Position numbers and translations under genes: made by a program | The notes under the pieces: model-generated | Told to the model about the DNA's origin: nothing | What the model saw: the letters and a program-made list of their open reading frames with translations, nothing else | Database searches by the model: none | In this document: positions 1 to 64,000 of the stretch, piece after piece | How positions within the stretch are numbered: position 1 is the first letter of the stretch | Layout of the letters: each line of letters begins with the position of its first letter | Assembly (NCBI RefSeq): GCF_008386465.1 | Contig: NZ_VUOD01000005.1 | Span: 1-64,000 of the forward strand | From: Arenimonas fontis | Lineage (GTDB): Bacteria > Pseudomonadota > Gammaproteobacteria > Xanthomonadales > Xanthomonadaceae | Length of the DNA: 64,000 nucleotides | Direction of reading: 5' to 3'

Positions 1-130
1 ATCTGACCCTTTGATCTGACCCTTTGATCTGACCCTTTGATCTGACCCTTTGATCTGACCCTTTGATCTGACCCTTTGATCTGACCCTTTGATCTGACCC
101 TTTGATCTGACCCTTTGATCTGACCCTAGG
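1..130. repeat. Tandem 13-bp repeat array (ATCTGACCCTTTG), about 10 copies, running in from the left edge
   Basis: Nine perfect head-to-tail copies of ATCTGACCCTTTG fill positions 1-117. A tenth copy (118-130) ends in AGG instead of TTG. The array begins at the window edge, so the true copy number is unknown. Because 13 is not a multiple of three, every reading frame through it stays similar and translates as a 13-residue period. The same unit recurs at 24141-24241 in the same orientation. There are no spacers, so it is not CRISPR. Confidence 0.97.
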
Positions 131-149
131 GTCAGATCAAAGGGTCAGA
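106..149. repeat. Perfect 44-bp palindrome closing the 13-bp array
   Basis: Positions 106-127 and 128-149 are exact reverse complements (22-bp arms, no spacer, centred on CTAG). The array is therefore followed by about 1.5 inverted copies of its own unit, which could extrude a cruciform or form a strong hairpin in RNA. The palindrome ends 78 bp before the gspA-like start. Confidence 0.95.
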
Positions 150-226
150 ACAGGGTTGGGGTTGGCGCCGGACGCGGGCCCCGGGTGTGTGGCAGGCTTG
201 TGGCTCCCATCCGGCCTGCCGATCGC

Positions 227-1846
227 ATGTATCTCGAGCATTACGGCCTGCGTGAGCCGCCTTTTTCGATCACCCCGGATCCGCGCTTCGTCTTCCTGAG
301 CGAACGCCACCGGGACGCACTCGCGCACCTGCTGTTCGGCATCGGCCAGGGTGGTGGCGGTGGTTTCGTGCAGTTGACCGGCGAGGTCGGTACCGGCAAG
401 ACCACGCTTTGCCGCCTGCTGCTGGAACGGCTGCCCGAAAAGACCCGGATCGCCCTGGTGCTGAACCCGCGCCAGAACCCGGTGGAGCTGCTGGAAACCA
501 TCTGCGAGGAGCTGCGCATAGATGTCGCCGGCGGCCGCGGCAGCCTCAAGGCCCTGGTGGACGCGCTCAACCGTTTTCTGCTGGACGCCTATGCCGAAGG
601 CCTGCGGGTGGTGCTGGTGATCGACGAGGCCCAGGACCTCAGCGTCGAGGCGCTCGAGCAGGTTCGCCTGCTGACCAACCTGGAAACCCCGACCCAGAAG
701 CTGCTGCAGGTGCTGCTGCTGGGCCAGCCGGAACTGCGCGACCTGCTGGCCCGCGACGATCTGCGCCAGCTCGCCCAGCGCATCACCGCCCGTTACCACC
801 TGACCCCCCTGGACGCCGAGGAGACCGAGGCCTACCTGCGCCATCGCTGGGCCGTCGCCGGGGGCAAGCGTTTCCCCTTCACGAAACTGGCGGTCAAGCG
901 TATCCACCAACACTCCGGCGGTGTGCCGCGGCTGATCAACATCGTCGCCGAACGGGCCCTGCTGGCCGGCTATGTGCACGAGCAGGTGCAGGTCGGCGAA
1001 CGCTGGGTGGAGCAGGCGGCGCGCGAGGCCCTGGCGCCGCGGCTGTCGAGACTGCCCAGGCCGCGCCTGGGCGTGCTGGTGGCGATCGCGCTGGCGGCGC
1101 TGCTGGCCTTGCTGTGGCAACTGCCCCGGCGTGACGTCGCGGAACCTGCGCCCGCCGCCGCCCCGCAAGACCACAACGGAGTGCCGCCGCGCATCGCAGC
1201 CGATCCCGTGCCCTACCTTCCCGGTGCCGACCTGCCGGCGCGGATTCTGGCGGCAGGCCCGACGCCCCGTCCGGCCTGGGCTCAGCTGCTGGGGCTGTGG
1301 GCCGTGCGTGCCGGCGAAGCAACCGCAGCCGAGGCGGAGGCGTGTCCGCCGATTCTCTCGCCCGGCCTGTTCTGCCTGCGTGGCCGGGCCAGCCTGGACA
1401 AGCTGGTGGCGCTTGGCCGCCCCGCCCTGCTCCGCCTGGAAGCCCCGGGAGGCGAGGCCTGGGCCGTCCTGCTTGGCGCCGACGCCTTGCGGGTGCGCCT
1501 GTGGCTGGGCGGGGGCCGCTTCGATACCGACCGTGTGGCCATGGACGGCTACTGGCGCGGCGACTATGCCGCGATCTGGCGGGGCCCTGCCTTTCTCGGT
1601 GCCGCGGTGCCGGCCGGCAGCAGCGGACCGGCCGTGGACTGGGTGCTCGATCGCCTGCGCGACCGTGTCGGCATGGCCGGTCCGGAGGCCGGGCCGGCCG
1701 TGCTCGATGCCAGCGCCACTGTCGCGGTCCGTCGCCTGCAGGCCATGCACGGCCTGGCTGCCGACGGGGTGATCGGCCCGGAAACCCTGTTGGCCCTGTC
1801 CTCCACCGACGGCGAAGGGCCGACGTTGCGCCGGAGTCTGGACTGA
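227..1846 (+). CDS. gspA: GspA/ExeA-type AAA+ ATPase with periplasmic peptidoglycan-binding domain
   Basis: This 539-residue protein belongs to the ExeA/GspA family, which with GspB opens the peptidoglycan for assembly of the type II secretion secretin. A cytoplasmic AAA+ domain carries Walker A GEVGTGKT (residues 52-59) and Walker B ending VIDEAQ (about 128-136). One membrane helix lies near residues 281-299. A periplasmic middle region follows and may be a degenerate C39-like fold. The tail (about 490-535) is a PG_binding_1 domain with the LQAMHGLAADGVIGPET pattern. I chose ATG 227 because family members begin MYLEHYGL; an in-frame upstream start at 185 adds only an atypical extension. It overlaps gspB by one base (TGATG), so the two are probably co-translated. 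Confidence 0.9.
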   Translation: MYLEHYGLREPPFSITPDPRFVFLSERHRDALAHLLFGIGQGGGGGFVQLTGEVGTGKTTLCRLLLERLPEKTRIALVLNPRQNPVELLETICEELRIDVAGGRGSLKALVDALNRFLLDAYAEGLRVVLVIDEAQDLSVEALEQVRLLTNLETPTQKLLQVLLLGQPELRDLLARDDLRQLAQRITARYHLTPLDAEETEAYLRHRWAVAGGKRFPFTKLAVKRIHQHSGGVPRLINIVAERALLAGYVHEQVQVGERWVEQAAREALAPRLSRLPRPRLGVLVAIALAALLALLWQLPRRDVAEPAPAAAPQDHNGVPPRIAADPVPYLPGADLPARILAAGPTPRPAWAQLLGLWAVRAGEATAAEAEACPPILSPGLFCLRGRASLDKLVALGRPALLRLEAPGGEAWAVLLGADALRVRLWLGGGRFDTDRVAMDGYWRGDYAAIWRGPAFLGAAVPAGSSGPAVDWVLDRLRDRVGMAGPEAGPAVLDASATVAVRRLQAMHGLAADGVIGPETLLALSSTDGEGPTLRRSLD

Positions 1847-2679
1847 TGTCGCTGATCCTCGATGCCCTGCGCAAATCCGAAACCGAACGCCGGCGCGGCC
1901 AAGCGCCGGACCTGTTCGCCGACCCGGTGGCCCCCGGCCCCCGCCGGTGGCGTTCCTGGCTGCCGTGGACCGGCTATGCCCTGGCCGGGCTGTTGGCGCT
2001 GGCCCTGGTTTTCCTGACCTGGCGCCCGTCCGGCAGCCGCGAAACCACCGAAGCGCCGGTCGCCGCCGTCGTCGGCGCAGCGCCTGCGGGCGCGGTGCCG
2101 GCACCGACCAGCCCGCCGCCGACCAACCCGCCGGCAAGCCCCCCGCCCGCCCCCTCCGCAGCCGCTTCCGGCCAGGCCGCGGCCGCCGCTTCCGCGTCTC
2201 CGGCGGCGGCTTCCGGCACCGCCCCATTGCCGGTGTCGGCGCCGATCGTCGGCGCCGCGAGTTCGGCGACCGGCCCTGGGCGCGTCCCTTCGCCGAGACC
2301 GCTGTCGAAAGCCCCGCTGCCGCCAACGACCGGACCGGCCGGGCAGGACGCCGTCCCGCACGCGCCGGAACCGGACACCACGGCCGGTGTCCGGCCCGCG
2401 GATACCGATACCCAGGCAGGCGCCGGCGCGGCCGCCGATCATGCTGCCGCGCCCCCGCCTCGCCTGACCGAACTGCGGGCGGACCGGCGCGCCGGCCTGC
2501 CGCCGCTCAAGCTGAGCATGCACGTCTATGCCGAAGATCCGGCCCGCCGCTTCGTCATCCTCGACGGCCGCCGGCTGACCGAGGGCGGCGCCGTCGCCGA
2601 CGGTGTCCATCTGCGCGAAATCCGCCGCGACGGCATCGTGTTGTCGGTGGACGGCGACGACTACTGGCTGGAGCGCTGA
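1846..2679 (+). CDS. gspB: GspB-type general secretion pathway protein
   Basis: This 277-residue protein starts with MSLILDALRKSE, the hallmark amphipathic N-terminus of the GspB/ExeB family. One membrane helix (about 40-58) follows, then a long Pro/Ala-rich periplasmic linker (about 70-205). The C-terminal T2SSB domain (about 215-277) includes MHVYAEDPARRFVILDGR and ends at DDYWLER. It partners the adjacent GspA in secretin assembly. The ATG overlaps the gspA stop by one base. No other type II secretion genes are present in this window, so the secreton core must lie elsewhere if the pair serves that system. Confidence 0.88.
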   Translation: MSLILDALRKSETERRRGQAPDLFADPVAPGPRRWRSWLPWTGYALAGLLALALVFLTWRPSGSRETTEAPVAAVVGAAPAGAVPAPTSPPPTNPPASPPPAPSAAASGQAAAAASASPAAASGTAPLPVSAPIVGAASSATGPGRVPSPRPLSKAPLPPTTGPAGQDAVPHAPEPDTTAGVRPADTDTQAGAGAAADHAAAPPPRLTELRADRRAGLPPLKLSMHVYAEDPARRFVILDGRRLTEGGAVADGVHLREIRRDGIVLSVDGDDYWLER

Positions 2680-2683
2680 TCCG

Positions 2684-3361
2684 GTGTTCGTCGCCCTGCC
2701 CGGCCGTCAACGCCGCCGCCTGCGCTGGGCCACGCCGCTGCTGGTGGCGCTGATGTGCGCCGCCTACCTGTGGATCGCCCTGCTGCCGGACGATGCCGCC
2801 TGGCGCGGCGCCCTGCTGCGTTGGGGCACGCTGTCGGGCAGCGTCACCGAGTGGCGGGCGGCATTGCGCGACGAACGCCTGCTGACCCTGCTCAGCGCCC
2901 TGTTCATGCATGCCGGTCCCCTGCACTTGCTGGGCAACGTGCTGTTCCTGCTGATCTTCGGCCTGCCCAGCGAACGCGCCATCGGCCCCTGGCGGCAACT
3001 GCTGCTGTTCCTGGGCGGCGGCGCCCTGGCCAACCTGGCGGCGGCACTGCTGATGGGCAGTCCGGCCCGCGCCATCATTGGCGCCAGCGGCGGCGTGTCC
3101 GCCCTGATCGGCGCCTACCTGGCGCTGTACCCGGGTGCCCGCCTGGGCATCGTGTTGCCGCTGGGCCTGTGGCTGGAATTCATCAAGGCGCCGGCGGCCC
3201 TGCTGATCGGCCTGTGGGCGCTGCTGCAGCTGGTGTTCACGTTCGTAGGCCCCAGTTTCGGCGCCGTGGCCTGGTGGGCCCATCTGGCCGGTTTTTCGGT
3301 GGGCCTGGCCTACGCGCTGGCGGTCAGGCCCGGCCTGGCCCGGCGCGCGCGCGGCCTGTGA
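2684..3361 (+). CDS. Rhomboid family intramembrane serine protease
   Basis: This is a polytopic membrane protein of 225 residues with the rhomboid signature. It has an HAGPLHLLGN segment in the second helix, the nucleophile Ser135 in IGASGG, and the partner His200 in AHLAGF. Rhomboids cleave substrate helices inside the membrane. The GTG at 2684 lies 4 bp after the gspB stop and gives a short basic N-terminus before the first helix, so it was preferred over longer upstream extensions that overlap gspB. The spacing suggests expression with gspAB, although no functional link is known. The substrate cannot be inferred. Confidence 0.85.
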   Translation: MFVALPGRQRRRLRWATPLLVALMCAAYLWIALLPDDAAWRGALLRWGTLSGSVTEWRAALRDERLLTLLSALFMHAGPLHLLGNVLFLLIFGLPSERAIGPWRQLLLFLGGGALANLAAALLMGSPARAIIGASGGVSALIGAYLALYPGARLGIVLPLGLWLEFIKAPAALLIGLWALLQLVFTFVGPSFGAVAWWAHLAGFSVGLAYALAVRPGLARRARGL

Positions 3362-3370
3362 ACGCGGCCG

Positions 3371-3376
3371 TATAAT
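3371..3376 (+). promoter_or_regulatory. TATAAT -10 element 7 nt before the DUF1820 start
   Basis: A consensus TATAAT lies exactly 7 nt before ATG 3384, so transcription would begin at or next to the start codon (leaderless mRNA). No convincing -35 hexamer is seen in the GC-rich sequence upstream. Confidence 0.5.
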
Positions 3377-3383
3377 CGCCGGC

Positions 3384-3707
3384 ATGAACGGCCGCGTGCT
3401 CTACAAGGTGACCTTTCTCAACGCCGGCAAGGTGTACGAGCTGTATGCCCGCCGGGTGTCGGCCAGCAGCCTCTGGGGTTTCACCGAGGTGGCCGACCTG
3501 GTGTTCGACGTCAACGAGGGCGTGGTGGTGGATCCGACCGAGGAGCGCCTGCGCGACGAGTTCGCCCACACCCGCGTGCTGCATCTGCCGATGCAGAGCG
3601 TGGTGCGGGTGGAGGAAGTGGACCGCAAGGGCCAGCTCAGCATCCGCGACGCCGGCACCGGCGAGAAGGTGGTCACGCCCTTTCCCCTGCCGGGCAAGCC
3701 CCGCTGA
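3384..3707 (+). CDS. DUF1820 family protein
   Basis: This is a small soluble protein of 107 residues. It matches the gammaproteobacterial DUF1820 family in length and in its conserved start (YKVTFLNAGKVYELYAR) and middle (SLWGFTEVADLVFD). No catalytic motif or membrane segment is visible, and the function of the family is not established. A TATAAT 7 nt before the ATG suggests its own, possibly leaderless, transcript. Confidence 0.85.
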   Translation: MNGRVLYKVTFLNAGKVYELYARRVSASSLWGFTEVADLVFDVNEGVVVDPTEERLRDEFAHTRVLHLPMQSVVRVEEVDRKGQLSIRDAGTGEKVVTPFPLPGKPR

Positions 3708-3718
3708 GATCCGCCGCC

Positions 3719-4258
3719 GTGACGCCGGCGCAGGTACTCGAATTCTGGTTCGTCCAGACCCGCCCGGAGCAATGGTGGGCGGCGGACCCGGGCTTCGACG
3801 AGCGGGTGCGCGCCGGTTTCGGCGAATGCCTGCTGCAGGCCGCCCGCGGCGAACTCTGGCATTGGCGCGCCGACGCGGAAGGACGCCTGGCCGAGATCAT
3901 CGTGCTCGACCAGTTCCCGCGAAACATCCATCGCGGCAGCCCGCAGGCCTTCGCCCATGACGGCATGGCCCTGGTGCTGGCGCAGGAAGCCGTCGCCGCC
4001 GGCGCGGCGGGCGCGCTCGAGCCGGTAAGGGCCGGCTTCCTGCTGATGCCGTTCATGCACAGCGAATCGCCGGCGGTGCACGTCGAGGCCGAACGCTTGT
4101 TCGCCCGCTTCGGCAGCGCCGAAAACCTGGAGTTCGAGCGCCGGCACAAGGCCATCATCAACCGCTTCGGTCGCTACCCTCACCGCAACGCCATTCTCGG
4201 CCGCGAATCCACGCCCGAGGAACGGGAGTTCCTGCGCCAGCCCGGTTCCAGTTTCTGA
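3719..4258 (+). CDS. DUF924 family protein
   Basis: This 179-residue soluble alpha-helical protein has the DUF924 landmarks LEFWF near the N-terminus, IIVLDQFPRNIHRG in the middle, and FLLMPFMHSE followed by NRFGRYPHRNAILGR near the end. DUF924 proteins have a TPR-like fold and no firmly assigned activity. The start is GTG 3719, which puts the conserved EFWF close to the N-terminus as in relatives. It lies 11 bp after DUF1820 and is probably co-transcribed. Confidence 0.85.
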   Translation: MTPAQVLEFWFVQTRPEQWWAADPGFDERVRAGFGECLLQAARGELWHWRADAEGRLAEIIVLDQFPRNIHRGSPQAFAHDGMALVLAQEAVAAGAAGALEPVRAGFLLMPFMHSESPAVHVEAERLFARFGSAENLEFERRHKAIINRFGRYPHRNAILGRESTPEEREFLRQPGSSF

Positions 4259-4267
4259 GCGGCGCGC

Positions 4268-4537
4268 TCAGCGCAGGAAGTGCTGGCCGGCGCCGTCGGG
4301 ACACAGCAGCTCGAGGGCTCGTATCTTGCCTTTGCCCTCGCGGCTGAACCGTACCCGTCTGGTCGGCTCGTCCGGTACGGTGAACAGGTCCGCGCCCAGG
4401 GGAAGCAGTTGCCAGGGCGGCCGTCGCTCGTACCGCAGCCACAGCCCGCCGCCCTGCGCGGTCCCCCGCACCGGCCCGTAGTCCCCGGCATGGTCGTCGG
4501 CCGGAAACTCCGGCGGCGCGGAAGGGTCGCAATCCGC
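4268..4537 (-). pseudogene. Relict C-terminal domain resembling the tail of serine beta-lactamase-like hydrolases
   Basis: Directly after the stop of the GlxA-type regulator, the same frame stays open for about 89 codons. It encodes a sensible domain: DDHAGDYGPVRG, GGGLWLRY, LLPLGADLFTVPDEPTRRVRF, KIRALELL, ending HFLR. The pattern (GxYG, hydrophobic strands, LxPxGxxLF, RVxF, terminal R) resembles the C-terminal beta-rich domain found behind serine beta-lactamase-like hydrolases (DUF3471-like). There is no catalytic domain in front, only the intact regulator. It is probably the remnant of a lost gene. A short peptide from GTG 4471 is possible but less likely. The family assignment is from pattern only. 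Confidence 0.45.
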
Positions 4538-5548
4538 TCAGCCGGCCGGTACGGGTAGCTGGAACTTGCGCCGGTACTGGCCCGGCGTGATGCCGGTGAC
4601 GCGGCGGAACAGCCGGCGGAAGAAGGCCGGATCCTCGTAGCCGACCCGCCAGCCCACCTCGTCCACCGGCTCGGCCGTGCGCTCGAGCCGGCGCTTGGCC
4701 TCCTCCACCCGCAGCCGCTGCACGTAGGCCAGCGGCGCCAGGCCGGTCGCGGCCTGGAAGCGGCGTTTGAAGGTGCGTTCGGCCAGACCGGTGCGCTGGG
4801 CCATCTTCTCGACCGGGGAAGGCACCGGATAGTTGCGTTCCAGCCAGCGCTGCGCCTCGAGAATGACCGCGTCGCCGTGATCGCGCCGACCTTCGAACAC
4901 GATGTACGGCCCAAGCCCGTCGCGATGCCATTGCAGGGCGAAGAACCTTGCCGCCGACTGCGCCACCGCCGGGCCCGCCTCGCGGGCGATCAGGTACAGC
5001 ACCAGATCGTGCCAGGACATCGAGGCACCCGACGACACCAGTTCGGCGCGTTCGCCGGAAACCACCAGCGGCTGCTCCGGCCGCAACAGCACCCTCGGGT
5101 AGAGGTCGGCGAAATGCCCGGCGTAAGTCCAGTGGATGGTGACGGTGCGTCCGTCCAGCAGCCCGGCTTCGGCGATCAGGAACACGCCCGAGCAGGCCGA
5201 ACACAGCATCGCGCCACGGGCGTGCATGCGTCCGAGCCACGCCACCAGCGCGGGATACCTACCCTTCTTCCAACCCTCCGCCGACAACAGTACCGAAGGC
5301 ACGATGACGATGCCGGTGCGGTCCAGCTCGTCTATTCCGCGTTGGGCCACCGCCTGCAACCCGCCTGCCAGGACCATCGGCCCTGGCCGCTCGGCGACGA
5401 TTTCCACCCGGAACGGAGGATCGGCCGGAATGGCGTCGTCCAGGCCGCGCAGGAGAGGGAAAGCGCCGAGCACGTCGTACAGGCCGTGCAAGGTGGAGAT
5501 CGAGGCTTCCGGGATCGCCAGCAGGCTGACGTGGATCGGCTGCGTCAT
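4538..5548 (-). CDS. GlxA-family transcriptional regulator (DJ-1/PfpI domain plus AraC HTH)
   Basis: This 336-residue protein has an N-terminal DJ-1/PfpI amidotransferase-like domain (about 5-180) with the ARGAMLCSACSGVFLIAEAGLLDG elbow, and a C-terminal AraC/XylS double helix-turn-helix (about 235-330) ending GITPGQYRRKF. The architecture is that of GlxA/FtrA/CdhR regulators, which sense small metabolites. It is transcribed divergently from the methyltransferase gene at 5677, with 128 bp between the starts, so that gene is the obvious candidate target. The inducer is unknown. Confidence 0.85.
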   Translation of the reverse strand: MTQPIHVSLLAIPEASISTLHGLYDVLGAFPLLRGLDDAIPADPPFRVEIVAERPGPMVLAGGLQAVAQRGIDELDRTGIVIVPSVLLSAEGWKKGRYPALVAWLGRMHARGAMLCSACSGVFLIAEAGLLDGRTVTIHWTYAGHFADLYPRVLLRPEQPLVVSGERAELVSSGASMSWHDLVLYLIAREAGPAVAQSAARFFALQWHRDGLGPYIVFEGRRDHGDAVILEAQRWLERNYPVPSPVEKMAQRTGLAERTFKRRFQAATGLAPLAYVQRLRVEEAKRRLERTAEPVDEVGWRVGYEDPAFFRRLFRRVTGITPGQYRRKFQLPVPAG

Positions 5549-5676
5549 GACGGCTCCTGGCAGAAATGGCTCCGTCCCGGCCCAGTTTCGCTCTCCCGGA
5601 CGGCGGCGGCAACGATCAGCTTTTCCAGTCCAGGCCCCCCGGCCCGCAACGAAAGCGAAGAGGAGACGAGCGGAAA

Positions 5677-6735
5677 ATGGAAATGCGACAAGCCCGACTG
5701 GACGCGGTGCTCGACCGCGCCCTCACCGACCTGTCCGGCAGCTACGGCGGATTCATGATCCACCTCGGCAACCGCCTGGGCCTGTACCGGGCCATGGCCG
5801 GCGCCGGCCCCTTGAGCGCCGAGGAAGTGGCGCATCGCGCCGGCTGTGCCGAACGCTACGTGCAGGAGTGGCTGAACTCGCAGGTGGCCGGCGGTTACGT
5901 CGCCTATCACCCGGCCAGCCGCACCTACGAGCTGGGCACGGAGGAAGCCGCCGTGCTGGCCGACGAGGACAGCGCCCTGTTCTTCCCCAACGCCTGGCAG
6001 GTGGTGGCCTCGATGTGGGCCGACGAGGAACGTTCGGTCGAGGCCTTCCGCACCGGCCGGGGCGTAGCCTGGGGCGAGCACGACGGCCGGCTGTTCTGCG
6101 GCGTGGCGGCCTTCTACCGCAACGGCTACAGGACCCACCTGGTCCGGGACTGGCTACCGGCCCTGGACGGGATGGTGGCCAGGCTGGAAGCCGGCGCGCG
6201 CGTCGCCGATGTCGGCTGCGGCCACGGCCACTCCACCCTGCTGATGGCCCAGGCCTTTCCGCAGTCGCGTTTCTGGGGCTTCGACCCGCACGCCGCTTCC
6301 ATCGAGGAGGCACGACGCAATGCCGAGGCCGCCGGCCTGGGCGACCGGGTGGTGTTCGAGGTGCGCGATGCCGCCGGCTACCCGGCGCTGGAGTACGACC
6401 TGATCTGCTTCTTCGACTGCCTGCACGACCTGGGCGCGCCCGACCTGGCGCTGCGCCACGCCGCGGAAAGCCTGGCCCCGGACGGCAGCGTCATGATGGT
6501 GGAGCCGTTCGCGCACGACCGGGTCGAGGACAACGTCGGCCCGGTCGGGCGGCTGTACTACTCCGCTTCGTCGGTGCTGTGTTGCGCCCACGCCATTTCC
6601 GAAGGCGGTCGGCATGTGCTCGGCGCCCAGGCCGGCGAAGCCCGGCTGGCGCAACTTGCCCGCGCCAACGGCCTGAGCCGGTTCCGGCGCGCCGCCGAAA
6701 CGTCCTTCAACCTGGTGCTGGAAGCGCGGCCCTGA
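5677..6735 (+). CDS. SAM-dependent methyltransferase with N-terminal winged helix (Rv2258c-like)
   Basis: This is a 352-residue class I methyltransferase. The N-terminal part (about 15-110) is a winged-helix dimerisation region typical of Rv2258c-like enzymes. The Rossmann domain contains the SAM motif VADVGCGHGHS (about 178-188), an acidic FWGFDPH strand, and DLICFFDCLHDLG near motif IV. I chose ATG 5677 because the conserved region starts right after it and AGGAGACGAG precedes it. An in-frame start at 5566 would overlap the regulatory region. The divergent GlxA-type regulator suggests inducible control. The substrate cannot be read from sequence. Confidence 0.82.
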   Translation: MEMRQARLDAVLDRALTDLSGSYGGFMIHLGNRLGLYRAMAGAGPLSAEEVAHRAGCAERYVQEWLNSQVAGGYVAYHPASRTYELGTEEAAVLADEDSALFFPNAWQVVASMWADEERSVEAFRTGRGVAWGEHDGRLFCGVAAFYRNGYRTHLVRDWLPALDGMVARLEAGARVADVGCGHGHSTLLMAQAFPQSRFWGFDPHAASIEEARRNAEAAGLGDRVVFEVRDAAGYPALEYDLICFFDCLHDLGAPDLALRHAAESLAPDGSVMMVEPFAHDRVEDNVGPVGRLYYSASSVLCCAHAISEGGRHVLGAQAGEARLAQLARANGLSRFRRAAETSFNLVLEARP

Positions 6736-6833
6736 AACCGGGCTGGCGGGCCCGGACGGCCCGCTGGTAGTCTGCGCCGGCGGCCGCGGGGGCGCGGCCG
6801 CATCGGCCCGCGAGCCAACATCCGGGGGAAGCC

Positions 6834-7160
6834 ATGGAGTCGAAACATTCGGGGCTGGGCATCGCCGCGTTCGTCATCAGCCTGGTCGCCGGCATCGCCA
6901 TCTTCGCCGCCATCGTCGTCGCCGGCGTGATGGAGGCCTCCCGTCCGGGCGGGCTGGACGAGAACTCACCCGAAGCCGTCCTGCTCGGCCTGGTGCTGAT
7001 CGCCCTGCTGTTCATGGACGTCGTCGCCCTGGGACTTGGCATCGCCGGCCTGTTCCAGCGGGAGCGACGGAAAATCTTCGCGATCCTCGGTACCGTGTTC
7101 TCCGGGCTGACGATCCTGGGCACGGTCTTCCTGATCGTACTGGGCAACATGATGGCCTGA
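6834..7160 (+). CDS. Small multi-helix membrane protein, unknown function
   Basis: This 108-residue protein has three hydrophobic stretches (about 10-32, 48-72 and 84-107) and a charged loop between the second and third (FQRERRKIF). It loosely resembles DUF4190-type small membrane proteins, but no catalytic residues are visible. GGGGGAA lies just before the ATG and serves as ribosome-binding site. It converges on the ArsR gene with a 7-bp gap. Function not recognised. Confidence 0.65.
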   Translation: MESKHSGLGIAAFVISLVAGIAIFAAIVVAGVMEASRPGGLDENSPEAVLLGLVLIALLFMDVVALGLGIAGLFQRERRKIFAILGTVFSGLTILGTVFLIVLGNMMA

Positions 7161-7167
7161 GCGGCCG

Positions 7168-7524
7168 TCAGTCCTCCTCCACCAGCCCGCGCAGGCGCGC
7201 CAGCGCCTGATCCCATTGCGCGGCGATCGCATCCAGGTGCCGGCGCACCTCGTCCAGGCGTTCAGGACGCAGCCTCCAGATCCGCTCGCGACCGCGGCGT
7301 TCGCCCACCACCAGGCCGGCCTCGGCCAGCGCATCCAGGTGCTTGCTGACCGCCTGCCGGCTGATCGGCAGGTCCTCGGCCAGACGCAGCACCGGCAACG
7401 GCCCCTCCCGGCACAGGCGTCCGACCAGGTGCAGCCGTACCGGCTCGCCCAGCGCGGCGAACGCCGGCGCCGCGGCCAGCAAGGTTCCGCCGGCGCGACG
7501 CCGGCGCGGACGCGCCCGGCCCAT
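7168..7524 (-). CDS. ArsR-family winged-helix transcriptional regulator
   Basis: This 118-residue regulator has the ArsR/SmtB HTH: ALGEPVRLHLVGRLC, then the recognition region PISRQAVSKHLDALAEAGLVVGERRGRERIWRL (about 53-85). No cysteine pair for metal binding is seen in the recognition helix. It therefore fits the group of metal-independent ArsR repressors that are commonly paired with AHSA1/SRPBCC proteins. Its ATG overlaps the stop of the SRPBCC gene by one base, giving an SRPBCC-arsR operon. Two palindromes upstream of that operon are likely its operators. Confidence 0.88.
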   Translation of the reverse strand: MGRARPRRRRAGGTLLAAAPAFAALGEPVRLHLVGRLCREGPLPVLRLAEDLPISRQAVSKHLDALAEAGLVVGERRGRERIWRLRPERLDEVRRHLDAIAAQWDQALARLRGLVEED

Positions 7525-8027
7525 CAATCGCGCTCCGCGGCCAGGTACCTGGCCACCAGATCCATCTGCACCGTCCAGCCCTCGGCGTTGTCGGCGAAGG
7601 CCCTGGCCCGGCGGGCCGGCGGTACCCGGTCGAAACCGGACTCCTCCACCGTCAGCAGCACGCCTTCGGCGGTTTGCTCCAGGGTGAACTCCACCAGGGT
7701 CATCTGCTCGTCCGGCGGCGCGGACTCGGGCGTTTCCACCGGATCGCCGCCCGGGTGCCAGCGGAAGGAGAACAGGCGCATCGGTTCCATCCGCTCGACC
7801 ACGATGTCGAATTCCATGCCTTCGAACGCTTCCTGGGCGCGGGCGATCTCCGCATCCATGCGGGTAGGCACCAGGCGGGCGCGCAGGCGCTTGCCGGGCT
7901 GGAAGGGCCCGGCGAACCGGGCGCCGAACCAGATGCCGAAGCGCTCGGAATCGGTGAGCGCGCGCCATACCCGCGGCAAAGGCGCGTTCAGGGTAATCCT
8001 GCGGACGATGCGGTCAGTGTCGTTCAT
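7524..8027 (-). CDS. SRPBCC (AHSA1-like) ligand-binding domain protein
   Basis: This 167-residue protein is of the START/SRPBCC superfamily, AHSA1-like. The N-terminus is RIVRRITLNAPLPRVWRALTDSERFGIWFG, and conserved strands (FSFRWHPGG, TLVEFTLE, GVLLTVEESGFD) lead to a terminal helix GWTVQMDLVARYL. The family binds hydrophobic ligands in a deep cavity; the substrate is unknown. The start is ATG 8027 with an excellent AGGAGG just upstream. A long in-frame N-terminal extension exists but lacks the conserved fold. It is followed with one-base overlap by the ArsR gene, its probable regulator. Confidence 0.88.
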   Translation of the reverse strand: MNDTDRIVRRITLNAPLPRVWRALTDSERFGIWFGARFAGPFQPGKRLRARLVPTRMDAEIARAQEAFEGMEFDIVVERMEPMRLFSFRWHPGGDPVETPESAPPDEQMTLVEFTLEQTAEGVLLTVEESGFDRVPPARRARAFADNAEGWTVQMDLVARYLAAERD

Positions 8028-8029
8028 TG

Positions 8030-8045
8030 GCAACCTCCTGGTTGC
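8030..8045. promoter_or_regulatory. Palindromic operator 1, GCAACC-TCCT-GGTTGC, over the SRPBCC ribosome-binding site
   Basis: A perfect 6+6 bp inverted repeat with 4-nt spacer. On the minus strand it contains the AGGAGG Shine-Dalgarno sequence of the SRPBCC gene. It shares half-sites and spacer length with the palindrome at 8075-8092. It is a candidate binding site for the ArsR-family repressor encoded in the same operon. Confidence 0.6.
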
Positions 8046-8074
8046 ATGACAGCCTAGCGCCGGTCTCGGCAATA

Positions 8075-8092
8075 CGCAACCTATTGGTTGCG
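8075..8092. promoter_or_regulatory. Palindromic operator 2, CGCAACC-TATT-GGTTGCG
   Basis: A 7+7 bp inverted repeat with 4-nt spacer and the same half-site (GCAACC/GGTTGC) as the element at 8030-8045. The two centres are 46 bp apart. It lies where the promoter of the SRPBCC-arsR operon should be, which suggests autoregulation. Confidence 0.6.
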
Positions 8093-8220
8093 CTTTACGG
8101 ACTGGTGCCGCCACGGGCCCGGCCGCCGGCGCGCCGGGCCGTCGTCGGGCAAGGCCGCCATGTAAGATGGGGCGCGCGTGCGGCCGCCTGGCGGCGGCGC
8201 GCCCACTGGGAGGACGCGGC

Positions 8221-9342
8221 ATGACCCGGGGCTCCGACACCGGCCGCCTGGCGCGGCGGGAACTGCTGGCCATGCCGGACTACCTGGCACACGAGCGCAG
8301 CCAGGCCCGGCGGCTGGCGATCGGGGCCGCCTGGCTGGTGCTGCTGGCCTTGTCGCTGCTGCAGCTACTCGAGTACCTGCTGGGCCATGACGGCGACCGG
8401 GTCGGTCCCTGGCTGCTGCACGCCGTCTGGCGCCTGCCGGCCCTGCTGACGGCCGTGTGGGTGCTGGTGCTGGCGGCGAAACGGCCGGAAGGCGACTGGC
8501 CCAGGCCACTGTCGCTGTTGCTGGGGTTCTGGGTGATGATCGCGGCCTGGGGGCTCACCGCCCTGCACCTGGGCGGCCACGAGGTGCAGATGCATGAAGC
8601 CCTGCAGCGGCTGGTGATCACCACGGTGGCGGTGTCGGTGCTGGCCGTGCGCGGCGCCCGCGACCTGCTGCCGATCTGCCTGCCCGGCATCGTCCTGGGC
8701 GGCGTGCTGCTGTGGTCGCTCGATCCCGGCCCGGCCCGGGCCCTCGCCTGGGCGACGCATCCGCTGCTGGCCACCGTCGTCGCCGCCGTCATCGCCGAGT
8801 TGCTGTTCCGCGGCAACGCCCAGGCCTTCCTGGCCAATCGGCAGATCCGCGAAAGCGCCCTGACCGACTCCCTGACCGGCTTGCCCAACCGGCGCGCCGT
8901 GGACGATGCCCTGCGCGCCGCCCACGCCAGGGTGGACCGCCACGGTGGCCACTACGCGGTGGTGATGGCCGACCTGGACCACTTCAAGCGGGTCAACGAC
9001 ACCTGGGGCCATGCGGTCGGTGACGAAGTGCTGTGCGAGCTGGGTCGGCGCCTGCGCGCGGAACTGCGCGCCAACGACCTGGCCGGGCGCTGGGGCGGCG
9101 AGGAATTCCTGATCCTGCTGCAGGACGTGGATGCCGACGCCGCCTGGCGCGCGGCCGAGAAACTGCGGGTGCGCATCGGCGGCGAGCTCTTCGTCACCTC
9201 GGCCGGCGAACTGCCGGTGACGGTCAGCCTGGGCGTCGCCCTGAGCCGCGGGGCTCCCCGGCCAGAGGATGTGGTGAACCGTGCCGACGAGGCCCTGTAC
9301 GAGGCCAAGCGCGGCGGCCGCAACCGGACTGCGGTGCGCTAG
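8221..9342 (+). CDS. Membrane-bound GGDEF diguanylate cyclase
   Basis: This 373-residue protein has an N-terminal membrane region with about six helices (residues 35-195) and a C-terminal GGDEF domain (about 215-370). Landmarks are ALTDSLTGLPNRRA, VVMADLDHFKRVNDTWGHAVGD, and the active-site GGEEF at 292-296. An RxxD inhibitory site (RAND) sits five residues before GGEEF, so product inhibition by c-di-GMP is expected. It makes cyclic di-GMP at the inner membrane; the sensed signal is unknown. The start is ATG 8221, preceded by GGGAGG; a longer in-frame start at 8167 lacks a ribosome site. No EAL domain or partner is adjacent. Confidence 0.92.
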   Translation: MTRGSDTGRLARRELLAMPDYLAHERSQARRLAIGAAWLVLLALSLLQLLEYLLGHDGDRVGPWLLHAVWRLPALLTAVWVLVLAAKRPEGDWPRPLSLLLGFWVMIAAWGLTALHLGGHEVQMHEALQRLVITTVAVSVLAVRGARDLLPICLPGIVLGGVLLWSLDPGPARALAWATHPLLATVVAAVIAELLFRGNAQAFLANRQIRESALTDSLTGLPNRRAVDDALRAAHARVDRHGGHYAVVMADLDHFKRVNDTWGHAVGDEVLCELGRRLRAELRANDLAGRWGGEEFLILLQDVDADAAWRAAEKLRVRIGGELFVTSAGELPVTVSLGVALSRGAPRPEDVVNRADEALYEAKRGGRNRTAVR

Positions 9343-9364
9343 CCGCCCGCTTTTCCGCCGCCGG

Positions 9365-10153
9365 CTAGGCCTGCTCGCGCCGCGGCCAGGCCGAGGCATC
9401 CACGACCTCGCGATAGGCGTGCCAGGCGGCGTAGGCCAGCCAGGGCATCACCACCGCCAGGCCGAGGAAGGCCGTGGCGAAGCCGAGCGCCGTCAGCACC
9501 ACGATCAGCGCCGCCCACAGCAAGGTCACGCCCTTGTTGCGCAACACGGCGTTCACGCTGCTGAGACCGGCGGTGATCATGTCCACCTCGCGATCGGCGA
9601 CCATCGGCAGGGAAAACGCCGCGACGGCGAAAGTGAAGGCGGCGAACACCGACCCGGCCAGCGACCCGAACAACAGGAACTCGAGCAGGGCCCGGGTATC
9701 GCCCTCGTGCACCGGCACGAAGGCGCTGACCATCATGCCCGCACGCGACCACAGCAGCAGGATCACCAGTTGCACCAAGGCGAACACCGCCGCTTCGCCG
9801 ACCACGCGCCGGGCCAGCCGCAGTGATGCGCGCAGCCCCGGCCGGCGCCCCTCGGCGAGGTCGCGGCTGACCCCGTACAAGGCCGTCGCCAACAGCGGCG
9901 CGATGAACACGAAGCCCGACAGCAGGGCCGCCAGCAGGGCGAACCGGCCCAGGCGCCAGGCCAGTGCCGACACGCCCAGGCTGACCAGCAGCACCACTGC
10001 GCCCAGGACCAGGCTGGGGCCGGGCGCGCGACGCAGATCGGCCCAACCCAGCCGCAGCCATCGCCAGGGCGCGTCGTAGCCGGGTTCGCGGCAAGGCGCC
10101 ACGAAGGGCCGTTCCGGTCCGGGCGGGCGGCCGGACTGAGACTCACCCGACAT
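9365..10153 (-). CDS. DUF2189 family integral membrane protein
   Basis: This 262-residue protein has about six membrane helices. It shows the DUF2189 pattern: a soluble N-terminus followed by WLRLGWADLRRAPGPSLVLGAVV, the loop LYGVSRDLAEGRRP, and a C-terminal helix ending VVMPWLAYAAWHAYRE. Function is unknown; in other bacteria relatives often sit near cytochrome oxidase genes, but not here. It starts 3 bp after the ctpA-like gene and is the last gene of the gpmI-envC-ctpA run. Confidence 0.8.
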   Translation of the reverse strand: MSGESQSGRPPGPERPFVAPCREPGYDAPWRWLRLGWADLRRAPGPSLVLGAVVLLVSLGVSALAWRLGRFALLAALLSGFVFIAPLLATALYGVSRDLAEGRRPGLRASLRLARRVVGEAAVFALVQLVILLLWSRAGMMVSAFVPVHEGDTRALLEFLLFGSLAGSVFAAFTFAVAAFSLPMVADREVDMITAGLSSVNAVLRNKGVTLLWAALIVVLTALGFATAFLGLAVVMPWLAYAAWHAYREVVDASAWPRREQA

Positions 10154-10156
10154 CGC

Positions 10157-11431
10157 TCAGTCGCCGCGACGGGCCACGGCCTGTTCGTCCTTCAGTCTGG
10201 CCAGGGCCAGACCGATCGCTTCCTCGCCCTCGATCACTTCGCCGCGGGCGTAACCGTCGGTGCGCTCGCCGTCCCCGCGCAGATGCCTGGGCAGGTCCTG
10301 CTCGCGCAGGCCGTTGCCGGGGGTGCCACGCAACAGGACGTCCGGGCTCAGGCCACTGGCCTGGATGGAATCGCCGCGTGGCGAGTAGTAGCGGGCGGTG
10401 GTGAGCTTGACCGAATCACCGTTCTCCAGCGGCACGACCGTCTGCACCGAGCCCTTGCCAAAGGTACGGCTGCCCATCAGCAGGGCGCGCCGGTGATCGC
10501 GCAGGGCGGCCGCCATCACTTCGGCGGCGCTGGCGGTACCGGCGTCCACCAGCAGCACGATCGGCGCCCCCGCCAGCAGGTCACCGGCCTTGGCGTGGTA
10601 GTTGGCGTTGGCATAGGACAGCCGGCCGCGGGTGCTGACGATCAGGCCGTCCTCGAGGAAGGTATCGGCCGCCTCGACCGCGGCATTGAGCAAACCGCCG
10701 GGATTGGAGCGCAGGTCCAGCACCAGGCCGGCCAGCGGACCGCCGGATTCCCGCCGCAACCGGGCCAGCTGCCGGTGCAGCTGTGGCGCGGTGTCTTCCT
10801 GGAAGGCGCTGATGCGCAGGTAGCCGAAGCCCGGTTCCAGCAGGCGACCGGACACGGAGGTGATCTCGATGCGCTCGCGGACGATGGTGAACTCGCGCGG
10901 CACCGGCTCGCCTGGGCGACTGACCGTCAGGGTCACGGCGCTGCCAGGCTCCCCGCGCAGGCGCAGGCTGGTCTGGTCGGCGCCGCCGTCCAGCGCCTGG
11001 CCGTCGATGGCGACGATGACGTCACCGGCGCGCAGGCCGGCGCGCTGGGCCGGCGTGCCGTCTATCGGCGCCACCACCAGGATGCTGCGGTCGGGCCGCT
11101 GTTCGATCTCGACGCCGATGCCGCTGTAGGCGCCCTCGGTCTCTTCGCGCAGGGCTTCGGCCTCGTCGGCTTCCAGATAGGCGCTGTGCGGATCGAGGTC
11201 GGACAGCAGGCCGCGCAGGGCCGCCTTCATCAGCTGTTCGTCATCCAGCGGTTCGACGTAGGCGTCCCGGATGGCGCGATAGACCGAGACGTAGCGCTGT
11301 ATCTCGGCCAGGGGAACCTGCGCCGGCCCGGCATCCGCCGCCCGCTCGGCCTGTTCCTGCGCAGCATGGACGGGCGCCGGCGCCATTGGCGGCGACAGGA
11401 GGAACAGCAGCAGGACCAGGCGAATGCGCAT
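10157..11431 (-). CDS. ctpA: Carboxy-terminal processing peptidase (S41, CtpA/Prc-like)
   Basis: This is a secreted or periplasmic serine peptidase of 424 residues with a signal peptide (1-23). After an N-terminal helical region, a PDZ domain (about 95-180, YSGIGVEIEQ to AGDVIVAIDG) precedes the S41 catalytic domain. The nucleophile is Ser301 in GTASAAE and the general base Lys326 in FGKGSVQ, with the usual 25-residue spacing. It cleaves periplasmic proteins at C-termini. The EnvC amidase activator just upstream repeats the common envC-ctpA order of gammaproteobacteria. ATG 11431 gives a proper signal peptide; the open frame upstream to 11692 has no signal. Confidence 0.93.
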   Translation of the reverse strand: MRIRLVLLLFLLSPPMAPAPVHAAQEQAERAADAGPAQVPLAEIQRYVSVYRAIRDAYVEPLDDEQLMKAALRGLLSDLDPHSAYLEADEAEALREETEGAYSGIGVEIEQRPDRSILVVAPIDGTPAQRAGLRAGDVIVAIDGQALDGGADQTSLRLRGEPGSAVTLTVSRPGEPVPREFTIVRERIEITSVSGRLLEPGFGYLRISAFQEDTAPQLHRQLARLRRESGGPLAGLVLDLRSNPGGLLNAAVEAADTFLEDGLIVSTRGRLSYANANYHAKAGDLLAGAPIVLLVDAGTASAAEVMAAALRDHRRALLMGSRTFGKGSVQTVVPLENGDSVKLTTARYYSPRGDSIQASGLSPDVLLRGTPGNGLREQDLPRHLRGDGERTDGYARGEVIEGEEAIGLALARLKDEQAVARRGD

Positions 11432-11573
11432 GCGCCGATTATGCCCCGGCCCGCCGCCGACGAGGGCGACCGCCGGATGCGGCAACCGCCGGCACCGCGG
11501 GCTCGTCCCGGCCCCTGATCCGGGACGGCGGCCGCCCGGCACGCCCGCTGCCGGCAATCGCGCCAGGGTGGTA

Positions 11574-12719
11574 TCAGGGACGCAACCAGGGCCTGGGATC
11601 CTGCGGCCGGCCGTCGCGGCGCAGTTCGAAGTACAGCGCCGGCCGGCCCTGGCCGCCGGAACTGCCGACCGTGGCCACCGGCTCGCCGGCACGCACCCAG
11701 TCGCCGACGTCCTTGAGCAAGGCGTCGTTGAAGGCGTACAGGCTCATCCAGCCATCACCGTGGTCGATGATGGTCAGCAGCCCGTAGCCCTTGAGCCAGT
11801 CGGAAAAGGCCACCCGCCCGGGCGCCACCGCCCGCACTTCGGCCCCGGCCGTGCCGCCGACCAACCAGCCCTCGCTGGGTCGCCCATCCGGCAAGCGGCC
11901 GCCGAAGGCGGCCAGCACACGTCCGTCCAGGGGCTTGGGCAGCTGGCCGCGGCGGCTGGCGAAAGGGCGGGTGTCGTCCACCTGGCGCGGGATGTCGGCG
12001 ACCGCATCGCGCAGGCGTTCCAGCAGGCCCAGCACCGCCTTCTCGTCCCGCCCCAGGGCCGCCAGGCGGGCGGCCCGGTCCTTGAAGCCGGTCTGCAGTT
12101 CCGCCAGGACGGCGGCGCGTTCGCCGCGCTCGGCTTCCAGCCGGGCCAGCTCCTCCTGTTGCTGCCGGCGGGCGCTTTCCAGTTGCTGGCGCTGTTCCTG
12201 GATGCGCCGGGCCACTTCGGCCAGGTCACGCAACTCGGCGACCAGTCCGGCGATACGCTGCTGGCGGTCGGCCTGGAAATAGCGGTGGTAGGCAAGCACC
12301 CTGGCCAGGTCGGCCATGCGGTCCTGGGCCAGCAGCAGCTTCAGCTGTTCGTGCCGGCCCAGCGCGTAGGCGGAACGGACCAGGGCGGCCAGCACCTCGC
12401 GCTGCTCGGACAGCCCGGCCTCGAGCAGGGTCCGCTCCTGCTCGAGGGCGGCCAGCTCCTGCTCACGGGTGGCGATGCCGGCCTCGGTGCGGCGCAGCGC
12501 CCGCACCGCTTCGGCGACCCGGGCGTCGGCCTCGCGCAGGGCCCGGGTCGCCTGGCCGCGTTCGCCCTCGGCGGCACGCTGCTCGGCGGTGATCGTCCTG
12601 ATCTGGCCGCGCAGGGTCTCCAGGCGCTGCTGCGCCCGGCTTTCCTCGCTGGCCTGGTCGTTCCGGGCCGACGCCGCCGGCGCGGCCAGCAGCAGTGCCA
12701 GCGCCAGGATGCGGATCAA
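11574..12719 (-). CDS. envC: Murein hydrolase activator EnvC
   Basis: This 381-residue periplasmic protein has a signal peptide (1-18), a long coiled coil rich in Gln/Glu/Arg (about 22-250), and a C-terminal degenerate LytM domain (about 262-381). The latter contains VRAVAPGRVAFSDWLKGYGLL, MSLYAFND and VGSSGGQGRPALYFELR. Several zinc ligands of active LytM enzymes are replaced, as in E. coli EnvC, which activates amidases AmiA/AmiB at the septum. The start is TTG 12719 (GGAG five bases upstream), overlapping the gpmI stop. The gpmI-envC-ctpA order is typical. Confidence 0.9.
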   Translation of the reverse strand: MIRILALALLLAAPAASARNDQASEESRAQQRLETLRGQIRTITAEQRAAEGERGQATRALREADARVAEAVRALRRTEAGIATREQELAALEQERTLLEAGLSEQREVLAALVRSAYALGRHEQLKLLLAQDRMADLARVLAYHRYFQADRQQRIAGLVAELRDLAEVARRIQEQRQQLESARRQQQEELARLEAERGERAAVLAELQTGFKDRAARLAALGRDEKAVLGLLERLRDAVADIPRQVDDTRPFASRRGQLPKPLDGRVLAAFGGRLPDGRPSEGWLVGGTAGAEVRAVAPGRVAFSDWLKGYGLLTIIDHGDGWMSLYAFNDALLKDVGDWVRAGEPVATVGSSGGQGRPALYFELRRDGRPQDPRPWLRP

Positions 12720-14278
12720 GCCGGCTCCAGCAGCGAACGACCGCTCATCTCGGCCGGCCTGGGCAGGTCCAGCAAGTCCAGCAGGGTCGGAGCGATGTCG
12801 CGCAGGGCCCCGCCTTCACGCAGGCGGACCCGGCGGCGGCCGACGTAAACCAGGGGTACCGGCCCGACCGTATGCGAGGTGTGCGGCTGGCCGGTGTCCG
12901 GGTCGCGCATCATTTCCAGGTTGCCGTGGTCGGCGGTGACGATCATCTCGCCGCCCACGGCCTCCAGCGCGGTGCGGATGGCGCCCAGGGCATCGTCCAC
13001 GGCCTCGGCGGCCTTCACCGCCGCCGCCATCACGCCGGTGTGGCCGACCATGTCGGGGTTGGCGATGTTGCAGACGATCACGTCGTGCCGGCGTGCGCGG
13101 ATGTCCTCGGTCAGCCTGGCGGTCAGTTGCGGCAGGCTCATCTCCGGCTGCAGGTCGTAGGTGGCGACCGGCGGCGAGGGCACCAGCACCCGCTCCTCGC
13201 CCGGCAACACGGTTTCCTTGCCCCCGCTCAGGAAAAAGGTGACATGGGCGTACTTCTCGGTTTCGGCGATGCGCAGCTGGCTCAGGCCGTGGGCGCTGAG
13301 CACCTCGCCCAGGGTGTTGCGCAGGTCCTCGGGGCCGAAGGCCACCGGTGCCGGCAGTTTCGCGTCGTACTCGGTCAGGCAGACGAAGCGCGACAGGGCA
13401 GGCCGGCGGGCGGCGAAGCCATCGAAGCCCGGAGCCACGAAGGCGGCGGTCAGCTGGCGGGCGCGATCGGCACGGAAGTTCATGAACACCACCGCATCGC
13501 CGTCGGCCATCGGCCGGTGACCGCTGATGACCGTCGGCTGGACGAACTCGTCGTTCTCCTCGCGGCCGTAGGCGGCCTCGAGCGCGGTGATGGCATCGGA
13601 GGCGGTGTCGTCGGCTTCGGCCTCGACGATGGCCTTCCAGGCCCGCTCGACCCGGTCCCAGCGGCGATCGCGGTCCATCGCCCAGTAGCGGCCGATCACC
13701 GTGGCCACGCGCACGTCGCCCTCGGCGCACAGGGCCTGCAGCCGGGCCAGGCTGGGCCCGGCCGACCGCGGCGGCGTGTCACGGCCGTCCAGGAAGGCGT
13801 GCACGGCGATGTCGGCCACGCCCCGGCGACGGGCCAGCTCGATCATGGCGAACAGGTGTTCCTCGTGGCTGTGCACGCCGCCCGGGGACAGCAGGCCCAT
13901 GAGGTGCAGGGTGCCGCCGGCGGCCTTCGCGCCCTCGCAGGCGGCCACCAGCTCGGGGTTGGCGAAGAAGCTGCCGTCCTCGATGGCGGCGTCTATGCGG
14001 CTCAGGTCCTGATAGACGATGCGGCCGGCGCCGATGTTCATGTGGCCGACCTCGGAATTGCCCATCTGGCCGTCCGGCAGGCCCACGTGCCGGCCCTCGG
14101 TGTGCACCAGGGTATGCGGGCACTCGGCCAGCAGCCGTCGCCAGTTCGGCAGCCGGGCCTGGGCCAGGGCGTTGTCGGTCGGATCCTCGCGGTGGCCCCA
14201 GCCGTCCAGGATCAGCAGCAACAGGGGCTTGGGGCGGGCGGTGGCGGTCGGCAAGGCGGTCTCCGGTACGTCTGGCAC
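12716..14278 (-). CDS. gpmI: 2,3-bisphosphoglycerate-independent phosphoglycerate mutase
   Basis: This is a 520-residue glycolytic enzyme interconverting 3- and 2-phosphoglycerate using two Mn ions. The N-terminal metal site is LLLILDGWG. The phosphoserine nucleophile region is GQMGNSEVGHMNIGAG. Further markers are HAFLDGRDTPP, ADRARQLT, KYAHVTFFLSGG, NIANPDMVGHTG and VTADHGNLE. Start: GTG 14278 with TACAAT ending 6 nt upstream, suggesting a leaderless transcript. TTG 14254 with GGAG six bases upstream is a plausible alternative that is eight residues shorter. The stop overlaps the envC start. Confidence 0.93.
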   Translation of the reverse strand: MPDVPETALPTATARPKPLLLLILDGWGHREDPTDNALAQARLPNWRRLLAECPHTLVHTEGRHVGLPDGQMGNSEVGHMNIGAGRIVYQDLSRIDAAIEDGSFFANPELVAACEGAKAAGGTLHLMGLLSPGGVHSHEEHLFAMIELARRRGVADIAVHAFLDGRDTPPRSAGPSLARLQALCAEGDVRVATVIGRYWAMDRDRRWDRVERAWKAIVEAEADDTASDAITALEAAYGREENDEFVQPTVISGHRPMADGDAVVFMNFRADRARQLTAAFVAPGFDGFAARRPALSRFVCLTEYDAKLPAPVAFGPEDLRNTLGEVLSAHGLSQLRIAETEKYAHVTFFLSGGKETVLPGEERVLVPSPPVATYDLQPEMSLPQLTARLTEDIRARRHDVIVCNIANPDMVGHTGVMAAAVKAAEAVDDALGAIRTALEAVGGEMIVTADHGNLEMMRDPDTGQPHTSHTVGPVPLVYVGRRRVRLREGGALRDIAPTLLDLLDLPRPAEMSGRSLLEPA

Positions 14279-14284
14279 GGGCGA

Positions 14285-14290
14285 ATTGTA
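14285..14290 (-). promoter_or_regulatory. TACAAT -10-like element 6 nt before the gpmI GTG
   Basis: On the minus strand TACAAT is followed by TCGCCC and then GTG. The distance fits transcription starting at the start codon. No Shine-Dalgarno sequence precedes this GTG, which supports either a leaderless start or use of the downstream TTG. Confidence 0.45.
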
Positions 14291-14333
14291 GCCGGCGGGG
14301 GGAGGCTGGGCCCGTGCATACTTCAGCGGCCCG

Positions 14334-14493
14334 TAAAGGCAACACTGAACAAGTCCATCCTGGACGTGTTCAGTGGTCGCAAGTCCGGCACATGTCCGGA
14401 CTTGCGCCCGCGGATCAAGCACTTGCGTGCCTGGTCCGCGGGCGCGCCATCCATGGCGCGCGGGCAACGCTGACCTAATCAGCGTTGCCTTAA
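14334..14493. repeat. 160-bp element of five consecutive hairpins with outer inverted repeats (MITE/REP-like)
   Basis: Five stem-loops fill this stretch end to end. Stems: 14343-14351/14367-14375 (9 bp, with a nested GTCCA/TGGAC); 14379-14388/14396-14405 (10 bp, perfect); 14404-14414/14435-14445 (11 bp, perfect, nested GCAC/GTGC); 14442-14450/14453-14461 (9 bp); 14463-14473/14479-14489 (11 bp, perfect). The outer ends 14334-14348 and 14479-14493 are also inverted repeats (13 of 15 match, AAGGCAAC...GTTGCCTT). There is no coding potential. It lies between divergent gpmI and the repeat protein. Confidence 0.85.
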
Positions 14494-14547
14494 ACCCCGG
14501 CCGGCCCGCGGGCATCGGACCGGGTACGTCCACAGGAGTCACCTGCC

Positions 14548-15264
14548 ATGCGCGTACGCACCCTCGTCCCCCTCGTTGCCCTGTCCCTGGCCCTGTCGGC
14601 CGGCCCGGCCCCGGCCAAGGAAAGCATCAGCAAGGTCTTCGGCGGCATCACCGCCGAGGAAGGCCGCGAGTACGGCTCGCTGGATTCGGTAAATGGCGGC
14701 ATCACCATCCGCGAGAACGCGGTGGTGCGCGAAGCCGAGACGGTCAACGGCGGCATCAGTGTCGGCGAACGTGCACGGGTAGGCAGCGCCAGCACGGTCA
14801 ACGGTGGCATCAGCCTGGATCGCGAAGCCCAGGCCGGCAACCTGAGCACCGTCAACGGCGCCATCCGGCTGGCGGACGGCGTCCAGGTCGAGGACGAGGT
14901 CGAAACGGTCAACGGCGGCGTCAAACTGATGCCCGGCGCCCGTATCGGCGGCGAGCTGAGCACCGTCAACGGCGCGATCTCGCTCAGGCGTGCGGTGGTC
15001 GGCGGCGGCATCCACAGCGTCAACGGCGATCTCACCCTGGAAGACGGTTCGGTGGTGCGTGGCGGCATCCGCTACGAGAAGCCCAAGGGCTGGAACTGGA
15101 GCGGCTCGCGCGACCCGCGCGTGGTGATCGGCCGCGACTCCGAGGTGGTGGGCGAGATGGTGTTCGAGCGCGAGGTCGAGCTGTTCGTGCACGAGACCGC
15201 CAGGATCGGCAAGGTCACCGGCGCCACCGCCCAGCGCTATTCCGGCGACCAGCCCCCGCGCTGA
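14548..15264 (+). CDS. Secreted repeat protein with seven (S/T)VNG repeats, predicted beta-solenoid
   Basis: This 238-residue protein has a cleavable signal peptide (1-23, ending APA). It then carries seven repeats of about 18-22 residues, each with SVNG or TVNG followed by an alternating hydrophobic strand (for example TVNGGISVGERARV). A tail with DPRVVIGRDSEVVGEMVFE follows. The pattern resembles bactofilin/DUF4097-like right-handed beta-helices, but no named family is recognised with certainty. CAGGAG precedes the ATG at good distance. It is probably periplasmic or surface exposed. No enzymatic residues are evident. Confidence 0.75.
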   Translation: MRVRTLVPLVALSLALSAGPAPAKESISKVFGGITAEEGREYGSLDSVNGGITIRENAVVREAETVNGGISVGERARVGSASTVNGGISLDREAQAGNLSTVNGAIRLADGVQVEDEVETVNGGVKLMPGARIGGELSTVNGAISLRRAVVGGGIHSVNGDLTLEDGSVVRGGIRYEKPKGWNWSGSRDPRVVIGRDSEVVGEMVFEREVELFVHETARIGKVTGATAQRYSGDQPPR

Positions 15265-15338
15265 GCCCGGCGTCCGGGCCTGCAGTGCGAAGCGCGGGTT
15301 GCGGCTAGAATCGGGCCTCCCCGTTTACGGAGAAGCCC

Positions 15339-17069
15339 ATGAAGCACACCCTGCTCTTCGCCGCCGCCGCCCTGGCGCTGGCGGCCTGCAGCCAGGCGCC
15401 GGCGCCGGCCGATGGGCCGCAGGCAGCTTCGGCGCCTGCGGCCGGCCACGGTTTCGGCCCGGAGATCTCGGCCGAGGATTTTGCCGCCCACGTGAAGGTG
15501 CTGGCATCCGACGAGTTCGGCGGCCGCGCCCCCGGCACCGACGGTGAACAGAAAACCGCCGACTACCTGGTCGCCCAGTTCCAGCGCCTGGGCCTGAAGC
15601 CCGGCAACGGCGACAGCTGGTTCCAGGACGTGCCGATGGTGGCGACCACCGCCGACGAGTCCAGCAGCTGGGCCAGGTTCACGATCGGCGGCGAGGATCG
15701 CCCGCTGGCCTGGGGCACGGACATGGCCCTGGGCACCCGCACCGCCCAGCCCCGGGTCGCGGTCGAGAACAGCGAGCTGGTCTTCGTCGGCTATGGCGTG
15801 AACGCGCCCGAGGCCGGCTGGAACGACTACGCCGGCCTGGACGTCAAGGGCAAGACCGTGGTCATCCTGGTCAACGATCCCGGCTTCCACGCCGGCGACG
15901 ACAGCCTGTTCGCCGGCAAGAAGATGACCTACTACGGCCGCTGGACCTACAAGTACGAAGAGGCCGCCCGCCAGGGTGCCGCCGCCGCGCTGATCGTCCA
16001 CGACGACGCCGGCGCCGGCTACGGCTGGGACGTGGTCAGGAACAGCTGGTCGGGCGAGCAGTACGACCTGCCGGTCAGCGCCGACCCCGAACCGCGCCTG
16101 CCGATGCAGGGCTGGATCACCGGCGAGGTGGCCACGGAGCTGTTCGCCCGGGCCGGCCTGGACTTCCAGCAGCTGCGCGCCGCCGCCAACAAGCCCGGCT
16201 TCACCGCCGTGGACCTGGGCGACGCCAGCTTCAGCGCGGAACTGAACTCCAGCATCGAGGAGTCCAGCTCGCGCAACATCCTGGCCGTGCTGCCCGGCAG
16301 CCAACGCCCGGAAGAGGCCATCGTCTACACCGCGCACTGGGACCACCTGGGCGACCACGGCGCCAGCCACGGCGGCGGCGAGTCAGCCGCCGGCCAGGGC
16401 GAGGACCACATCTACAACGGCGCCATCGACAACGCCACCGGCGTGGCCGGGGTGCTGGAGATCGCCGAGGCCTTCACCGTGCAGGATCCGGCGCCGGAGC
16501 GCAGCGTGGTCTTCCTGCTGGTGACGCTCGAGGAATCCGGCCTGCTGGGTTCGAAGTACTACGCCGCCAACCCGGTCATCCCGCTCAAGGACACCGTGGC
16601 GGTGGTGAACCTGGACGCCATGCCGGTGGTCGGGCCGACCCGGGACTTCGTGGTGATCGGCCTGGGCAACAGCGAGCTGGACGAGGTGCTGCGGCCGATC
16701 GCCGAGGCCCAGGGCCGGGTGCTGGTCGAGGAGGACGGCGTGGAGAAGGGCTTCTTCTTCCGCTCCGACCACTTCAGCTTCGCGAAGCACGGCGTGCCGG
16801 CCCTGTACGCCAAGGGCGGCATCGACCACGTGGAGAAGGGCGTGGACTACGGCCGCGAGGTGCAGGCGCGGTACATCGCCGAGGCCTACCACAAGCCGGC
16901 TGACGAGTTCGACCCGGCCTGGGATCTGCGTGGCGTGGTGCAGGACCTGCAGGCCTTGTACGGTGTCGGCCGCGAACTGGCCGGCAACGAGGCCTGGCCG
17001 AACTACGTCGAGGGCAATGCCTTCCGGGCGGCGCGCGACGCGGCACGGGCGGAGGCGACGGCGCCCTGA
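15339..17069 (+). CDS. M28 family zinc aminopeptidase lipoprotein with PA domain
   Basis: This 576-residue exported peptidase has a lipoprotein signal ending LAAC (Cys16). The M28 fold is split by a protease-associated insert (about 140-270, including ELVFVGYGVNAPE and KTVVILVND). Zinc ligands are visible in order: His in AHWDHLG, Asp in NGAIDNATG, the catalytic Glu-Glu in LEESGLLGS, Asp in VNLDAMP, and His in RSDHFSF. It hydrolyses N-terminal residues from peptides outside the cytoplasm, probably anchored to a membrane. A bidirectional terminator follows at 17093. Confidence 0.92.
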   Translation: MKHTLLFAAAALALAACSQAPAPADGPQAASAPAAGHGFGPEISAEDFAAHVKVLASDEFGGRAPGTDGEQKTADYLVAQFQRLGLKPGNGDSWFQDVPMVATTADESSSWARFTIGGEDRPLAWGTDMALGTRTAQPRVAVENSELVFVGYGVNAPEAGWNDYAGLDVKGKTVVILVNDPGFHAGDDSLFAGKKMTYYGRWTYKYEEAARQGAAAALIVHDDAGAGYGWDVVRNSWSGEQYDLPVSADPEPRLPMQGWITGEVATELFARAGLDFQQLRAAANKPGFTAVDLGDASFSAELNSSIEESSSRNILAVLPGSQRPEEAIVYTAHWDHLGDHGASHGGGESAAGQGEDHIYNGAIDNATGVAGVLEIAEAFTVQDPAPERSVVFLLVTLEESGLLGSKYYAANPVIPLKDTVAVVNLDAMPVVGPTRDFVVIGLGNSELDEVLRPIAEAQGRVLVEEDGVEKGFFFRSDHFSFAKHGVPALYAKGGIDHVEKGVDYGREVQARYIAEAYHKPADEFDPAWDLRGVVQDLQALYGVGRELAGNEAWPNYVEGNAFRAARDAARAEATAP

Positions 17070-17092
17070 GGCCGGCATCCCGCCGCGACGGG

Positions 17093-17122
17093 AAGGGCCG
17101 CCCCAGGGCGGCCCTTCGCTTT
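17093..17122. terminator. Rho-independent terminator between convergent genes
   Basis: Perfect 10-bp stem AAGGGCCGCC / GGCGGCCCTT with loop CCAG, followed by CGCTTT. It lies between the M28 peptidase (plus) and the hydrolase (minus) and could serve both strands, though the U-tract is short. Confidence 0.7.
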
Positions 17123-17153
17123 GCCCGGCCGGCGGCGGCGCTTGCCCGGGTCC

Positions 17154-18110
17154 TCAGGGTGGCGACGCGACGAATCCGACGATCGCCTCCGCCACCTGAG
17201 GCGGCCGTTCCATCAGCGGCATGTGGCCGCAGCCGGGCAGGACGAGGGTCCGCGCCTCGGGCAGGCCCGCGGCGAAGACCGCCGCGGCGCTGGCGTCTAT
17301 CACCCGGTCGCGGTCGCACCACAGCAACAGCACCGGCACCCGGATACGCGGCAGCAGGGACTGCAGCAACAGGGCCTCCGGACCGCGACCGATGCCGTCC
17401 AGCACCTGCTGCTCGAAGTCGCCGTTGGCCCGACGCCGGCGCACCAGGGCCTCGTCCAGCGGCCAGGGCACGAAGGGCGGGTCGGCGAAGGTCAGGGCCA
17501 GGAAACGACGCAGGCCGGCCCGGTCGGTCACGGCGAAGGGGTTGTCGCCGGCCAGCACGGCCGTGGCGAAGGCGTTTTCTTCGAAGGCGACGCCCGCCGA
17601 GGACATCAGCACCAGTCGCGGCACCAGCTCGGGATGGCGGGCCGCCAGCAGGCCGCCGAGCTGGCCGCCCATGGAGTGCCCCACCACCAGGTCCGGTGGC
17701 CGCGGCAGGCGGCGGATGAAAGCGGCCAGGCGCTCTGCCTGCGCCACCGGGCCGTAGTCGGCGCCGGCCAGGCGCTGGCTTTCGTTCCAGCCGGGCAGAT
17801 CGGGCGCCAACACATGCCAGTGCTCGGGCAGGGCCCGGATCAGCGGCAGCCAGTTTTCCTTGCTGCCGACGAAACCATGTATCAGCAGCACGGTCGGCCC
17901 CGCCCCGCCCTGGCCGGCCTCCAGCACGGCCCAGCGATGCCCCGCGGCCTGCATCTGCACCACCGTGGCGCCGGCCAGCCAGCGCTGGCGGGCGAATTCG
18001 GCGCGCAGGACGGCCTCGGGCGAGTACCAGGCCAGGGCCAGGGCCGCCAGCAGCGCCACCGCCGCCGCCGTCAGGGCCGTACGCAGGCGCCGGCGGCCCG
18101 GCCCGGCCAT
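17154..18110 (-). CDS. Alpha/beta hydrolase with N-terminal membrane anchor
   Basis: This 318-residue alpha/beta hydrolase has an N-terminal hydrophobic helix (about 10-28) that probably anchors it. The oxyanion region is LLIHGFVGSKENW, the nucleophile Ser sits in VGHSMGGQLG, the acid in LLWCDRDRVID, and the catalytic His in LPGCGHMPLMERP. It resembles MhpC/lipase-type esterases, but the substrate cannot be assigned. It starts 3 bp after the M1 aminopeptidase stop and is probably co-transcribed with it. Confidence 0.87.
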   Translation of the reverse strand: MAGPGRRRLRTALTAAAVALLAALALAWYSPEAVLRAEFARQRWLAGATVVQMQAAGHRWAVLEAGQGGAGPTVLLIHGFVGSKENWLPLIRALPEHWHVLAPDLPGWNESQRLAGADYGPVAQAERLAAFIRRLPRPPDLVVGHSMGGQLGGLLAARHPELVPRLVLMSSAGVAFEENAFATAVLAGDNPFAVTDRAGLRRFLALTFADPPFVPWPLDEALVRRRRANGDFEQQVLDGIGRGPEALLLQSLLPRIRVPVLLLWCDRDRVIDASAAAVFAAGLPEARTLVLPGCGHMPLMERPPQVAEAIVGFVASPP

Positions 18111-18113
18111 GCC

Positions 18114-20000
18114 TCAGTCGGCCCGGGTCTCGGCCTCGAGCGCCGCCTCGGCCTTGGCCAGCAGCGCCTCCACCGAGGCGGTCGTGATCGGGTGATAACC
18201 CGGCCGCGCCATGCGGAACACCTGCCGGGCGAAAGCCAGGCCGTCCGGCGTGGCCGCCAGGGCCTCGTAGGTCGGCATGATCAACTTGCGCCGGCCGATC
18301 TTGCGCAGGAACAGCGACATCGCCGGCCGCGCCTCGAAGTAGCGGCTGCGCTCGCTGAGCGGATACCAGCGCTGGGCGATCTCGCCATTGCCGGTGCCGG
18401 TGAAGCGGAAGGCCTGGTCCAGCTCGACCATCCGCTCGCCCGACAGCTCCGCCGGCAGGCCCTCCAGGAAATACACCCATTCCTGGGTGGTCCAGCCCGC
18501 GGTATCGAGATCGCGGGCGGTGCTGTGCTCGTCCAGCCAGGCCTGGCGGGCGCGGTCCACGGCGGCCAGGCGCGGCGATTCGATGCGCGGCGCGAAGGCC
18601 GGAATGCCGGGTTCGCTCATCCAGGCCATCACCTCCGCCTCGCTGACCTTGCCCGGCTGCGCCGCCATCAGCCGTTCGCGCAGAAAGGCCAGGAAACGTT
18701 CGCTGCTCACGCTCTGGAAGGCGTGCTCGTCGAACCAGGCGCGCAGGAACGGGTCGAAGGCCTCGCGGCCATAACGCTGCTCGAGGAACTGCAGGAACCA
18801 GGCACCCTTGTCATAGGCGACCGCGCTCAGGGCGTCCTCCGGGTCGGAGCCGGCGCGCGCAGGCAGCATCAGCACCTGTTGCGCCTCCGGCAGCTGCTTC
18901 ATCTCCTCGATCAGGCCGTTGCGGGCGTTCACGAACTCCATGTCGGCCCGCTCCTTGCCGTACAGGGCCTCGACGATGCGGTTCTCGACGTAACTGGTGA
19001 ATCCCTCGTTCAGCCACATGTCCTTCCAGGTGGCATTGGTGACCAGATTGCCGGACCAGGAGTGCGCCAGCTCGTGGGCGATCAGGCCGACCAGGGACTT
19101 GTCGCCGGCGATCACGGTTGGAGTGATGAAGCTCAGGCGCGGATTCTCCATGCCGCCGAACGGGAAGGACGGCGGCAGGATCAGCAGGTCGTAACGCTCC
19201 CAGCGGTAGGGGCCGTACAGGGACTCGGTCACCTGGATCATCTTCTCGGTGTCCTCGAACTCCTTCACCGCAGCGTCCACCACCTGCGGCTCGGCCCAGA
19301 CGCCGGCGCGCGCGGAGATCGGCCTGAACACCAGGTCGCCGGCGGCGATCGCCAGCAGATAGGACGGAATCGGCTGCGGCATGCGAAAGCGGTAATCGCC
19401 GTCGCGCTCGGCGGCCGGGTCGTTGTCGGCGCTCATCAGCACCATCACGTCGGGGCGGCTGCGGACGCGGGCGCTGTAGGTGAAACGCACCGAAGGGGTG
19501 TCCTGCAAGGGCACCCAACTGCGGGCGTGAATGGCCTGGGACTGGCTGAACATGAAGGGCAGCTGCCGGCCCGAGGTCATGGTCGGCGCCAGCCATTGCA
19601 GGCCCGAGGCCTCGGGCGAGGTAGCGTAGACCACCCGGACCTGCTCGTACTGCCGGCGCATGCTGATGGTGAGCTTGCTGCCGAAACGCTCGTCGCGCGG
19701 AGCCAGTTCGAAATCCAGGCTGCGCCAGCGGCCTTCGCCGTTGCGGCCGCTGACCTTTTCGATGCGCAGGTCGCGGGTGTCCAGCACCAGCTCGCGCGCC
19801 TCCTGATCCCGCCATTCCAGGCGCATCACCGCCTCGCCGGCCAGCTGCCGCCGGTCGAAGTCCAGGCGCAGGTCCAGGGCCAGGTCGGTGATCCGGACCT
19901 TGTCCGGCTGTGCGTAGGAATGCTCGTCCGTCAGGCGGTCCTGGCCCGGGGCGGGCGCGGCAACCAGCAGGAGGGCGAGCAGGAAAGCGAAACGGCGCAT
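18114..20000 (-). CDS. M1 family metallopeptidase (leukotriene A4 hydrolase-like aminopeptidase)
   Basis: This 628-residue exported aminopeptidase has a signal peptide (1-19). It carries the substrate-binding GGMEN at 282-286, zinc motif HELAH at 309-313, and the third ligand Glu in WLNEGFTSYVE about 19 residues later. The C-terminal helical domain resembles LTA4 hydrolase/cold-active aminopeptidases. It removes N-terminal amino acids from peptides in the periplasm or outside. ATG 20000 gives the signal peptide; the frame continues open upstream into ubiE only because of GC bias. TAGAAT lies 30 bp upstream as a possible -10. The hydrolase gene follows immediately. Confidence 0.92.
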   Translation of the reverse strand: MRRFAFLLALLLVAAPAPGQDRLTDEHSYAQPDKVRITDLALDLRLDFDRRQLAGEAVMRLEWRDQEARELVLDTRDLRIEKVSGRNGEGRWRSLDFELAPRDERFGSKLTISMRRQYEQVRVVYATSPEASGLQWLAPTMTSGRQLPFMFSQSQAIHARSWVPLQDTPSVRFTYSARVRSRPDVMVLMSADNDPAAERDGDYRFRMPQPIPSYLLAIAAGDLVFRPISARAGVWAEPQVVDAAVKEFEDTEKMIQVTESLYGPYRWERYDLLILPPSFPFGGMENPRLSFITPTVIAGDKSLVGLIAHELAHSWSGNLVTNATWKDMWLNEGFTSYVENRIVEALYGKERADMEFVNARNGLIEEMKQLPEAQQVLMLPARAGSDPEDALSAVAYDKGAWFLQFLEQRYGREAFDPFLRAWFDEHAFQSVSSERFLAFLRERLMAAQPGKVSEAEVMAWMSEPGIPAFAPRIESPRLAAVDRARQAWLDEHSTARDLDTAGWTTQEWVYFLEGLPAELSGERMVELDQAFRFTGTGNGEIAQRWYPLSERSRYFEARPAMSLFLRKIGRRKLIMPTYEALAATPDGLAFARQVFRMARPGYHPITTASVEALLAKAEAALEAETRAD

Positions 20001-20134
20001 GGCGGTATCCGGCGGTTCGGGACCGGCCGATTCTAGCGCAGGCGCCCGCCCGGCCCGGAGGAGGCTGCGCCGGGGCGGACGCGGGCCCCGGGCTGCCTTG
20101 CGCCCCTTGCCGGTACCGCCCCGGGGGAGCCCGA

Positions 20135-20893
20135 TCAGTCCCGGTAGCCGGAGTGGATGGCGCAGATGCCGGCGCTGAGGTTGCGATAGCTGCAGCGGAC
20201 CAGGCCGGCCGCTTCCATCATCGCCTTGAGTTCTTCCTGCGGCGGGTGCTTGCGGATGGACTCGGCCAGGTAGCGGTAGCTGTCCTCGTCGCGGGCGAAG
20301 ATCCGGCCCAGGCGCGGCAGCACCTGGAAGGAATGGAAGTCGTAGACCGGCCGGAACCACTGCGGCCGCACCTGCGAGAACTCCAGCACCAGGGCGCGGC
20401 CGCCTGGCCTGAGCACGCGGCGCATCTCGTTCAGGGCCTGCTGTTTGTCGGTGACGTTGCGCAGGCCAAACGCAATCGTGACCAGATCGAAGCTGCCGTC
20501 CGGGAAGGGCAGCGCCTCGGCATCGAGCTGCACGTAGTCCAGGCCGCGCACCAGGCCGCGGTCGGTCAGGCGGTCGCGGCCCACGCCCAGCATGTCGGCA
20601 TTGATGTCGCCCAGGACGATGCTGCCGGTCTCGCCGACGCGCTCGTGCAGCAGGGCGGCGATGTCGCCGGTGCCGCCGGCCAGGTCGAGCACCCGGTCGC
20701 CGCGGCGCACGCCCGAGGTGGCGACGAAGTGCCGCTTCCACAGCCGGTGGATGCCCAGCGACATCAGGTCGTTCATCAGGTCGTACTGGCGCGCGACCGA
20801 GCTGAACACCTGGCCGACCAGCTTCTGTTTCTCGGCCACCGGCACGTCGCGGAAACCGAAATGGGTGGTGTCGCCCCGGGTCTTCTCGTCCAT
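20135..20893 (-). CDS. ubiE: Ubiquinone/menaquinone biosynthesis C-methyltransferase
   Basis: This 252-residue SAM-dependent enzyme methylates the benzoquinol (or naphthoquinol) ring in ubiquinone/menaquinone synthesis. Family markers are THFGFRDVP, KQKLVGQVFSSVARQYDLMNDLMSLGIHRLWK, the SAM motif VLDLAGGTGD, TIAFGLRNVTD and the C-terminal NLSAGICAIHSGY. ATG 20893 places THFGF at the usual distance. GATAAT ends 7 nt before this ATG, another leaderless-looking start. It is divergent from the ArsC-like gene with 46 bp between starts. Confidence 0.94.
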   Translation of the reverse strand: MDEKTRGDTTHFGFRDVPVAEKQKLVGQVFSSVARQYDLMNDLMSLGIHRLWKRHFVATSGVRRGDRVLDLAGGTGDIAALLHERVGETGSIVLGDINADMLGVGRDRLTDRGLVRGLDYVQLDAEALPFPDGSFDLVTIAFGLRNVTDKQQALNEMRRVLRPGGRALVLEFSQVRPQWFRPVYDFHSFQVLPRLGRIFARDEDSYRYLAESIRKHPPQEELKAMMEAAGLVRCSYRNLSAGICAIHSGYRD

Positions 20894-20900
20894 GGCCGGC

Positions 20901-20906
20901 ATTATC
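20901..20906 (-). promoter_or_regulatory. GATAAT -10-like element 7 nt before the ubiE ATG
   Basis: On the minus strand GATAAT-GCCGGCC-ATG. The position fits a leaderless transcript. No Shine-Dalgarno sequence lies between it and the start. Confidence 0.45.
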
Positions 20907-20939
20907 CCCCCGCCGGGAGGCTCTGGCATCATCCCGGGC

Positions 20940-21293
20940 ATGAAACGCTACCTGCTCTGGCACAACCCCCGCTGCAGCAAGTCCCGCGAGGCCCTGGCCC
21001 TGCTGGCCGGGCGCGGGATCGAAGCGGAGATAGTGGACTACCTGGGCCAGCCACCCTCGCCTGCCCGCCTGCGCGAGCTGCTGCGCAAGCTGGGCGGCGA
21101 CCCGCGCGCCCTGGTCCGCTTCAAGGAGGACGAGGCCAAGGCCCTGGGCCTGAAGCCCGACGACGAGCGCAGCCCGGCGGGATGGGCGGACCTGCTGGCC
21201 GAACACCCGCGCCTGATCGAACGGCCGGTGCTGGAACACGGCGACAGGGCGGTGATCGGCCGGCCGCCGGAGAAGCTGCTGGAACTGCTCTGA
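20940..21293 (+). CDS. ArsC-family (YfgD-like) thioredoxin-fold protein
   Basis: This 117-residue protein of the glutaredoxin-dependent ArsC/Spx superfamily has the N-terminal catalytic motif HNPRCSKSREAL (Cys12) and the downstream VRFKEDEAKALGL and ERPVLEHGDRAVIGRPPEKLLELL, which are standard for YfgD/ArsC. Such proteins are annotated as arsenate reductases, but many, including YfgD, are not proven to reduce arsenate. No other arsenic genes are nearby, so the substrate is open. It is divergent from ubiE. Confidence 0.85.
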   Translation: MKRYLLWHNPRCSKSREALALLAGRGIEAEIVDYLGQPPSPARLRELLRKLGGDPRALVRFKEDEAKALGLKPDDERSPAGWADLLAEHPRLIERPVLEHGDRAVIGRPPEKLLELL

Positions 21294-21389
21294 TCCCGGA
21301 CCCGGTCGCCCATAAGCCGGCCCTCCTGCCCGACGCGCTCGCCGAAGGCGGGAGACGAGTCCGCAACCGCGCTCTTTCCCGGACATGCC

Positions 21390-21848
21390 ATGCCGATCCG
21401 CCCCGCCATCACCACCGATCACGCCTTCATCCTCGGCCTGGCCGAGCGCTTCACCGAATTTCCACTGCCCGCCACCCGCACCCGGGCGATGCTTGATACC
21501 GGAATCCGGCGGGATCTGCAGCGGCAGCTGGGCGAGCGCCCCGACACTTCGTTTCCCTATGTGCTGGAGGAAGACGACGGCACCCGCGCCGGTTTTCTGC
21601 ACCTGCAGCTGGTCGAGGACTTCTTCACCGGCGGCCGCAATTGCCATGTCTCCGATCTGGCAGTGGCGCCGGGCCACGAAGGGCGCGGCCATGCCCGGCG
21701 CATGCTCGCCTTTGCCGAGGCCTTCGCCCGCGAGCACGGCTGCGAACGGATGACCCTGGCGGTGTTCCCGGGCAACGCCCGGGCACGGGCGCTGTACGAA
21801 TCCGAGGGCTGGCAGTACGAGCTGTTGCGGATGGCCAAGCCCCTGTGA
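21390..21848 (+). CDS. GNAT family N-acetyltransferase
   Basis: This 152-residue GNAT-fold protein shows the acetyl-CoA pyrophosphate loop as VAPGHEGRGHARRMLAFAEAFA (motif A, R/Q-x-x-G-x-G/A-like), followed by LAVFPGNARARALYESEGWQYELLRMAK (motif B). Between the fold's strands it has an insert GGRNCHVSDLAV. The acceptor is unknown. It follows the ArsC-like gene by 96 bp. The start is ATG 21390. Confidence 0.83.
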   Translation: MPIRPAITTDHAFILGLAERFTEFPLPATRTRAMLDTGIRRDLQRQLGERPDTSFPYVLEEDDGTRAGFLHLQLVEDFFTGGRNCHVSDLAVAPGHEGRGHARRMLAFAEAFAREHGCERMTLAVFPGNARARALYESEGWQYELLRMAKPL

Positions 21849-21899
21849 GTTGACCCGGGCCCTGTGCGCGACAGGCCGCCGGTGCCAAGCGGAACCGCC

Positions 21900-22262
21900 C
21901 TAGCGGTGCCTGCCCGCCCGCTCCAGCGCCTCGAGATAGGCGGCCCAGCGCTGCTCCTGCTGTTCGCCCAGCTCGCGCAGGTAGCTCCAGCTGAAGATGC
22001 CGGTGTCGTGGCCGTCGTCGAAGCGCAGCAGCACGCCGTAGTGACCGACCGGTTCGATGGCGGTGATGTTGACCTCGCGCTTTCCGGCCACCAGCTGCTT
22101 CTGCCCGGGGCCATGACCCTGAACTTCGGCGCTGGGCGATTCCACCCGCAGGTATTCGCAGGGCAGGCGGAAGCGGACGCCGTCGTCGAAGGCCACCTCC
22201 AGCACGTGCGAGGCCTTGTGCAACACCAGCTCGGTGACGCGCGGCGCGGCCATGGTGCTCAC
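21900..22262 (-). CDS. DUF971 / gamma-butyrobetaine hydroxylase-like N-terminal domain protein
   Basis: This 120-residue stand-alone GBBH-like N-terminal domain protein carries the markers [63 protein letters not shown]. It lacks the dioxygenase domain, as is normal for this bacterial family. Its function is unsettled, with some members suggested to act in Fe-S or cofactor processes. Its ATG overlaps the hslU stop (ATGA), and the hslU-DUF971 order is conserved in many gammaproteobacteria. Confidence 0.88.
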
Positions 22263-23596
22263 AGGATGTAACGGCTCAGGTCCGGGTCCTGCACGGCATC
22301 GCCGAGCTGCTCGTCCACCATGGCCCGGTCCACCATCAGCGACAGTCCGCCCTTGTCCGGCGCCTCGAAGCTGAGCTTCTCCAGCAGTTTCTCCAGCACG
22401 GTGTGCAGGCGGCGGGCGCCGATGTTCTCCTGGCGCTCGTTGATCAGGAAGGCGATCTCGGCCAGGCGGTCGATGGCCTCGGCGTCGAAGCCGATGTTCA
22501 CACCCTCGGTGGCCAGCAGGGCGGTGTACTGGCGCACCAGGGCGTTTTTCGGCTCGGTCAGGATGCGCTTGAAGTCCTCGCGGCCGAGCGCGTCCAACTC
22601 GACGCGGATCGGGAAGCGGCCCTGCAGCTCCGGAATCAGGTCGCTGGGCTTGGACAGGTGGAAGGCGCCGGAGGCGATGAACAGGATGTGGTCGGTCTTG
22701 ACCGGCCCGTAGCGGGTATTGACCGTGCTGCCCTCCACCAGCGGCAGCAGGTCGCGCTGCACGCCCTCGCGGCTGACATCGGCGCCGCCGACCACGTCCT
22801 TGCGCCGCGCCACCTTGTCTATTTCGTCTATGAAGACGATGCCGTTCTGCTCGCAGGCCTCGAGCGCCTGGGTGCGGATCTCCTCCTCGTTGACCAGTTT
22901 GCCGGCCTCTTCCTCGATCAGCAGCGGCCGGGCCGCCTTCACCGTGAGGTGGCGCCGGCTGGCACGGCCACCGCCGAGGTTCTGGAACATCTGCCGCAAC
23001 TGCTGGCCCATTTCCTCCATGCCGGGCGGGGTCATGATGTCCAGGCCGGCACCGAGCTGGGCGAGCTCCAGTTCGATCTCACGTTCGTCCAGTTCGCCGG
23101 CGCGCAGCTGCCTGCGCAGCTTGGCGCGGGTGCCGTCCTCGCCGTCGGGCGCCACCTCGACCATGAAGCCGGGGCCGCGCCGCTTGGGCAACAGCGCCTC
23201 GAGGATGCGGTCCTCGGCGCGCTCTTCGGCCTGGGTGCGCACGCGCTGCTTGGCCTGCTCGCGGAACATCTTCACCGCCACTTCGGCCAGGTCGCGGATG
23301 ATCTGCTCGACGTCCTTGCCGACGTAGCCGACCTCGGTGAAGCGGGTCGCCTCCACCTTGACGAAGGGCGCGTTGGCCAGGGCGGCCAGGCGACGGGCGA
23401 TTTCGGTCTTGCCGACACCGGTGGGGCCGATCATCAGGATGTTCTTGGGCATCACCTCGTCGCGCATGCCCGGCTCCAGCTGCATGCGGCGCCAGCGGTT
23501 GCGCAGGGCGATGGCGACGGCGCGCTTGGCCGCGGCCTGGCCGACGATGTAGCGGTCGAGCTCGCCGACGATCTCGCGGGGGGTCAGCTGGGTCAT
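22259..23596 (-). CDS. hslU: ATP-dependent protease ATPase subunit HslU
   Basis: This 445-residue AAA+ unfoldase of the HslUV (ClpYQ) protease starts [20 protein letters not shown]. Walker A is GPTGVGKT (57-64), the pore loop GYVGKD follows, the intermediate domain spans about 105-240, and Walker B is [10 protein letters not shown]. The C-terminus LSRYIL is the tail that docks on HslV. It unfolds substrates for degradation by HslV. Start ATG 23596 overlaps the hslV stop by one base (TGATG). Confidence 0.97.
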
Positions 23597-24135
23597 CACA
23601 GCTCCTCGATGACGAGGTTGCGGTTGGTGTAGATGCAGATGTCGCCGGCGACGTTCAGCGCCGCCTCGGCGATGGCGCGGGCGTCCAGCCCGGTGTGCTG
23701 GAGCAGGGCGCGGGCCGCGGCCAGGGCATAGGGACCGCCGGAGCCGATGGCCAGCAGGCCGTCCTCGGGTTCGATCACATCGCCGTTGCCGGAAATGATC
23801 AGCGAGCTTTCCCGGTCGGCCACCGCCAGCAGGGCCTCGAGCCGGCCCAGGCGGCGGTCGGTGCGCCAGTCCTTGGCCATCTCGACCGCGGCGCGCACCA
23901 ACTGGCCGCCGTGTTTTTCCAGCTGGCCTTCGAAGAGCTCGAACAGGGTGAAGGCATCGGCGGCGGCGCCGGCGAACCCCGCCAGCACCCGGCCATCGGC
24001 CAGACGCCGCACCTTGCGGGCATTGGCCTTCATCACCGTGTTGCCGAGCGTGACCTGGCCATCGCCGGCGACGACGACCCGGCCGCCGCGGCGGACCGAG
24101 AGGATGGTAGTGGCGTGGGGAATGCTGGGGCTCAT
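23596..24135 (-). CDS. hslV: ATP-dependent protease subunit HslV
   Basis: This 179-residue proteasome-like threonine protease has the core [39 protein letters not shown]. The catalytic Thr-Thr is preceded by an eight-residue leader (MSPSIPHA). A propeptide must therefore be removed, unlike E. coli HslV where only Met is cleaved; longer leaders are known in xanthomonads. The upstream region is entirely the 13-bp repeat array, which also supplies the only GGG-rich sequence (AAAGGG, 11 nt before the ATG) that might act as ribosome site. hslU follows. Confidence 0.96.
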
Positions 24136-24140
24136 GAGCG

Positions 24141-24241
24141 TTCTGACCCTTTGATCTGACCCTTTGATCTGACCCTTTGATCTGACCCTTTGATCTGACC
24201 CTTTGATCTGACCCTTTGATCTGACCCTTTATTCTGACCCC
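24141..24241. repeat. Second array of the 13-bp repeat ATCTGACCCTTTG, between xerC and hslV
   Basis: About 7.7 copies in the same orientation as the array at 1-130: one with TTCTG at its left end, five perfect copies (24154-24218), then a variant ending A at 24231 and a partial TTCTGACCCC. It fills the whole xerC-hslV gap. It also encodes the last residues (GSE) and stop codon of XerC and sits 6 bp from the hslV start codon. No palindrome is attached to this copy. Confidence 0.96.
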
Positions 24242-25143
24242 GGTTTGCGGCGGCGGGCGCGGGGGTGGGCGGCGTCGTAGACCTTGGCCAGGTGCTGGTA
24301 GTCCAGGTGGGTGTAGATCTGGGTGGTGGCGATGTTGGCGTGCCCCAACAGCTCCTGCACGCCGCGCAGGTTGCCGCTGGATTCCAGGATGTGGCTGGCG
24401 AAGCTGTGCCGGAGCATGTGCGGGTGCACGCGTTTGAACAGGCCCTGACGCATGGCCAGCACCCGCATGCGCGCCTGCACCGCGCGCGGCGTGATCGCAC
24501 GGCCCTTGCGGCCGGGAAATACCGGCGCGTCGGCCGAGGCCGGCGCCGACGCCTCTCGCCACCGCTCCAGGGCTTCGCGGGCATGCCGGCCCACCGGCAC
24601 CAGCCTGGTCTTGCCGCCCTTGCCGCGCACCGTCACCAGGCCCTCGCCCAGGTCCAGGGCGCTCCAGCGCAGTTCGCACAGCTCGGACAGGCGCAGGCCG
24701 GAGGAATAGAACAGTTCCATCATGGCCCGGTCGCGCAGGCCCAGTGGCGCGGCGGTGTCCACCTCGACCAGCTGCGCCGCCTCGTCCGGATCCAGCACCT
24801 GCGGCAGCTTGCGCGGCGCCTTGGGCGCCCGCAGGCCAAGGGCCGGATTGGCCTCGACGCCCGCGTGCCGGTGCAGATGCCGGTAGAAGCTGCGCACCGC
24901 CGACAGACGCCGCTGCAGGCTGCGTCCGGACAGTCCCTGCCGGTGTGCGGCGGCGACGTAGGCGCGCAGTGCCTCCTGGCGCAGGCGGGCCCAGTCGGCG
25001 AGGCCCTGCCCGCGCATCCAGGCGGCCAGGTCCTCCAGGTCGCGGCGATAGCCCGACAGCGTGTGCCTCGACAGCCGCCGCTCCACCGCCAGTCCAGCCA
25101 GGAAGGCTTCGATCTCCGGCTGCAGCGGCAGGTGTTCGCTCAT
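24229..25143 (-). CDS. xerC: Site-specific tyrosine recombinase XerC
   Basis: This 304-residue recombinase resolves chromosome dimers at dif with XerD. It has an N-terminal SAM-like core-binding domain (about 8-90) with [13 protein letters not shown], and a catalytic domain with Arg in [14 protein letters not shown], Lys in [14 protein letters not shown], HxxR in [10 protein letters not shown], His in [11 protein letters not shown] and the nucleophile Tyr277. The final GSE and the TAA stop are written by the first unit of the adjacent 13-bp array, so the natural C-terminus has probably been replaced. Synteny dapF-DUF484-xerC is classical. Confidence 0.94.
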
Positions 25144-25147
25144 CGGC

Positions 25148-25822
25148 TCATCCGTTCGGGAACCGGCCCAGGGCGGTCACCAGGGCCTCGGACATCATGC
25201 GCAGGAACAGTGTGCCCATGCCGGGGAAGAAGCGGTTCGGATCGGCACTGCCCACCACCAGCATGCCGCGCCGTTCCAGCGGCAACAGCACGCAGGAGGC
25301 CGCCTGCTCGCGCGCCTCGCCGAACAGGAAGTCCAGCTTGTCCTGGTTGAGCCGGCCGCAGATCGGCTCGCCACCGCCCAGGAAGTCGCGGAACGGCGCC
25401 AGCGCGGCGTCGCCCGCCGGCACCACCTTCAGCCAGTCTTCGTCCACCCCGGGCACCGGCTGGAACAGCACGATGCGGACGATGTCGCCGCGGAAATCCT
25501 CGCCCAGCACCGCCACCATGGTGCGCAGGGTGGCGGCGGCGTCGCCGGCGCGCATCAGGGCCAGCGACAGCTGATGGGTACGCACGGCCAGGCGCTCGTT
25601 TTCCTGGGCATTGGCGAACAGCTCGTTCAGGCGCCGGCCCAGCTCGCGATTCTTGTCCCGCAGCACGTCCAGCTGGTAGCTGGCCAGCGAGGCCGCCGGG
25701 CCTTCGTCCCTGGGCACCACCAGGCTGATCGCCAGGTCCGGGAACTGCGCCAGGAACTTCGGATGCCGGCGCAGGTAGGCGGCCACTTCATGGGCGCCGA
25801 GGCGTTCGTTCTTGTCGTCCAT
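25148..25822 (-). CDS. DUF484 family protein (GAF-like)
   Basis: This 224-residue protein begins with AHEVAAYLRRHPKFLAQFPDLAISLVVP and continues with a coiled coil (about 45-80, LRDKNRELGRRLNELFANAQENERL) and a GAF-like C-terminal domain (about 90-220) with CVLLPLERRGMLVVGSADPNRFFPGMGTLFL. DUF484 lies between dapF and xerC in many gammaproteobacteria; its role is not established. ATG 25822 is 8 bp after the dapF stop, and the xerC ATG lies 4 bp downstream of this gene, consistent with one operon. Confidence 0.92.
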   Translation of the reverse strand: MDDKNERLGAHEVAAYLRRHPKFLAQFPDLAISLVVPRDEGPAASLASYQLDVLRDKNRELGRRLNELFANAQENERLAVRTHQLSLALMRAGDAAATLRTMVAVLGEDFRGDIVRIVLFQPVPGVDEDWLKVVPAGDAALAPFRDFLGGGEPICGRLNQDKLDFLFGEAREQAASCVLLPLERRGMLVVGSADPNRFFPGMGTLFLRMMSEALVTALGRFPNG

Positions 25823-25830
25823 CGTTCGCG

Positions 25831-26694
25831 TCACTCCTGGGATTCCGGATCGGGGCCCGACCACTGCCCCTCGAATACGAAGGCGGCCGGCCCGGCCATC
25901 AGCACCTGGGCATCCTCGTGCGGCCAGTCGATCTCGAGGCTGCCGCCCGGCAGCTCCACCCACACGTGCCGGCCTACCCGGCCGCGCCGGGCCAGCACCA
26001 CCACCGCCGCGCAGGCGCCGCTGCCGCAGGCGCGGGTTTCGCCGGCGCCGCGCTCGTACACGCGCAGGCGAATGCGGTCGGCGGCCAGGACCTCGGCAAA
26101 ACCGACGTTCACGCCCTCGGGGAACTCCGGCCGCGCCTGCAGGGCCGGGCCCAGCCGGGCCACATCGGCCCGCGCGGCCGAGGGCACCTCGATCACCGCA
26201 TGCGGATTGCCCATGGACACGGCGCCGAAACGCAGGCGGCCCGCTTCCGTATTCAGTTCGTACTCGCCGGCTTCAACGGCCGCGGCGAAGGGAATGCGCG
26301 CCGGCGCGAAGTCCGGCCGGCCCATGCCCAGGCGATAGCGCCCGTCCGCCAGGCACGCCACTTCCAGCTCGCCGGCCGGGCTGTCGAGCAGGAACCGCTC
26401 GCCGCCGGCGACGCCGGCGCGGCGCAGCCAGGCCGCCACGCAGCGGGCGCCGTTGCCGCACTGGCCGGCGGCGCTGCCGTCGGCGTTCCAGATGCCGAAA
26501 CGGGCCACCACCCCTGCTCGAGGCGGATCTTCGATGGTCAACAGCTGGTCGAAGCCGACGCCGGTGAAAGGGTCGGCCAGGGCCCGCACCAGGGCCGGCG
26601 ACGGCGGCGGCAGGCCGCCCCGCCGATCCAGCACCAGGAAGTGGTTACCCGCGCCGTGCATCTTGCTGAAGCGCAGGGACATGCCGGCCTTCAT
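25831..26694 (-). CDS. dapF: Diaminopimelate epimerase
   Basis: This 287-residue enzyme converts LL- to meso-diaminopimelate for lysine and peptidoglycan synthesis. Both catalytic cysteines are present, in QCGNGARC and ETRACGSGACAA, along with VSMGNPHAVI and PEGVNVGF. Odd point: the N-terminal motif reads MHGAGNHF where most family members have GNDF. ATG 26694 overlaps the lptM stop (ATGA), favouring this start; ATG 26682 (MSLRFSKMHG) is the alternative nearer to typical family length. Confidence 0.95.
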   Translation of the reverse strand: MKAGMSLRFSKMHGAGNHFLVLDRRGGLPPPSPALVRALADPFTGVGFDQLLTIEDPPRAGVVARFGIWNADGSAAGQCGNGARCVAAWLRRAGVAGGERFLLDSPAGELEVACLADGRYRLGMGRPDFAPARIPFAAAVEAGEYELNTEAGRLRFGAVSMGNPHAVIEVPSAARADVARLGPALQARPEFPEGVNVGFAEVLAADRIRLRVYERGAGETRACGSGACAAVVVLARRGRVGRHVWVELPGGSLEIDWPHEDAQVLMAGPAAFVFEGQWSGPDPESQE

Positions 26695-26804
26695 TCCCCT
26701 GCCGGCGGATCGGCCTTGTCGGGCAACACCAGGTCACCCTTGGTGCCGCAGCCGACGGCCAGGGACAGGCTGAACAGGAGCAGGGCGAGGCGGAAGGTCT
26801 TCAT
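26691..26804 (-). CDS. lptM: LptM-like small lipoprotein (YifL family)
   Basis: This tiny lipoprotein has 37 residues, with a signal peptide, a lipobox ending LAVGC (Cys20) and the family core CGTKGDLVLPDKA. LptM stabilises the LptD-LptE lipopolysaccharide transporter in the outer membrane. It lies directly before dapF with stop/start overlap, the standard position in gammaproteobacteria. TATACT sits 6 nt before the ATG, so the message may be leaderless. Confidence 0.88.
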   Translation of the reverse strand: MKTFRLALLLFSLSLAVGCGTKGDLVLPDKADPPAGE

Positions 26805-26810
26805 GGCGCG

Positions 26811-26816
26811 AGTATA
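26811..26816 (-). promoter_or_regulatory. TATACT -10-like element 6 nt before the lptM ATG
   Basis: Minus strand reads TATACT-CGCGCC-ATG, compatible with a leaderless start for the lptM-dapF-DUF484-xerC operon. The opposite strand of the same 12 bp reads AGTATAGT and may also serve the divergent gene at 26852. Confidence 0.5.
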
Positions 26817-26851
26817 GTCCGTGCCAGGATTGCTGGCGTACGGAGCGGACG

Positions 26852-27505
26852 ATGTCCTTGTCGGCTTGGCTGTGGTTGGGAATGCTGGTCCTGCTGGCCC
26901 TGGCGGTGCCGGCCTGGGGGCGTCGGCGCGGGCGCCGGCGCGGAGGGCCGGGCCCGGGCCGACGCCTGCTGGCGACCCTGCTGTTCCTGCTGGCCTTGGT
27001 GCTGGGGCTGGCCGGCGCCCTGATGCATTCCTGGCACTGGCTGCACGAGGACGTGCCGGTGGCGCAACTTTCACTGCGCCAGTTGGGCACGCAGTGGTAC
27101 ATCGGCCAGCTGCAGGTCGGCGACGGCCCGGTCCGCGAATACGAACTGCGTGGCGACGAATGGCAGCTCGATGCCCGCGTGCTGCGCTGGAACCTGCCCG
27201 GGCAACTGGCGGGACTGCGGCCGGTGTACCGGCTGGAGCGGCTGTCCGGCCGCTACGGCGATCCCAAGCAGGATCTGGCCGGCCAGCGCAGCGTGCACGA
27301 CCTGCGCGAGGGCTGGGAAACCTGGCAGATCCGCCAGCGCATGCTGGCCGCCCTGCCCTTCGCCGACGCCCGCTGGGGCAGCGGCGCCTACCTGCCGATG
27401 CTGGACGGCGCCCGCTACGACGTCTTCCTCAGCCCGCGCGGCGGCCTGGTGGCCAAACCCGCAGACGCCCGCACCGAGGCGCTGCTGCGGGAGGCGGGGT
27501 GGTGA
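26852..27505 (+). CDS. Conserved membrane-anchored protein of unknown function
   Basis: This 217-residue protein has two N-terminal hydrophobic helices (about 5-22 and 40-60) around a highly basic Arg/Gly loop. A soluble domain of about 150 residues follows, with YIGQLQVGDGPVREYELRGDEWQLDARVLRW and AYLPMLDGARYDVFLSPRGGLVAK. Similar proteins in xanthomonads are loosely annotated as efflux-related, but nothing in the sequence shows transport. It is divergent from lptM with 47 bp between starts. Confidence 0.7.
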   Translation: MSLSAWLWLGMLVLLALAVPAWGRRRGRRRGGPGPGRRLLATLLFLLALVLGLAGALMHSWHWLHEDVPVAQLSLRQLGTQWYIGQLQVGDGPVREYELRGDEWQLDARVLRWNLPGQLAGLRPVYRLERLSGRYGDPKQDLAGQRSVHDLREGWETWQIRQRMLAALPFADARWGSGAYLPMLDGARYDVFLSPRGGLVAKPADARTEALLREAGW

Positions 27506-27591
27506 TTTGCCGCCACGGACGAGCACGGACAAAGCGATGTCAGGTGGGCGTGCGCCGCGCTAACGGCAAGTGCGTCCTGCAGTGAATGTGT

Positions 27592-29784
27592 TCATCGGCG
27601 CGAATCCGCGTCAGCAACACCTCGCTCCGCCAGCCCCAGCTGCTGCAGCACGAAGGCGTATTCCTCGGCACGTTCGCGGTAGCGCTGGAAGCGGCCGGAC
27701 TTGCCGCCGTGGCCGGCCTCCATGTTGATGCGGAACAGCAGCGGGTTGTCATCGGTCTTGCGCGCGCGCAGGCGCGCCACCCACTTCGCCGGCTCGAAGT
27801 ACTGCACCTGACTGTCCCACAGGCCGGTGGTGACCAGCAGCGCCGGGTAGCCCTTGCGCTCGACGTTGTCATAGGGCGAATACGACAGCATGTACTCGTA
27901 GTAGACCGGATCGGCGGGATTGCCCCATTCGTCGTATTCGTTGGTGGTAAGCGGGATGGTTTCGTCCAGCATCGTCGTCACCACATCCACGAAGGGCACG
28001 TGCGCGACGATCACCCGGTACTTTTCCGGCGCCATGTTCGCCACCGCACCCATCAGCAGGCCGCCGGCGCTGCCGCCCATGGCCGCCACCCGGCCGGGTG
28101 CGGCATAACCCTCGGCGACCAGGAAATCGGTCACGTCAATGAAGTCGGTGAAGGTGTTGACCTTCTTCAGCAGCTTGCCGTCCTCGTACCACTGCCGGCC
28201 CATCTCCTGGCCGCCGCGGACGTGGGCGATGGCGTAGACGGCGCCGCGGTCCACCAGGCTGATCACGTTGGCATTGAACGCCGGGGACGTGCTGGAGCCG
28301 TAGGAGCCGTAGGCATACTGGTAGAGGGCGGCCGTGCCGTCGCGCCGGAAGTCCTTGCGGTGCAGCACGGTCACCGGGATGCGGGTGCCGTCGCGGGCCG
28401 TGGCCCAGATCCGCTGTGCCGCGTACTTCGACTTGTCGTAGCCCGGCACCGGCTGTTCCTTGAGCAGCCGGCGCTCGCCGGTCTTCACGTTCAGCTCGAA
28501 GGTGCTGGCCGGGGTGGTCGGCGAGGTGTAGGTGTAGCGCAGCCACTCGGTCTCCGGTTCGGCGTTCACCGCCAGGCCCATGGCATAGACGTTCTCGTCG
28601 GCGGCGACGAAGGCCTCGCGGCCGTCGTCGTGGCGCAGCCGCACCCGGTCCAGGCCGCCACTGCGCTCCTGGATGGCCATGAAGCCGTCGAACAGTTCGA
28701 AGCCGGAGATCAGCACGTCCGGCGAATGCGGCACCAGCTCGCGCCACAGGTTCCGGTCGCCCCAGGGCTGGCCGTCTGCCAGGCTCATGAGGCGGAAATT
28801 CTGTGCCTCCCAGTTGGTGTTGATCACCCAGCGGCCGGCGTAGTGGTCGGCCTGGTACTCGATGTCGCGCTGGCGCGGCGCCAGCACCCTCCACTCGCCC
28901 GGTCTGGCGGCCTCGGTGCAGCGCATCTCCGAGGACACCGTGCTTTCCACGCCGATGCACAGGTAGCGGTCGGAGCGGGTCCGGCCGATGCCCATGTAGA
29001 AACTGTCGTCCGGCTCCTCGTAAACCAGCCGGTCGGCGTCGGTCGGCGTGCCCAGCACGTGTGCCTTGACCCGCTTGCCGAGCAGGGTTTCGCGGTCGTT
29101 CTCGATGTAGTAGAGGGTGCGGCCGTCGTCGCCCCACATCAGGTCGGCGGAGGCGCCGGCGATGCTGTCGGACAGGATCTCCCCGGTCTCCAGGTCCTTG
29201 ACCCGGAGCACGTACTGACGCCGGCCGACCGTATCCTCGGCCCAGGCCACCAGGCGGCCGTCCTCGCTGACCTCGTAATTGGCCAGCTGGAAAAAGTTCT
29301 TGCCCTCAGCCATCACGTTGACGTCGAACAGCACCTGTTCCGGCGCGTCCAGGCTGCCCTTGCGACGGGCGTGGATCGGGTACTCCTTCCCGGTCTCGTA
29401 GCGGGTGTAGTACCAGTAGCCGTCCTCGAGGTAGGGCACGCTGGAATCGTCCTGCTTCACCCGGCCGACCAGCTCCTGGTAGAGCCGCTCCTCCAGGCCC
29501 TCCAGCGGCGCCAGCACGGCATCGGCGTAGGCGTTCTCGGCGCGCAGGTAGGCCAGCACCTCCGGGTCTTCGCGCTTGTCGTCGCGCAGCCAGTAGTACT
29601 CGTCCTGGCGTACGGCGCCGTGCGGCGCGCGCACCTCGTAGGGCTTCCTGGCCGCCACCGGCGCGGCTGGCGCTGGCGCCGGTTCGTGCAACTCGTGTCC
29701 GCAACAGGCCGGTTGCGGCGGCTGGCTGGCGCAGGCCGCCAGGCCGGCGGCGATCAGGGCGGAGGTCAGCAGGGCAAGGCGCAT
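27592..29784 (-). CDS. ptrB: Oligopeptidase B-like S9 peptidase lipoprotein
   Basis: This 730-residue prolyl-oligopeptidase-family enzyme has an N-terminal lipoprotein signal (LAAC, Cys18). The beta-propeller begins near WLRDDKREDPEVLAYLRAEN and the catalytic alpha/beta domain is C-terminal. The catalytic triad is Ser572 (GGSAGG), Asp657 (LWDSQV) and His692 (AGHGGKSGR). Oligopeptidase B cleaves short peptides after Arg/Lys; here the signal indicates export. It is tightly coupled to the upstream S9A gene (1 bp between stop and start), so the two peptidases act in one operon. Confidence 0.92.
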   Translation of the reverse strand: MRLALLTSALIAAGLAACASQPPQPACCGHELHEPAPAPAAPVAARKPYEVRAPHGAVRQDEYYWLRDDKREDPEVLAYLRAENAYADAVLAPLEGLEERLYQELVGRVKQDDSSVPYLEDGYWYYTRYETGKEYPIHARRKGSLDAPEQVLFDVNVMAEGKNFFQLANYEVSEDGRLVAWAEDTVGRRQYVLRVKDLETGEILSDSIAGASADLMWGDDGRTLYYIENDRETLLGKRVKAHVLGTPTDADRLVYEEPDDSFYMGIGRTRSDRYLCIGVESTVSSEMRCTEAARPGEWRVLAPRQRDIEYQADHYAGRWVINTNWEAQNFRLMSLADGQPWGDRNLWRELVPHSPDVLISGFELFDGFMAIQERSGGLDRVRLRHDDGREAFVAADENVYAMGLAVNAEPETEWLRYTYTSPTTPASTFELNVKTGERRLLKEQPVPGYDKSKYAAQRIWATARDGTRIPVTVLHRKDFRRDGTAALYQYAYGSYGSSTSPAFNANVISLVDRGAVYAIAHVRGGQEMGRQWYEDGKLLKKVNTFTDFIDVTDFLVAEGYAAPGRVAAMGGSAGGLLMGAVANMAPEKYRVIVAHVPFVDVVTTMLDETIPLTTNEYDEWGNPADPVYYEYMLSYSPYDNVERKGYPALLVTTGLWDSQVQYFEPAKWVARLRARKTDDNPLLFRINMEAGHGGKSGRFQRYRERAEEYAFVLQQLGLAERGVADADSRR

Positions 29785-29785
29785 G

Positions 29786-31900
29786 TCATTTCCCCTCGAA
29801 CAGGCGCTGCTTCAGGAAGGTGTAGGCCAGAGCGTTCATGTGCGCCGACTGGGCGTTGTTGGCGGCACCGCCGTGCCCGCCCTCGATGTTCTCGTAGTAG
29901 GTGACGTCATGGCCCTGTTCCATCATTCGCGCCGTCATCTTGCGGGCGTGGCCCGGATGCACGCGATCGTCGCGGGTGGAGGTGGTGAACAGCACCGGCG
30001 GGTAGTCCACCTGGGCGCTGACGTTCTGGTAGGGCGAGTACTTGCGCAGGAAGGCCCACTCCTCCGGCTTGTCCGGGTCGCCGTACTCGGCCATCCAGGA
30101 CGCGCCGGCCAACAGCCTGTGATAGCGCTTCATGTCCAGCAGCGGCACCTGGCAGACCACGGCACCGAACAGCTGCGGGTACATCACCATCATGTTGCCG
30201 ACCAGCAGGCCGCCGTTGCTGCCGCCGCGGATGCCAAGCCGCCGCGGCGAGGTCACCTTGCGGGCGATCAGGTCCTCGGCGACCGCGGCGAAGTCCTCGT
30301 AGGCCTTGTTGCGGTTGGCCTTGAGCGCGGCCTGGTGCCAATCCGGCCCGTACTCGCCACCGCCGCGGATGTTTGCCACGACGTAGACGCCGCCTTCGGA
30401 CAGCCAGGCCCGGCCGACCACGGCCGAATAGCCTGGCGTGAGCGAGACCTCGAAACCGCCATAGCCGTACAGCAGGGTCGGGTTGTCGCCGTCCGGCTTC
30501 AGGCCCTTGGGCGCGACCATGAAGTAGGGCACGCGTGTGCCGTCGCGGCTGGTGGCGAAGTGCTGGCTGATCTCCAGGCCCTCGGCCGGGAAGAACGCAG
30601 GCAGCTGTTTCAGCTTCTCGGGGGTTTGGCCGACCGTGCCCAGGTACAACGCAGTCGGGGTCAGGAAGTCGGTGACGGTCATGAAGAAGTCGTTCGATTC
30701 CTCCGGATCCACGGCCCAGGCGTTGACGCTGCCGAACTCCGGCGCGCCCTTCAGCGGCTCGCGGCTCCAGCCGTCCGGGCCGGGCCTGAGCACGTACAGG
30801 CGGTTCTTCACGTCGTCCAGGACGTTGAGGATGACGTAGTCGCGGGTTTCGGCGGCGCCGGCCAGCGAGGTGGTCGGCGTCGGTTCGAACAGGACATCGA
30901 AATCGCGGTCGCCGGCCAGAAAGGCGTCGAGCCTGATGGCCAGCAACGAGCCGGCCGGATACTCGCGGTCGCCCGGCTTCCACGGCTCGCGCAGCTGCAG
31001 GCTCAGCCATTCGCGATAGGCGCCCTTCTCGGCGCTGTCGGGTACGTCCAGCTTGGTCAGCTTGCCGTCGCGGACCAGGTAGAGCTCGTTGCTGTAGAAG
31101 GTGGTCGCCCGGTACACCCAGTCGCGCTCGAAGCCCGGAGTGTGGTCGTGGTAGGCGCCGATGCTGATGTCGCTGGCATGGCCCTCGTACAGCAGCCTGG
31201 CTTCGTCCATCGGCGTGCCCCGCTTCCAGATCCGGACGGTGCGCGGGTAGCCGGAGTCGGTCATCGAGCCCGGGCCGAAATCGGTGGCGACATAGACGGT
31301 GTCGCGGTCTATCCAGCCCAGGCTGCCCTTGGCCTCGGGCCGCTCGAAGCCGCCCTCGACGAAAGCCTTGTCCACCAGGTCGAACTCGCGGGTGACAGTG
31401 GCGTCGGCGCCGCCGCGCGACAGCGCCAGCAGGCAGCGCCGGTATTCCGGCCGCAGGCAGTCGGCGCCCTTCCAGACCCAGTTCACGCCCTCGGCCTTGC
31501 CCAGGGCGTCCAGGTCCAGCAGCACTTCCCAGCGCGGTTCGTCCTTCCGGTACTCCTCCGCGGTGGTGCGGCGCCAGATGCCCTGCGGGTTCTGCTGGTC
31601 CTGCCAGAAGTTGTAGTAGTACCCGCCCATCTTCGAGACGAAGGGGATGCGGGCATCGGAATCGAGGATGGCCAGCAGGTCCGAGCGCAACTGCTGGAAA
31701 CCCGGGGCACTGGCGATCGCCGCCTCCGACTCGGCATTGCGGGCGCGCACCCAGTCCAGGGCCTCGTCGCCCTCGACGTCTTCGAGCCAGAGGTAGGGAT
31801 CGTCCCGGGATTCGGTCATGGTCGGGGTCTGGGCCAGTAGCGCCGCGGGCGCGGCGACGAGGGTGCCGGCGGTCAGCCAGGCCAGGACGGTCGGTCGCAT
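29786..31900 (-). CDS. Prolyl oligopeptidase (S9A), secreted
   Basis: This 704-residue enzyme has a signal peptide (1-23), the prolyl oligopeptidase N-terminal element DDPYLWLEDVEGDEALDWVRARN, a seven-bladed propeller, and a catalytic domain with Ser561 (RGGSNGGLL), Asp645 (TRDDRVHP) and His676 (EGGHGG). It cleaves proline-containing short peptides, probably in the periplasm. It is first in the operon, directly followed by the oligopeptidase B-like gene. Confidence 0.93.
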   Translation of the reverse strand: MRPTVLAWLTAGTLVAAPAALLAQTPTMTESRDDPYLWLEDVEGDEALDWVRARNAESEAAIASAPGFQQLRSDLLAILDSDARIPFVSKMGGYYYNFWQDQQNPQGIWRRTTAEEYRKDEPRWEVLLDLDALGKAEGVNWVWKGADCLRPEYRRCLLALSRGGADATVTREFDLVDKAFVEGGFERPEAKGSLGWIDRDTVYVATDFGPGSMTDSGYPRTVRIWKRGTPMDEARLLYEGHASDISIGAYHDHTPGFERDWVYRATTFYSNELYLVRDGKLTKLDVPDSAEKGAYREWLSLQLREPWKPGDREYPAGSLLAIRLDAFLAGDRDFDVLFEPTPTTSLAGAAETRDYVILNVLDDVKNRLYVLRPGPDGWSREPLKGAPEFGSVNAWAVDPEESNDFFMTVTDFLTPTALYLGTVGQTPEKLKQLPAFFPAEGLEISQHFATSRDGTRVPYFMVAPKGLKPDGDNPTLLYGYGGFEVSLTPGYSAVVGRAWLSEGGVYVVANIRGGGEYGPDWHQAALKANRNKAYEDFAAVAEDLIARKVTSPRRLGIRGGSNGGLLVGNMMVMYPQLFGAVVCQVPLLDMKRYHRLLAGASWMAEYGDPDKPEEWAFLRKYSPYQNVSAQVDYPPVLFTTSTRDDRVHPGHARKMTARMMEQGHDVTYYENIEGGHGGAANNAQSAHMNALAYTFLKQRLFEGK

Positions 31901-31972
31901 CGGTTCGCCTCTGCGGTTGAGCGGACTGCCGAAGCTAACACGCGCCTCCCGGGCCGGGCCGTAGGCCCAAAG

Positions 31973-32428
31973 TCATGGCCCCTGCCAGCGCCGGGCGTAA
32001 CGCCAGCCGTTGCCGCCGTCCTGGTAGTAGCCCGGCAGCGCCGCCAGGCGGCGATAGCCGGCCGCTTCGTAGAGGGCGATGGCGGCGCCGTTGTCCGCGC
32101 GCACTTCTAGGCGCAGACCGTCCCGGCCGGCGGCCCTTGCCTGGCGTTCGGCATCAGCCAGCAGCCGGCGTCCCAGGCCGCGGCCGCGCTCGGCGGGGTC
32201 CACCGCGATCGAGTACAGCCGGGCCCAGGCGCTGCCCCGGCGCAGCAGCAGCAGGTAGTAGCCCAGCACTCGCCCGCCCCCGGCCAGCACCCGCAGGCGG
32301 GCGTTCGGACTGGCCAGGTGCCGACGGAAACTGCGCGGCGACAAGCGGTCGCCCGGAAACCGGGCCTCCAGCGCCAGCAGTGCCGGCAGGTCGGCGGCGC
32401 GGGCTGAACGGAGACGGGCGGCGGGCAT
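31973..32428 (-). CDS. GNAT family N-acetyltransferase (RimI-like)
   Basis: This 151-residue GNAT protein starts RLRSARAADLPALLALEARFPGDRLSPRSFRRHL and has the acetyl-CoA loop AVDPAERGRGLGRRLLADAERQARA and the C-terminal EVRADNGAAIALYEAAGYR. It resembles RimI by pattern. It is divergent from the RimK/RLAN ATP-grasp gene, with 102 bp between starts. GNAT plus RLAN-type ATP-grasp pairs are known in amidoligase gene clusters, so it may modify the same peptide or metabolite. TAGACT lies 6 nt before the ATG. Confidence 0.82.
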   Translation of the reverse strand: MPAARLRSARAADLPALLALEARFPGDRLSPRSFRRHLASPNARLRVLAGGGRVLGYYLLLLRRGSAWARLYSIAVDPAERGRGLGRRLLADAERQARAAGRDGLRLEVRADNGAAIALYEAAGYRRLAALPGYYQDGGNGWRYARRWQGP

Positions 32429-32434
32429 GGCCGC

Positions 32435-32440
32435 AGTCTA
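32435..32440 (-). promoter_or_regulatory. TAGACT -10-like element 6 nt before the GNAT ATG
   Basis: Minus strand reads TAGACT-GCGGCC-ATG. The position fits a leaderless transcript; no Shine-Dalgarno sequence is seen between it and the start. Confidence 0.4.
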
Positions 32441-32530
32441 TTAAGGCGGCAGGCACCGGTAGAAGATAGGCGCCCGTGGGCGGCGCGGCCGGTGCGCCCA
32501 CCTCCCGTCCGCCGGCCAACCGCAAACGTC

Positions 32531-34015
32531 ATGAGCCGCCTCGTCATCGTCGTCGAAAAGCCATCCGACTGGGGCGCCCTGCACCCCTCCGCCGACGTGG
32601 TCGCCGCCGCCGACTATCTGCGCGGCGCCGCCGGCAACGAAAGCGAACGCACCCAGGTGATCAACCTGTGCCGCAGTTACAAGTACCTGGGCACCGGCTA
32701 CTACGTCTCGCTGCTGGCCGAGGCGCGCGGGCACAAGGTGATCCCCAGCGTTCGCACCATCAACGACCTGCGCCGGCGCTCGCTGTATGGCCTGGACATC
32801 GAGGACCTGAATGCCCGGCTTGGCAGGTTCTTGCCGGCCGGCTCGCGCGACACCGCCGACTTCAGTCTGCTGGTCTATTTCGGCCGTACCACCCACGGAC
32901 CGCTCGAGGACCTGGCGCAGCAGGTGTTCGAAACCTTTCCCTGCCCGATCCTGCGCATCGAGTTCGAACGGCAGCGGGTCTGGCAGATCGCCGCGATCAG
33001 GCCGGCCGGCCTGCACACGCTTTCCGACGCACAGGAAGACGCCTTTGCCGAAGCCCTGGATGCCTTCAGCCGCAAGCTGTGGCGGCGGCCACGGGCCCGG
33101 CGCAAGTACCGCTACGACCTGGCCATGCTGCAGGACCCGGCCGAGGCCATGCCACCCTCCAATCGCAAGGCACTCAAGCGGTTCATCGCCGCCGGCAAGG
33201 ACCTCGACATCGAGGTGGACCCGATCGGCAAGCGCGATTTCGCCCGCCTGGCCGAATACGATGCCTTGTTCATCCGCGAAACCACTGCGATAGACAATCA
33301 CACCTACCGTTTCGCGCACCGGGCCGAGCGCGAGGACATGGTGGTGATCGACGACCCTGGCTCGATCCTGCGCTGCACCAACAAGATCTACCTGCGCGAC
33401 CGCCTGCACGGCCGCAAGCTGCCGACGCCGCGCACCGAAATCGTGTTCCGCGACGACGCCGCCCGCCTGGCCGCCCTGCCCGACCTGCTGGGGTTGCCGC
33501 TGGTGCTGAAGATTCCCGACGGCAGCTTTTCCCGCGGCATCCACAAGGTGGAAACGACGGAGCAGCTGCGGGCGGTGGCCGAGCGGCTTTTCCAGCAGAC
33601 TGCGCTGCTGCTGGCCCAGGAATACGTCTATACCGAGTTCGACTGGCGCATCGGCGTGCTGGCCGGCGAGCCGCTGTACGCCTGCCAGTACTTCATGTCG
33701 CGCGGGCACTGGCAGATCTACGACCACGCCGCCAAGGGCGGGGTGCGCTCAGGCGGGTTCCGTACGCTGCCGGTGCGCGAGGCGCCTTCGGAGGTGGTCC
33801 GTCTGGCGACGCGGGCGGCCAATGCGATCGGAAACGGGCTCTACGGCGTCGATCTCAAGGTGGTGAAGGAGCGGACGGTCATCATCGAGGTCAACGACAA
33901 TCCCAGCATCGACGCCGGCGTCGAGGACGCCTACCTGGGCGAGGATCTCTACCGCCGCATCATGTCCGAGTTCCTCCGCCGGCTGGAGCGCAAGCGGCTC
34001 GGCGTTCGCGACTGA
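32531..34015 (+). CDS. RimK-family ATP-grasp ligase with RLAN domain
   Basis: This 494-residue protein has an N-terminal RLAN domain (about 1-190) with MSRLVIVVEKPSDWGA and NLCRSYKYLGTGYYVSLLAEARGHKVIPS, and a C-terminal RimK-like ATP-grasp domain (about 240-490). The latter contains TNKIYLRDRL, VLKIPDGSFSRGIHKVE, EYVYTEFDWRIGVLAGEP and the metal-binding IIEVNDNPSIDAG. Such enzymes form amide bonds between amino acids or attach them to a peptide or metabolite; the substrate here is unknown. ATG 32531 is chosen because MSRLVIVVEKP is the conserved start. The divergent GNAT may belong to the same pathway. Confidence 0.88.
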   Translation: MSRLVIVVEKPSDWGALHPSADVVAAADYLRGAAGNESERTQVINLCRSYKYLGTGYYVSLLAEARGHKVIPSVRTINDLRRRSLYGLDIEDLNARLGRFLPAGSRDTADFSLLVYFGRTTHGPLEDLAQQVFETFPCPILRIEFERQRVWQIAAIRPAGLHTLSDAQEDAFAEALDAFSRKLWRRPRARRKYRYDLAMLQDPAEAMPPSNRKALKRFIAAGKDLDIEVDPIGKRDFARLAEYDALFIRETTAIDNHTYRFAHRAEREDMVVIDDPGSILRCTNKIYLRDRLHGRKLPTPRTEIVFRDDAARLAALPDLLGLPLVLKIPDGSFSRGIHKVETTEQLRAVAERLFQQTALLLAQEYVYTEFDWRIGVLAGEPLYACQYFMSRGHWQIYDHAAKGGVRSGGFRTLPVREAPSEVVRLATRAANAIGNGLYGVDLKVVKERTVIIEVNDNPSIDAGVEDAYLGEDLYRRIMSEFLRRLERKRLGVRD

Positions 34016-34204
34016 CTTCTCCTGCGCTGCGGGTGGGATTGCCGGGTGGAGGCGGAGTGCCGGGCCCTCGGCCCGGGCGTGCGGCTGCCTCGGTGGAGGT
34101 GGCGCAACGAGCGCCGGCGACCCGCCCACGGCAGTCCGGCGACCGTCTCGGGCGGTGAGACGAAGCCCCGGCAGGCTGGGATGGTCATCAGCGGAGACAG
34201 CCCC

Positions 34205-34570
34205 ATGAACCGGAACGGCAACGACGCGACTCCCTCCCCCGACCCGCGCATCGCCAACGCCCTCTGGCACTGGCTGGCACTCGGCGCACTGGCCCTGCTG
34301 ATGCTGCCGCCGACCCGCGGCGAACTGCCCTGGCTGGGCAGCGGGCCGTTCTGGCTGTTGTCGGCGCCGGCGGCGGCGCTTGCGGTTCTGTACCGTGGCG
34401 TCCTGGCGGCGGCGTGGCGTGCGCACCTCGTCCGCGACACGCCACGCCGTCGCCGGCACGCCCGGGGCCACCAGGCCCGGCGACGGACTCACAGGCCAGC
34501 GGCGTCCAGTGCCTTCTCGGCGGCCTCGCGGCCACGTTCGGCCAGCTCCCTGGCACGCCAGAACTCGTAG
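34205..34570 (+). CDS. Small putative membrane protein, unknown
   Basis: This possible 121-residue protein has ATG 34205. Residues 20-60 contain two hydrophobic segments (ALWHWLALGALALLMLPP and FWLLSAPAAALAVLYRG), followed by an Arg/His-rich tail. The last 82 bp overlap the patatin gene on the opposite strand, so the true end may be questionable or the overlap genuine. The preceding 189 bp (34016-34204) hold no gene; a hairpin CGTCTC/GAGACG near 34142-34162 is visible there but no known riboswitch is recognised. Function not recognised. Confidence 0.5.
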   Translation: MNRNGNDATPSPDPRIANALWHWLALGALALLMLPPTRGELPWLGSGPFWLLSAPAAALAVLYRGVLAAAWRAHLVRDTPRRRRHARGHQARRRTHRPAASSAFSAASRPRSASSLARQNS

Positions 34571-35433
34571 AAGGTCGCGGTATCGCGCGGCAGGCGAACC
34601 ACCAGATCCGGCGGATCCTGGGCCAGGTGCAGGCGGGCCATGTGCGACTGCATGGTGTCCAGGGCCCGCGACATCAGGTCCATCACGCCACGGTCCTTGG
34701 CGGTGGCCCTGGCCGGACCGGACCTGGCCAGGCTTTCCCAGATCGCCGCCATGCGTTCGCGCAACGAGGCCGGCCCTCCCTCGCCGGCGCCGTCGGCGCC
34801 CTCGCCGTTGCCGGGGCCCGCATCCACTTCCTCATGGCGCGGCTCCAGCCCGCGTTGCAGGCGGGCCGGCTGGCCGCTGACGTCCACCGCGATCACCAGG
34901 TCGGCCTGCATCTGCCGGGTGGCCGCCACCGGTACCGGCGCCAGCAGGCCGCCGTCCACCAGCTCGCGGCCATTCAGGCGCTTGGGCGTGAACACCATCG
35001 GGATGGCGATCGAGGCGCGAATGGCGTCGAACAGCTTGCCGCGGGTCAGCCAGACTTCGCGCTGGCTGTCCAGGTCGGTGGCGACCGCGATGAAAGGAAT
35101 CGGCAGCTCCTCGATCAGGTGTTCGCCGACCAGTTCGCGCATGGCCGCGATCACCTTGTCGCCACGGATCAGGCCGGGATAGCCGAAAGCGAAATCAAGC
35201 AAGCGCAACACGTCGCCGCGTTCCAGGGTGCAAACCCAGTCCCGATACGCCTGCAGCCGGCCGGCGGCGTGGATGCCGCCGACCAGGGCCCCCATCGAGG
35301 CACCGGCCACGCCGGCGACCTGGTAGCCGCGCGCCTGCAGAGCCTCGATCACGCCGATGTGGGCCAAGCCGCGGGCGCCGCCGGCGCCCAGCACCAGGGC
35401 GACGCGCCGACCCTTGTCCGGCTCAGCGCTCAT
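34489..35433 (-). CDS. Patatin-like phospholipase family protein
   Basis: This 314-residue patatin-fold hydrolase (RssA/YchK type) has the oxyanion hole GAGGARGLAHIGV, nucleophile Ser46 in GASMG, and catalytic Asp160 in VDGG. A charged Gly/Glu insert (about 195-215) lies after the catalytic core. No signal peptide is present, so it is cytosolic or peripheral. It probably has lipid acyl hydrolase activity of unknown specificity. It overlaps the upstream WYL regulator by 11 bp, so both are likely on one message. Confidence 0.9.
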   Translation of the reverse strand: MSAEPDKGRRVALVLGAGGARGLAHIGVIEALQARGYQVAGVAGASMGALVGGIHAAGRLQAYRDWVCTLERGDVLRLLDFAFGYPGLIRGDKVIAAMRELVGEHLIEELPIPFIAVATDLDSQREVWLTRGKLFDAIRASIAIPMVFTPKRLNGRELVDGGLLAPVPVAATRQMQADLVIAVDVSGQPARLQRGLEPRHEEVDAGPGNGEGADGAGEGGPASLRERMAAIWESLARSGPARATAKDRGVMDLMSRALDTMQSHMARLHLAQDPPDLVVRLPRDTATFYEFWRARELAERGREAAEKALDAAGL

Positions 35434-36391
35434 AGGTGGCCAGGGCCAGCTGGAGCAGGGTGCGGGCCTGTTCGCGCAGGGCCGCCGGCGCCACCACTTC
35501 GGCGTCGGCGCCGTAACGCAACACGTCCATCAGCAGTTCCCTGGACTGGCTGTAGGGCACCTTCAGTTCATAGCGGCCATCGGCCAGAAAACGCCCTTCC
35601 TGCTTGCCGTGCCAGTGCTCGTCCGCCACCCAACGCGCGGCCTTGGCCGAGAAGACGATGGTCGCCACCGCCTTTGGCGTGCCGGAGAAGATGCCGTAGC
35701 TGGAGGCCAGGTGCTGGTTGAGCTCCTCGTCGGGCAGGTCGCGGGCGACCTCGTCCAGCATGCGGGCGTTCTGCACACGGTCCACCGAAAAGCTGCGCAG
35801 GCCCTCGCGCTCGTGGTCCCACGCGTCCAGGTACCAGTTGTCCTTGTAGTGGGTCAGGCGCTGCGGCGAAACCCTGCGATGGGTACGTTCGTTGGTGGAG
35901 CGCGCCAGGTAATCGAACTCCAGCTGGCGCCGGTCCAGCACGGCGCTGGCGACAGTGCGGAAGGCGGCCTCGTCGCGTCGGCGCACACCACTGGCGATCA
36001 CCCGCACCCGTTCCACCGGCCAGCGCTTGCCGCCGGCCTGCTGGGCCAGCAGGCTTTCGATGCGGCCGCGCAGCGGCGCCAGCGCCGTGGACAGCACGCC
36101 ATCGCCGGTGCGCACCAGCAGCTGGTGGGCGGCCAGCAGGGCGTGCAGTTCGTCGGAGCTCAGCCACAGGCCGGGCAGCTCGAAGCGGCCGGCTTCCTTC
36201 TCGTCGTAACGGATGCGGCCCTCGCCCACGCTTTCCACCGGCGCCGCCAAGGCATCGCGCAGGAAGGCGATGTCGCGGTACAGCGTGGCCCGGGAGCAGC
36301 CCAGGTCCTGCATCAGGGTCTGGATGGACACCCCGTAGCGCGAGGATTTCAGGGTGCGGTGCAGGGCGAGGATGCGCTCGTAGCGGTCCAT
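35423..36391 (-). CDS. WYL-domain transcriptional regulator (YafY family)
   Basis: This 322-residue protein has an N-terminal DeoR/HTH_11 helix-turn-helix (MDRYERILALHRTLKSSRYGVSIQTLMQDLGCSRATLYRDIAFLR), a WYL domain in the middle (REGLRSFSVDRV, NWYLDAWDHE) and a C-terminal WCX region. WYL regulators sense nucleotides or nucleic acids and often control DNA repair or defence genes. Here only the patatin gene follows, overlapping by 11 bp. ATG 36391 is chosen because the HTH starts immediately. Confidence 0.9.
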   Translation of the reverse strand: MDRYERILALHRTLKSSRYGVSIQTLMQDLGCSRATLYRDIAFLRDALAAPVESVGEGRIRYDEKEAGRFELPGLWLSSDELHALLAAHQLLVRTGDGVLSTALAPLRGRIESLLAQQAGGKRWPVERVRVIASGVRRRDEAAFRTVASAVLDRRQLEFDYLARSTNERTHRRVSPQRLTHYKDNWYLDAWDHEREGLRSFSVDRVQNARMLDEVARDLPDEELNQHLASSYGIFSGTPKAVATIVFSAKAARWVADEHWHGKQEGRFLADGRYELKVPYSQSRELLMDVLRYGADAEVVAPAALREQARTLLQLALATYER

Positions 36392-36506
36392 GGCGGGAAG
36401 GGCTGGCGGCCGGGTGGGGGCATGTAGAATGGCACCGCCCACCGGGCCTTTCAAAGGCAAGCGCCTTTCGGGGCCAGGGGCCTTTCGAAGCCGCGGAGAA
36501 AACGCC

Positions 36507-37067
36507 ATGCGCCTGCGTCTGTTCGCCTGCCTGCTGCTGTGCCCGTTCGCCTTGCCCGTCCTGGCCGGTCCCCGCGAGGAACTGACGGCGGCCTGGGCCA
36601 AGTTCATCCAGCTGGAGGCCTTTCGGGCCGAAGTCCGGAGCGCCGGCGACGACAGGCTGAGCGCCCGCATGAGCTTCCGTGCGCCGGACCGGTTCCGGAT
36701 CGAGGTGGACAATGCCCCTGGCATGATCATCATCGGCAACACCGCCTACATGAACATGGGCGCCGGCTGGATGAGCGTGCCGGTGCCGGTGGCGGACATG
36801 ACCCGGAAGTATCGCGACGATTCCGTGCTGGAACAGGCCGCGAAGATGCAAGTCGAGGCTTTGGGCGAAGACCGCCTGGACGGCGAACCGGTGCGCAAGT
36901 ACCGCTACACCACGCCCGACAGCCCGAACACCCGCCAGGTGGCCTGGGTGTCACAGGACAGCGGCTACGTGCTGCAGATCGAAGTGGACGGCGAAGGCAG
37001 GGACGACGTGGTGATCCGTTACCGCGACTTCAACGACCCGGGCATCCGCATCGAAGCACCGCGCTGA
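36507..37067 (+). CDS. Secreted LolA/LppX-fold-like protein
   Basis: This 186-residue protein has a signal peptide (1-20, ending VLAG). The mature part resembles the LolA/LolB-like half-barrel family: FRAEVRSAGDDRLSARMSFRAPDRFRIEVD, MIIIGNTAYMNMGAGW, EDRLDGEPVRKYRYTT, DSGYVLQIEVDGEG and a final VIRYRDFNDPGIRIEAP. It probably binds lipid or hydrophobic ligand in the periplasm; this is inference from the pattern. A TAGAAT lies 77 bp upstream, and a GCCTTT-C-AAAGGC palindrome at 36446-36458 lies between it and the start. soeA begins 22 bp downstream. Confidence 0.7.
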   Translation: MRLRLFACLLLCPFALPVLAGPREELTAAWAKFIQLEAFRAEVRSAGDDRLSARMSFRAPDRFRIEVDNAPGMIIIGNTAYMNMGAGWMSVPVPVADMTRKYRDDSVLEQAAKMQVEALGEDRLDGEPVRKYRYTTPDSPNTRQVAWVSQDSGYVLQIEVDGEGRDDVVIRYRDFNDPGIRIEAPR

Positions 37068-37089
37068 GCACCGCTTCCCGTCCGCGGCG

Positions 37090-40008
37090 ATGACCGAACC
37101 CGCGCTGGACCTGCAACGGCCGGTCGGCGACCAGGTTCGCCGGACCACCTGCTACATGTGCGCCTGCAGGTGCGGCATCAACGTGCACCTTCGCGACGGC
37201 CAGGTGCGCTACATCGAGGGCAACCCCGAGCATCCGGTGAACCGGGGCGTGCTTTGCGCCAAGGGCTCGGCTGGCATCATGCAGCACTATTCGCCGGCGC
37301 GGCTGCGCAAGCCGATGAAGCGGGTGGGCGAGCGCGGCGAGAACCGCTTCCAGGAGATTTCCTGGGACGAAGCCCTGGAGATCGCAACCGCCTGGCTGCG
37401 CGAGGCCCGCGAGAAGGATCCCGACCGCCTGGCCTTCTTCACCGGCCGCGACCAGAGCCAGGCCCTGACCGGCTGGTGGGCGCAGCAATACGGCACCGTC
37501 AACTACGCCGCCCACGGCGGGTTCTGCTCGGTGAACATGGCGGCTGGCGGCCTGTACACGCTCGGTGGCAGTTTCTGGGAATTCGGCGAACCGGACTGGG
37601 AGCACACGAAATACCTGATGCTCTGGGGCGTGGCCGAGGACCACGACTCCAACCCGATCAAGCTCGGGCTGGGCCGGCTGAAGGCGCGCGGCGCCAAGAT
37701 CGTGGCGGTGAACCCGGTGCGCACCGGCTATGGCGCGGTGGCCGACGAATGGCTCGGCATCCGCCCCGGCAGCGACGGCCTGCTGGCTTTCGCCCTGATC
37801 CACGAGCTGCTGAAGGCCGATCGCGTGGATCTGGACTACCTGGTGCGCTACACCAATGCGCATTGGCTGGTGCTGGACAACCCGGGCGGCGCCGACGACG
37901 GCCTGTTCGCCCGTGACGGGCAGGGGCGGGTGCTTTGCTGGGATCGGGGCAGCCCTCCGCCCGGGCCCCTGTCCGGCGAGGGGGAGGGGGAGAATGACCA
38001 AGGCCCCTCTCCCCCCGCGGGAAACGGCCCGGGGAGAGGAGGCGCGCCCGCACCGGCCGAGGCCACCGGCATCCATCCGGCCATCGTCGGCGACTACACC
38101 CTGCCCGACGGCCGCCGCGCCCGTCCCGTGTTCCACCTGGTGGCCGAACGCTACCTCGATCCGCAGTATGCGCCCGAGGCCGTCGCCGGGCGCTGTGGGC
38201 TGCCGGCCGCGACCATCCGCCGGCTCGCCCGCGAGATCGCCGCCGCGGCCTTCGACGATCCGGTGGTGATAGAACAGCCCTGGACCGACGCGCACGGCGT
38301 CGAGCACCCGCGCATGCTCGGCCGCCCGGTGGCCTTCCACGCCATGCGCGGCATCAGTGCCCACAGCAACGGCTTCCATACCTGCCGCGCCCTGCACCTG
38401 CTGCAACTGTTGCTGGGCGCGGTGGACACGCCGGGCAGCTTCCGATTCCAGCCGCCCTACCCGCGGCCGATACCGCCGGCCAACCGGCCGGGCAAGACAC
38501 GCAAGCCCGACGGCACGCTCGGCGCCGCACCGCTGGGTTTCATCCACGGTCCGGAAGACCTGCTGGTGGACGAACAGGGCCAGCCCCGCCGCATCGACCA
38601 TGCCTATAGCTGGCGCTACCCGCTGGCCGTGCACGGCATGATGCACACCCTGATCCGCAATGCCTGGGCGGCGGATCCGGCGCCGGTGGACGTGCTGTTC
38701 CTGTTCATGGCCAACATGGCCTGGAACTCGGCCATGAATACCCGCGAAACCATCGCCTGGCTGACCGACCGACGCGAGGACGGCAATTACCGCATCCCCC
38801 GCATCATCTATTCGGACGCCTACGCCAGCGAGATGGTCGCCTATGCCGACCTGGTGCTGCCCGACACCACCTACCTGGAACGTTTCGACGCCATATCGCT
38901 GCTGGACCGGCCGATCTCCGATGCCGACGCCGCCGCCGACGCCATCCGCTGGCCGGTGCTGGACCCGGCCGCACAGGCCGAAGGCCGCGACGTGCGCGGC
39001 TTCCAGTCGGTGCTGATCGAGCTGGGGGCGCGCCTGGGCCTGCCCGGCCTGGTCAGGGAGGACGGCAGCCCGCGCTACCGCGACTACGCCGACTACATCG
39101 TCCACCACGAGCGCGCGCCCGGCGTGGGCCTGCTGGCGGGCTGGCGCGGCGACGGCAGCGCCCACGGCAAGGGCGCGCCGAATCCGCGGCAGCTGGAGCA
39201 CTACCAGCGGCACGGCGGCTTCTGGCAGGCACCGGTGCCGGCACGCGGCCGCTACTTCAAGATGGCCAATGCCGACTACCTGCGCTGGGCCCGCGACATG
39301 GGCTTCATCGGCGACGACGCGCCGATCGTGCTGCAGCTGTATTCGGAAACCCTGCAGAAGTTCCGCCTGGCCGCCCGCGGCCATGGCCCGGTACGACCGC
39401 CGGCAGCCGAGCGCGCGCGGGTGGAACGCTACTTCGACCCGCTGCCGTTCTGGTACGAGCCCTTCGAGGGCGAGCAGGCCGGCCATGTTCGTTATCCGCT
39501 CAGCGCCATCACCCAGCGGCCGCCCTTCATGTACCACGCCTGGGGTTCGCAGAACGCCTGGCTGCGCCAGATCATGACCCGCAACCTGCTGTTCCTGCAC
39601 CCGGACACCGCCGCCCGGCTCGGCCTGGCCGATGGCGACTGGGCACATGTGGATTCGCACCACGGCCGCATCACCGTGCCGGTGAAGCTGGCCGGAAACG
39701 TGCAGCCGGACACCGTCTGGACCTGGAACGCGATCGGCAAGCGCCGCGGCGCCTGGAAGCTGGCCCCGGAGGCGCCGGAAGGACGGCAGGGGTTCCTGCT
39801 CAACCACCTGATCTCGGACCGGCTGCCGGACGCCGCTGCCGCCAATGCCGACCCGGTCACCGGCCAGGCCGCCTGGTTCGACCTGCGGGTGGCGGTGTCG
39901 CGCGCCGAGGCGCCGGCCGACGGCGCCCAGCCGCAGTTCCCCGCCCTGGGCGATGGTCCGGCCGAGGCCGGCCCGCTACGCTACGGGGCCAGGTTCCGGA
40001 GCCGCTGA
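37090..40008 (+). CDS. soeA: Sulfite dehydrogenase molybdopterin subunit SoeA
   Basis: This is a 972-residue DMSO-reductase-family enzyme. A [4Fe-4S] cluster is bound by Cys21, Cys24, Cys28 and Cys56, followed by three molybdopterin domains and a C-terminal dinucleotide-binding domain (about 800-930). No Tat signal is present, so it faces the cytoplasm, as known for SoeABC, which oxidises sulfite and feeds the quinone pool. The set with a DmsB-like and a DmsC/NrfD-like subunit supports SoeA; other formate or polysulfide enzymes are less likely. Residues about 288-325 are an in-frame Pro/Gly-rich insertion from a palindromic element. It overlaps the next gene by one base. Confidence 0.82.
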   Translation: MTEPALDLQRPVGDQVRRTTCYMCACRCGINVHLRDGQVRYIEGNPEHPVNRGVLCAKGSAGIMQHYSPARLRKPMKRVGERGENRFQEISWDEALEIATAWLREAREKDPDRLAFFTGRDQSQALTGWWAQQYGTVNYAAHGGFCSVNMAAGGLYTLGGSFWEFGEPDWEHTKYLMLWGVAEDHDSNPIKLGLGRLKARGAKIVAVNPVRTGYGAVADEWLGIRPGSDGLLAFALIHELLKADRVDLDYLVRYTNAHWLVLDNPGGADDGLFARDGQGRVLCWDRGSPPPGPLSGEGEGENDQGPSPPAGNGPGRGGAPAPAEATGIHPAIVGDYTLPDGRRARPVFHLVAERYLDPQYAPEAVAGRCGLPAATIRRLAREIAAAAFDDPVVIEQPWTDAHGVEHPRMLGRPVAFHAMRGISAHSNGFHTCRALHLLQLLLGAVDTPGSFRFQPPYPRPIPPANRPGKTRKPDGTLGAAPLGFIHGPEDLLVDEQGQPRRIDHAYSWRYPLAVHGMMHTLIRNAWAADPAPVDVLFLFMANMAWNSAMNTRETIAWLTDRREDGNYRIPRIIYSDAYASEMVAYADLVLPDTTYLERFDAISLLDRPISDADAAADAIRWPVLDPAAQAEGRDVRGFQSVLIELGARLGLPGLVREDGSPRYRDYADYIVHHERAPGVGLLAGWRGDGSAHGKGAPNPRQLEHYQRHGGFWQAPVPARGRYFKMANADYLRWARDMGFIGDDAPIVLQLYSETLQKFRLAARGHGPVRPPAAERARVERYFDPLPFWYEPFEGEQAGHVRYPLSAITQRPPFMYHAWGSQNAWLRQIMTRNLLFLHPDTAARLGLADGDWAHVDSHHGRITVPVKLAGNVQPDTVWTWNAIGKRRGAWKLAPEAPEGRQGFLLNHLISDRLPDAAAANADPVTGQAAWFDLRVAVSRAEAPADGAQPQFPALGDGPAEAGPLRYGARFRSR
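37953..38045. repeat. Palindromic element inserted in frame within soeA
   Basis: Two inverted repeats lie in the coding sequence: CCCCT/AGGGG (37966-37983) and CCTCTCCCC/GGGGAGAGG (38006-38014 / 38031-38039). They translate to a Pro/Gly/Glu-rich, low-complexity stretch (SPPPGPLSGEGEGEN and onward) unlike the rest of SoeA. The CCTCTCCC...GGGAGAGG character matches the intergenic palindrome at 54743-54767, so an intergenic repeat probably entered the gene without breaking the frame. Confidence 0.7.
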
Positions 40009-41786
40009 TGTCCACCGAAGCCCTGCTCACCCTCGCCGTGCTGGCCGGTGCGGTCTACCTGTTCGTCACCGAGAAGCTGCCGGTGGACGTGGTGGCCATG
40101 CTGGTGCTGGCCGGCCTGCTGGTGCTGGGCCTGGTGAGCCCGGCCGAGGCCCTGAGCGGTTTCAGCTCCGAGGCCACCATCACCGTCGCGGCCATGTTCA
40201 TCCTCAGCGCCGGCCTGGCGCACACGGGCGCCGTGGCTTCGCTGGGCCGGCTGCTGGCGCGGGTGCGCCGGCCCTGGCTGTTCATGCTGCTGCTGATGGT
40301 GGTGATCGGCCCGGTCTCGGCCTTCGTCAACAACACCGCCGCGGTGGCGGTGTTGCTGCCGCTGGTGCTGGCGGCGACCTCGGCCAACGGGCAATCGCCC
40401 TCGCAGGTGCTGATCCCGATGTCCTACGCGGCACAGATGGGCGGCGTCTGCACCCTGATCGGCACCTCGACCAACCTGCTGGTGAACTCGATCGCCAAGG
40501 ACCTGGGCCATTCCGGGTTCCAGCTGTTCGATTTCACCCCGCTGGGCATGATCACCATGGGGGCAGGCTTCGTCTACCTGATGGCGGCCAGGCGCTGGCT
40601 GCTGCCGCACCATCCGCCGGCGCCGCTGACCGAAGCCTATGGCCTGGGCAAGTACATCACCGAGCTGCGCGTGATGTCCGGTTCGCCGCTGATCGGCAAG
40701 TCGGTGGCGCAGAGCAAGCTGGCGCAGAAGCATTCTGTCTACGTGCTGGAGCTGATCCGCGGCGAGGAAAAGCACTGGTCGCCGCGGGCCGAACTGCTGC
40801 GCGAGGGCGACGTGCTGCTGGTGCGCGGCGACTGGGAGAAACTCAACGAACTCAAGGACAACGCCAAGCTGGAGCTGGAGCCCGAGTTCAAGCTGCAGGA
40901 CACCCAGTTCTCCGGCGAGGATGGCGAGCAGGCGCAGGTGTTGCTGGAAGCGATGGTGGCTCCGGGCTCGCGTTTTGCCGGCCAGACCCTGCAGGAACTG
41001 GACTTCCACTGGCACTACAACGCCACCGTACTGGCGGTGCACCGGCGCGGCGAAGTACTGCGCGAGAAGATAAAGGACGTGCGCCTGAGCATCGGCGACG
41101 TGTTGCTGCTGCTGGTCCCCAAGGCCGACCTGGCGGTGCTGCGCGGCAACGAGAACCTGGTGATCCTGAACGAACACGACGACGCCCGGCCCGAGCGCGG
41201 CAAGGCCCTGCTGGCCATCGCCATCGTCGCCAGCGCGATCACCGTGGCGGGCGTGGGGCTGCTGCCGATCGTGGCCGCCGCCATCCTCGGCGGCATCGCC
41301 CTGGTCGCCACCCGCTGCATTGGCAACGACCAGGCCTACCAGGCCGTGGACTGGCGGGTGATCGTGCTGTTGGCCGGCGTCATCCCGCTGGGCATCGCCA
41401 TGCAGAAATCCGGCCTGGCCCAGGGCATCGCCGACCTGGCCCTGGGCGGGGTCGGCCGGTTCGGGCCGCTGGCGGTACTGGCCGCCATCTACCTGCTGAC
41501 CGCGGTACTGACCGAAGTGATGAGCAACAATGCGGCGGCGGTGTTGATCACCCCGATCGCCTACTCCACGGCATTGGCGATGGGGGTCAGCCCGACCCCG
41601 TTCCTGGTGGCGGTGGCCTTCGCCGCCTCCACCAGTTTCGCCACCCCCGTCGGTTACCAGACCAACACCATGGTCTACAACGCCGGCAACTACCGTTTCT
41701 CCGACTTCCTGCGCATGGGCGTACCGCTGAACATCCTGTTCTGGGTGCTGGCCGTGATCTTCATTCCGCGGCTGTTCCCGTTCTGA
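40008..41786 (+). CDS. DASS/SLC13-family transporter with two RCK_C (TrkA-C) domains
   Basis: This 592-residue permease has about 10-12 helices, in two halves with conserved SNN-type motifs (AFVNNTAAVAVLLPL and EVMSNNAAAVLITPI) and GTSTNLLV. The cytoplasmic loop (about 215-390) holds two RCK_C domains. Relatives carry sulfate, dicarboxylates or other anions. Its location between soeA and soeB, with one-base TGATG overlaps on both sides, suggests it moves sulfite or the product sulfate; this is inference from context. Direction of transport cannot be read. Confidence 0.85.
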   Translation: MSTEALLTLAVLAGAVYLFVTEKLPVDVVAMLVLAGLLVLGLVSPAEALSGFSSEATITVAAMFILSAGLAHTGAVASLGRLLARVRRPWLFMLLLMVVIGPVSAFVNNTAAVAVLLPLVLAATSANGQSPSQVLIPMSYAAQMGGVCTLIGTSTNLLVNSIAKDLGHSGFQLFDFTPLGMITMGAGFVYLMAARRWLLPHHPPAPLTEAYGLGKYITELRVMSGSPLIGKSVAQSKLAQKHSVYVLELIRGEEKHWSPRAELLREGDVLLVRGDWEKLNELKDNAKLELEPEFKLQDTQFSGEDGEQAQVLLEAMVAPGSRFAGQTLQELDFHWHYNATVLAVHRRGEVLREKIKDVRLSIGDVLLLLVPKADLAVLRGNENLVILNEHDDARPERGKALLAIAIVASAITVAGVGLLPIVAAAILGGIALVATRCIGNDQAYQAVDWRVIVLLAGVIPLGIAMQKSGLAQGIADLALGGVGRFGPLAVLAAIYLLTAVLTEVMSNNAAAVLITPIAYSTALAMGVSPTPFLVAVAFAASTSFATPVGYQTNTMVYNAGNYRFSDFLRMGVPLNILFWVLAVIFIPRLFPF

Positions 41787-42544
41787 TGACCGGCCTGCCT
41801 GCCAACCCGAGCGGCCGCAAGCTTGGCCTGGTGATCGACCTGGACACCTGCGTCGGCTGCCATGCCTGCGCGGTGGCCTGCAAGGAATGGAATGCCGGCG
41901 GTATCGCCGGGCCGCTCAGCGACGAACAACCCTACGGCACGGAACCCTCCGGCGTCTGGTTCAACCGGGTCCATTCCTACGAGCTCGAAGGCACGGACAC
42001 GCAGCCGGCCATGACCCTGCACTTCCCACGCAGCTGCCTGCACTGCGAGCAGCCCGCCTGCGTCACCGTCTGCCCGACCGGCGCCAGCTACAAGCGGGCC
42101 GAAGACGGCATCGTGCTGGTGGACGAGGACAGGTGCATCGGCTGCAAGCTGTGCAGCTGGGCTTGTCCCTACGGGGCCCGCGAGTACGACGCGGTCGAGG
42201 GCGTGATGAAGAAGTGCACGCTGTGCGTGGACCGCATCTACAACGAAACCATTCCCGCAGGCTCGCGCCAGCCGGCCTGCGTGCAGGCCTGCCCCACCCG
42301 CGCCCGCCACTTCGGCGACCTGGGCGATCCGGATTCGGCGGTGTCGCGCCTGGTGGCCGAGCGCGGTGGCACGGTGCCAATGCCCGAACTGGGTTACGCC
42401 CCGGTCAATCGCTATCTGCCGCCGCGCCCGCGCCGGGCCGGCAGCCCGGACGAGGCGGCAGCCGATGGCGAGCCGGAGCAAGCCCTGGACGGCAGCCGGC
42501 TCAATCCGCTGCTGCGCTGGCTGGACCGCGCCCTGAGCCGCTGA
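41786..42544 (+). CDS. soeB: Sulfite dehydrogenase iron-sulfur subunit SoeB
   Basis: This 252-residue DmsB-type electron-transfer subunit has four cysteine sets for [4Fe-4S] clusters: CVGCHACAVAC, CLHCEQPACVTVC, CIGCKLCSWAC, and CTLC paired with CVQAC. It passes electrons from the molybdopterin subunit to the membrane subunit. The C-terminal tail beyond residue 210 is Pro/Ala-rich and variable. ATG 41786 overlaps the transporter stop, and its own stop overlaps the soeC start (TGATG). Confidence 0.9.
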   Translation: MTGLPANPSGRKLGLVIDLDTCVGCHACAVACKEWNAGGIAGPLSDEQPYGTEPSGVWFNRVHSYELEGTDTQPAMTLHFPRSCLHCEQPACVTVCPTGASYKRAEDGIVLVDEDRCIGCKLCSWACPYGAREYDAVEGVMKKCTLCVDRIYNETIPAGSRQPACVQACPTRARHFGDLGDPDSAVSRLVAERGGTVPMPELGYAPVNRYLPPRPRRAGSPDEAAADGEPEQALDGSRLNPLLRWLDRALSR

Positions 42545-43476
42545 TGCATCCCTCGTTTTCGGTCATTTTCTTCACCACCCTGTCGGGCCTGGGCTACGGC
42601 CTGTGGATCTGGTCGGCGACGGCGCTGTTGCATTACGGCAGCCAGCGCGGCGTGCACTACCTGCTGCCTCTGGCCCTGGGTGTGCTGCCGGTCACAGCCG
42701 GGCTGCTCAGCTCGACCCTGCACCTGGGCCGGCCGTTGCGGGCCTGGCGCGCCTTCAGCCAGTGGCGCAGCAGCTGGCTGTCGCGCGAAGGCGTGCTGGC
42801 GGTGCTGGCCTTTCTGCCTTGGGCCTTCGTGGTGGGCTCGGCCCTGTTCGGCCAGGGCGTGCCGGCCTGGGCGATGAAGACGGCCCTGGTCGCGCTGGTG
42901 CTGCTGTCGCTGGCCACCCTGGTGTGCACGGCGATGATCTACGCCTCGCTCAAGCCCATTCCGGCCTGGCGGCACTGGGCGGTGCTGCCGGCCTACCTCG
43001 GCTTCGCCCTGCTCACCGGCGGCCTGGCCGCAGTCGCCCTGTACGCGCGCTCGGAATGGCCCGGGACGCTGGCGCAGTACGGATTGCCGGCCCTGGCCCT
43101 GCTGCTGGGCGGGCTGAAGTGGCGTTACTGGCGCGACATCGACCGCGGACCGCTGCCGGCCGGGCGCGCCTCGGCCCTGGGCCTGCCGGCCGGGCGCGAG
43201 ATCCGTGTGTTCGAGCGGCCGCATACCGAAGCCAACTTCATCACCCGCGAGATGGGCTTCGTGCTTGCGCGCAAGCACGGGCGGCGGCTTCGGGCCATCG
43301 CCCTGCTGCTGTTCGCCGGCCTGCCGGCCCTGCTTGGCCTGCTGGCCTTCCTGCCGGCCTCGGGGCCGAGCGCGCCGCTGCTCGGCCTGGCCGCCGGCTG
43401 CGCCCTGCTGGGCGCGATCGTGGAGCGTTGGCTGTTTTTCGCCCAGGCCCGACACCTGGTGACCCTGTATTACTGA
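42544..43476 (+). CDS. soeC: Sulfite dehydrogenase membrane subunit SoeC (DmsC-like)
   Basis: This 310-residue integral membrane protein has eight predicted helices and fits the DmsC/NrfD-type anchor family: HPSFSVIFFTTLSGLGYGLW, STLHLGRPLRAWRAF, SSWLSREGV, and a final VERWLFFAQARHLVTLYY. It anchors SoeAB to the inner face of the membrane and delivers electrons to quinone. It is the last gene of the operon and converges on hemC; the 95-bp gap contains GGCGGCC-rich sequence but no clear T-tailed terminator. Confidence 0.87.
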   Translation: MHPSFSVIFFTTLSGLGYGLWIWSATALLHYGSQRGVHYLLPLALGVLPVTAGLLSSTLHLGRPLRAWRAFSQWRSSWLSREGVLAVLAFLPWAFVVGSALFGQGVPAWAMKTALVALVLLSLATLVCTAMIYASLKPIPAWRHWAVLPAYLGFALLTGGLAAVALYARSEWPGTLAQYGLPALALLLGGLKWRYWRDIDRGPLPAGRASALGLPAGREIRVFERPHTEANFITREMGFVLARKHGRRLRAIALLLFAGLPALLGLLAFLPASGPSAPLLGLAAGCALLGAIVERWLFFAQARHLVTLYY

Positions 43477-43571
43477 ATTACTGAGCGGGCGGCCGGGCCT
43501 GTGCGGCATGCGCCCGTCCCGGGACATGCCGGTTGGCCGGCGGCCCGGCCGATCGGCTCCGGCAACCAGGA

Positions 43572-44480
43572 TCAGGGCAGCAGGGCGTCAGCGCCACGCG
43601 CCAGCAGCATGTCGGCGACCTGCTCGCCCAGCCTTTCCGGTTCCTCGGCCGGACCGCTGGCAAAGCCGCGCACGGTCTTGCCGGTGCCGGCATCGCCGAC
43701 CAGGCCCTCGAGCGACAGCCGGCTGCCCTTGAGCGTGGCGTAGGCGGCGATCGGCACTCGGCAGCTGCCGCCGAGCAGACGGGTCATCGCACGCTCGGCG
43801 CGCACGCAGCGATCGGTGGCCTCGTGATGCAGGGACGCGAACAGCGCGCGCGTGTCCATGTCTCCGGCCCGGCATTCGACCGCGATCGCGCCTTGGGCCG
43901 CGGCCGGAATGAAGCGCGGTGCGCTGAGCCGTTCGCGGATGCGCTCGGCCAGGCCCAGGCGTTCCAGACCGGCGGCGGCCAGGACGATGGCGTCGTAATC
44001 GCCGGCATCGAGCTTGGCCAGGCGGGTGTTGACGTTGCCGCGCAGGTCGCGCAGTTGCAGGTCGGGCCGGTGCGCTCGCAACAGCGCCTGCCGACGCAGC
44101 GACGAGGTACCGACCACGGCGCCCAAGGGCAGCTCCTCCAAGGCCTGGTACCTGGCCGAGACGAAGGCGTCTTCGGGCGAGGCCCGCTCCAGCACGGCCG
44201 CCAGTTCGAAGCCGGCTTCAAGCACCATCGGCACGTCCTTGAGCGAATGCACGGCGGCATCGGCGCGGCCTTCCAGCATGGCCACCTCCAGCTCCTTCAG
44301 GAACAGGCCTTTGCCGCCGATTTCGGCCAGGGGCTGGTCCAGCACCTGGTCGCCACGGGTGGTCATGGGCACCAGCTCGACCTCCAGGCCCGGATGCGCC
44401 TCGCGCAGACGCGCCGCCACGTGTTCGGTCTGCCACAGGGCCAACGCGCTTTCGCGGGTGGCCAGGCGGATCTTCGCCAT
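43572..44480 (-). CDS. hemC: Porphobilinogen deaminase (hydroxymethylbilane synthase)
   Basis: This 302-residue enzyme polymerises four porphobilinogens into hydroxymethylbilane in haem synthesis. Markers are [84 protein letters not shown] and the dipyrromethane cofactor Cys240 in GGSCRVP. It lies 10 bp after algR; the algR-hemC order is conserved in pseudomonads and xanthomonads. hemD does not follow within the window. Confidence 0.96.
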
Positions 44481-44490
44481 GTCGTTCCCC

Positions 44491-45222
44491 TCAAAGATGC
44501 CTGAGCCGCTCGCGCAGGCCGGGCAGGCAGCGCCTGCTGACCTCGAGCGCGACCCCATCGTGGCGCAGCACCGCCTGCACCTGTCCCTCGGGCGTGCGGC
44601 GCAGCTCGGCGAATTCGTCGGCGGCCACCAGGCAATTGCGATGGATGCGGATGAAGCGGTCGCCGAACTCCTGTTCCAGCGACTTCAGCGAATCCTCAAT
44701 CAGATCCTCGCCGCGGGCATGGTGCACGACCACGTATTTCTCCTCCGCCTGCAGGTAACGCACTTCCGCGACCGGAATCAGGCGCAGGCTTCCACGCAGG
44801 CGGGCGCTGAGGTGGCTGCGGCGGCTGTCGCCGGCGTCGGGTACGCGGCCGGGCAGGCGGGCGGCGCGTTGCAGGCGCGCCCGCTCCAGCGCCTCGACCA
44901 GGCGTTCGCGCCTTACCGGCTTGACCAGGTAGTCCACGGCCGCGGCCTCGAAGGCCGCCAGCGCGTGTTTGTCGAAGGCCGTGCAGAAGATCACCGCCGG
45001 CGGACAGTCCAGGCCGGCCAGGTGACGGGCTGCTTCCAGTCCGTCCATCACCGGCATGGCAATGTCCATCAGCACGGCGTCCACACCGAGCGATTGCGCC
45101 AGTTCGACAGCCTCGCGGCCGTCGGCGGCCTCGCCGGCGATCTCGTGCCCGCCGATCTCGGCCAGCAGGCCGGCCAGTCGGTGCCTGGCCAGGGCTTCGT
45201 CATCCACCAGGAGCAGCTTCAT
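44491..45222 (-). CDS. algR: LytTR-type response regulator (AlgR-like)
   Basis: This 243-residue protein has a receiver domain (1-120) with acidic pocket VDDEA, phosphorylation site Asp53 in [11 protein letters not shown], and Lys in DYLVKPV. A LytTR DNA-binding domain (about 140-240) carries [26 protein letters not shown] and the tail [14 protein letters not shown]. It resembles AlgR, controlling alginate/type IV pili functions in pseudomonads. The usual partner sensor (AlgZ/FimS) is not adjacent; an esterase gene precedes it instead. ATG 45222 is preferred over an upstream start adding six residues. Confidence 0.88.
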
Positions 45223-45248
45223 GGCCGCAGAGTATGCCAAGCCGGGGT

Positions 45249-45923
45249 TCAGCCGGCCCGGTCGAAGCGGGCTTGCAGCCAGTCGCCCAGGTCGCGCACC
45301 TCCTCGGCGCAGACGCTGTGCGGCATCGGGTAGCGGTGCCAGTCGACCGACAGGCCCAGGTGGCGCAGGACATCCCGGCTGCGCTCGCCCAGGGCGTACG
45401 GCACCACCGGGTCGTGCAGGCCGTGCGCCATGAAGACCGGCGTGGCGCGGCCGGCCGGCGTGCTTTCAGCCGCGGTGGACGCCGCCAGTGGCAGGTAGGT
45501 GGACAGGGCAACGATGCCGGCCAGGCCGGCCTCCCGGCGCAGGCCGGCGGCCAGGGCGACGGCACCGCCCTGCGAAAAGCCGGCCAGCACGACCCGCGAG
45601 GCCGGTACGCCACGCTCCGCCTCGCGTGCCAGCAGGGCCTCGACCCGGGCCATGGACTCGCGCACGCCGGCTTCGTCGGCGCGTTGCTCGATGCTCAGGT
45701 CGCGGATGTCGTACCAGGCGCGCATGGGCAGGCCGCCGTTGATGGTCACCGGCCGCACCGGCGCGTGCGGGAACACGAAGCGCAGGGCCGGCCAGCCCGG
45801 CCGCACCAGCTCGGGCACGATCGGCTCGAAATCGTGGCCGTCGGCGCCTAGGCCATGCAGCCAGAGAAGGGTCCATTCGGGGCTGGCGCCGGTCTGGCGT
45901 TCGACGCAGTCGGGCAGGCTCAT
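45249..45923 (-). CDS. Phospholipase/carboxylesterase family alpha/beta hydrolase
   Basis: This 224-residue protein of the acyl-protein thioesterase/carboxylesterase family has the oxyanion loop LLWLHGLGADGHDFEPIVPEL, PHAPVRPVTINGGLPMRAWYDI, nucleophile Ser in AGFSQGGAVAL, Asp in GLHDPVVPYALGE, and His in PMPHSVCAEEV. It is cytosolic and probably hydrolyses short-chain esters. ATG 45923 starts where the conserved region begins; the open frame upstream is antisense noise. It is 26 bp upstream of algR on the same strand. CATAAT lies about 30 bp upstream as a possible -10. Confidence 0.9.
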   Translation of the reverse strand: MSLPDCVERQTGASPEWTLLWLHGLGADGHDFEPIVPELVRPGWPALRFVFPHAPVRPVTINGGLPMRAWYDIRDLSIEQRADEAGVRESMARVEALLAREAERGVPASRVVLAGFSQGGAVALAAGLRREAGLAGIVALSTYLPLAASTAAESTPAGRATPVFMAHGLHDPVVPYALGERSRDVLRHLGLSVDWHRYPMPHSVCAEEVRDLGDWLQARFDRAG

Positions 45924-45955
45924 CACGTTCCATTCCGGCAGGGAGGAACGCGGGA

Positions 45956-46462
45956 TTATGCCGGGGCCAGGCCGCCTCCGAAGCCGATCAGCCCGCCCAG
46001 CCGGCGGGCGATGCGGTCGGCCGCCTCCCGGCCGAGCCGGGAGAGGTCCACGTCGGCCGCCGCCAGTGCCTGCTCGGCGGGCAAGCCGGGCACGGCATGC
46101 AGGCGCAGGGCGCAGGGCCGCCAGCGCGGCCAGGCCGACAGCCGCACCGCCCGCCAGCGCGGGCCGGGGTGGGTATCGGCTTGGCAGGCTTCGACCGGCA
46201 CACAGTCCAACAGCCGTTCCCAGGCCAGGAAGTCGCTGTCGGGCAGGCGATGCAGTTGCCAGCAGCATTCGCCGTCGGCGCTGCGAAAGCACAGGGCCTC
46301 GCTCGGCCCTTCGCTGTCGAGGCTGACGTGCGCGTGCACCTGCACCGCGCGTCGCCAACCGCTGAGCGGATGCCGGTCGCGGGCATCATGCAGGCACAGC
46401 ACCGGACCCAGGGCCGCCAGGGCATCCGGCGGACAGGAATGCAGGGCCGCGGGCCTGGCCAT
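45956..46462 (-). CDS. Hypothetical protein in the hemP operon
   Basis: This 168-residue protein is not recognised. It has no signal peptide or membrane helix and is rich in Trp, Cys and His (CLHDARDRHPL, FRSADGECCWQLHRLPDSDFLAWERLLDCVPVEACQADTHPGPRW). It starts 7 bp after the hemP stop and is therefore probably co-expressed under the Fur box at 46685. Haem or iron handling is a reasonable guess from position only. The compact Cys/His content might bind iron or haem. Confidence 0.7.
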   Translation of the reverse strand: MARPAALHSCPPDALAALGPVLCLHDARDRHPLSGWRRAVQVHAHVSLDSEGPSEALCFRSADGECCWQLHRLPDSDFLAWERLLDCVPVEACQADTHPGPRWRAVRLSAWPRWRPCALRLHAVPGLPAEQALAAADVDLSRLGREAADRIARRLGGLIGFGGGLAPA

Positions 46463-46469
46463 GGCGCCC

Positions 46470-46655
46470 CTACTTGACCAGGATCAGCTTGTCGTTGCGG
46501 GTGTGCCGCAGCCGATAGACCTGGTCGCCGTGCCGTATCAGCACTTCCCGGGCGCCGCGCATCAGTTCGCGACTGTCGAACGCGGGGGCGGCCGGGACCG
46601 TGGTTCGCGGGGCGGCGGAAAGCGGGGGCAGCGGAAGCGTCAGGGTCGAAGCCAT
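46470..46655 (-). CDS. hemP: Hemin uptake protein HemP
   Basis: This small protein of 61 residues ends with the HemP signature FDSRELMRGAREVLIRHGDQVYRL RHTRNDKLILVK (last 36 residues). HemP proteins are iron-regulated and accompany haem uptake; in some bacteria they act as transcriptional activators for haem-uptake genes. ATG 46655 has GGAGAGG just upstream. A Fur-box-like sequence lies 30 bp before the start. It is followed at 7 bp by an unknown Cys/His-rich protein. Confidence 0.88.
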   Translation of the reverse strand: MASTLTLPLPPLSAAPRTTVPAAPAFDSRELMRGAREVLIRHGDQVYRLRHTRNDKLILVK

Positions 46656-46684
46656 GGGCCTCTCCAGCGGGTGGGCTTGTCGCA

Positions 46685-46703
46685 AATGATAACGCTTCGC
46701 ATT
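46685..46703. promoter_or_regulatory. Fur-box-like operator upstream of hemP
   Basis: AATGATAACGCTTCGCATT is an imperfect 19-bp palindrome (AATG..AA...TT..CATT). One half, TTATCATT on the minus strand, matches the Fur consensus exactly; the other half is diverged. It is the most AT-rich stretch in the neighbourhood and sits 30 bp upstream of hemP, where a Fur-repressed promoter is expected. Confidence 0.6.
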
Positions 46704-46748
46704 ACCGCGTCAAGCCCCTGCCCCGCTGGCATTTTGTCGCCTCCGGGC

Positions 46749-47837
46749 TCAGCCCTTTTGGGTCGGCAGCCGGAACTGCAGCACCTGGCGTTGCTCCACC
46801 GGCCCCGGCAGTGGCTCGAAGCGCCAACGCCGCACCGCTTCCAGCGCCGCTTCCTCGAACACGCCCTCCGGTTGCGCACTCAGCACCCGCGGCGCCTCCA
46901 CGCTGCCGTCGGCCCGCACCACGAAAGCCACGGTGACCTCACCCTCGATGCGGCGGCGCAGGGCCATCAGCGGATAGCGTGGAATGGGCGCGCTGGCCAG
47001 GCGCGGCGTGACCTTCGGCGCGCCAGGCGGTGGCGCAGGGGATGGCAGGACCGGCCGCGCCGGCGAAGCCGACAGCGGCGCCGGCGAAGCCGACAGCGGC
47101 GCCGGCGAGGGTACCGGGGACGTCGCGTCGCCGGCGTTCGGCCGCGCGGACCATGCGCCGCCCAGCGCGGTGGCCGGGGGCGACGACGGCGGCCCGCCCG
47201 CCACCTCCGTCGGCCCGCTCCCCTGCGGCGCGGTTCCCGGCGCTGTGGCGGGCAGGTCGGCCGTGGCCGGGGCGGTGGCGCGGCCGTCCGCGTCACCGGC
47301 CGTCCGCTCCCCCGTCGCGAGCTGTCCGCGCTGTCGGGCCGCGGCCTCCGTCTCGGCCTGCAGACGGGCCGCTTCGGCCGCCTCCGCGCTCAGCAGCGCG
47401 TGCTGCAGCCGGGTGACTGCGGGCGTCCCCTCGTCCACCCGCGCAACCAGGCCGATCAGGCGGCGTGCCTCGGCGAACTCGGCCCGCTCGATCGCCTGTT
47501 CGGCGGCGATGACGGCATACGGCAGCAGTTCCAGCAGGGTGGTGTCGAGCGCCGCATCGTCGGGCCGCAGCGCAACCAGGGCCAGGTAATGCTCGATGGC
47601 GTTGTCGCCGGCCGGCGCGTAGAAACGCTGCTCGGCGAGGGCGCGGGCGGCAGCGTCGCGCAAGCCGGTTTCGTCGGTGGCGGGAGGATTTGCAGCGGGC
47701 GCGGCCCTCGCGTCGCCGTCCGACGCAACCGGCCGCGAGGGCCTCGCCTCGACGGCGGTACCCGTCGTGACGGAATCGGAGCAGGCGGCCAGCGACAACG
47801 CAGCCAGCAAGGGAAAGGAGCAGCGGGAAAGAGGCAT
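46749..47837 (-). CDS. TonB C-terminal domain protein with lipoprotein signal
   Basis: This 362-residue protein has an N-terminal lipobox LAAC (Cys19) instead of the TonB signal-anchor helix. A helical repeat-like region (about 55-165) and a Pro/Ala/Ser linker (about 190-275) with a duplicated seven-residue PLSASPA unit (21-bp DNA repeat near 47060-47101) follow. The TonB domain is C-terminal (about 278-362): IPRYPLMALRRRIEGEVTVAFVVRADGSV and ALEAVRRWRFEPLP. Classical TonB must span the inner membrane to contact ExbB, so this one may not energise receptors in the usual way. No exbBD is in the window. Confidence 0.8.
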   Translation of the reverse strand: MPLSRCSFPLLAALSLAACSDSVTTGTAVEARPSRPVASDGDARAAPAANPPATDETGLRDAAARALAEQRFYAPAGDNAIEHYLALVALRPDDAALDTTLLELLPYAVIAAEQAIERAEFAEARRLIGLVARVDEGTPAVTRLQHALLSAEAAEAARLQAETEAAARQRGQLATGERTAGDADGRATAPATADLPATAPGTAPQGSGPTEVAGGPPSSPPATALGGAWSARPNAGDATSPVPSPAPLSASPAPLSASPARPVLPSPAPPPGAPKVTPRLASAPIPRYPLMALRRRIEGEVTVAFVVRADGSVEAPRVLSAQPEGVFEEAALEAVRRWRFEPLPGPVEQRQVLQFRLPTQKG

Positions 47838-47907
47838 GCCTGGCGTAGCGCGAACTCGGGGCCGGCAGGCTAGCCTCCGCGCGTGACCGCTTCGCTTCGG
47901 TGCGGCA

Positions 47908-49053
47908 TCAGTTTTCTTGCGGCCTTACCCGCTGCCCCGGCTCCAGGTCTCCGGGCGGGAAACGCACCACCAGGTCGTCGGCCGACAAGCCCGATATCAC
48001 CTGCCGCCAGGATCCGTCGCTGGGGCCGACCTCGACCGGCACCGGCCAGGCACGGCCCTCGCGCAGCTGCCAGGCGCGCCAGCCGTCGGCGTCGCGCACC
48101 AGCGCCTCCAGCGGAATACGCGGCACCTCTTCCAGCGCCAGCACGGTGACGCGCGCGTCCACCTGGTAACCGTGGCCCAGGCCCTCGGGCACCTCGTCAA
48201 GGGCGATACGCACACGCACGCGCTGTTCCTCGACACCGAGCGCGGAGACTTTCAGCTCGCCCAGCGGCTCCACCCGCTCGACCCTGCCGGGCAAGGGCTC
48301 GCCGCCCCAGTTCTCGACCGTTGCGCCAGCGCCGGGGCGGATGCCGACGGCATCCTGGGAAAGAAAATCGCCCACCACTTCCAGATCGGCCAGGTCGGCC
48401 AGTTCCAGCAGCGGCGTCCCGGCCGCGACCGGGCCTTCGCTTTCCTGCCAGCGTTTGAGCAGGACGCCGGCCACCGGCGCCCGCAGCTCCAGCCCGCCGT
48501 TTTCGCCATTGTGCTCCCAGGCCAAGGCGGCACGCGCCTCGCGCAGTCGGGCCTGGGCAGCGTTGCGCGCGGCCAGGGCCTGGCGATGCGCGGCATCGGC
48601 GGCGGTGAGCTCGCCTTCGGCGACCAGGCCTTGCTCGAACAGGGTGCGGATGCGGCGCAGCTGGTCGGTGGCGGCATCCAGCCTCGCCCGGGCTTCGACT
48701 TCCAGGGCGGCGGCGGCCTCCACCGCGGCCTCCGCCTGGGCGCGGGCGCGCGGATCCAGCGGCGCGCTGCCGGCCGGCCGCAACCGCACCAGCACCTGCC
48801 CGGCCTGCACCGGGTCGCCCGGTTCGAGTTCGATGCGCTCCAGCGTGCCCGTCACCGGCGCCGCGATCGCGTAAAGCTCGCGTGCCCGCGTGACGCCCTG
48901 GTCGAGCACGGTGACGAGCAGCGGACCACGCTCTATCCTGGCGACCGGCAACTCGCGCGGCCGCGGCGCCCAGGCCCAGGCGACCCAGGCCGCCAGGACC
49001 AGGAGCACCAGGCTCCAGGCAAGTCGGGTCCGCGTGTGCGCTGACAGGGGCAT
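47908..49053 (-). CDS. HlyD/RND-type periplasmic adaptor subunit
   Basis: This 381-residue membrane-fusion protein has an N-terminal anchor helix (about 10-29) and a biotinyl-lipoyl half (ELYAIAAPVTGTLERIELEPGDPVQAGQVLVRL). A coiled-coil hairpin (about 105-165), the second lipoyl half LELRAPVAGVLLKR, and beta-barrel and membrane-proximal domains follow. It is the third gene of an ABC ATPase-FtsX-HlyD operon, 3 bp after the permease stop, and probably links the exporter to an outer-membrane factor. No TolC-like gene is nearby. Confidence 0.87.
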   Translation of the reverse strand: MPLSAHTRTRLAWSLVLLVLAAWVAWAWAPRPRELPVARIERGPLLVTVLDQGVTRARELYAIAAPVTGTLERIELEPGDPVQAGQVLVRLRPAGSAPLDPRARAQAEAAVEAAAALEVEARARLDAATDQLRRIRTLFEQGLVAEGELTAADAAHRQALAARNAAQARLREARAALAWEHNGENGGLELRAPVAGVLLKRWQESEGPVAAGTPLLELADLADLEVVGDFLSQDAVGIRPGAGATVENWGGEPLPGRVERVEPLGELKVSALGVEEQRVRVRIALDEVPEGLGHGYQVDARVTVLALEEVPRIPLEALVRDADGWRAWQLREGRAWPVPVEVGPSDGSWRQVISGLSADDLVVRFPPGDLEPGQRVRPQEN

Positions 49054-49056
49054 GGC

Positions 49057-51429
49057 TTACTCCCGGGACTTCAGGCTTTCTACCAGATTGATGCGGTCCA
49101 CCTCGCGCCGCACCACCAGAACGGCGGTGCCGATCGCTGCGGCGATGATCAGGGTGGCGGTGCCGAAAGTGGCCGGCTGGAACACCGAGGGAAAGGTGAA
49201 CATGTCGGTTGCCATCGCCTGCATGAAGGCCATGGAAAACCAGTGCCCGGCGAACAGCCCCACCGGCAGTGCCGCCAAGGACAGCAGCACGATCTCGGCC
49301 ATCAGCACGTAGGAAACCTCCCGGCGCCCATACCCCATCACCTGCAGCGTGGCCAGGTCGCGCCGTTGCTCGGCGAGGGTGACCGAAGCGGTGGCGTATG
49401 CGACGCCGACGGCCATGAGCACCGCGAAGGCGATGAAGATGCCGGACATGGCACCGGCGCCTTCGTCGAAGATCTTCTGCATGGATGCGCGAGCCAGACC
49501 GACGTAGCTGACACCGACGATGGCCGGCGATTCCCGCACCGCATCGTTGAACGCCCGATAGCGGCTGCCATCCAGGCGCAGGTGCGCGCCGTTCACCCGC
49601 TGCGGCTCGCCGGCAGCACGGTTGAGAGCCTCCAGGCCGATGTAGGCGCTGGAGCCGATAGTCACCGGCACCACCCCGACCACCGGCAGGTCGAAACTGC
49701 GACGCTGCCCGTCCACCAGCTCCACCCGCACCCGGTCGCCCGGCTGCGCGCCCAGCTTGCCGGCCAGGCTGCGAGTGAGCAGTAGGCCATCCTCGCGCGC
49801 CGGCCAGGCGCGGCCGTCGGCATCCACCAGACGTTCCAGCATCGGCTTCTCCGGCAAGCCGATCAGAGCCTCGTCGGTGCGACGGCCGTTGGCATGGAAG
49901 ATGGCCTCGACCGCGCGCGAGGCTTCGGCGCGCTCCACCCCAGGCAGCCGCGCCAGCGCCCGGAAGGCGTCACGACCCTGGGCTTCGGCCAGGCTCAGAC
50001 TGACATCCTGGCGACGGCTCAGGCTGAAGCTGATGTCGAGAAGCCGCTGCACGCCCACCGGGAAGGACTGCGACAACACCAGCAGCACCAGGGCACAGGC
50101 GATGCCGGCGATGGTGGTGAGGGAGCGGCGCGGAAAACCGAGGATGCGACGCAACACCACCCGGGTCAGGGCATCAAAGCGACGGGTCGCCGATTCGGTC
50201 AGGCCCGGCCCGCGCCGGAAGGCCGGCGGTGGCGGCGGCGCCAGTGCCTGCGCCGGTGCCAGCGCCAGCACCCGCCGTACCGCCGACAGGCTGCCGGTCA
50301 CGGCCGCCAGCACGCCGGTGCCGGCGCCGGCCAGCGCCGCACCCAGGCCCATCTCGAAGGGCAGCGCAGGCAACTTGTAGAACTCCAGGTACAAGGTGGC
50401 CATCCATTCGCCCAGCATCTGACCGAGCACCAGGCCCAGCATGGTGCCCAGGCCCGCCAGCGCGGCCGCCAGCCCGAGATAGGCCACGGCCACTTCGCCT
50501 GGATGGAAGCCGAAGGCCTTGAGCAGGCCGATGTTGCTGCGCTCCGCTTCCACCAGGCGGGTCAGGCTGACATTGAGCAGGAAGGCCGCCACCGCCAGGA
50601 AGGCCGGCGGAATCACCAGGGCCATCGTGCGCAGCTGATCCAGTTCCTGATCGAGGAAGCGCGCCGAGGCAATACGCTCGCGCCCGCGCGGCCGCTGCGC
50701 GCCGTATCGCCCCAGCAGGGCTTCCAAGGCCGGCTCCAGCGCCTCGATGCGCAGGCCGGGTGCCAGCCGGATCACCAGGTCGTTGAAGGCACCATCCATG
50801 TCGGCAGCGCGTTCGAGCGCGCGCCTGGGCATCCACAGCACGGCGTAACGCTCGGGCTGCGGAAACAGGTCGCCGGGCGGATTGACGAACACGAACTCCG
50901 GCGAATTGGCGATGCCGACCACACGCAGGCGTTCGCGACCACCGCGGATCGTCGCCGGCAGCAAGGCGCCGACCTGCAGGCCACGGGCATCCATGAAGGC
51001 CTGGTTCACCACGACCTCGTCCCGGGCATCGGGACGCGGCCAGCGCCCGCTCACCAGCCAGGGCCGGTTGACCGGCGTGGTGAACGGGTCGTCCAGCGAC
51101 AATAGCCGGCCGGTGACCGGTTCGGTCGCCTCTGGCAGGTCCAACACCACCGGCGCGGCCGCGCGGGCGTCCACGGCCTGCACGCCCGGCAGGCGCGCCA
51201 CCGCCGCGACCAGGCGGCGCGGCGCCCGCACCAGGTTCACTTGCGCGTGCGCGAACAGCGACTCGCGGTAGTAGTCGTCGCGGGCCTTGCCAAGTGACAG
51301 GTGCATACCCAGGCTTCCGACCAGGATGCCGATGCCCAGGCCCAACAGCAGTACCACCGCGCCACCCTGGGCACGCAGGCGCCACAGGTCGCGCAACATC
51401 TTCATGCCCAGCGGGTGCAGCCGCTTCAC
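49057..51429 (-). CDS. FtsX-like ABC transporter permease (two FtsX domains)
   Basis: This 790-residue permease has the layout helix (about 22-45), large periplasmic domain, three helices (about 265-380), a second helix (about 440-460) with another periplasmic domain, and three C-terminal helices (about 655-775). It contains two FtsX domains ([32 protein letters not shown] and [35 protein letters not shown]). The architecture matches MacB/LolCE-type mechanotransmitters that move lipids, lipoproteins or peptides out of the membrane. It overlaps the ATPase stop by 4 bp (ATGA). Confidence 0.88.
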
Positions 51430-52142
51430 CAGCGCAACTCCGAGGCCGGCACCCGCTGCGGGTTCTCGCTGATCTCGCGGATGAGCCCGTCGGCGAAGCG
51501 GATGACCCGGTCGCCGAGGCGGGCCATGTCGGCATTGTGGGTGACGATCATCAGGGTGGTGCCGAAGCGGGCGTTGGCATCCATCAGGGCCTCGAGCACG
51601 CGCACACCGGTTTTTAGGTCGAGGGCGCCGGTAGGTTCGTCGCAGAGCATCACCTTCGGCCGCTTGGCCAGGGCGCGGGCGATGGCTACGCGCTGCTGCT
51701 CGCCGCCGGAGAGCTGGGCGGGGAAATGGTTGGCGCGGTTCTCCAGGCCGACCAGGGCCAGCGCCTGCATCGGATCCATGGGCGAGGGCGCGATGGTGGT
51801 GACCAGCTCGACGTTCTCCCGCGCCGTCAGGCTGGGGATCAAGTTGTAGAACTGGAACACGAAGCCAATGGCGTCGCGCCGGTAGCGGGTGAGCGCGCGT
51901 GCGTCCAGCGATTCGATCCCGGTGCCCTGGAAACGCACGCTGCCGGCGGTGGCGGCATCCAGTCCCCCCAGGATGTTCAGCAGGGTGGACTTGCCGGAGC
52001 CGGATGGCCCGAGCAACACGACCACCTCGCCCTCATCCAGCCGCAGGTCTATGCCGCGCAGCGCGTGCACGGCGCTTTCGCCATCACCGTAGACGCGGGT
52101 GACACCGCGCACTTCGAACACCGGGACTCGCTGGCCGTTCAT
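51426..52142 (-). CDS. ABC transporter ATP-binding protein (LolD/MacB-like)
   Basis: This 238-residue ATPase has Walker [11 protein letters not shown]-loop [21 protein letters not shown], signature [15 protein letters not shown], Walker [14 protein letters not shown] and H-loop VTHN. The [12 protein letters not shown] sequence is typical of the MacB/LolD subfamily that drives FtsX-type permeases. It is the first gene of the operon with the permease and HlyD-type adaptor. The upstream 104 bp contain AT-rich sequence (TTGATTTCCGTCAA on the minus strand), where a promoter is plausible. Confidence 0.92.
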
Positions 52143-52246
52143 CCTGCGCCCTGGCCGATCCTGGCCCGTGGTTGGGATGGCCTATGGTCGCCGGGCGCAT
52201 GGTCTGCCGGCAATGGCAGCAGTTGACGGAAATCAAACGACGGCTT

Positions 52247-53389
52247 TCAACGCTGCAACCGCCAGCCGCCCGGCACGCCGCCGGGCGACAGCAGGACCTG
52301 CCAGAGCTGGTTTCGGCGGGTGCGGAAGCTGGCCATGGACACCGCCAGGTAGTAGTGCCACATGCGGCGGAAACGCTCGCCGTAGCGAGGTGCCAGCCGT
52401 GGCCAGGCGGCGTCGAAATTGCGGCGCCAAGCCTGCAGGGTCAGGTCGTAGTCGGCGCCGAAATTGTGCCAGTCCTCGATCACGAAACGACCTTCCGTCG
52501 CCCGGGCGATCTGCACAGCCGAGGGCAGCATGGAGTTGGGGAAGATGTAGCGGCCGATCCACGGGTCGGTGTGGCCGGTGCTCAGCTCGCCGCCGATGGT
52601 ATGCAGCAGGAACAGGCCGTCGGGCGCCAGCAACTGCCGCACCTTGTCGAAAAAACGGCGGTAATTGCGCCGGCCGACGTGTTCGAACATGCCTATGGAC
52701 AGCACCCGGTCGAAGCGGCCGCCCGCTTCGCGGTAGTCCTGCACGCGGATCTCCACCGGCAGACCGGCGCAGCGCTCGCGCGCGTAGGCCGCCTGCTGTT
52801 CCGAGATGGTGATGCCGACGCCTTCGACGCCATGCCGCTCCGCCGCCCGCGCCAGGGCCTCGCCGAAGCCGCAGCCGATGTCGAGCAGGCGCATGCCCGG
52901 GGCCAGGCCCAGCTTGCGGAAGCAGAGGTCGAGCTTGGCGGCCTGGGCGTCGTCGAGATTGTCTGCATCGGCCCAGTAGCCGCAGCTGTACACCATGTGC
53001 CGCCCCAGCATGGCGCGGTAGAGGTCGTTGCCGAGGTCGTAGTGACGGCGACCGACCTCGCGCGCGCGCCTCGGCGTCTGCAGGTTGAGCAGCCAGGCCC
53101 GCAACGCCAGCCAAAGATCGCCCCAGCGGCGCATGCGGCGATCGAGCCTGGCCGAGAGTATGGCGGCGAAGAAGCCGTCCAGCGATTCCGCGTCCCACCA
53201 GCCATCCATGTAGGACTCGCCAAGGGCCAGGGAGCCGCCGGCCATCACCCGGCGGAAGAAGCGCGGATCGTGCACCTGCGGATCCTGCGGCCGCTCGCCG
53301 CCGATGCGGAGCCCGGCCCCGGCCAGCAGCCCTTCGACACGACGGCGCCAGGGATCGGCGATGGCTTGCGGACGGCGGCTGGCGGACAT
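52247..53389 (-). CDS. cfa: Cyclopropane-fatty-acyl-phospholipid synthase
   Basis: This 380-residue SAM-dependent enzyme adds a methylene bridge across double bonds of membrane phospholipid acyl chains. Markers are GGSLALGESYMDGWWD, RRHYDLGNDLYRAMLGRHMVYSCGYW, SAM motif LLDIGCGFGEALARAA, VGITISEQQAAYARERC, SIGMFEHVGRRNYRRFF and HTIGG. A GAGGAG lies upstream of ATG 53389; the frame is open further upstream but without conserved sequence. It is a typical stationary-phase or stress membrane modification gene. The 168 bp upstream show TATCAT as a weak -10. Confidence 0.93.
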   Translation of the reverse strand: MSASRRPQAIADPWRRRVEGLLAGAGLRIGGERPQDPQVHDPRFFRRVMAGGSLALGESYMDGWWDAESLDGFFAAILSARLDRRMRRWGDLWLALRAWLLNLQTPRRAREVGRRHYDLGNDLYRAMLGRHMVYSCGYWADADNLDDAQAAKLDLCFRKLGLAPGMRLLDIGCGFGEALARAAERHGVEGVGITISEQQAAYARERCAGLPVEIRVQDYREAGGRFDRVLSIGMFEHVGRRNYRRFFDKVRQLLAPDGLFLLHTIGGELSTGHTDPWIGRYIFPNSMLPSAVQIARATEGRFVIEDWHNFGADYDLTLQAWRRNFDAAWPRLAPRYGERFRRMWHYYLAVSMASFRTRRNQLWQVLLSPGGVPGGWRLQR

Positions 53390-53557
53390 GCTCCGGCGCC
53401 TCCTCGACAGATCAGGAACGATGATACGCCCGCCGTCCGTGCGATGAGTCGCGATGCTTGCGGCAGCATTGCGCCTACGTGCTTCGCGCGCATGACGACG
53501 GGCAGCGCCGGGGCACCTGGCTTGCCAGCGCACGGCGTGGACGGATGATCCGGCCGC

Positions 53558-54229
53558 TCAGGGCTCGGCGTGCCGGCGCAGCAGGTTGAAATAGGACTTG
53601 TTGATCAGCTCGACGGCACGTCCCGTGCCTTCCTGACCGACCAGCTGTTCGCGCGCCACGGACAGGTCGTGCAGCAGCTCGCGGACGGCGGGATCGCGCA
53701 CCAGGCTCTGCACCCAGCCCACGACCGCGAGGCGCTCGCCCCGCTCCACCGGCCGGACGCGATGCAACTGCCCGGTCGGGTAACAGATCGCCGAACGGGC
53801 AGGCAACTTGAAGGTGCTCTCGCCGCTGCCGTACTCGAAGGCCAGTTCGCCTCCTTCGTAGGTATCGGGCTCGTTCAGGAACAGGGTGAACGATACGTCG
53901 CTACGCACGTGGTTGGGCTCGCCCATGATCGGTGCGTCCACGTGCAGCCCGTAGGCCATGCCCGGCCGGTAGCGGCTGACCAGCATCGCCGCCAGGCGCC
54001 GGGGCTGGGCCGCGCTCATGAAAGCGTCGCAGCGACCCAGCGCCTTCATCACGATGCCGGAGATCTCCCGCATCACCGGATGGTTCCACGGGATCTGCTC
54101 GTTGTTCTTGACCTTGTGCAGCCACTCGCCGGCAGTGGCCTTGCCTTCGACGAAACCGACGGCGGCCACCAGTCGCTTGACATGCGCAAGCTCGCTGGCC
54201 GTGATCAGCTCGGAAAGCGTGACGATCAT
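53558..54229 (-). CDS. Fe(II)/2-oxoglutarate-dependent PKHD-type hydroxylase (PiuC/YbiX-like)
   Basis: This 223-residue dioxygenase of the PKHD/PiuC family starts MIVTLSELITASELAHVKRLV. The iron ligands are His and Asp in YGLHVDAPIMGE and the distal His in PTGQLHRVRPVERGERL, where the Arg binds 2-oxoglutarate. The end is a conserved helix pair (LVRDPAVRELLHDLSVAREQL). PiuC genes usually accompany TonB-dependent iron receptors; none is adjacent here, so the iron link is only by family. A candidate sigma70 promoter lies at 54276-54303. Confidence 0.9.
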   Translation of the reverse strand: MIVTLSELITASELAHVKRLVAAVGFVEGKATAGEWLHKVKNNEQIPWNHPVMREISGIVMKALGRCDAFMSAAQPRRLAAMLVSRYRPGMAYGLHVDAPIMGEPNHVRSDVSFTLFLNEPDTYEGGELAFEYGSGESTFKLPARSAICYPTGQLHRVRPVERGERLAVVGWVQSLVRDPAVRELLHDLSVAREQLVGQEGTGRAVELINKSYFNLLRRHAEP

Positions 54230-54275
54230 GACAGGGCCCCCATGCCCTTGCAGTCGAGTCGGGCGGATTCGGCCC

Positions 54276-54303
54276 AGTTTAGTGGTTCACAGCCCGGGAT
54301 CAA
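54276..54303 (-). promoter_or_regulatory. Candidate sigma70 promoter for the PKHD hydroxylase
   Basis: On the minus strand TTGATC (54303-54298) and TAAACT (54281-54276) are separated by 16 bp, giving four and four to five matches to the consensus hexamers. The start codon at 54229 would follow about 40 nt from the transcription start. Confidence 0.5.
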
Positions 54304-54367
54304 TGTACGCGGACCCTCATGCCACCGGGACGCGGGGCCACACCTGCATGTGGCCGGGCGAAGGTAC

Positions 54368-54676
54368 TGGGCCCACCAGGACTCGAACCTGGAACCAAGG
54401 GATTCACGTTTCCCCGGAGGTTTCCCCCCGGCGTGGACTATCTCTTCACCCTCCGCCTGCGCGGGTGGGGTGCGGGACGCTCGAGCCTGTCATCAAGGGC
54501 ACTGAAGCCCCCAGGTAGTCTCTGCACCTTCCGGCGGTGTACCGCCGGCTTGGCTCAGGGTTGCCACCGGCCGAGCCGCTGAGGTTTCCCTGAATTCATC
54601 CCGTTCTCGTCCGCCCGTTACCGGGCGGCGACACCTTTCGATGAGTCCCCTGCTCTAACCATTGAGCTATAGGCCC
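54368..54676 (-). tRNA. ileX: tRNA-Ile(CAU) interrupted by a group I intron
   Basis: Exons 54641-54676 (36 nt) and 54368-54404 (37 nt) join to a perfect 73-nt tRNA. The acceptor stem is GGGCCTA/TGGGCCC, the D-arm GCTC/GAGC, the anticodon stem GGGGA/TCCCT with loop CTCATAA, the T-arm CCAGG-TTCGAGT-CCTGG, and the discriminator A. The anticodon is CAU. The body resembles E. coli ileX (AGCTCA, GGTTAGAGCAGG, GACTCATAATC), so this is the isoleucine tRNA read after lysidine modification by TilS, not an initiator or elongator methionine tRNA. CCA is not encoded (GTA follows). The intron sits after the third anticodon base. Confidence 0.93.
54405..54640 (-). ncRNA. Group I self-splicing intron (IC3-like) in the anticodon loop of tRNA-Ile(CAU)
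   Basis: A 236-nt intron begins CGAAAGGTG and ends in G (omega-G) before AATCCC. P1: exon CAU pairs with internal guide GUG with the usual U-G wobble at the splice site, capped by C-GAAA-G. P2 is a 7-bp hairpin with GUAA loop (54611-54628). The conserved core GGGAAACCTCAGCGGC and GGCAACCCTGAGCCAAGCC is present. P8 is CCGGCGGT/ACCGCCGG. P7 strands are AGACTA (near 54519) and ATAGTCC (near 54440). P9 ends with a GAAA loop. It closely parallels the Azoarcus tRNA-Ile(CAU) intron in insertion site and core. No homing endonuclease is encoded. Confidence 0.92.
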
Positions 54677-54698
54677 GTTGAATGCGGAATCCTAAAAC

Positions 54699-54726
54699 AA
54701 AAACGGCCGCTTGGGCGGCCGTTTTT
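54699..54726 (-). terminator. Intrinsic terminator downstream of rpoD
   Basis: A 12-bp perfect inverted repeat AAAAACGGCCGC / GCGGCCGTTTTT with a 4-nt loop. On the minus strand it gives a GC-rich hairpin followed by TTTTTGTTTT, about 55 nt after the rpoD stop. It separates rpoD from the tRNA gene and would also work for plus-strand transcription. Confidence 0.9.
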
Positions 54727-54730
54727 CTTC

Positions 54731-54770
54731 CCTCTCCCCTGCCCCCTCTCCCGCAGGGGGAGAGGGGTGG
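54731..54770. repeat. CCCCTCTCCC palindrome in the rpoD 3' region
   Basis: A perfect 10-bp inverted repeat (54743-54752 and 54758-54767) with a 5-nt loop, preceded by another CCTCTCCCC copy and followed by GTGGGTGGGG. It resembles intergenic palindromic repeats and shares CCTCTCCC/GGGAGAGG with the element found inside soeA. It lies between the rpoD stop and its terminator. Confidence 0.75.
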
Positions 54771-54780
54771 GTGGGGCGGG

Positions 54781-56637
<1,857 letters not shown>

Positions 56638-56734
56638 GTAAGGAAATCCCGCTGCTGGGAAAATGGAACCGCGCAGTATACAGGCCCCCGGAAGGTCCTG
56701 CCATGCCATTGAATGACAAAGAGTTTCCGCGCGT

Positions 56735-57172
56735 TCAGGTCTGCAACCAGAAGGTCACCGGGCCGTCATTGACCAGGCTGACCTGCATGTGGGCGCCGAA
56801 GCGCCCGGTTTCAACCGCCGGATGGCGGGCCCGGCACTCCCGGACCAAACCTTCGAAGCCGCGGCGGCCGGCCTCCGGCCCGGCCGCCGTCGCGAAGCTG
56901 GGCCGCAAGCCCTTGCGGGTATCGGCGGCCAGGGTGAACTGGCTGACCAGCAGCAGGCCGCCGCCGGTCTGGGAAAGGGACAGGTTCATGCGGCCGTCGG
57001 CGTCGGCGAACACCCGGTAGGCCAGCAGGCGCTCGGCCATGCGGCCGATGACCGCCTCGTCGTCGCCGGGCTGCACCGCCACCAGGGCCAGCAGACCGGG
57101 ACCGATGGCCCCCACCACCTCCCCGTCCACCCGGACGGCGGCCTCGGTAACGCGCTGGATCAGGGCGATCAT
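56735..57172 (-). CDS. dtd: D-aminoacyl-tRNA deacylase
   Basis: This 145-residue enzyme removes D-amino acids and glycine mischarged to tRNAs. Conserved elements are [31 protein letters not shown], the active-site [20 protein letters not shown], and the Gly-cisPro-like region [22 protein letters not shown] 57172 gives the standard length; the open frame further upstream overlaps the acyltransferase on the other strand. It is divergent from the LpxL-like gene with 69 bp between starts. Confidence 0.95.
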
Positions 57173-57229
57173 GCCGGCATCCTCGCCGGCCGTCGCAACG
57201 ACGGTCAACGGCGGCTTGACGCCATCCCG

Positions 57230-57235
57230 TAAACT
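57230..57235 (+). promoter_or_regulatory. TAAACT -10-like element 6 nt before the acyltransferase ATG
   Basis: Plus strand reads TAAACT-CGGGCC-ATG at 57242. The position fits a leaderless transcript. No Shine-Dalgarno sequence lies between. Confidence 0.4.
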
Positions 57236-57241
57236 CGGGCC

Positions 57242-58153
57242 ATGTCCGCGCCCGAGTACGCCGCCCGTCTGCTGTACGTCCTGGCCTGGCTGATCGGCCG
57301 GCTGCCGCTGCGGACGCAGCAGGGCCTGGGCACGCTGCTGGCGCGCCTGGCCTACCGCAGAAACACCCGCGAGGCCAAGGTGGCGCGCCGCAACCTGGAG
57401 CTGGTGCCGGCCGCCGCCGGCGGGCGCGAGCCGGAACAGGCGGTGCGCGCCATTCTGGCCCAGACCGGGCGCAACGCCCTGGAAACCCTGCGCATCTGGA
57501 CCCGCCCGCGCCGCGACAACCTGGCCCTGGTGCGGACCGTGCACGGCGAGGCGCATCTGCAGGCAGCCCTGGCCGCCGGCCGCGGCGTGATCGTCGCCGC
57601 GCCGCACTACGGCAACTGGGAACTGCTGATCGAATTCATGGCCGCGCACGGGCCCTTCTCGCTGGTCTACCGGGTACCGGAGAGCCGCGTCGGCGACGCC
57701 TTCCTGCGCCTGGCCCGGGGCGGCGAGAACGTGCGTCTGGTGCCGGCCGAGGCCAGCGCCATGCGGCCGCTGTACAAGGCCCTGCAGGCCGGCGAGGCAG
57801 TCGGCATCACGCCCGACCAGCAGCCGAAACTCGGCAACGGCGAGTTCGCGCCGTTTTTCGGCCTGCCGGCGCTGACCCTCAGCCTGATCCCGAAGCTGGC
57901 GGCGCGCAGCGGCGCGGCGGTGCTGTTCGGCTACGCCGAGCGCCGGACCGACGGCCTGTTCGACCTGCATTTCGAACCGGCCGATCCGGCCGTGGCCGCC
58001 CCCGACCTGGCCCGCGCCACCGCCGCCTTGAACGCCGGCGTCGAGGCCATCGTCCGCCGCGATCCCAGCCAGTACCAATGGACTTACAAGCGTTACACCC
58101 TGCGTCCGCCGGGCTCCGGCGAGGCCAATCCCTATCCGCGCAGCTGCAGGTGA
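57242..58153 (+). CDS. LpxL/HtrB-family lipid A biosynthesis acyltransferase
   Basis: This 303-residue lysophospholipid acyltransferase-superfamily protein has an N-terminal membrane segment (about 8-22) and the catalytic HX4E motif (His122 to Glu127, in PHYGNWE). Further blocks are [25 protein letters not shown] and [22 protein letters not shown]. It probably transfers a secondary acyl chain to the lipid A precursor at the inner leaflet; whether it is the LpxL or LpxM type cannot be told. It is followed 4 bp later by a PH-domain gene. Confidence 0.88.
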
Positions 58154-58157
58154 ATCC

Positions 58158-58685
58158 ATGAGCGAAGGCGCCACGCCCCCGACCGACTACTCACCGCCGA
58201 CCCTGGAGGAGGACGCCTGGCATGCCTTGCCCGATCCGGCCGGCACGGTGGCCGCGCTCGCCGGCGCCCTGGCCGGCCTGGGCCCGGCCGTCGGCCTGGC
58301 GATACTGGCCAGCGCCTTCCTGCCCGAAGCCACGAGCGTGCGCCTGATGGTCGCGGCCCTGCTGCTGGTGTCGGTGACCGTGCTCGGCGCGCTGATCGGC
58401 CGTGCCCGCGCCCGACGGGTGCGCTGGCGCCTGGACGCGCGCGGGCTGAGCGTGCGGCGCGGGCTGTTCTGGCACAGCGAGATCCTCGTGCCGCGCAGCC
58501 GCGTGCAGCATCTGGACATCGAGCGCGGGCCACTGGAGCGGCAGTTCGGCCTGGCCACCCTTGTCGTGCACACTGCCGGCACGCGCATGCATGCCCTGCG
58601 CCAGGCCGGGTTCGCGGACGGTTACGCGATGGCCCTGCGCGACGCACTGGTACCGGAAGCACGACGGCATGATGACGCCCTCTGA
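58158..58685 (+). CDS. Bacterial PH-domain membrane protein (YdbS-like)
   Basis: This 175-residue protein has two adjacent membrane helices (about 28-52 and 58-80) followed by one bPH2 domain (about 85-165): [52 protein letters not shown]. It matches YdbS, the first half of the YdbS-YdbT pair. Functions of these proteins are not settled. Its last 17 bp overlap the following YdbT-like gene. Confidence 0.87.
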
Positions 58686-60213
58686 GCCGGGATTGCCGCC
58701 GTCGGAACCACCCCGGGCCGCGCCGGCCGTATCGGGCGGCGACCGCCGCCTGCATCCGCTGTCCTGGCTGTTCGTCCTGATCCAGCAACTCAAGCAGTTC
58801 GCCTTGCCCCTGCTGGTGCTGCTGTTCACCGGCCGCGGCAATGCCTGGGAGCTCTGGGGCCTGGTCGGTGCCGGCATGCTGGTGTCGTATTCGCTGCTGA
58901 CCTACTTCACCTACCGTTTCCGCATCGAGGACGATGCCATCGTCATCCGCAGCGGCGTGATGCAGCGGACCGTGCGCAACATCCCCTTCGAGCGCATCCA
59001 CAATGTCGCCCTGCACCAGACCCTGCTGCACCGCCTGGCCGGTGTGGCCGAGGTGCGGCTGGAATCGGCCGGCGGGGTGAAACCCGAGGGCGAGATGCGG
59101 GTGCTGTCGCTGGCCGACGCCCAGATCCTGGAGGAACTGGTACGCGGCCACGTCGCCGGCACCGGCGACGACTCCGCGGGAGATCACGGGGCGACCGCGC
59201 CGCCGCGCATCCTGCTGCAACTGCCGATGGCGGAAGTGGTGCGGCTGGGCCTGATCTCCAATCGCGGCATGATCGTGGTCGCGGCCGCCTTCGGCCTTCT
59301 CGCCCAGACCGGAGAAACCTTCGGCGACCTGATGGAAGCGAGCGCGCGCCTGCTGGTCGGCTGGGCGAAGGAGCAGCACCTGGACGGCGCCGCCACGGTC
59401 ATCGGCGCAATCGGCCTGTTCGTAGCCGCCGTGCTGGCGATGCGGATACTGTCGGTGGCCCTGGCCCTGCTGCAGTTCCACGGCTTCACGCTCAGCGAGT
59501 CCGGCCGCCGGTTGAGCGCCGAACGCGGCCTGCTCACGCGCCTGCGCGCCAGCCTGCCCCGTCATCGCATCCAGGCCTGGAGCCTGCGCGAAACGCTGCT
59601 GCACCGCTGGTTCGGCCGGCAGAGCCTGCGGGTGGACTCGGCCAATCCGCAGACCGGCGGCGACGACCGCGCCCTGCGCGATCTGGCCCCGGTGGCGCCG
59701 CCCGACACTGTGAACGCGCTGATCCACCACTTGCTGCCCGGCGCCAGCTGGCCGCTTCGGCAATGGCATCGCCTGCATCCGCGCGCCTGGCGCCGGCAGT
59801 TCACCCTGCCGGCCTTGCTGACCCTGGCCGGCAGCGCCGGGCTGGCCTGGAAGGAAGGCTTGCCTGGCCTGTGGCTGCTGCTCCTGCTGCCGGTATGGCT
59901 GCTGCGCGCGCGGGTCTGGGCGCGGCATGCAGGCTACACGCTCGAGTCCGGCCTGGTGGCGGTGCGCGAGGGCTGGCTGGACCGGCGTTGGCGCTTCGCC
60001 GAGGTGCGCAAGCTGCAGGCGGTGAAGCTGAGCCGCTCGCCCCTGGACCGCTGGCAAGGCATGGCTACCCTGTGGCTGGACACCGCCGGCGCCAGCCCTT
60101 TCGACATGCCGCTGCGCATCCGCTACCTGCCGGTGAACGAGGCCCTCGCCCTGCGCGACCGGCTGGCGCCCGCCATGGAGGCTCCGGCTACTCCCGCCAG
60201 AACGCCGGCGTGA
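58669..60213 (+). CDS. Bacterial PH-domain membrane protein (YdbT-like)
   Basis: This 514-residue protein has repeated units of paired membrane helices and bPH2 domains: first YRFRIEDDAIVIRSGVMQRTVRNIPFERIHNVALHQTLLHRLAGVAEV, a second near residues 295-350 (HGFTLSESGRRLSAERGLLTRL), and a third near 425-500 (AGYTLESGLVAVREGWLDRRW). This is the YdbT architecture. It starts at ATG 58669 (or the adjacent ATG 58672) inside the previous gene, so the pair is translationally coupled. The 3' end overlaps trkH tail-to-tail by 26 bp. Confidence 0.87.
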   Translation: MMTPSEPGLPPSEPPRAAPAVSGGDRRLHPLSWLFVLIQQLKQFALPLLVLLFTGRGNAWELWGLVGAGMLVSYSLLTYFTYRFRIEDDAIVIRSGVMQRTVRNIPFERIHNVALHQTLLHRLAGVAEVRLESAGGVKPEGEMRVLSLADAQILEELVRGHVAGTGDDSAGDHGATAPPRILLQLPMAEVVRLGLISNRGMIVVAAAFGLLAQTGETFGDLMEASARLLVGWAKEQHLDGAATVIGAIGLFVAAVLAMRILSVALALLQFHGFTLSESGRRLSAERGLLTRLRASLPRHRIQAWSLRETLLHRWFGRQSLRVDSANPQTGGDDRALRDLAPVAPPDTVNALIHHLLPGASWPLRQWHRLHPRAWRRQFTLPALLTLAGSAGLAWKEGLPGLWLLLLLPVWLLRARVWARHAGYTLESGLVAVREGWLDRRWRFAEVRKLQAVKLSRSPLDRWQGMATLWLDTAGASPFDMPLRIRYLPVNEALALRDRLAPAMEAPATPARTPA

Positions 60214-61645
60214 GCAGCACCAGCAGCGAGAACACCTCCAGGCGGCCCAGGATCATGCCCAGGGTGCCCAGCCAGACCGCCATATCGTTGGTGTCGCCGA
60301 AGGTGTAGGCCACATCCCCCAAACCGGGCCCGAGGTTGGCCAGCGTCGCCACCGCCGCGCCGTAGGAAGACTCCAGATCCAGGCCGCTGAGGTTCATGCC
60401 GACCACCAGCAGGGCGAAACACAGCATCCAGATGGCGATGAAGCCACTGACCGACAGCACCACGCTTTCGGACACCCGCCGGCCGCCCATCTTCACCAGG
60501 AACTGCGCCTTGGGGTGCACCAACTGCTTGATCTCGCGGTATCCCTGGCGCACCACCATCACCACGCGCGCCACCTTGAGACCGCCGACGGTGGAGCCGG
60601 AGCAGCCGCCGATCACCGCGATGGTCACCACCAGAAACGGCGCCGGCCCGGTCCAATGGTCGAAACCCGATACCGTGAAACCGGTGGTGGTGATGCTGGA
60701 GACGACCTGGAAAACCGCCAGCCGGAACGATTCGCCCAGGTGCGCGTAGTCGCCGCCGAACCACAGCACCAGGGTCACCACCAGGCTGGCGCCGGCGACG
60801 ATGCGCAGGAAGGCGCGCAGCTCGGAATCGGTGCCGTAGACGGCCATGGACGCCCGTCGCCAGGCGACATAATGCAGGCCGAAGTTGATGCCGCCCAGCA
60901 GCATGAACAGGATGGCGATCCACTCCAGGATCGGGCTGTCCCAATAGTCGAAGGCGGCATCGTGCGTGGAGAAGCCGCCGGTGGACACGGTGCTCATGGC
61001 ATGGCCGATCGCGTCGAACAGGTCCATGCCGGCCACCCAGTAGGCAGCGGCGCACAACACGGTCAGGCCGAAATACACCGCCCACAGCGCCTTGGCGGTT
61101 TCGGCCACGCGCGGGGTCAGCTTGGTGTCCTTGGTCGGGCCGGTGGATTCGGCCCGGAACAGTTGGGTGCCGCCGATGCGCAGCATGGGCAGGATCGCCA
61201 CCGCCAGGATGACGATGCCCATGCCACCGAGGAACTGCAGCGACTGCCGGTAGAACAGCACGCTGCGCGGCAGTTGGTCGAGGCCGGAGATCACCGTGGC
61301 GCCGGTGGTGGTCAGGCCGGAGGTGGCCTCGAAGATGGCGTCGGTGTAGCTCAGGTAGGGCGGGGCGTGCACGAACGGCAGCGCCGAAACCAGGCTGGCG
61401 AATACCCAGGTCAGGGTGACGATCAGGAAGCCGTCGCGCAGGCGCAGCTCGTAATGGACCCGGCGCACCGGCAACCACAGCACCAGGCCCACCGCCGTGC
61501 TGCTCAGGAAACTGGCGAAGTACACCGGCGCCGTGCCCTGCTCGTCCCACAGCAGCGCCAGCAGCGCCGGCGGCAGCTTGCTCAGCGAGGACAGGACGAT
61601 GATGACGCCCAGGATCTTCTGGATGGCCCGCAGGCGTTGGCTCAC
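60188..61645 (-). CDS. trkH: Trk potassium uptake system membrane subunit TrkH
   Basis: This 485-residue K+ channel-like transporter has about ten helices in four pore repeats, with selectivity-filter-like segments ATSGLTTTGATV, STVSTGGFSTHD, SSITTTGFT and a final NLGPGLGD. K+ enters driven by proton or membrane potential, gated by TrkA. ATG 61645 overlaps the trkA stop (ATGA), so TrkA and TrkH are made from one message. It converges on the YdbT-like gene. Confidence 0.93.
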   Translation of the reverse strand: MSQRLRAIQKILGVIIVLSSLSKLPPALLALLWDEQGTAPVYFASFLSSTAVGLVLWLPVRRVHYELRLRDGFLIVTLTWVFASLVSALPFVHAPPYLSYTDAIFEATSGLTTTGATVISGLDQLPRSVLFYRQSLQFLGGMGIVILAVAILPMLRIGGTQLFRAESTGPTKDTKLTPRVAETAKALWAVYFGLTVLCAAAYWVAGMDLFDAIGHAMSTVSTGGFSTHDAAFDYWDSPILEWIAILFMLLGGINFGLHYVAWRRASMAVYGTDSELRAFLRIVAGASLVVTLVLWFGGDYAHLGESFRLAVFQVVSSITTTGFTVSGFDHWTGPAPFLVVTIAVIGGCSGSTVGGLKVARVVMVVRQGYREIKQLVHPKAQFLVKMGGRRVSESVVLSVSGFIAIWMLCFALLVVGMNLSGLDLESSYGAAVATLANLGPGLGDVAYTFGDTNDMAVWLGTLGMILGRLEVFSLLVLLTPAFWRE

Positions 61646-63018
61646 AGCCAGGTGGCTCCGGTCTGGAACAGGGCGCTGACCGTGGCCAGCTCGCGCTTGT
61701 CCATCACGAACAGGATGACGTGATCGCCGGGCTCGATCACCACGTCGTGATGGGCGATCAGCAGCTTGTCGCCGCGCACCAGGCCGCCGATGGTGGTGGC
61801 CGGCGGCAGCTCCAGCTCGTCCAGGCTGCGACCGACCACCTGCGACGTGCGCCGGTCGCCGCGCACCACCGCCTCGATCGCCTCGGCGGCGCCGCGCCGC
61901 AGCGAATACACCCGCGCCGGCGCACCCTCGCGGATATGCGCCAGCAGCGCGCCCAGGGTGACCAGCTGCGGACTGACCGCGATGTCTATCGGGCCGCCCT
62001 CGACCAGCTCGGCATAAGCCGGCCGGTTGATCAGCGAGACCACCCGCTGGCAGCCCATGCGCTTGGCCAGCATGGCCGAGAGGATGTTGGCTTCGTCCTC
62101 GTTGGTCATCGCGCAGTAGACGTCGGTCTGGTCAATGTTCTCTTCCCGCAGCAGATCCTCGTCGGCGCAATCGCCGACCAGCACGATCGAGTTGAGCAGG
62201 TCCTCGGCGACGTTGCGGGCACGTTCGCGCGAGCGCTCCACCACCTTCACCGAATAGCGGTTCTCCAGACTGCGGGCCAGGGCGCGGCCGATGTTGCCGC
62301 CGCCGGCGATCATCACCCGGCGGGCCGGGCGCTGGTCCACCCGGCGCAGCTCGCTCATCACCGTCAGGATGTTGCGGCGGTCGGCGAGGAAGAACACCTC
62401 GTCCTCGACCTCGATCACCGTGCTGGCCTCGGGCTTGACCGGCCTGCCCTGACGGAAGATCGCCGCCACCCGTGCGTCCACGCCGGGCGCTAGGTGCTGG
62501 CGCAGTTCACGGATTTCGTGCCCGACCAGGGCGCCGCCGGGCACCGCCCGCACCGCCACCAGCTGGGCGCGGCCGTCGGCGAAATCCAGCACCTGCAGGG
62601 CGCCGGGGTATTCGATCAATCGTTCGACGTGCCGGCAGACCAACTGTTCGGGACTGATCGCGGCGCTGACCGCGCTGTCCGGCCCGGCCAGGGCCGGCAC
62701 GTCCAGGAACTGTGATTCGCGCAGGCGCGCCACCCGAGCCGGGGTACGGAACTGGTGCTGGGCCACCTGGCAGGCCACCAGGTTGACTTCGTCGCTGGAG
62801 GTCACCGCCACCAGCAGCTCGGCGTCCTCGGCACCGGCCTGGGCCAGCACCGAAGGCAGCGAGGCGTGACCGACCACGGTGCGGATGTCGAGCTTTTCGG
62901 CCAGATCGCGCAGGCGGTGGGTGTCGGTGTCCACCACCGTGATGTCGTTGTTTTCCGAGGCCAGCGAGGCGGCCACCGAAGACCCCACCTGGCCGGCTCC
63001 GAGGATCAGGATCTTCAT
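61642..63018 (-). CDS. trkA: Trk system potassium transporter regulatory subunit TrkA
   Basis: This 458-residue cytoplasmic NAD(H)-binding regulator has two RCK units. The first Rossmann fold starts MKILILGAGQVGSSVAASLA, the second MIAGGGNIGRALARSLENRY, and each is followed by a TrkA-C domain (LREL and PARVYSLRRGAAE regions). It opens and closes TrkH in response to nucleotides. It is upstream of and overlapping trkH. The preceding 60 bp separate it from the GT39 gene on the same strand. Confidence 0.95.
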   Translation of the reverse strand: MKILILGAGQVGSSVAASLASENNDITVVDTDTHRLRDLAEKLDIRTVVGHASLPSVLAQAGAEDAELLVAVTSSDEVNLVACQVAQHQFRTPARVARLRESQFLDVPALAGPDSAVSAAISPEQLVCRHVERLIEYPGALQVLDFADGRAQLVAVRAVPGGALVGHEIRELRQHLAPGVDARVAAIFRQGRPVKPEASTVIEVEDEVFFLADRRNILTVMSELRRVDQRPARRVMIAGGGNIGRALARSLENRYSVKVVERSRERARNVAEDLLNSIVLVGDCADEDLLREENIDQTDVYCAMTNEDEANILSAMLAKRMGCQRVVSLINRPAYAELVEGGPIDIAVSPQLVTLGALLAHIREGAPARVYSLRRGAAEAIEAVVRGDRRTSQVVGRSLDELELPPATTIGGLVRGDKLLIAHHDVVIEPGDHVILFVMDKRELATVSALFQTGATWL

Positions 63019-63078
63019 GACGGACGGATCTTCCCTGTCGGCACGGTGGACCTCCCCCCGGGGCCTCGCGAACGGGCG

Positions 63079-64000
63079 CTAGTCTACCCGTACCGGCGCG
63101 GACCGGTCGGCCGGCGGGCAGGCGGCCAGCGCCTCCGGGCCGAGCAGCCACCAGCTGCGGCGGTTGGCCCGCCCGACTTCCCGCGCGTCGGGCGCCGTTT
63201 CGTAGGCGATGCAGGCGAGGGCCTCGCTGCGTTGAACCAGCAGGCGACGACGCGCCGGATCCTGCGCCAGCCAGGCCTGCGCCCGCTGCAGCTGCAGGGC
63301 CGGCGGCGCCCGGAAACCGAACTCGGCCACCGGCCCGATCGCCTGCAGCAGGTTCTGCTCCTTCCAGTCCACCAGACCCAGTACCGTCGCCGGCCCGGCC
63401 AGGGCACGAGCCTGCCGCATCACGTCGCGGGAGGAGTTCTCGCCGTCCAGCACCGGGTGGACGACGAAGCCGTAACCCAGCCACAGCGACCACAACAGCG
63501 CGGCCATCGCCCAGTGCGCGCGGCGGACCCGCAACCAGGCCGCCGCCAGCAGACCGATGCCGCCGGCTCCCGCCAGCATCCACCACAGCCAGCGGGCCTC
63601 GCCGGCCAGGCCGCGGGCGAGCTCGAAGCGGCGCTCGAATCCGGGTTCGCCAAGCAGCGCCAGCAGGCCGATCGCCGCCAGCGATGCCGCCAGCAGCGTC
63701 GTCAGCACCAGCAGGGCGCGGCGAAAACCCGCCCGCTCCAGCACGTCCTGCAGATAAGGCGCGGCGGCCAGCGCCAAGGCCGGCAGCGCCGGCAGGATGT
63801 ACATGTCGCGCTTGCCCGGCGACGCGCTGAAGAACAGCAGCACCAGCAGCACCCAGGCCAGCGGCAGCCAGACCCGGGCGTCGCGCTCGCGCCAGGCCTG
63901 TCGCCAAGGCCGCGCCAGCCAGGGTAGGGCCAACGAAAACGGCAGCCAGAACAGGGCGATCACCTGGCCGAAGTACCACCAGGGCTCGTGGTGATGCCAG
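63079..64000 (-). CDS. Glycosyltransferase family 39 / ArnT-like membrane protein, C-terminal part (partial)
   Basis: The gene runs off the right edge of the window; the visible C-terminal part is about 306 residues. The first visible residues include HHHEPWWYFGQ, a pattern seen in ArnT/PMT-type (GT39) polyprenol-dependent glycosyltransferases, followed by FSASPGKRDMYILPALPALALA. Four or five hydrophobic helices and a C-terminal periplasmic domain follow. Such enzymes transfer sugars such as aminoarabinose from undecaprenyl phosphate to lipid A or proteins. The N-terminal catalytic loop is outside the window. Confidence 0.75.
   Translation of the reverse strand, partial: WHHHEPWWYFGQVIALFWLPFSLALPWLARPWRQAWRERDARVWLPLAWVLLVLLFFSASPGKRDMYILPALPALALAAAPYLQDVLERAGFRRALLVLTTLLAASLAAIGLLALLGEPGFERRFELARGLAGEARWLWWMLAGAGGIGLLAAAWLRVRRAHWAMAALLWSLWLGYGFVVHPVLDGENSSRDVMRQARALAGPATVLGLVDWKEQNLLQAIGPVAEFGFRAPPALQLQRAQAWLAQDPARRRLLVQRSEALACIAYETAPDAREVGRANRRSWWLLGPEALAACPPADRSAPVRVD

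Follow-up and report, generated by a model that had tools for sequence, protein, structure and literature searches.

Bacterial MITEs are usually taken for insertion-sequence remnants and, in the passages cited here, are described as typically AT-rich (PMC10969869); other examples are the QMITEs of Coxiella (PMC5896051) and the MITEs of P. syringae (PMC3189936). REP/BIME sequences are characterised in the corresponding extracts as palindromes of 20-40 nt with a GTAG or CGTC tag (PMC3733652; also PMC2817692). A different kind of hairpin is found among the RNAs that bind CsrA/RsmA. The RsmE site is presented as a hairpin whose loop, ANGGAN, has a conserved A and GGA and variable N positions, the hairpin loops of CsrB carry CAGGA(U/A/C)G repeats, and CsrA ligands obtained by SELEX have mostly short stems (all from the cited sections of PMC7652899); the Rsm motif is written CANGGANG in an extract of PMC6849547. 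For Xanthomonas, the cited part of PMC7694677 states that RsmA binding to RsmU survives replacement of all four GGA motifs, and that no homologues of CsrB/RsmZ-type RNAs are reported in Xanthomonas genomes.

Here we report an element of five hairpins in the window, by which we mean the whole stretch of 64,000 nucleotides of Arenimonas fontis DNA that was analysed. The best overall explanation, and one that we hold to be probable, is a mobile MITE with a selected minus-strand fold and CsrA/RsmA-type loops. As a MITE the element is of a known kind. We found no description of its variant form, a class-wide family that conserves its hairpins and strand-specific loops and changes its terminal repeats. 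The search for a prior account of the hairpin family covered the open-access literature and returned none, and an earlier description is possible in subscription papers, which were outside its scope.

The element and its locus

Genes were called with a home-made coding-potential caller. It places gpmI at 12716-14278 on the minus strand (Pfam iPGM_N, E 8.9e-82) and the next gene at 14548-15264 on the plus strand; the protein of the latter, a secreted repeat protein according to the initial annotation, matched no Pfam family. The caller leaves 14279-14547 gene-free, in line with the earlier statement that no gene explains the element; long mechanical ORFs nevertheless cross it.

The RNA of 14320-14510 folds with a predicted energy of -118.7 kcal/mol, compared with a mean of -73.6 for shuffled sequences (z -10.8; 0/200 shuffles as good), and the DNA fold of the hairpin region likewise has a z of -10.8. 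All five of the consecutive stem-loops noted in the initial annotation are present and near-perfect. Its second structural claim, that the outer ends are inverted repeats, also holds, with 80% complementarity over 20 nt (14336-14355 / 14472-14491), and comparison of copies has moved the ends of the element proper, GGCAACACTGA...TCAGCGTTGCC, to the positions in Table 1. The flanks of the four copies in this genome line up on ends that read GGCAAC...GTTGCC, and the AA/TT just beyond them is part of the 4-bp target sites. The left site is probably TTAA altered by one base. We infer that the folded strand of the window element is the minus strand, on which folding predicts an unpaired GGA in the loops of hairpins 1 and 4.

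Table 1. Coordinates of the element, its hairpins and its target sites in the window
Feature	Position	Strand	Remarks
Left 4-bp target site, TAAA here	14334..14337	.	From flanks of the other own-genome copies and the empty site TTTAAACC in relatives
Element, 152 bp, in H1 to H5 orientation	14338..14489	+	Boundaries from four own-genome copies and copies in other genomes
Left terminal inverted repeat GGCAACACTGA	14338..14348	+	
Hairpin 1 (H1)	14343..14375	.	Minus-strand loop GGA (CAGGAUG) at 14358-14360
Hairpin 2 (H2)	14379..14405	.	Inner mismatch A.G on minus strand (G.A swap in other copies)
Hairpin 3 (H3)	14407..14442	.	Minus-strand loop GCAA (GNRA type) at 14423-14426
Hairpin 4 (H4)	14442..14461	.	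Minus-strand CCAUGGAUGG, fits C-ANGGAN-G; GGA at 14450-14452
Hairpin 5 (H5)	14463..14489	.	Right terminal inverted repeat (GGCAACGCTGA, minus strand) plus inner inverted copy
Right 4-bp target site, TTAA	14490..14493	.	

The minus strand is also the gpmI strand, on which the called start of gpmI comes 59 bp downstream of the element; were gpmI transcription to start beyond the element, the hairpins would lie in the gpmI leader. The initial annotation suggested that the element might insulate the two promoters; a consensus scan of 14250-14600 returned neither a sigma-70-like promoter nor a terminator-like site, and a role as terminator or insulator was set aside for lack of a consensus site in that stretch. 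On the other side, the element is inserted into a conserved TTTAAACC-like motif upstream of the secreted-protein gene. We note that such a motif is conserved in the genus about 50-55 bp upstream of the start of that gene (window 14490-14547; L190-L202).

Copies, end types and candidate transposase partners

The genome of A. fontis carries four full copies on four contigs, at 95-100% identity. The window copy is flanked by TAAA/TTAA and the other three by TTAA/TTAA, CTAG/CTAG and CTAG/CTGG. Two weaker, degenerate-looking core matches to the covariance model are also present in this genome (C12:184427-184514, E 2.9e-5; C1:398260-398346, E 0.0025; L132, L133). Of 38 aligned copies of the family, 18 have identical 4-bp flanks, 12 have flanks with one mismatch and 8 with two or more, and the sequence YTAR occupies 46 of the 76 flanks; as a control, a left flank equals the right flank of a random other copy in 12%.

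The neighbouring secreted protein served as query for a survey of the empty site in the 27 genomes of the genus. Twenty-six matched, including A. fontis itself, and the loci of 19 others were returned, the nineteenth of which (L208) ends too early to be read and is not counted. None of the 18 readable gpmI/secreted-protein regions contains the element. The insertion-point motif is intact in 16 (13 TTAAAC, two CTAAAC, one GTAAAC) and absent in two. The 26 other genomes of the genus contain no copy at E<=1e-6. The repeat copies, together with the empty site in relatives, indicate that the element arrived at this locus by transposition. Further copies, empty sites and target-site duplications had all been suggested as checks on the initial proposal of a miniature mobile element, and that proposal is borne out by the four copies, the 4-bp duplications of the family, the empty site and ends close to those of IS5-family transposons resident in two other genomes. 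We are thus highly confident that the sequence between gpmI and the secreted-repeat-protein gene is a non-autonomous transposable element (MITE) with IS5-type ends.

A DNA search found matches in 15 of 100 relatives, A. fontis included. The hairpin layout is common to the copies and the terminal repeats vary between genomes: type A ends (GGCAACRCTGA) occur in A. fontis and G048, type B ends (GGAAGGTCTGAACAAGTCC and variants) in G053, G061 and G086, and type C ends (CAGGCTGTTGA or CACGTTGTTGAGA) in G051, G069, G078 and others. In H1 and H5 the inner arm changes along with the terminal repeat type. After exclusion of six partial or rearranged copies and of weak matches, 52 rows were cut at fixed alignment columns, 46 of them 151-153 nt long; the remainder are four tandem units of 155 nt and two rows of 146 and 165 nt. 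Alignment A1 retains 38 rows, leaving out twelve SKIP rows, L058 and one L073 row, and A2 also omits L067 (37 rows). All 38 A1 copies come from the order and are 151-153 nt long; folded singly, 33 have exactly five hairpin loops, three have four, one has three and one has six.

R1, a covariance model built on hairpins 2-4, extends the family well past these relatives, with matches in 42/298 genomes and 21/89 genera of the order (E<=1e-7), 14/370 genomes and 13/273 genera of the class (E<=1e-5) and 3/397 genomes of a phylum draw (E<=1e-6), all three of them in the order, rates that are not comparable with one another because thresholds differ and strict filters lose weak matches. Outside the order R1 covers the core only; flanking hairpins (by eye and with a hairpin finder) and target duplications (by eye) are seen in some copies, not in every one. 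Among 81 matches the core is 80-91 nt long with 57-81% GC. The element had no match at E<=1e-3 among INPHARED phages or PLSDB plasmids, and IMG/VR returned none to one exact hairpin-2 pattern. In named genomes that pattern occurs in three stretches, all from Lysobacterales or Lysobacteraceae MAGs.

Two genomes contain tandem arrays, with a period of 127 bp and 4.9 copies in G061 (L073:991-1615), where by eye hairpins 1-4 repeat and hairpin 5 appears only at the end, and a period of 133 bp and 3.7 copies in G071 (L081:7189-7683). Also in G061, the element at 273-424 of L074 appears by eye to be nested in the end of another family copy. In the survey of gene context, every copy shares at most 60 nt with a called gene. 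Among the 49 classifiable of 64 copies (L141 left out), neighbouring genes run in the same direction in 15, opposite in 16, convergently in 10 and divergently in 8. There is no orientation bias towards genes in this set (15 same, 16 opposite), and convergent pairs are somewhat enriched (10/49, compared with 9% of other intergenic bases, with the home-made gene caller).

Mobilisation would presumably occur in trans, an IS5-family DDE transposase acting on the terminal repeats. The clearest candidates are in G061, which has 13 insertion sequences with perfect GGAGGGTCTGAACAAGTC ends, flanked by YTAR duplications in 12 and CTTA in one, and a translated ORF (L108) matching DDE_Tnp_1 and DUF772. 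We take the DDE_Tnp_1/DUF772 transposons found here to be members of the IS5 family, of the YTAR-target type. Six MITEs of G061 agree with the ends of this insertion sequence at 16-18/18 positions on the left and 15/18 on the right, and four MITEs of G069 agree with the IS ends of that genome (L087) at 12-13/14. We note that several type C copies in G069 and G078 (L043, L044 and the right flank of L056) and the IS copy L087 are followed by GTGTGGTGT sequence, perhaps an adjoining repeat.

Of 16 element-bearing genomes searched, 10 have a DUF772 match and the other six have none; among the loci with mapped ends in those 10, only G061 and G069 have IS ends near-matching their local MITEs, and the IS ends in G048, G329, G283 and G231 are unlike the MITE ends seen there. 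From the near-matching insertion sequences we infer mobilisation in trans, with good support in those two genomes only. In A. fontis, IS5 copies match the MITE ends at 12/14 and 10/14 positions, and of the 13 occurrences of the exact end pattern 11 lie within MITEs and two stand alone. An autonomous partner with identical ends was sought in this genome and not found. Draft assemblies may conceal partners whose repeats have collapsed or are missing.

Probable selection on a folded single strand

The whole-length consensus fold of A1 misaligns H1 and H5 across terminal-repeat types, joining the two ends of the element to each other, and covariation was therefore measured on the H2-H4 core only, from an alignment with 76 chosen loci as input. 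Over 79 distinct core copies, standard pairs fill 93.4% of the pair cells, and double changes are present in 27 of 31 pairs. The covariation score is 0.467 in this alignment, which is fitted to the model, compared with 0.144 when shuffled (0/500) and no more than 0.084 when slid. The MAFFT alignment A2 agrees, with 91.2% pairing, 17/31 pairs doubly changed and 0/500 shuffles; such shuffle controls leave relatedness among the copies in place.

The loops are specific to one strand. Hairpin 3 has a minus-strand GNRA loop in 50/79 copies (GNAA in 48) and in 0/79 on the plus strand, and hairpin 4 has the minus-strand motif CANGGANG (C-ANGGAN-G) in 68/79 and GGA in 72/79, again with 0/79 on the plus strand. 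The inner mismatch of hairpin 2 on the minus strand is A.G in 60/79, the swapped G.A in 14/79 and other in 5/79. For hairpin 1 a set of 74 rows was used, after removal of six rows from tandem arrays and of an upstream stretch that was repeated; a strict rule finds a minus-strand GGA hairpin in 48/74, 33 of them CAGGA(U/A/C)G-like, compared with 3/74 on the plus strand and 2.6% in shuffled sequence, and a looser apex finder places GGA in hairpin 1 in 56/74 and in hairpin 5 in 3/74. The minus-strand RNA is predicted to be the more stable in 32/38 copies, and plus-strand A.C oppositions exceed G.T ones (69 vs 45), two weak indications that are not independent.

The loop signatures are meaningful only on the complement of the window strand, and for this reason selection is likely to act on a folded single strand of that sense. 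That the inner structure outlives changes of terminal repeat across the families of the class also points to selection for the structure itself. The initial annotation had offered a highly structured RNA as an alternative to a mobile element. The conserved single-strand fold stands, yet the opposition between the two does not, since the family is mobile and shows strong compensatory change; the RNA itself is predicted.

The chief rival to an RNA function accepts the fold and assigns it to transposition at the DNA level. When single-stranded, as lagging-strand template or excised strand, the minus strand would fold and thereby aid the transposase or protect the ends, with no function as RNA, and we regard this as a serious possibility that falls short of probable. 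It would suit the terminal repeats, which lie partly or wholly inside H1 and H5 and whose type the inner arm tracks, as well as the lack of a transcription signal in the consensus scan and of an orientation bias to genes. GNAA loops and G.A mismatches are, moreover, stable in DNA as well. It sits less easily with IS5-type DDE transposition, which probably works on double-stranded ends, and we know of no DNA loop motif of the form ANGGAN with both N variable. The H4 loop, by contrast, matches the RsmE site as published (PMC7652899, in the section cited).

A second rival attributes the covariation to mutation, with template switching at the replication fork perfecting inverted repeats and making paired changes in one step. 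The long palindromic arms, with few imperfections, are in keeping with this, and quasi-palindrome correction is an established process. It leaves unexplained, however, the conservation of loops on one strand only (GNRA 50/79 vs 0; CANGGANG 68/79 vs 0) and the three-hairpin core of near-constant length (80-91 nt) common to the families of the class. Template switching may contribute to the stems, but as a full account it is countered by the constancy of the loops, and we consider it improbable.

That the element is a regulatory RNA gene or insulator owned by the host at this locus and duplicated by chance is very improbable; the strong fold and the position between divergent genes would be expected of one, but the element is missing from the site in 18/18 readable same-genus regions, and the 49 classifiable of 64 copies lie between genes in every orientation. 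A REP/BIME cluster, which the initial annotation had also proposed and which would be moved by a RAYT (Y1 tyrosine) transposase, shares the several palindromes and the intergenic position and was rejected, at a probability we put close to nil, on anatomy and target duplications, since the element is a single unit of 152 bp, bounded by terminal inverted repeats and 4-bp target duplications, has no GTAG/CGTC tag at its ends and belongs to a family whose members in two other genomes have ends close to those of IS5-type transposons there.

CsrA/RsmA and comparison with known systems

The preferred reading, a MITE with a selected minus-strand fold, leads to the question of what would recognise the loops. 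H4 fits ANGGAN, H1 often has CAGGA(U/A/C)G and nearly all carriers searched have CsrA, and on these grounds we propose the minus-strand RNA as a ligand of CsrA/RsmA. A flanking promoter reading through the minus strand would give an RNA displaying one or two GGA hairpins (H4, often H1), and RsmA binding to the read-through RNA might stabilise and quieten the transcript, or bring the neighbouring gene under RsmA control. Judged from the loop sequences, these are putative binding sites, and the CsrA/RsmA step is tentative and open to considerable doubt.

CsrA is present in 34 of 35 element-bearing genomes searched, A. fontis included; the exception is G257 (540 contigs), where none was found despite copies of CANGGANG. 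Its presence proves little because CsrA is common in the class anyway (324/370 genomes; 13/14 element carriers). Motif counts are likewise no proof of RsmA binding, given that RsmU binds without its GGA motifs, and the stems of the element are very stable, unlike those of most CsrA SELEX ligands as described in the cited section of PMC7652899. At 14200-14700 every Rfam family stayed below its cut-off, the listed matches being five to other families (E 0.088 to 0.86), all far short of their gathering scores; a known RNA family, CsrB/RsmZ sRNAs included, was rejected on this result.

A broader form of this proposal, more speculative still and on balance unlikely, is that an old, class-wide mobile family keeps CsrA/RsmA-binding hairpins and swaps its terminal repeats to fit the IS5-type transposase of the host, with single insertions acting as portable sites or decoys and the arrays of G061 and G071 as larger sponges. 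If this were true, element arrays could possibly fill the role of CsrB/RsmZ-type RNAs. If the loops do bind CsrA/RsmA, transposition would be a direct route for rewiring a global post-transcriptional network. The element would then also allow a direct test of the reasons for which certain non-coding elements retain elaborate folds.

Among the described systems, REP/BIME sequences are similar in being palindromic and intergenic and differ from the element in its 152-nt unit, its DDE-type target duplication and its untagged ends. The element resembles the IS5 family in its ends (GGnnnnnCTGA or CAGGCTGTTGA), in a 4-bp, mostly YTAR duplication and in the near-matching insertion sequences of G061 and G069; unlike IS5 members it has no transposase gene, and its inner sequence is by eye unlike the IS ends of G061. 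With the CsrB/RsmY/RsmZ RNAs (as described in PMC7652899) and RsmU (in the cited part of PMC7694677) it shares CAGGA(U/A/C)G and C-ANGGAN-G loops on one strand and a host with CsrA. Unlike CsrB/RsmY/RsmZ it is mobile, has one or two such loops per unit (more in the G061 and G071 arrays), has no promoter or terminator that we found and is known from sequence alone. The closest likeness is to bacterial IS MITEs, which are also short, non-coding and intergenic, with terminal inverted repeats, a target duplication, a potential transcript that is strongly structured and presumed mobilisation in trans. The element departs from the AT-rich composition given for MITEs (in the passage cited from PMC10969869), its core having 57-81% GC in 81 matches, and from the usual MITEs in hairpins and strand-specific loops that are conserved over many genera while the terminal repeats differ by genome.
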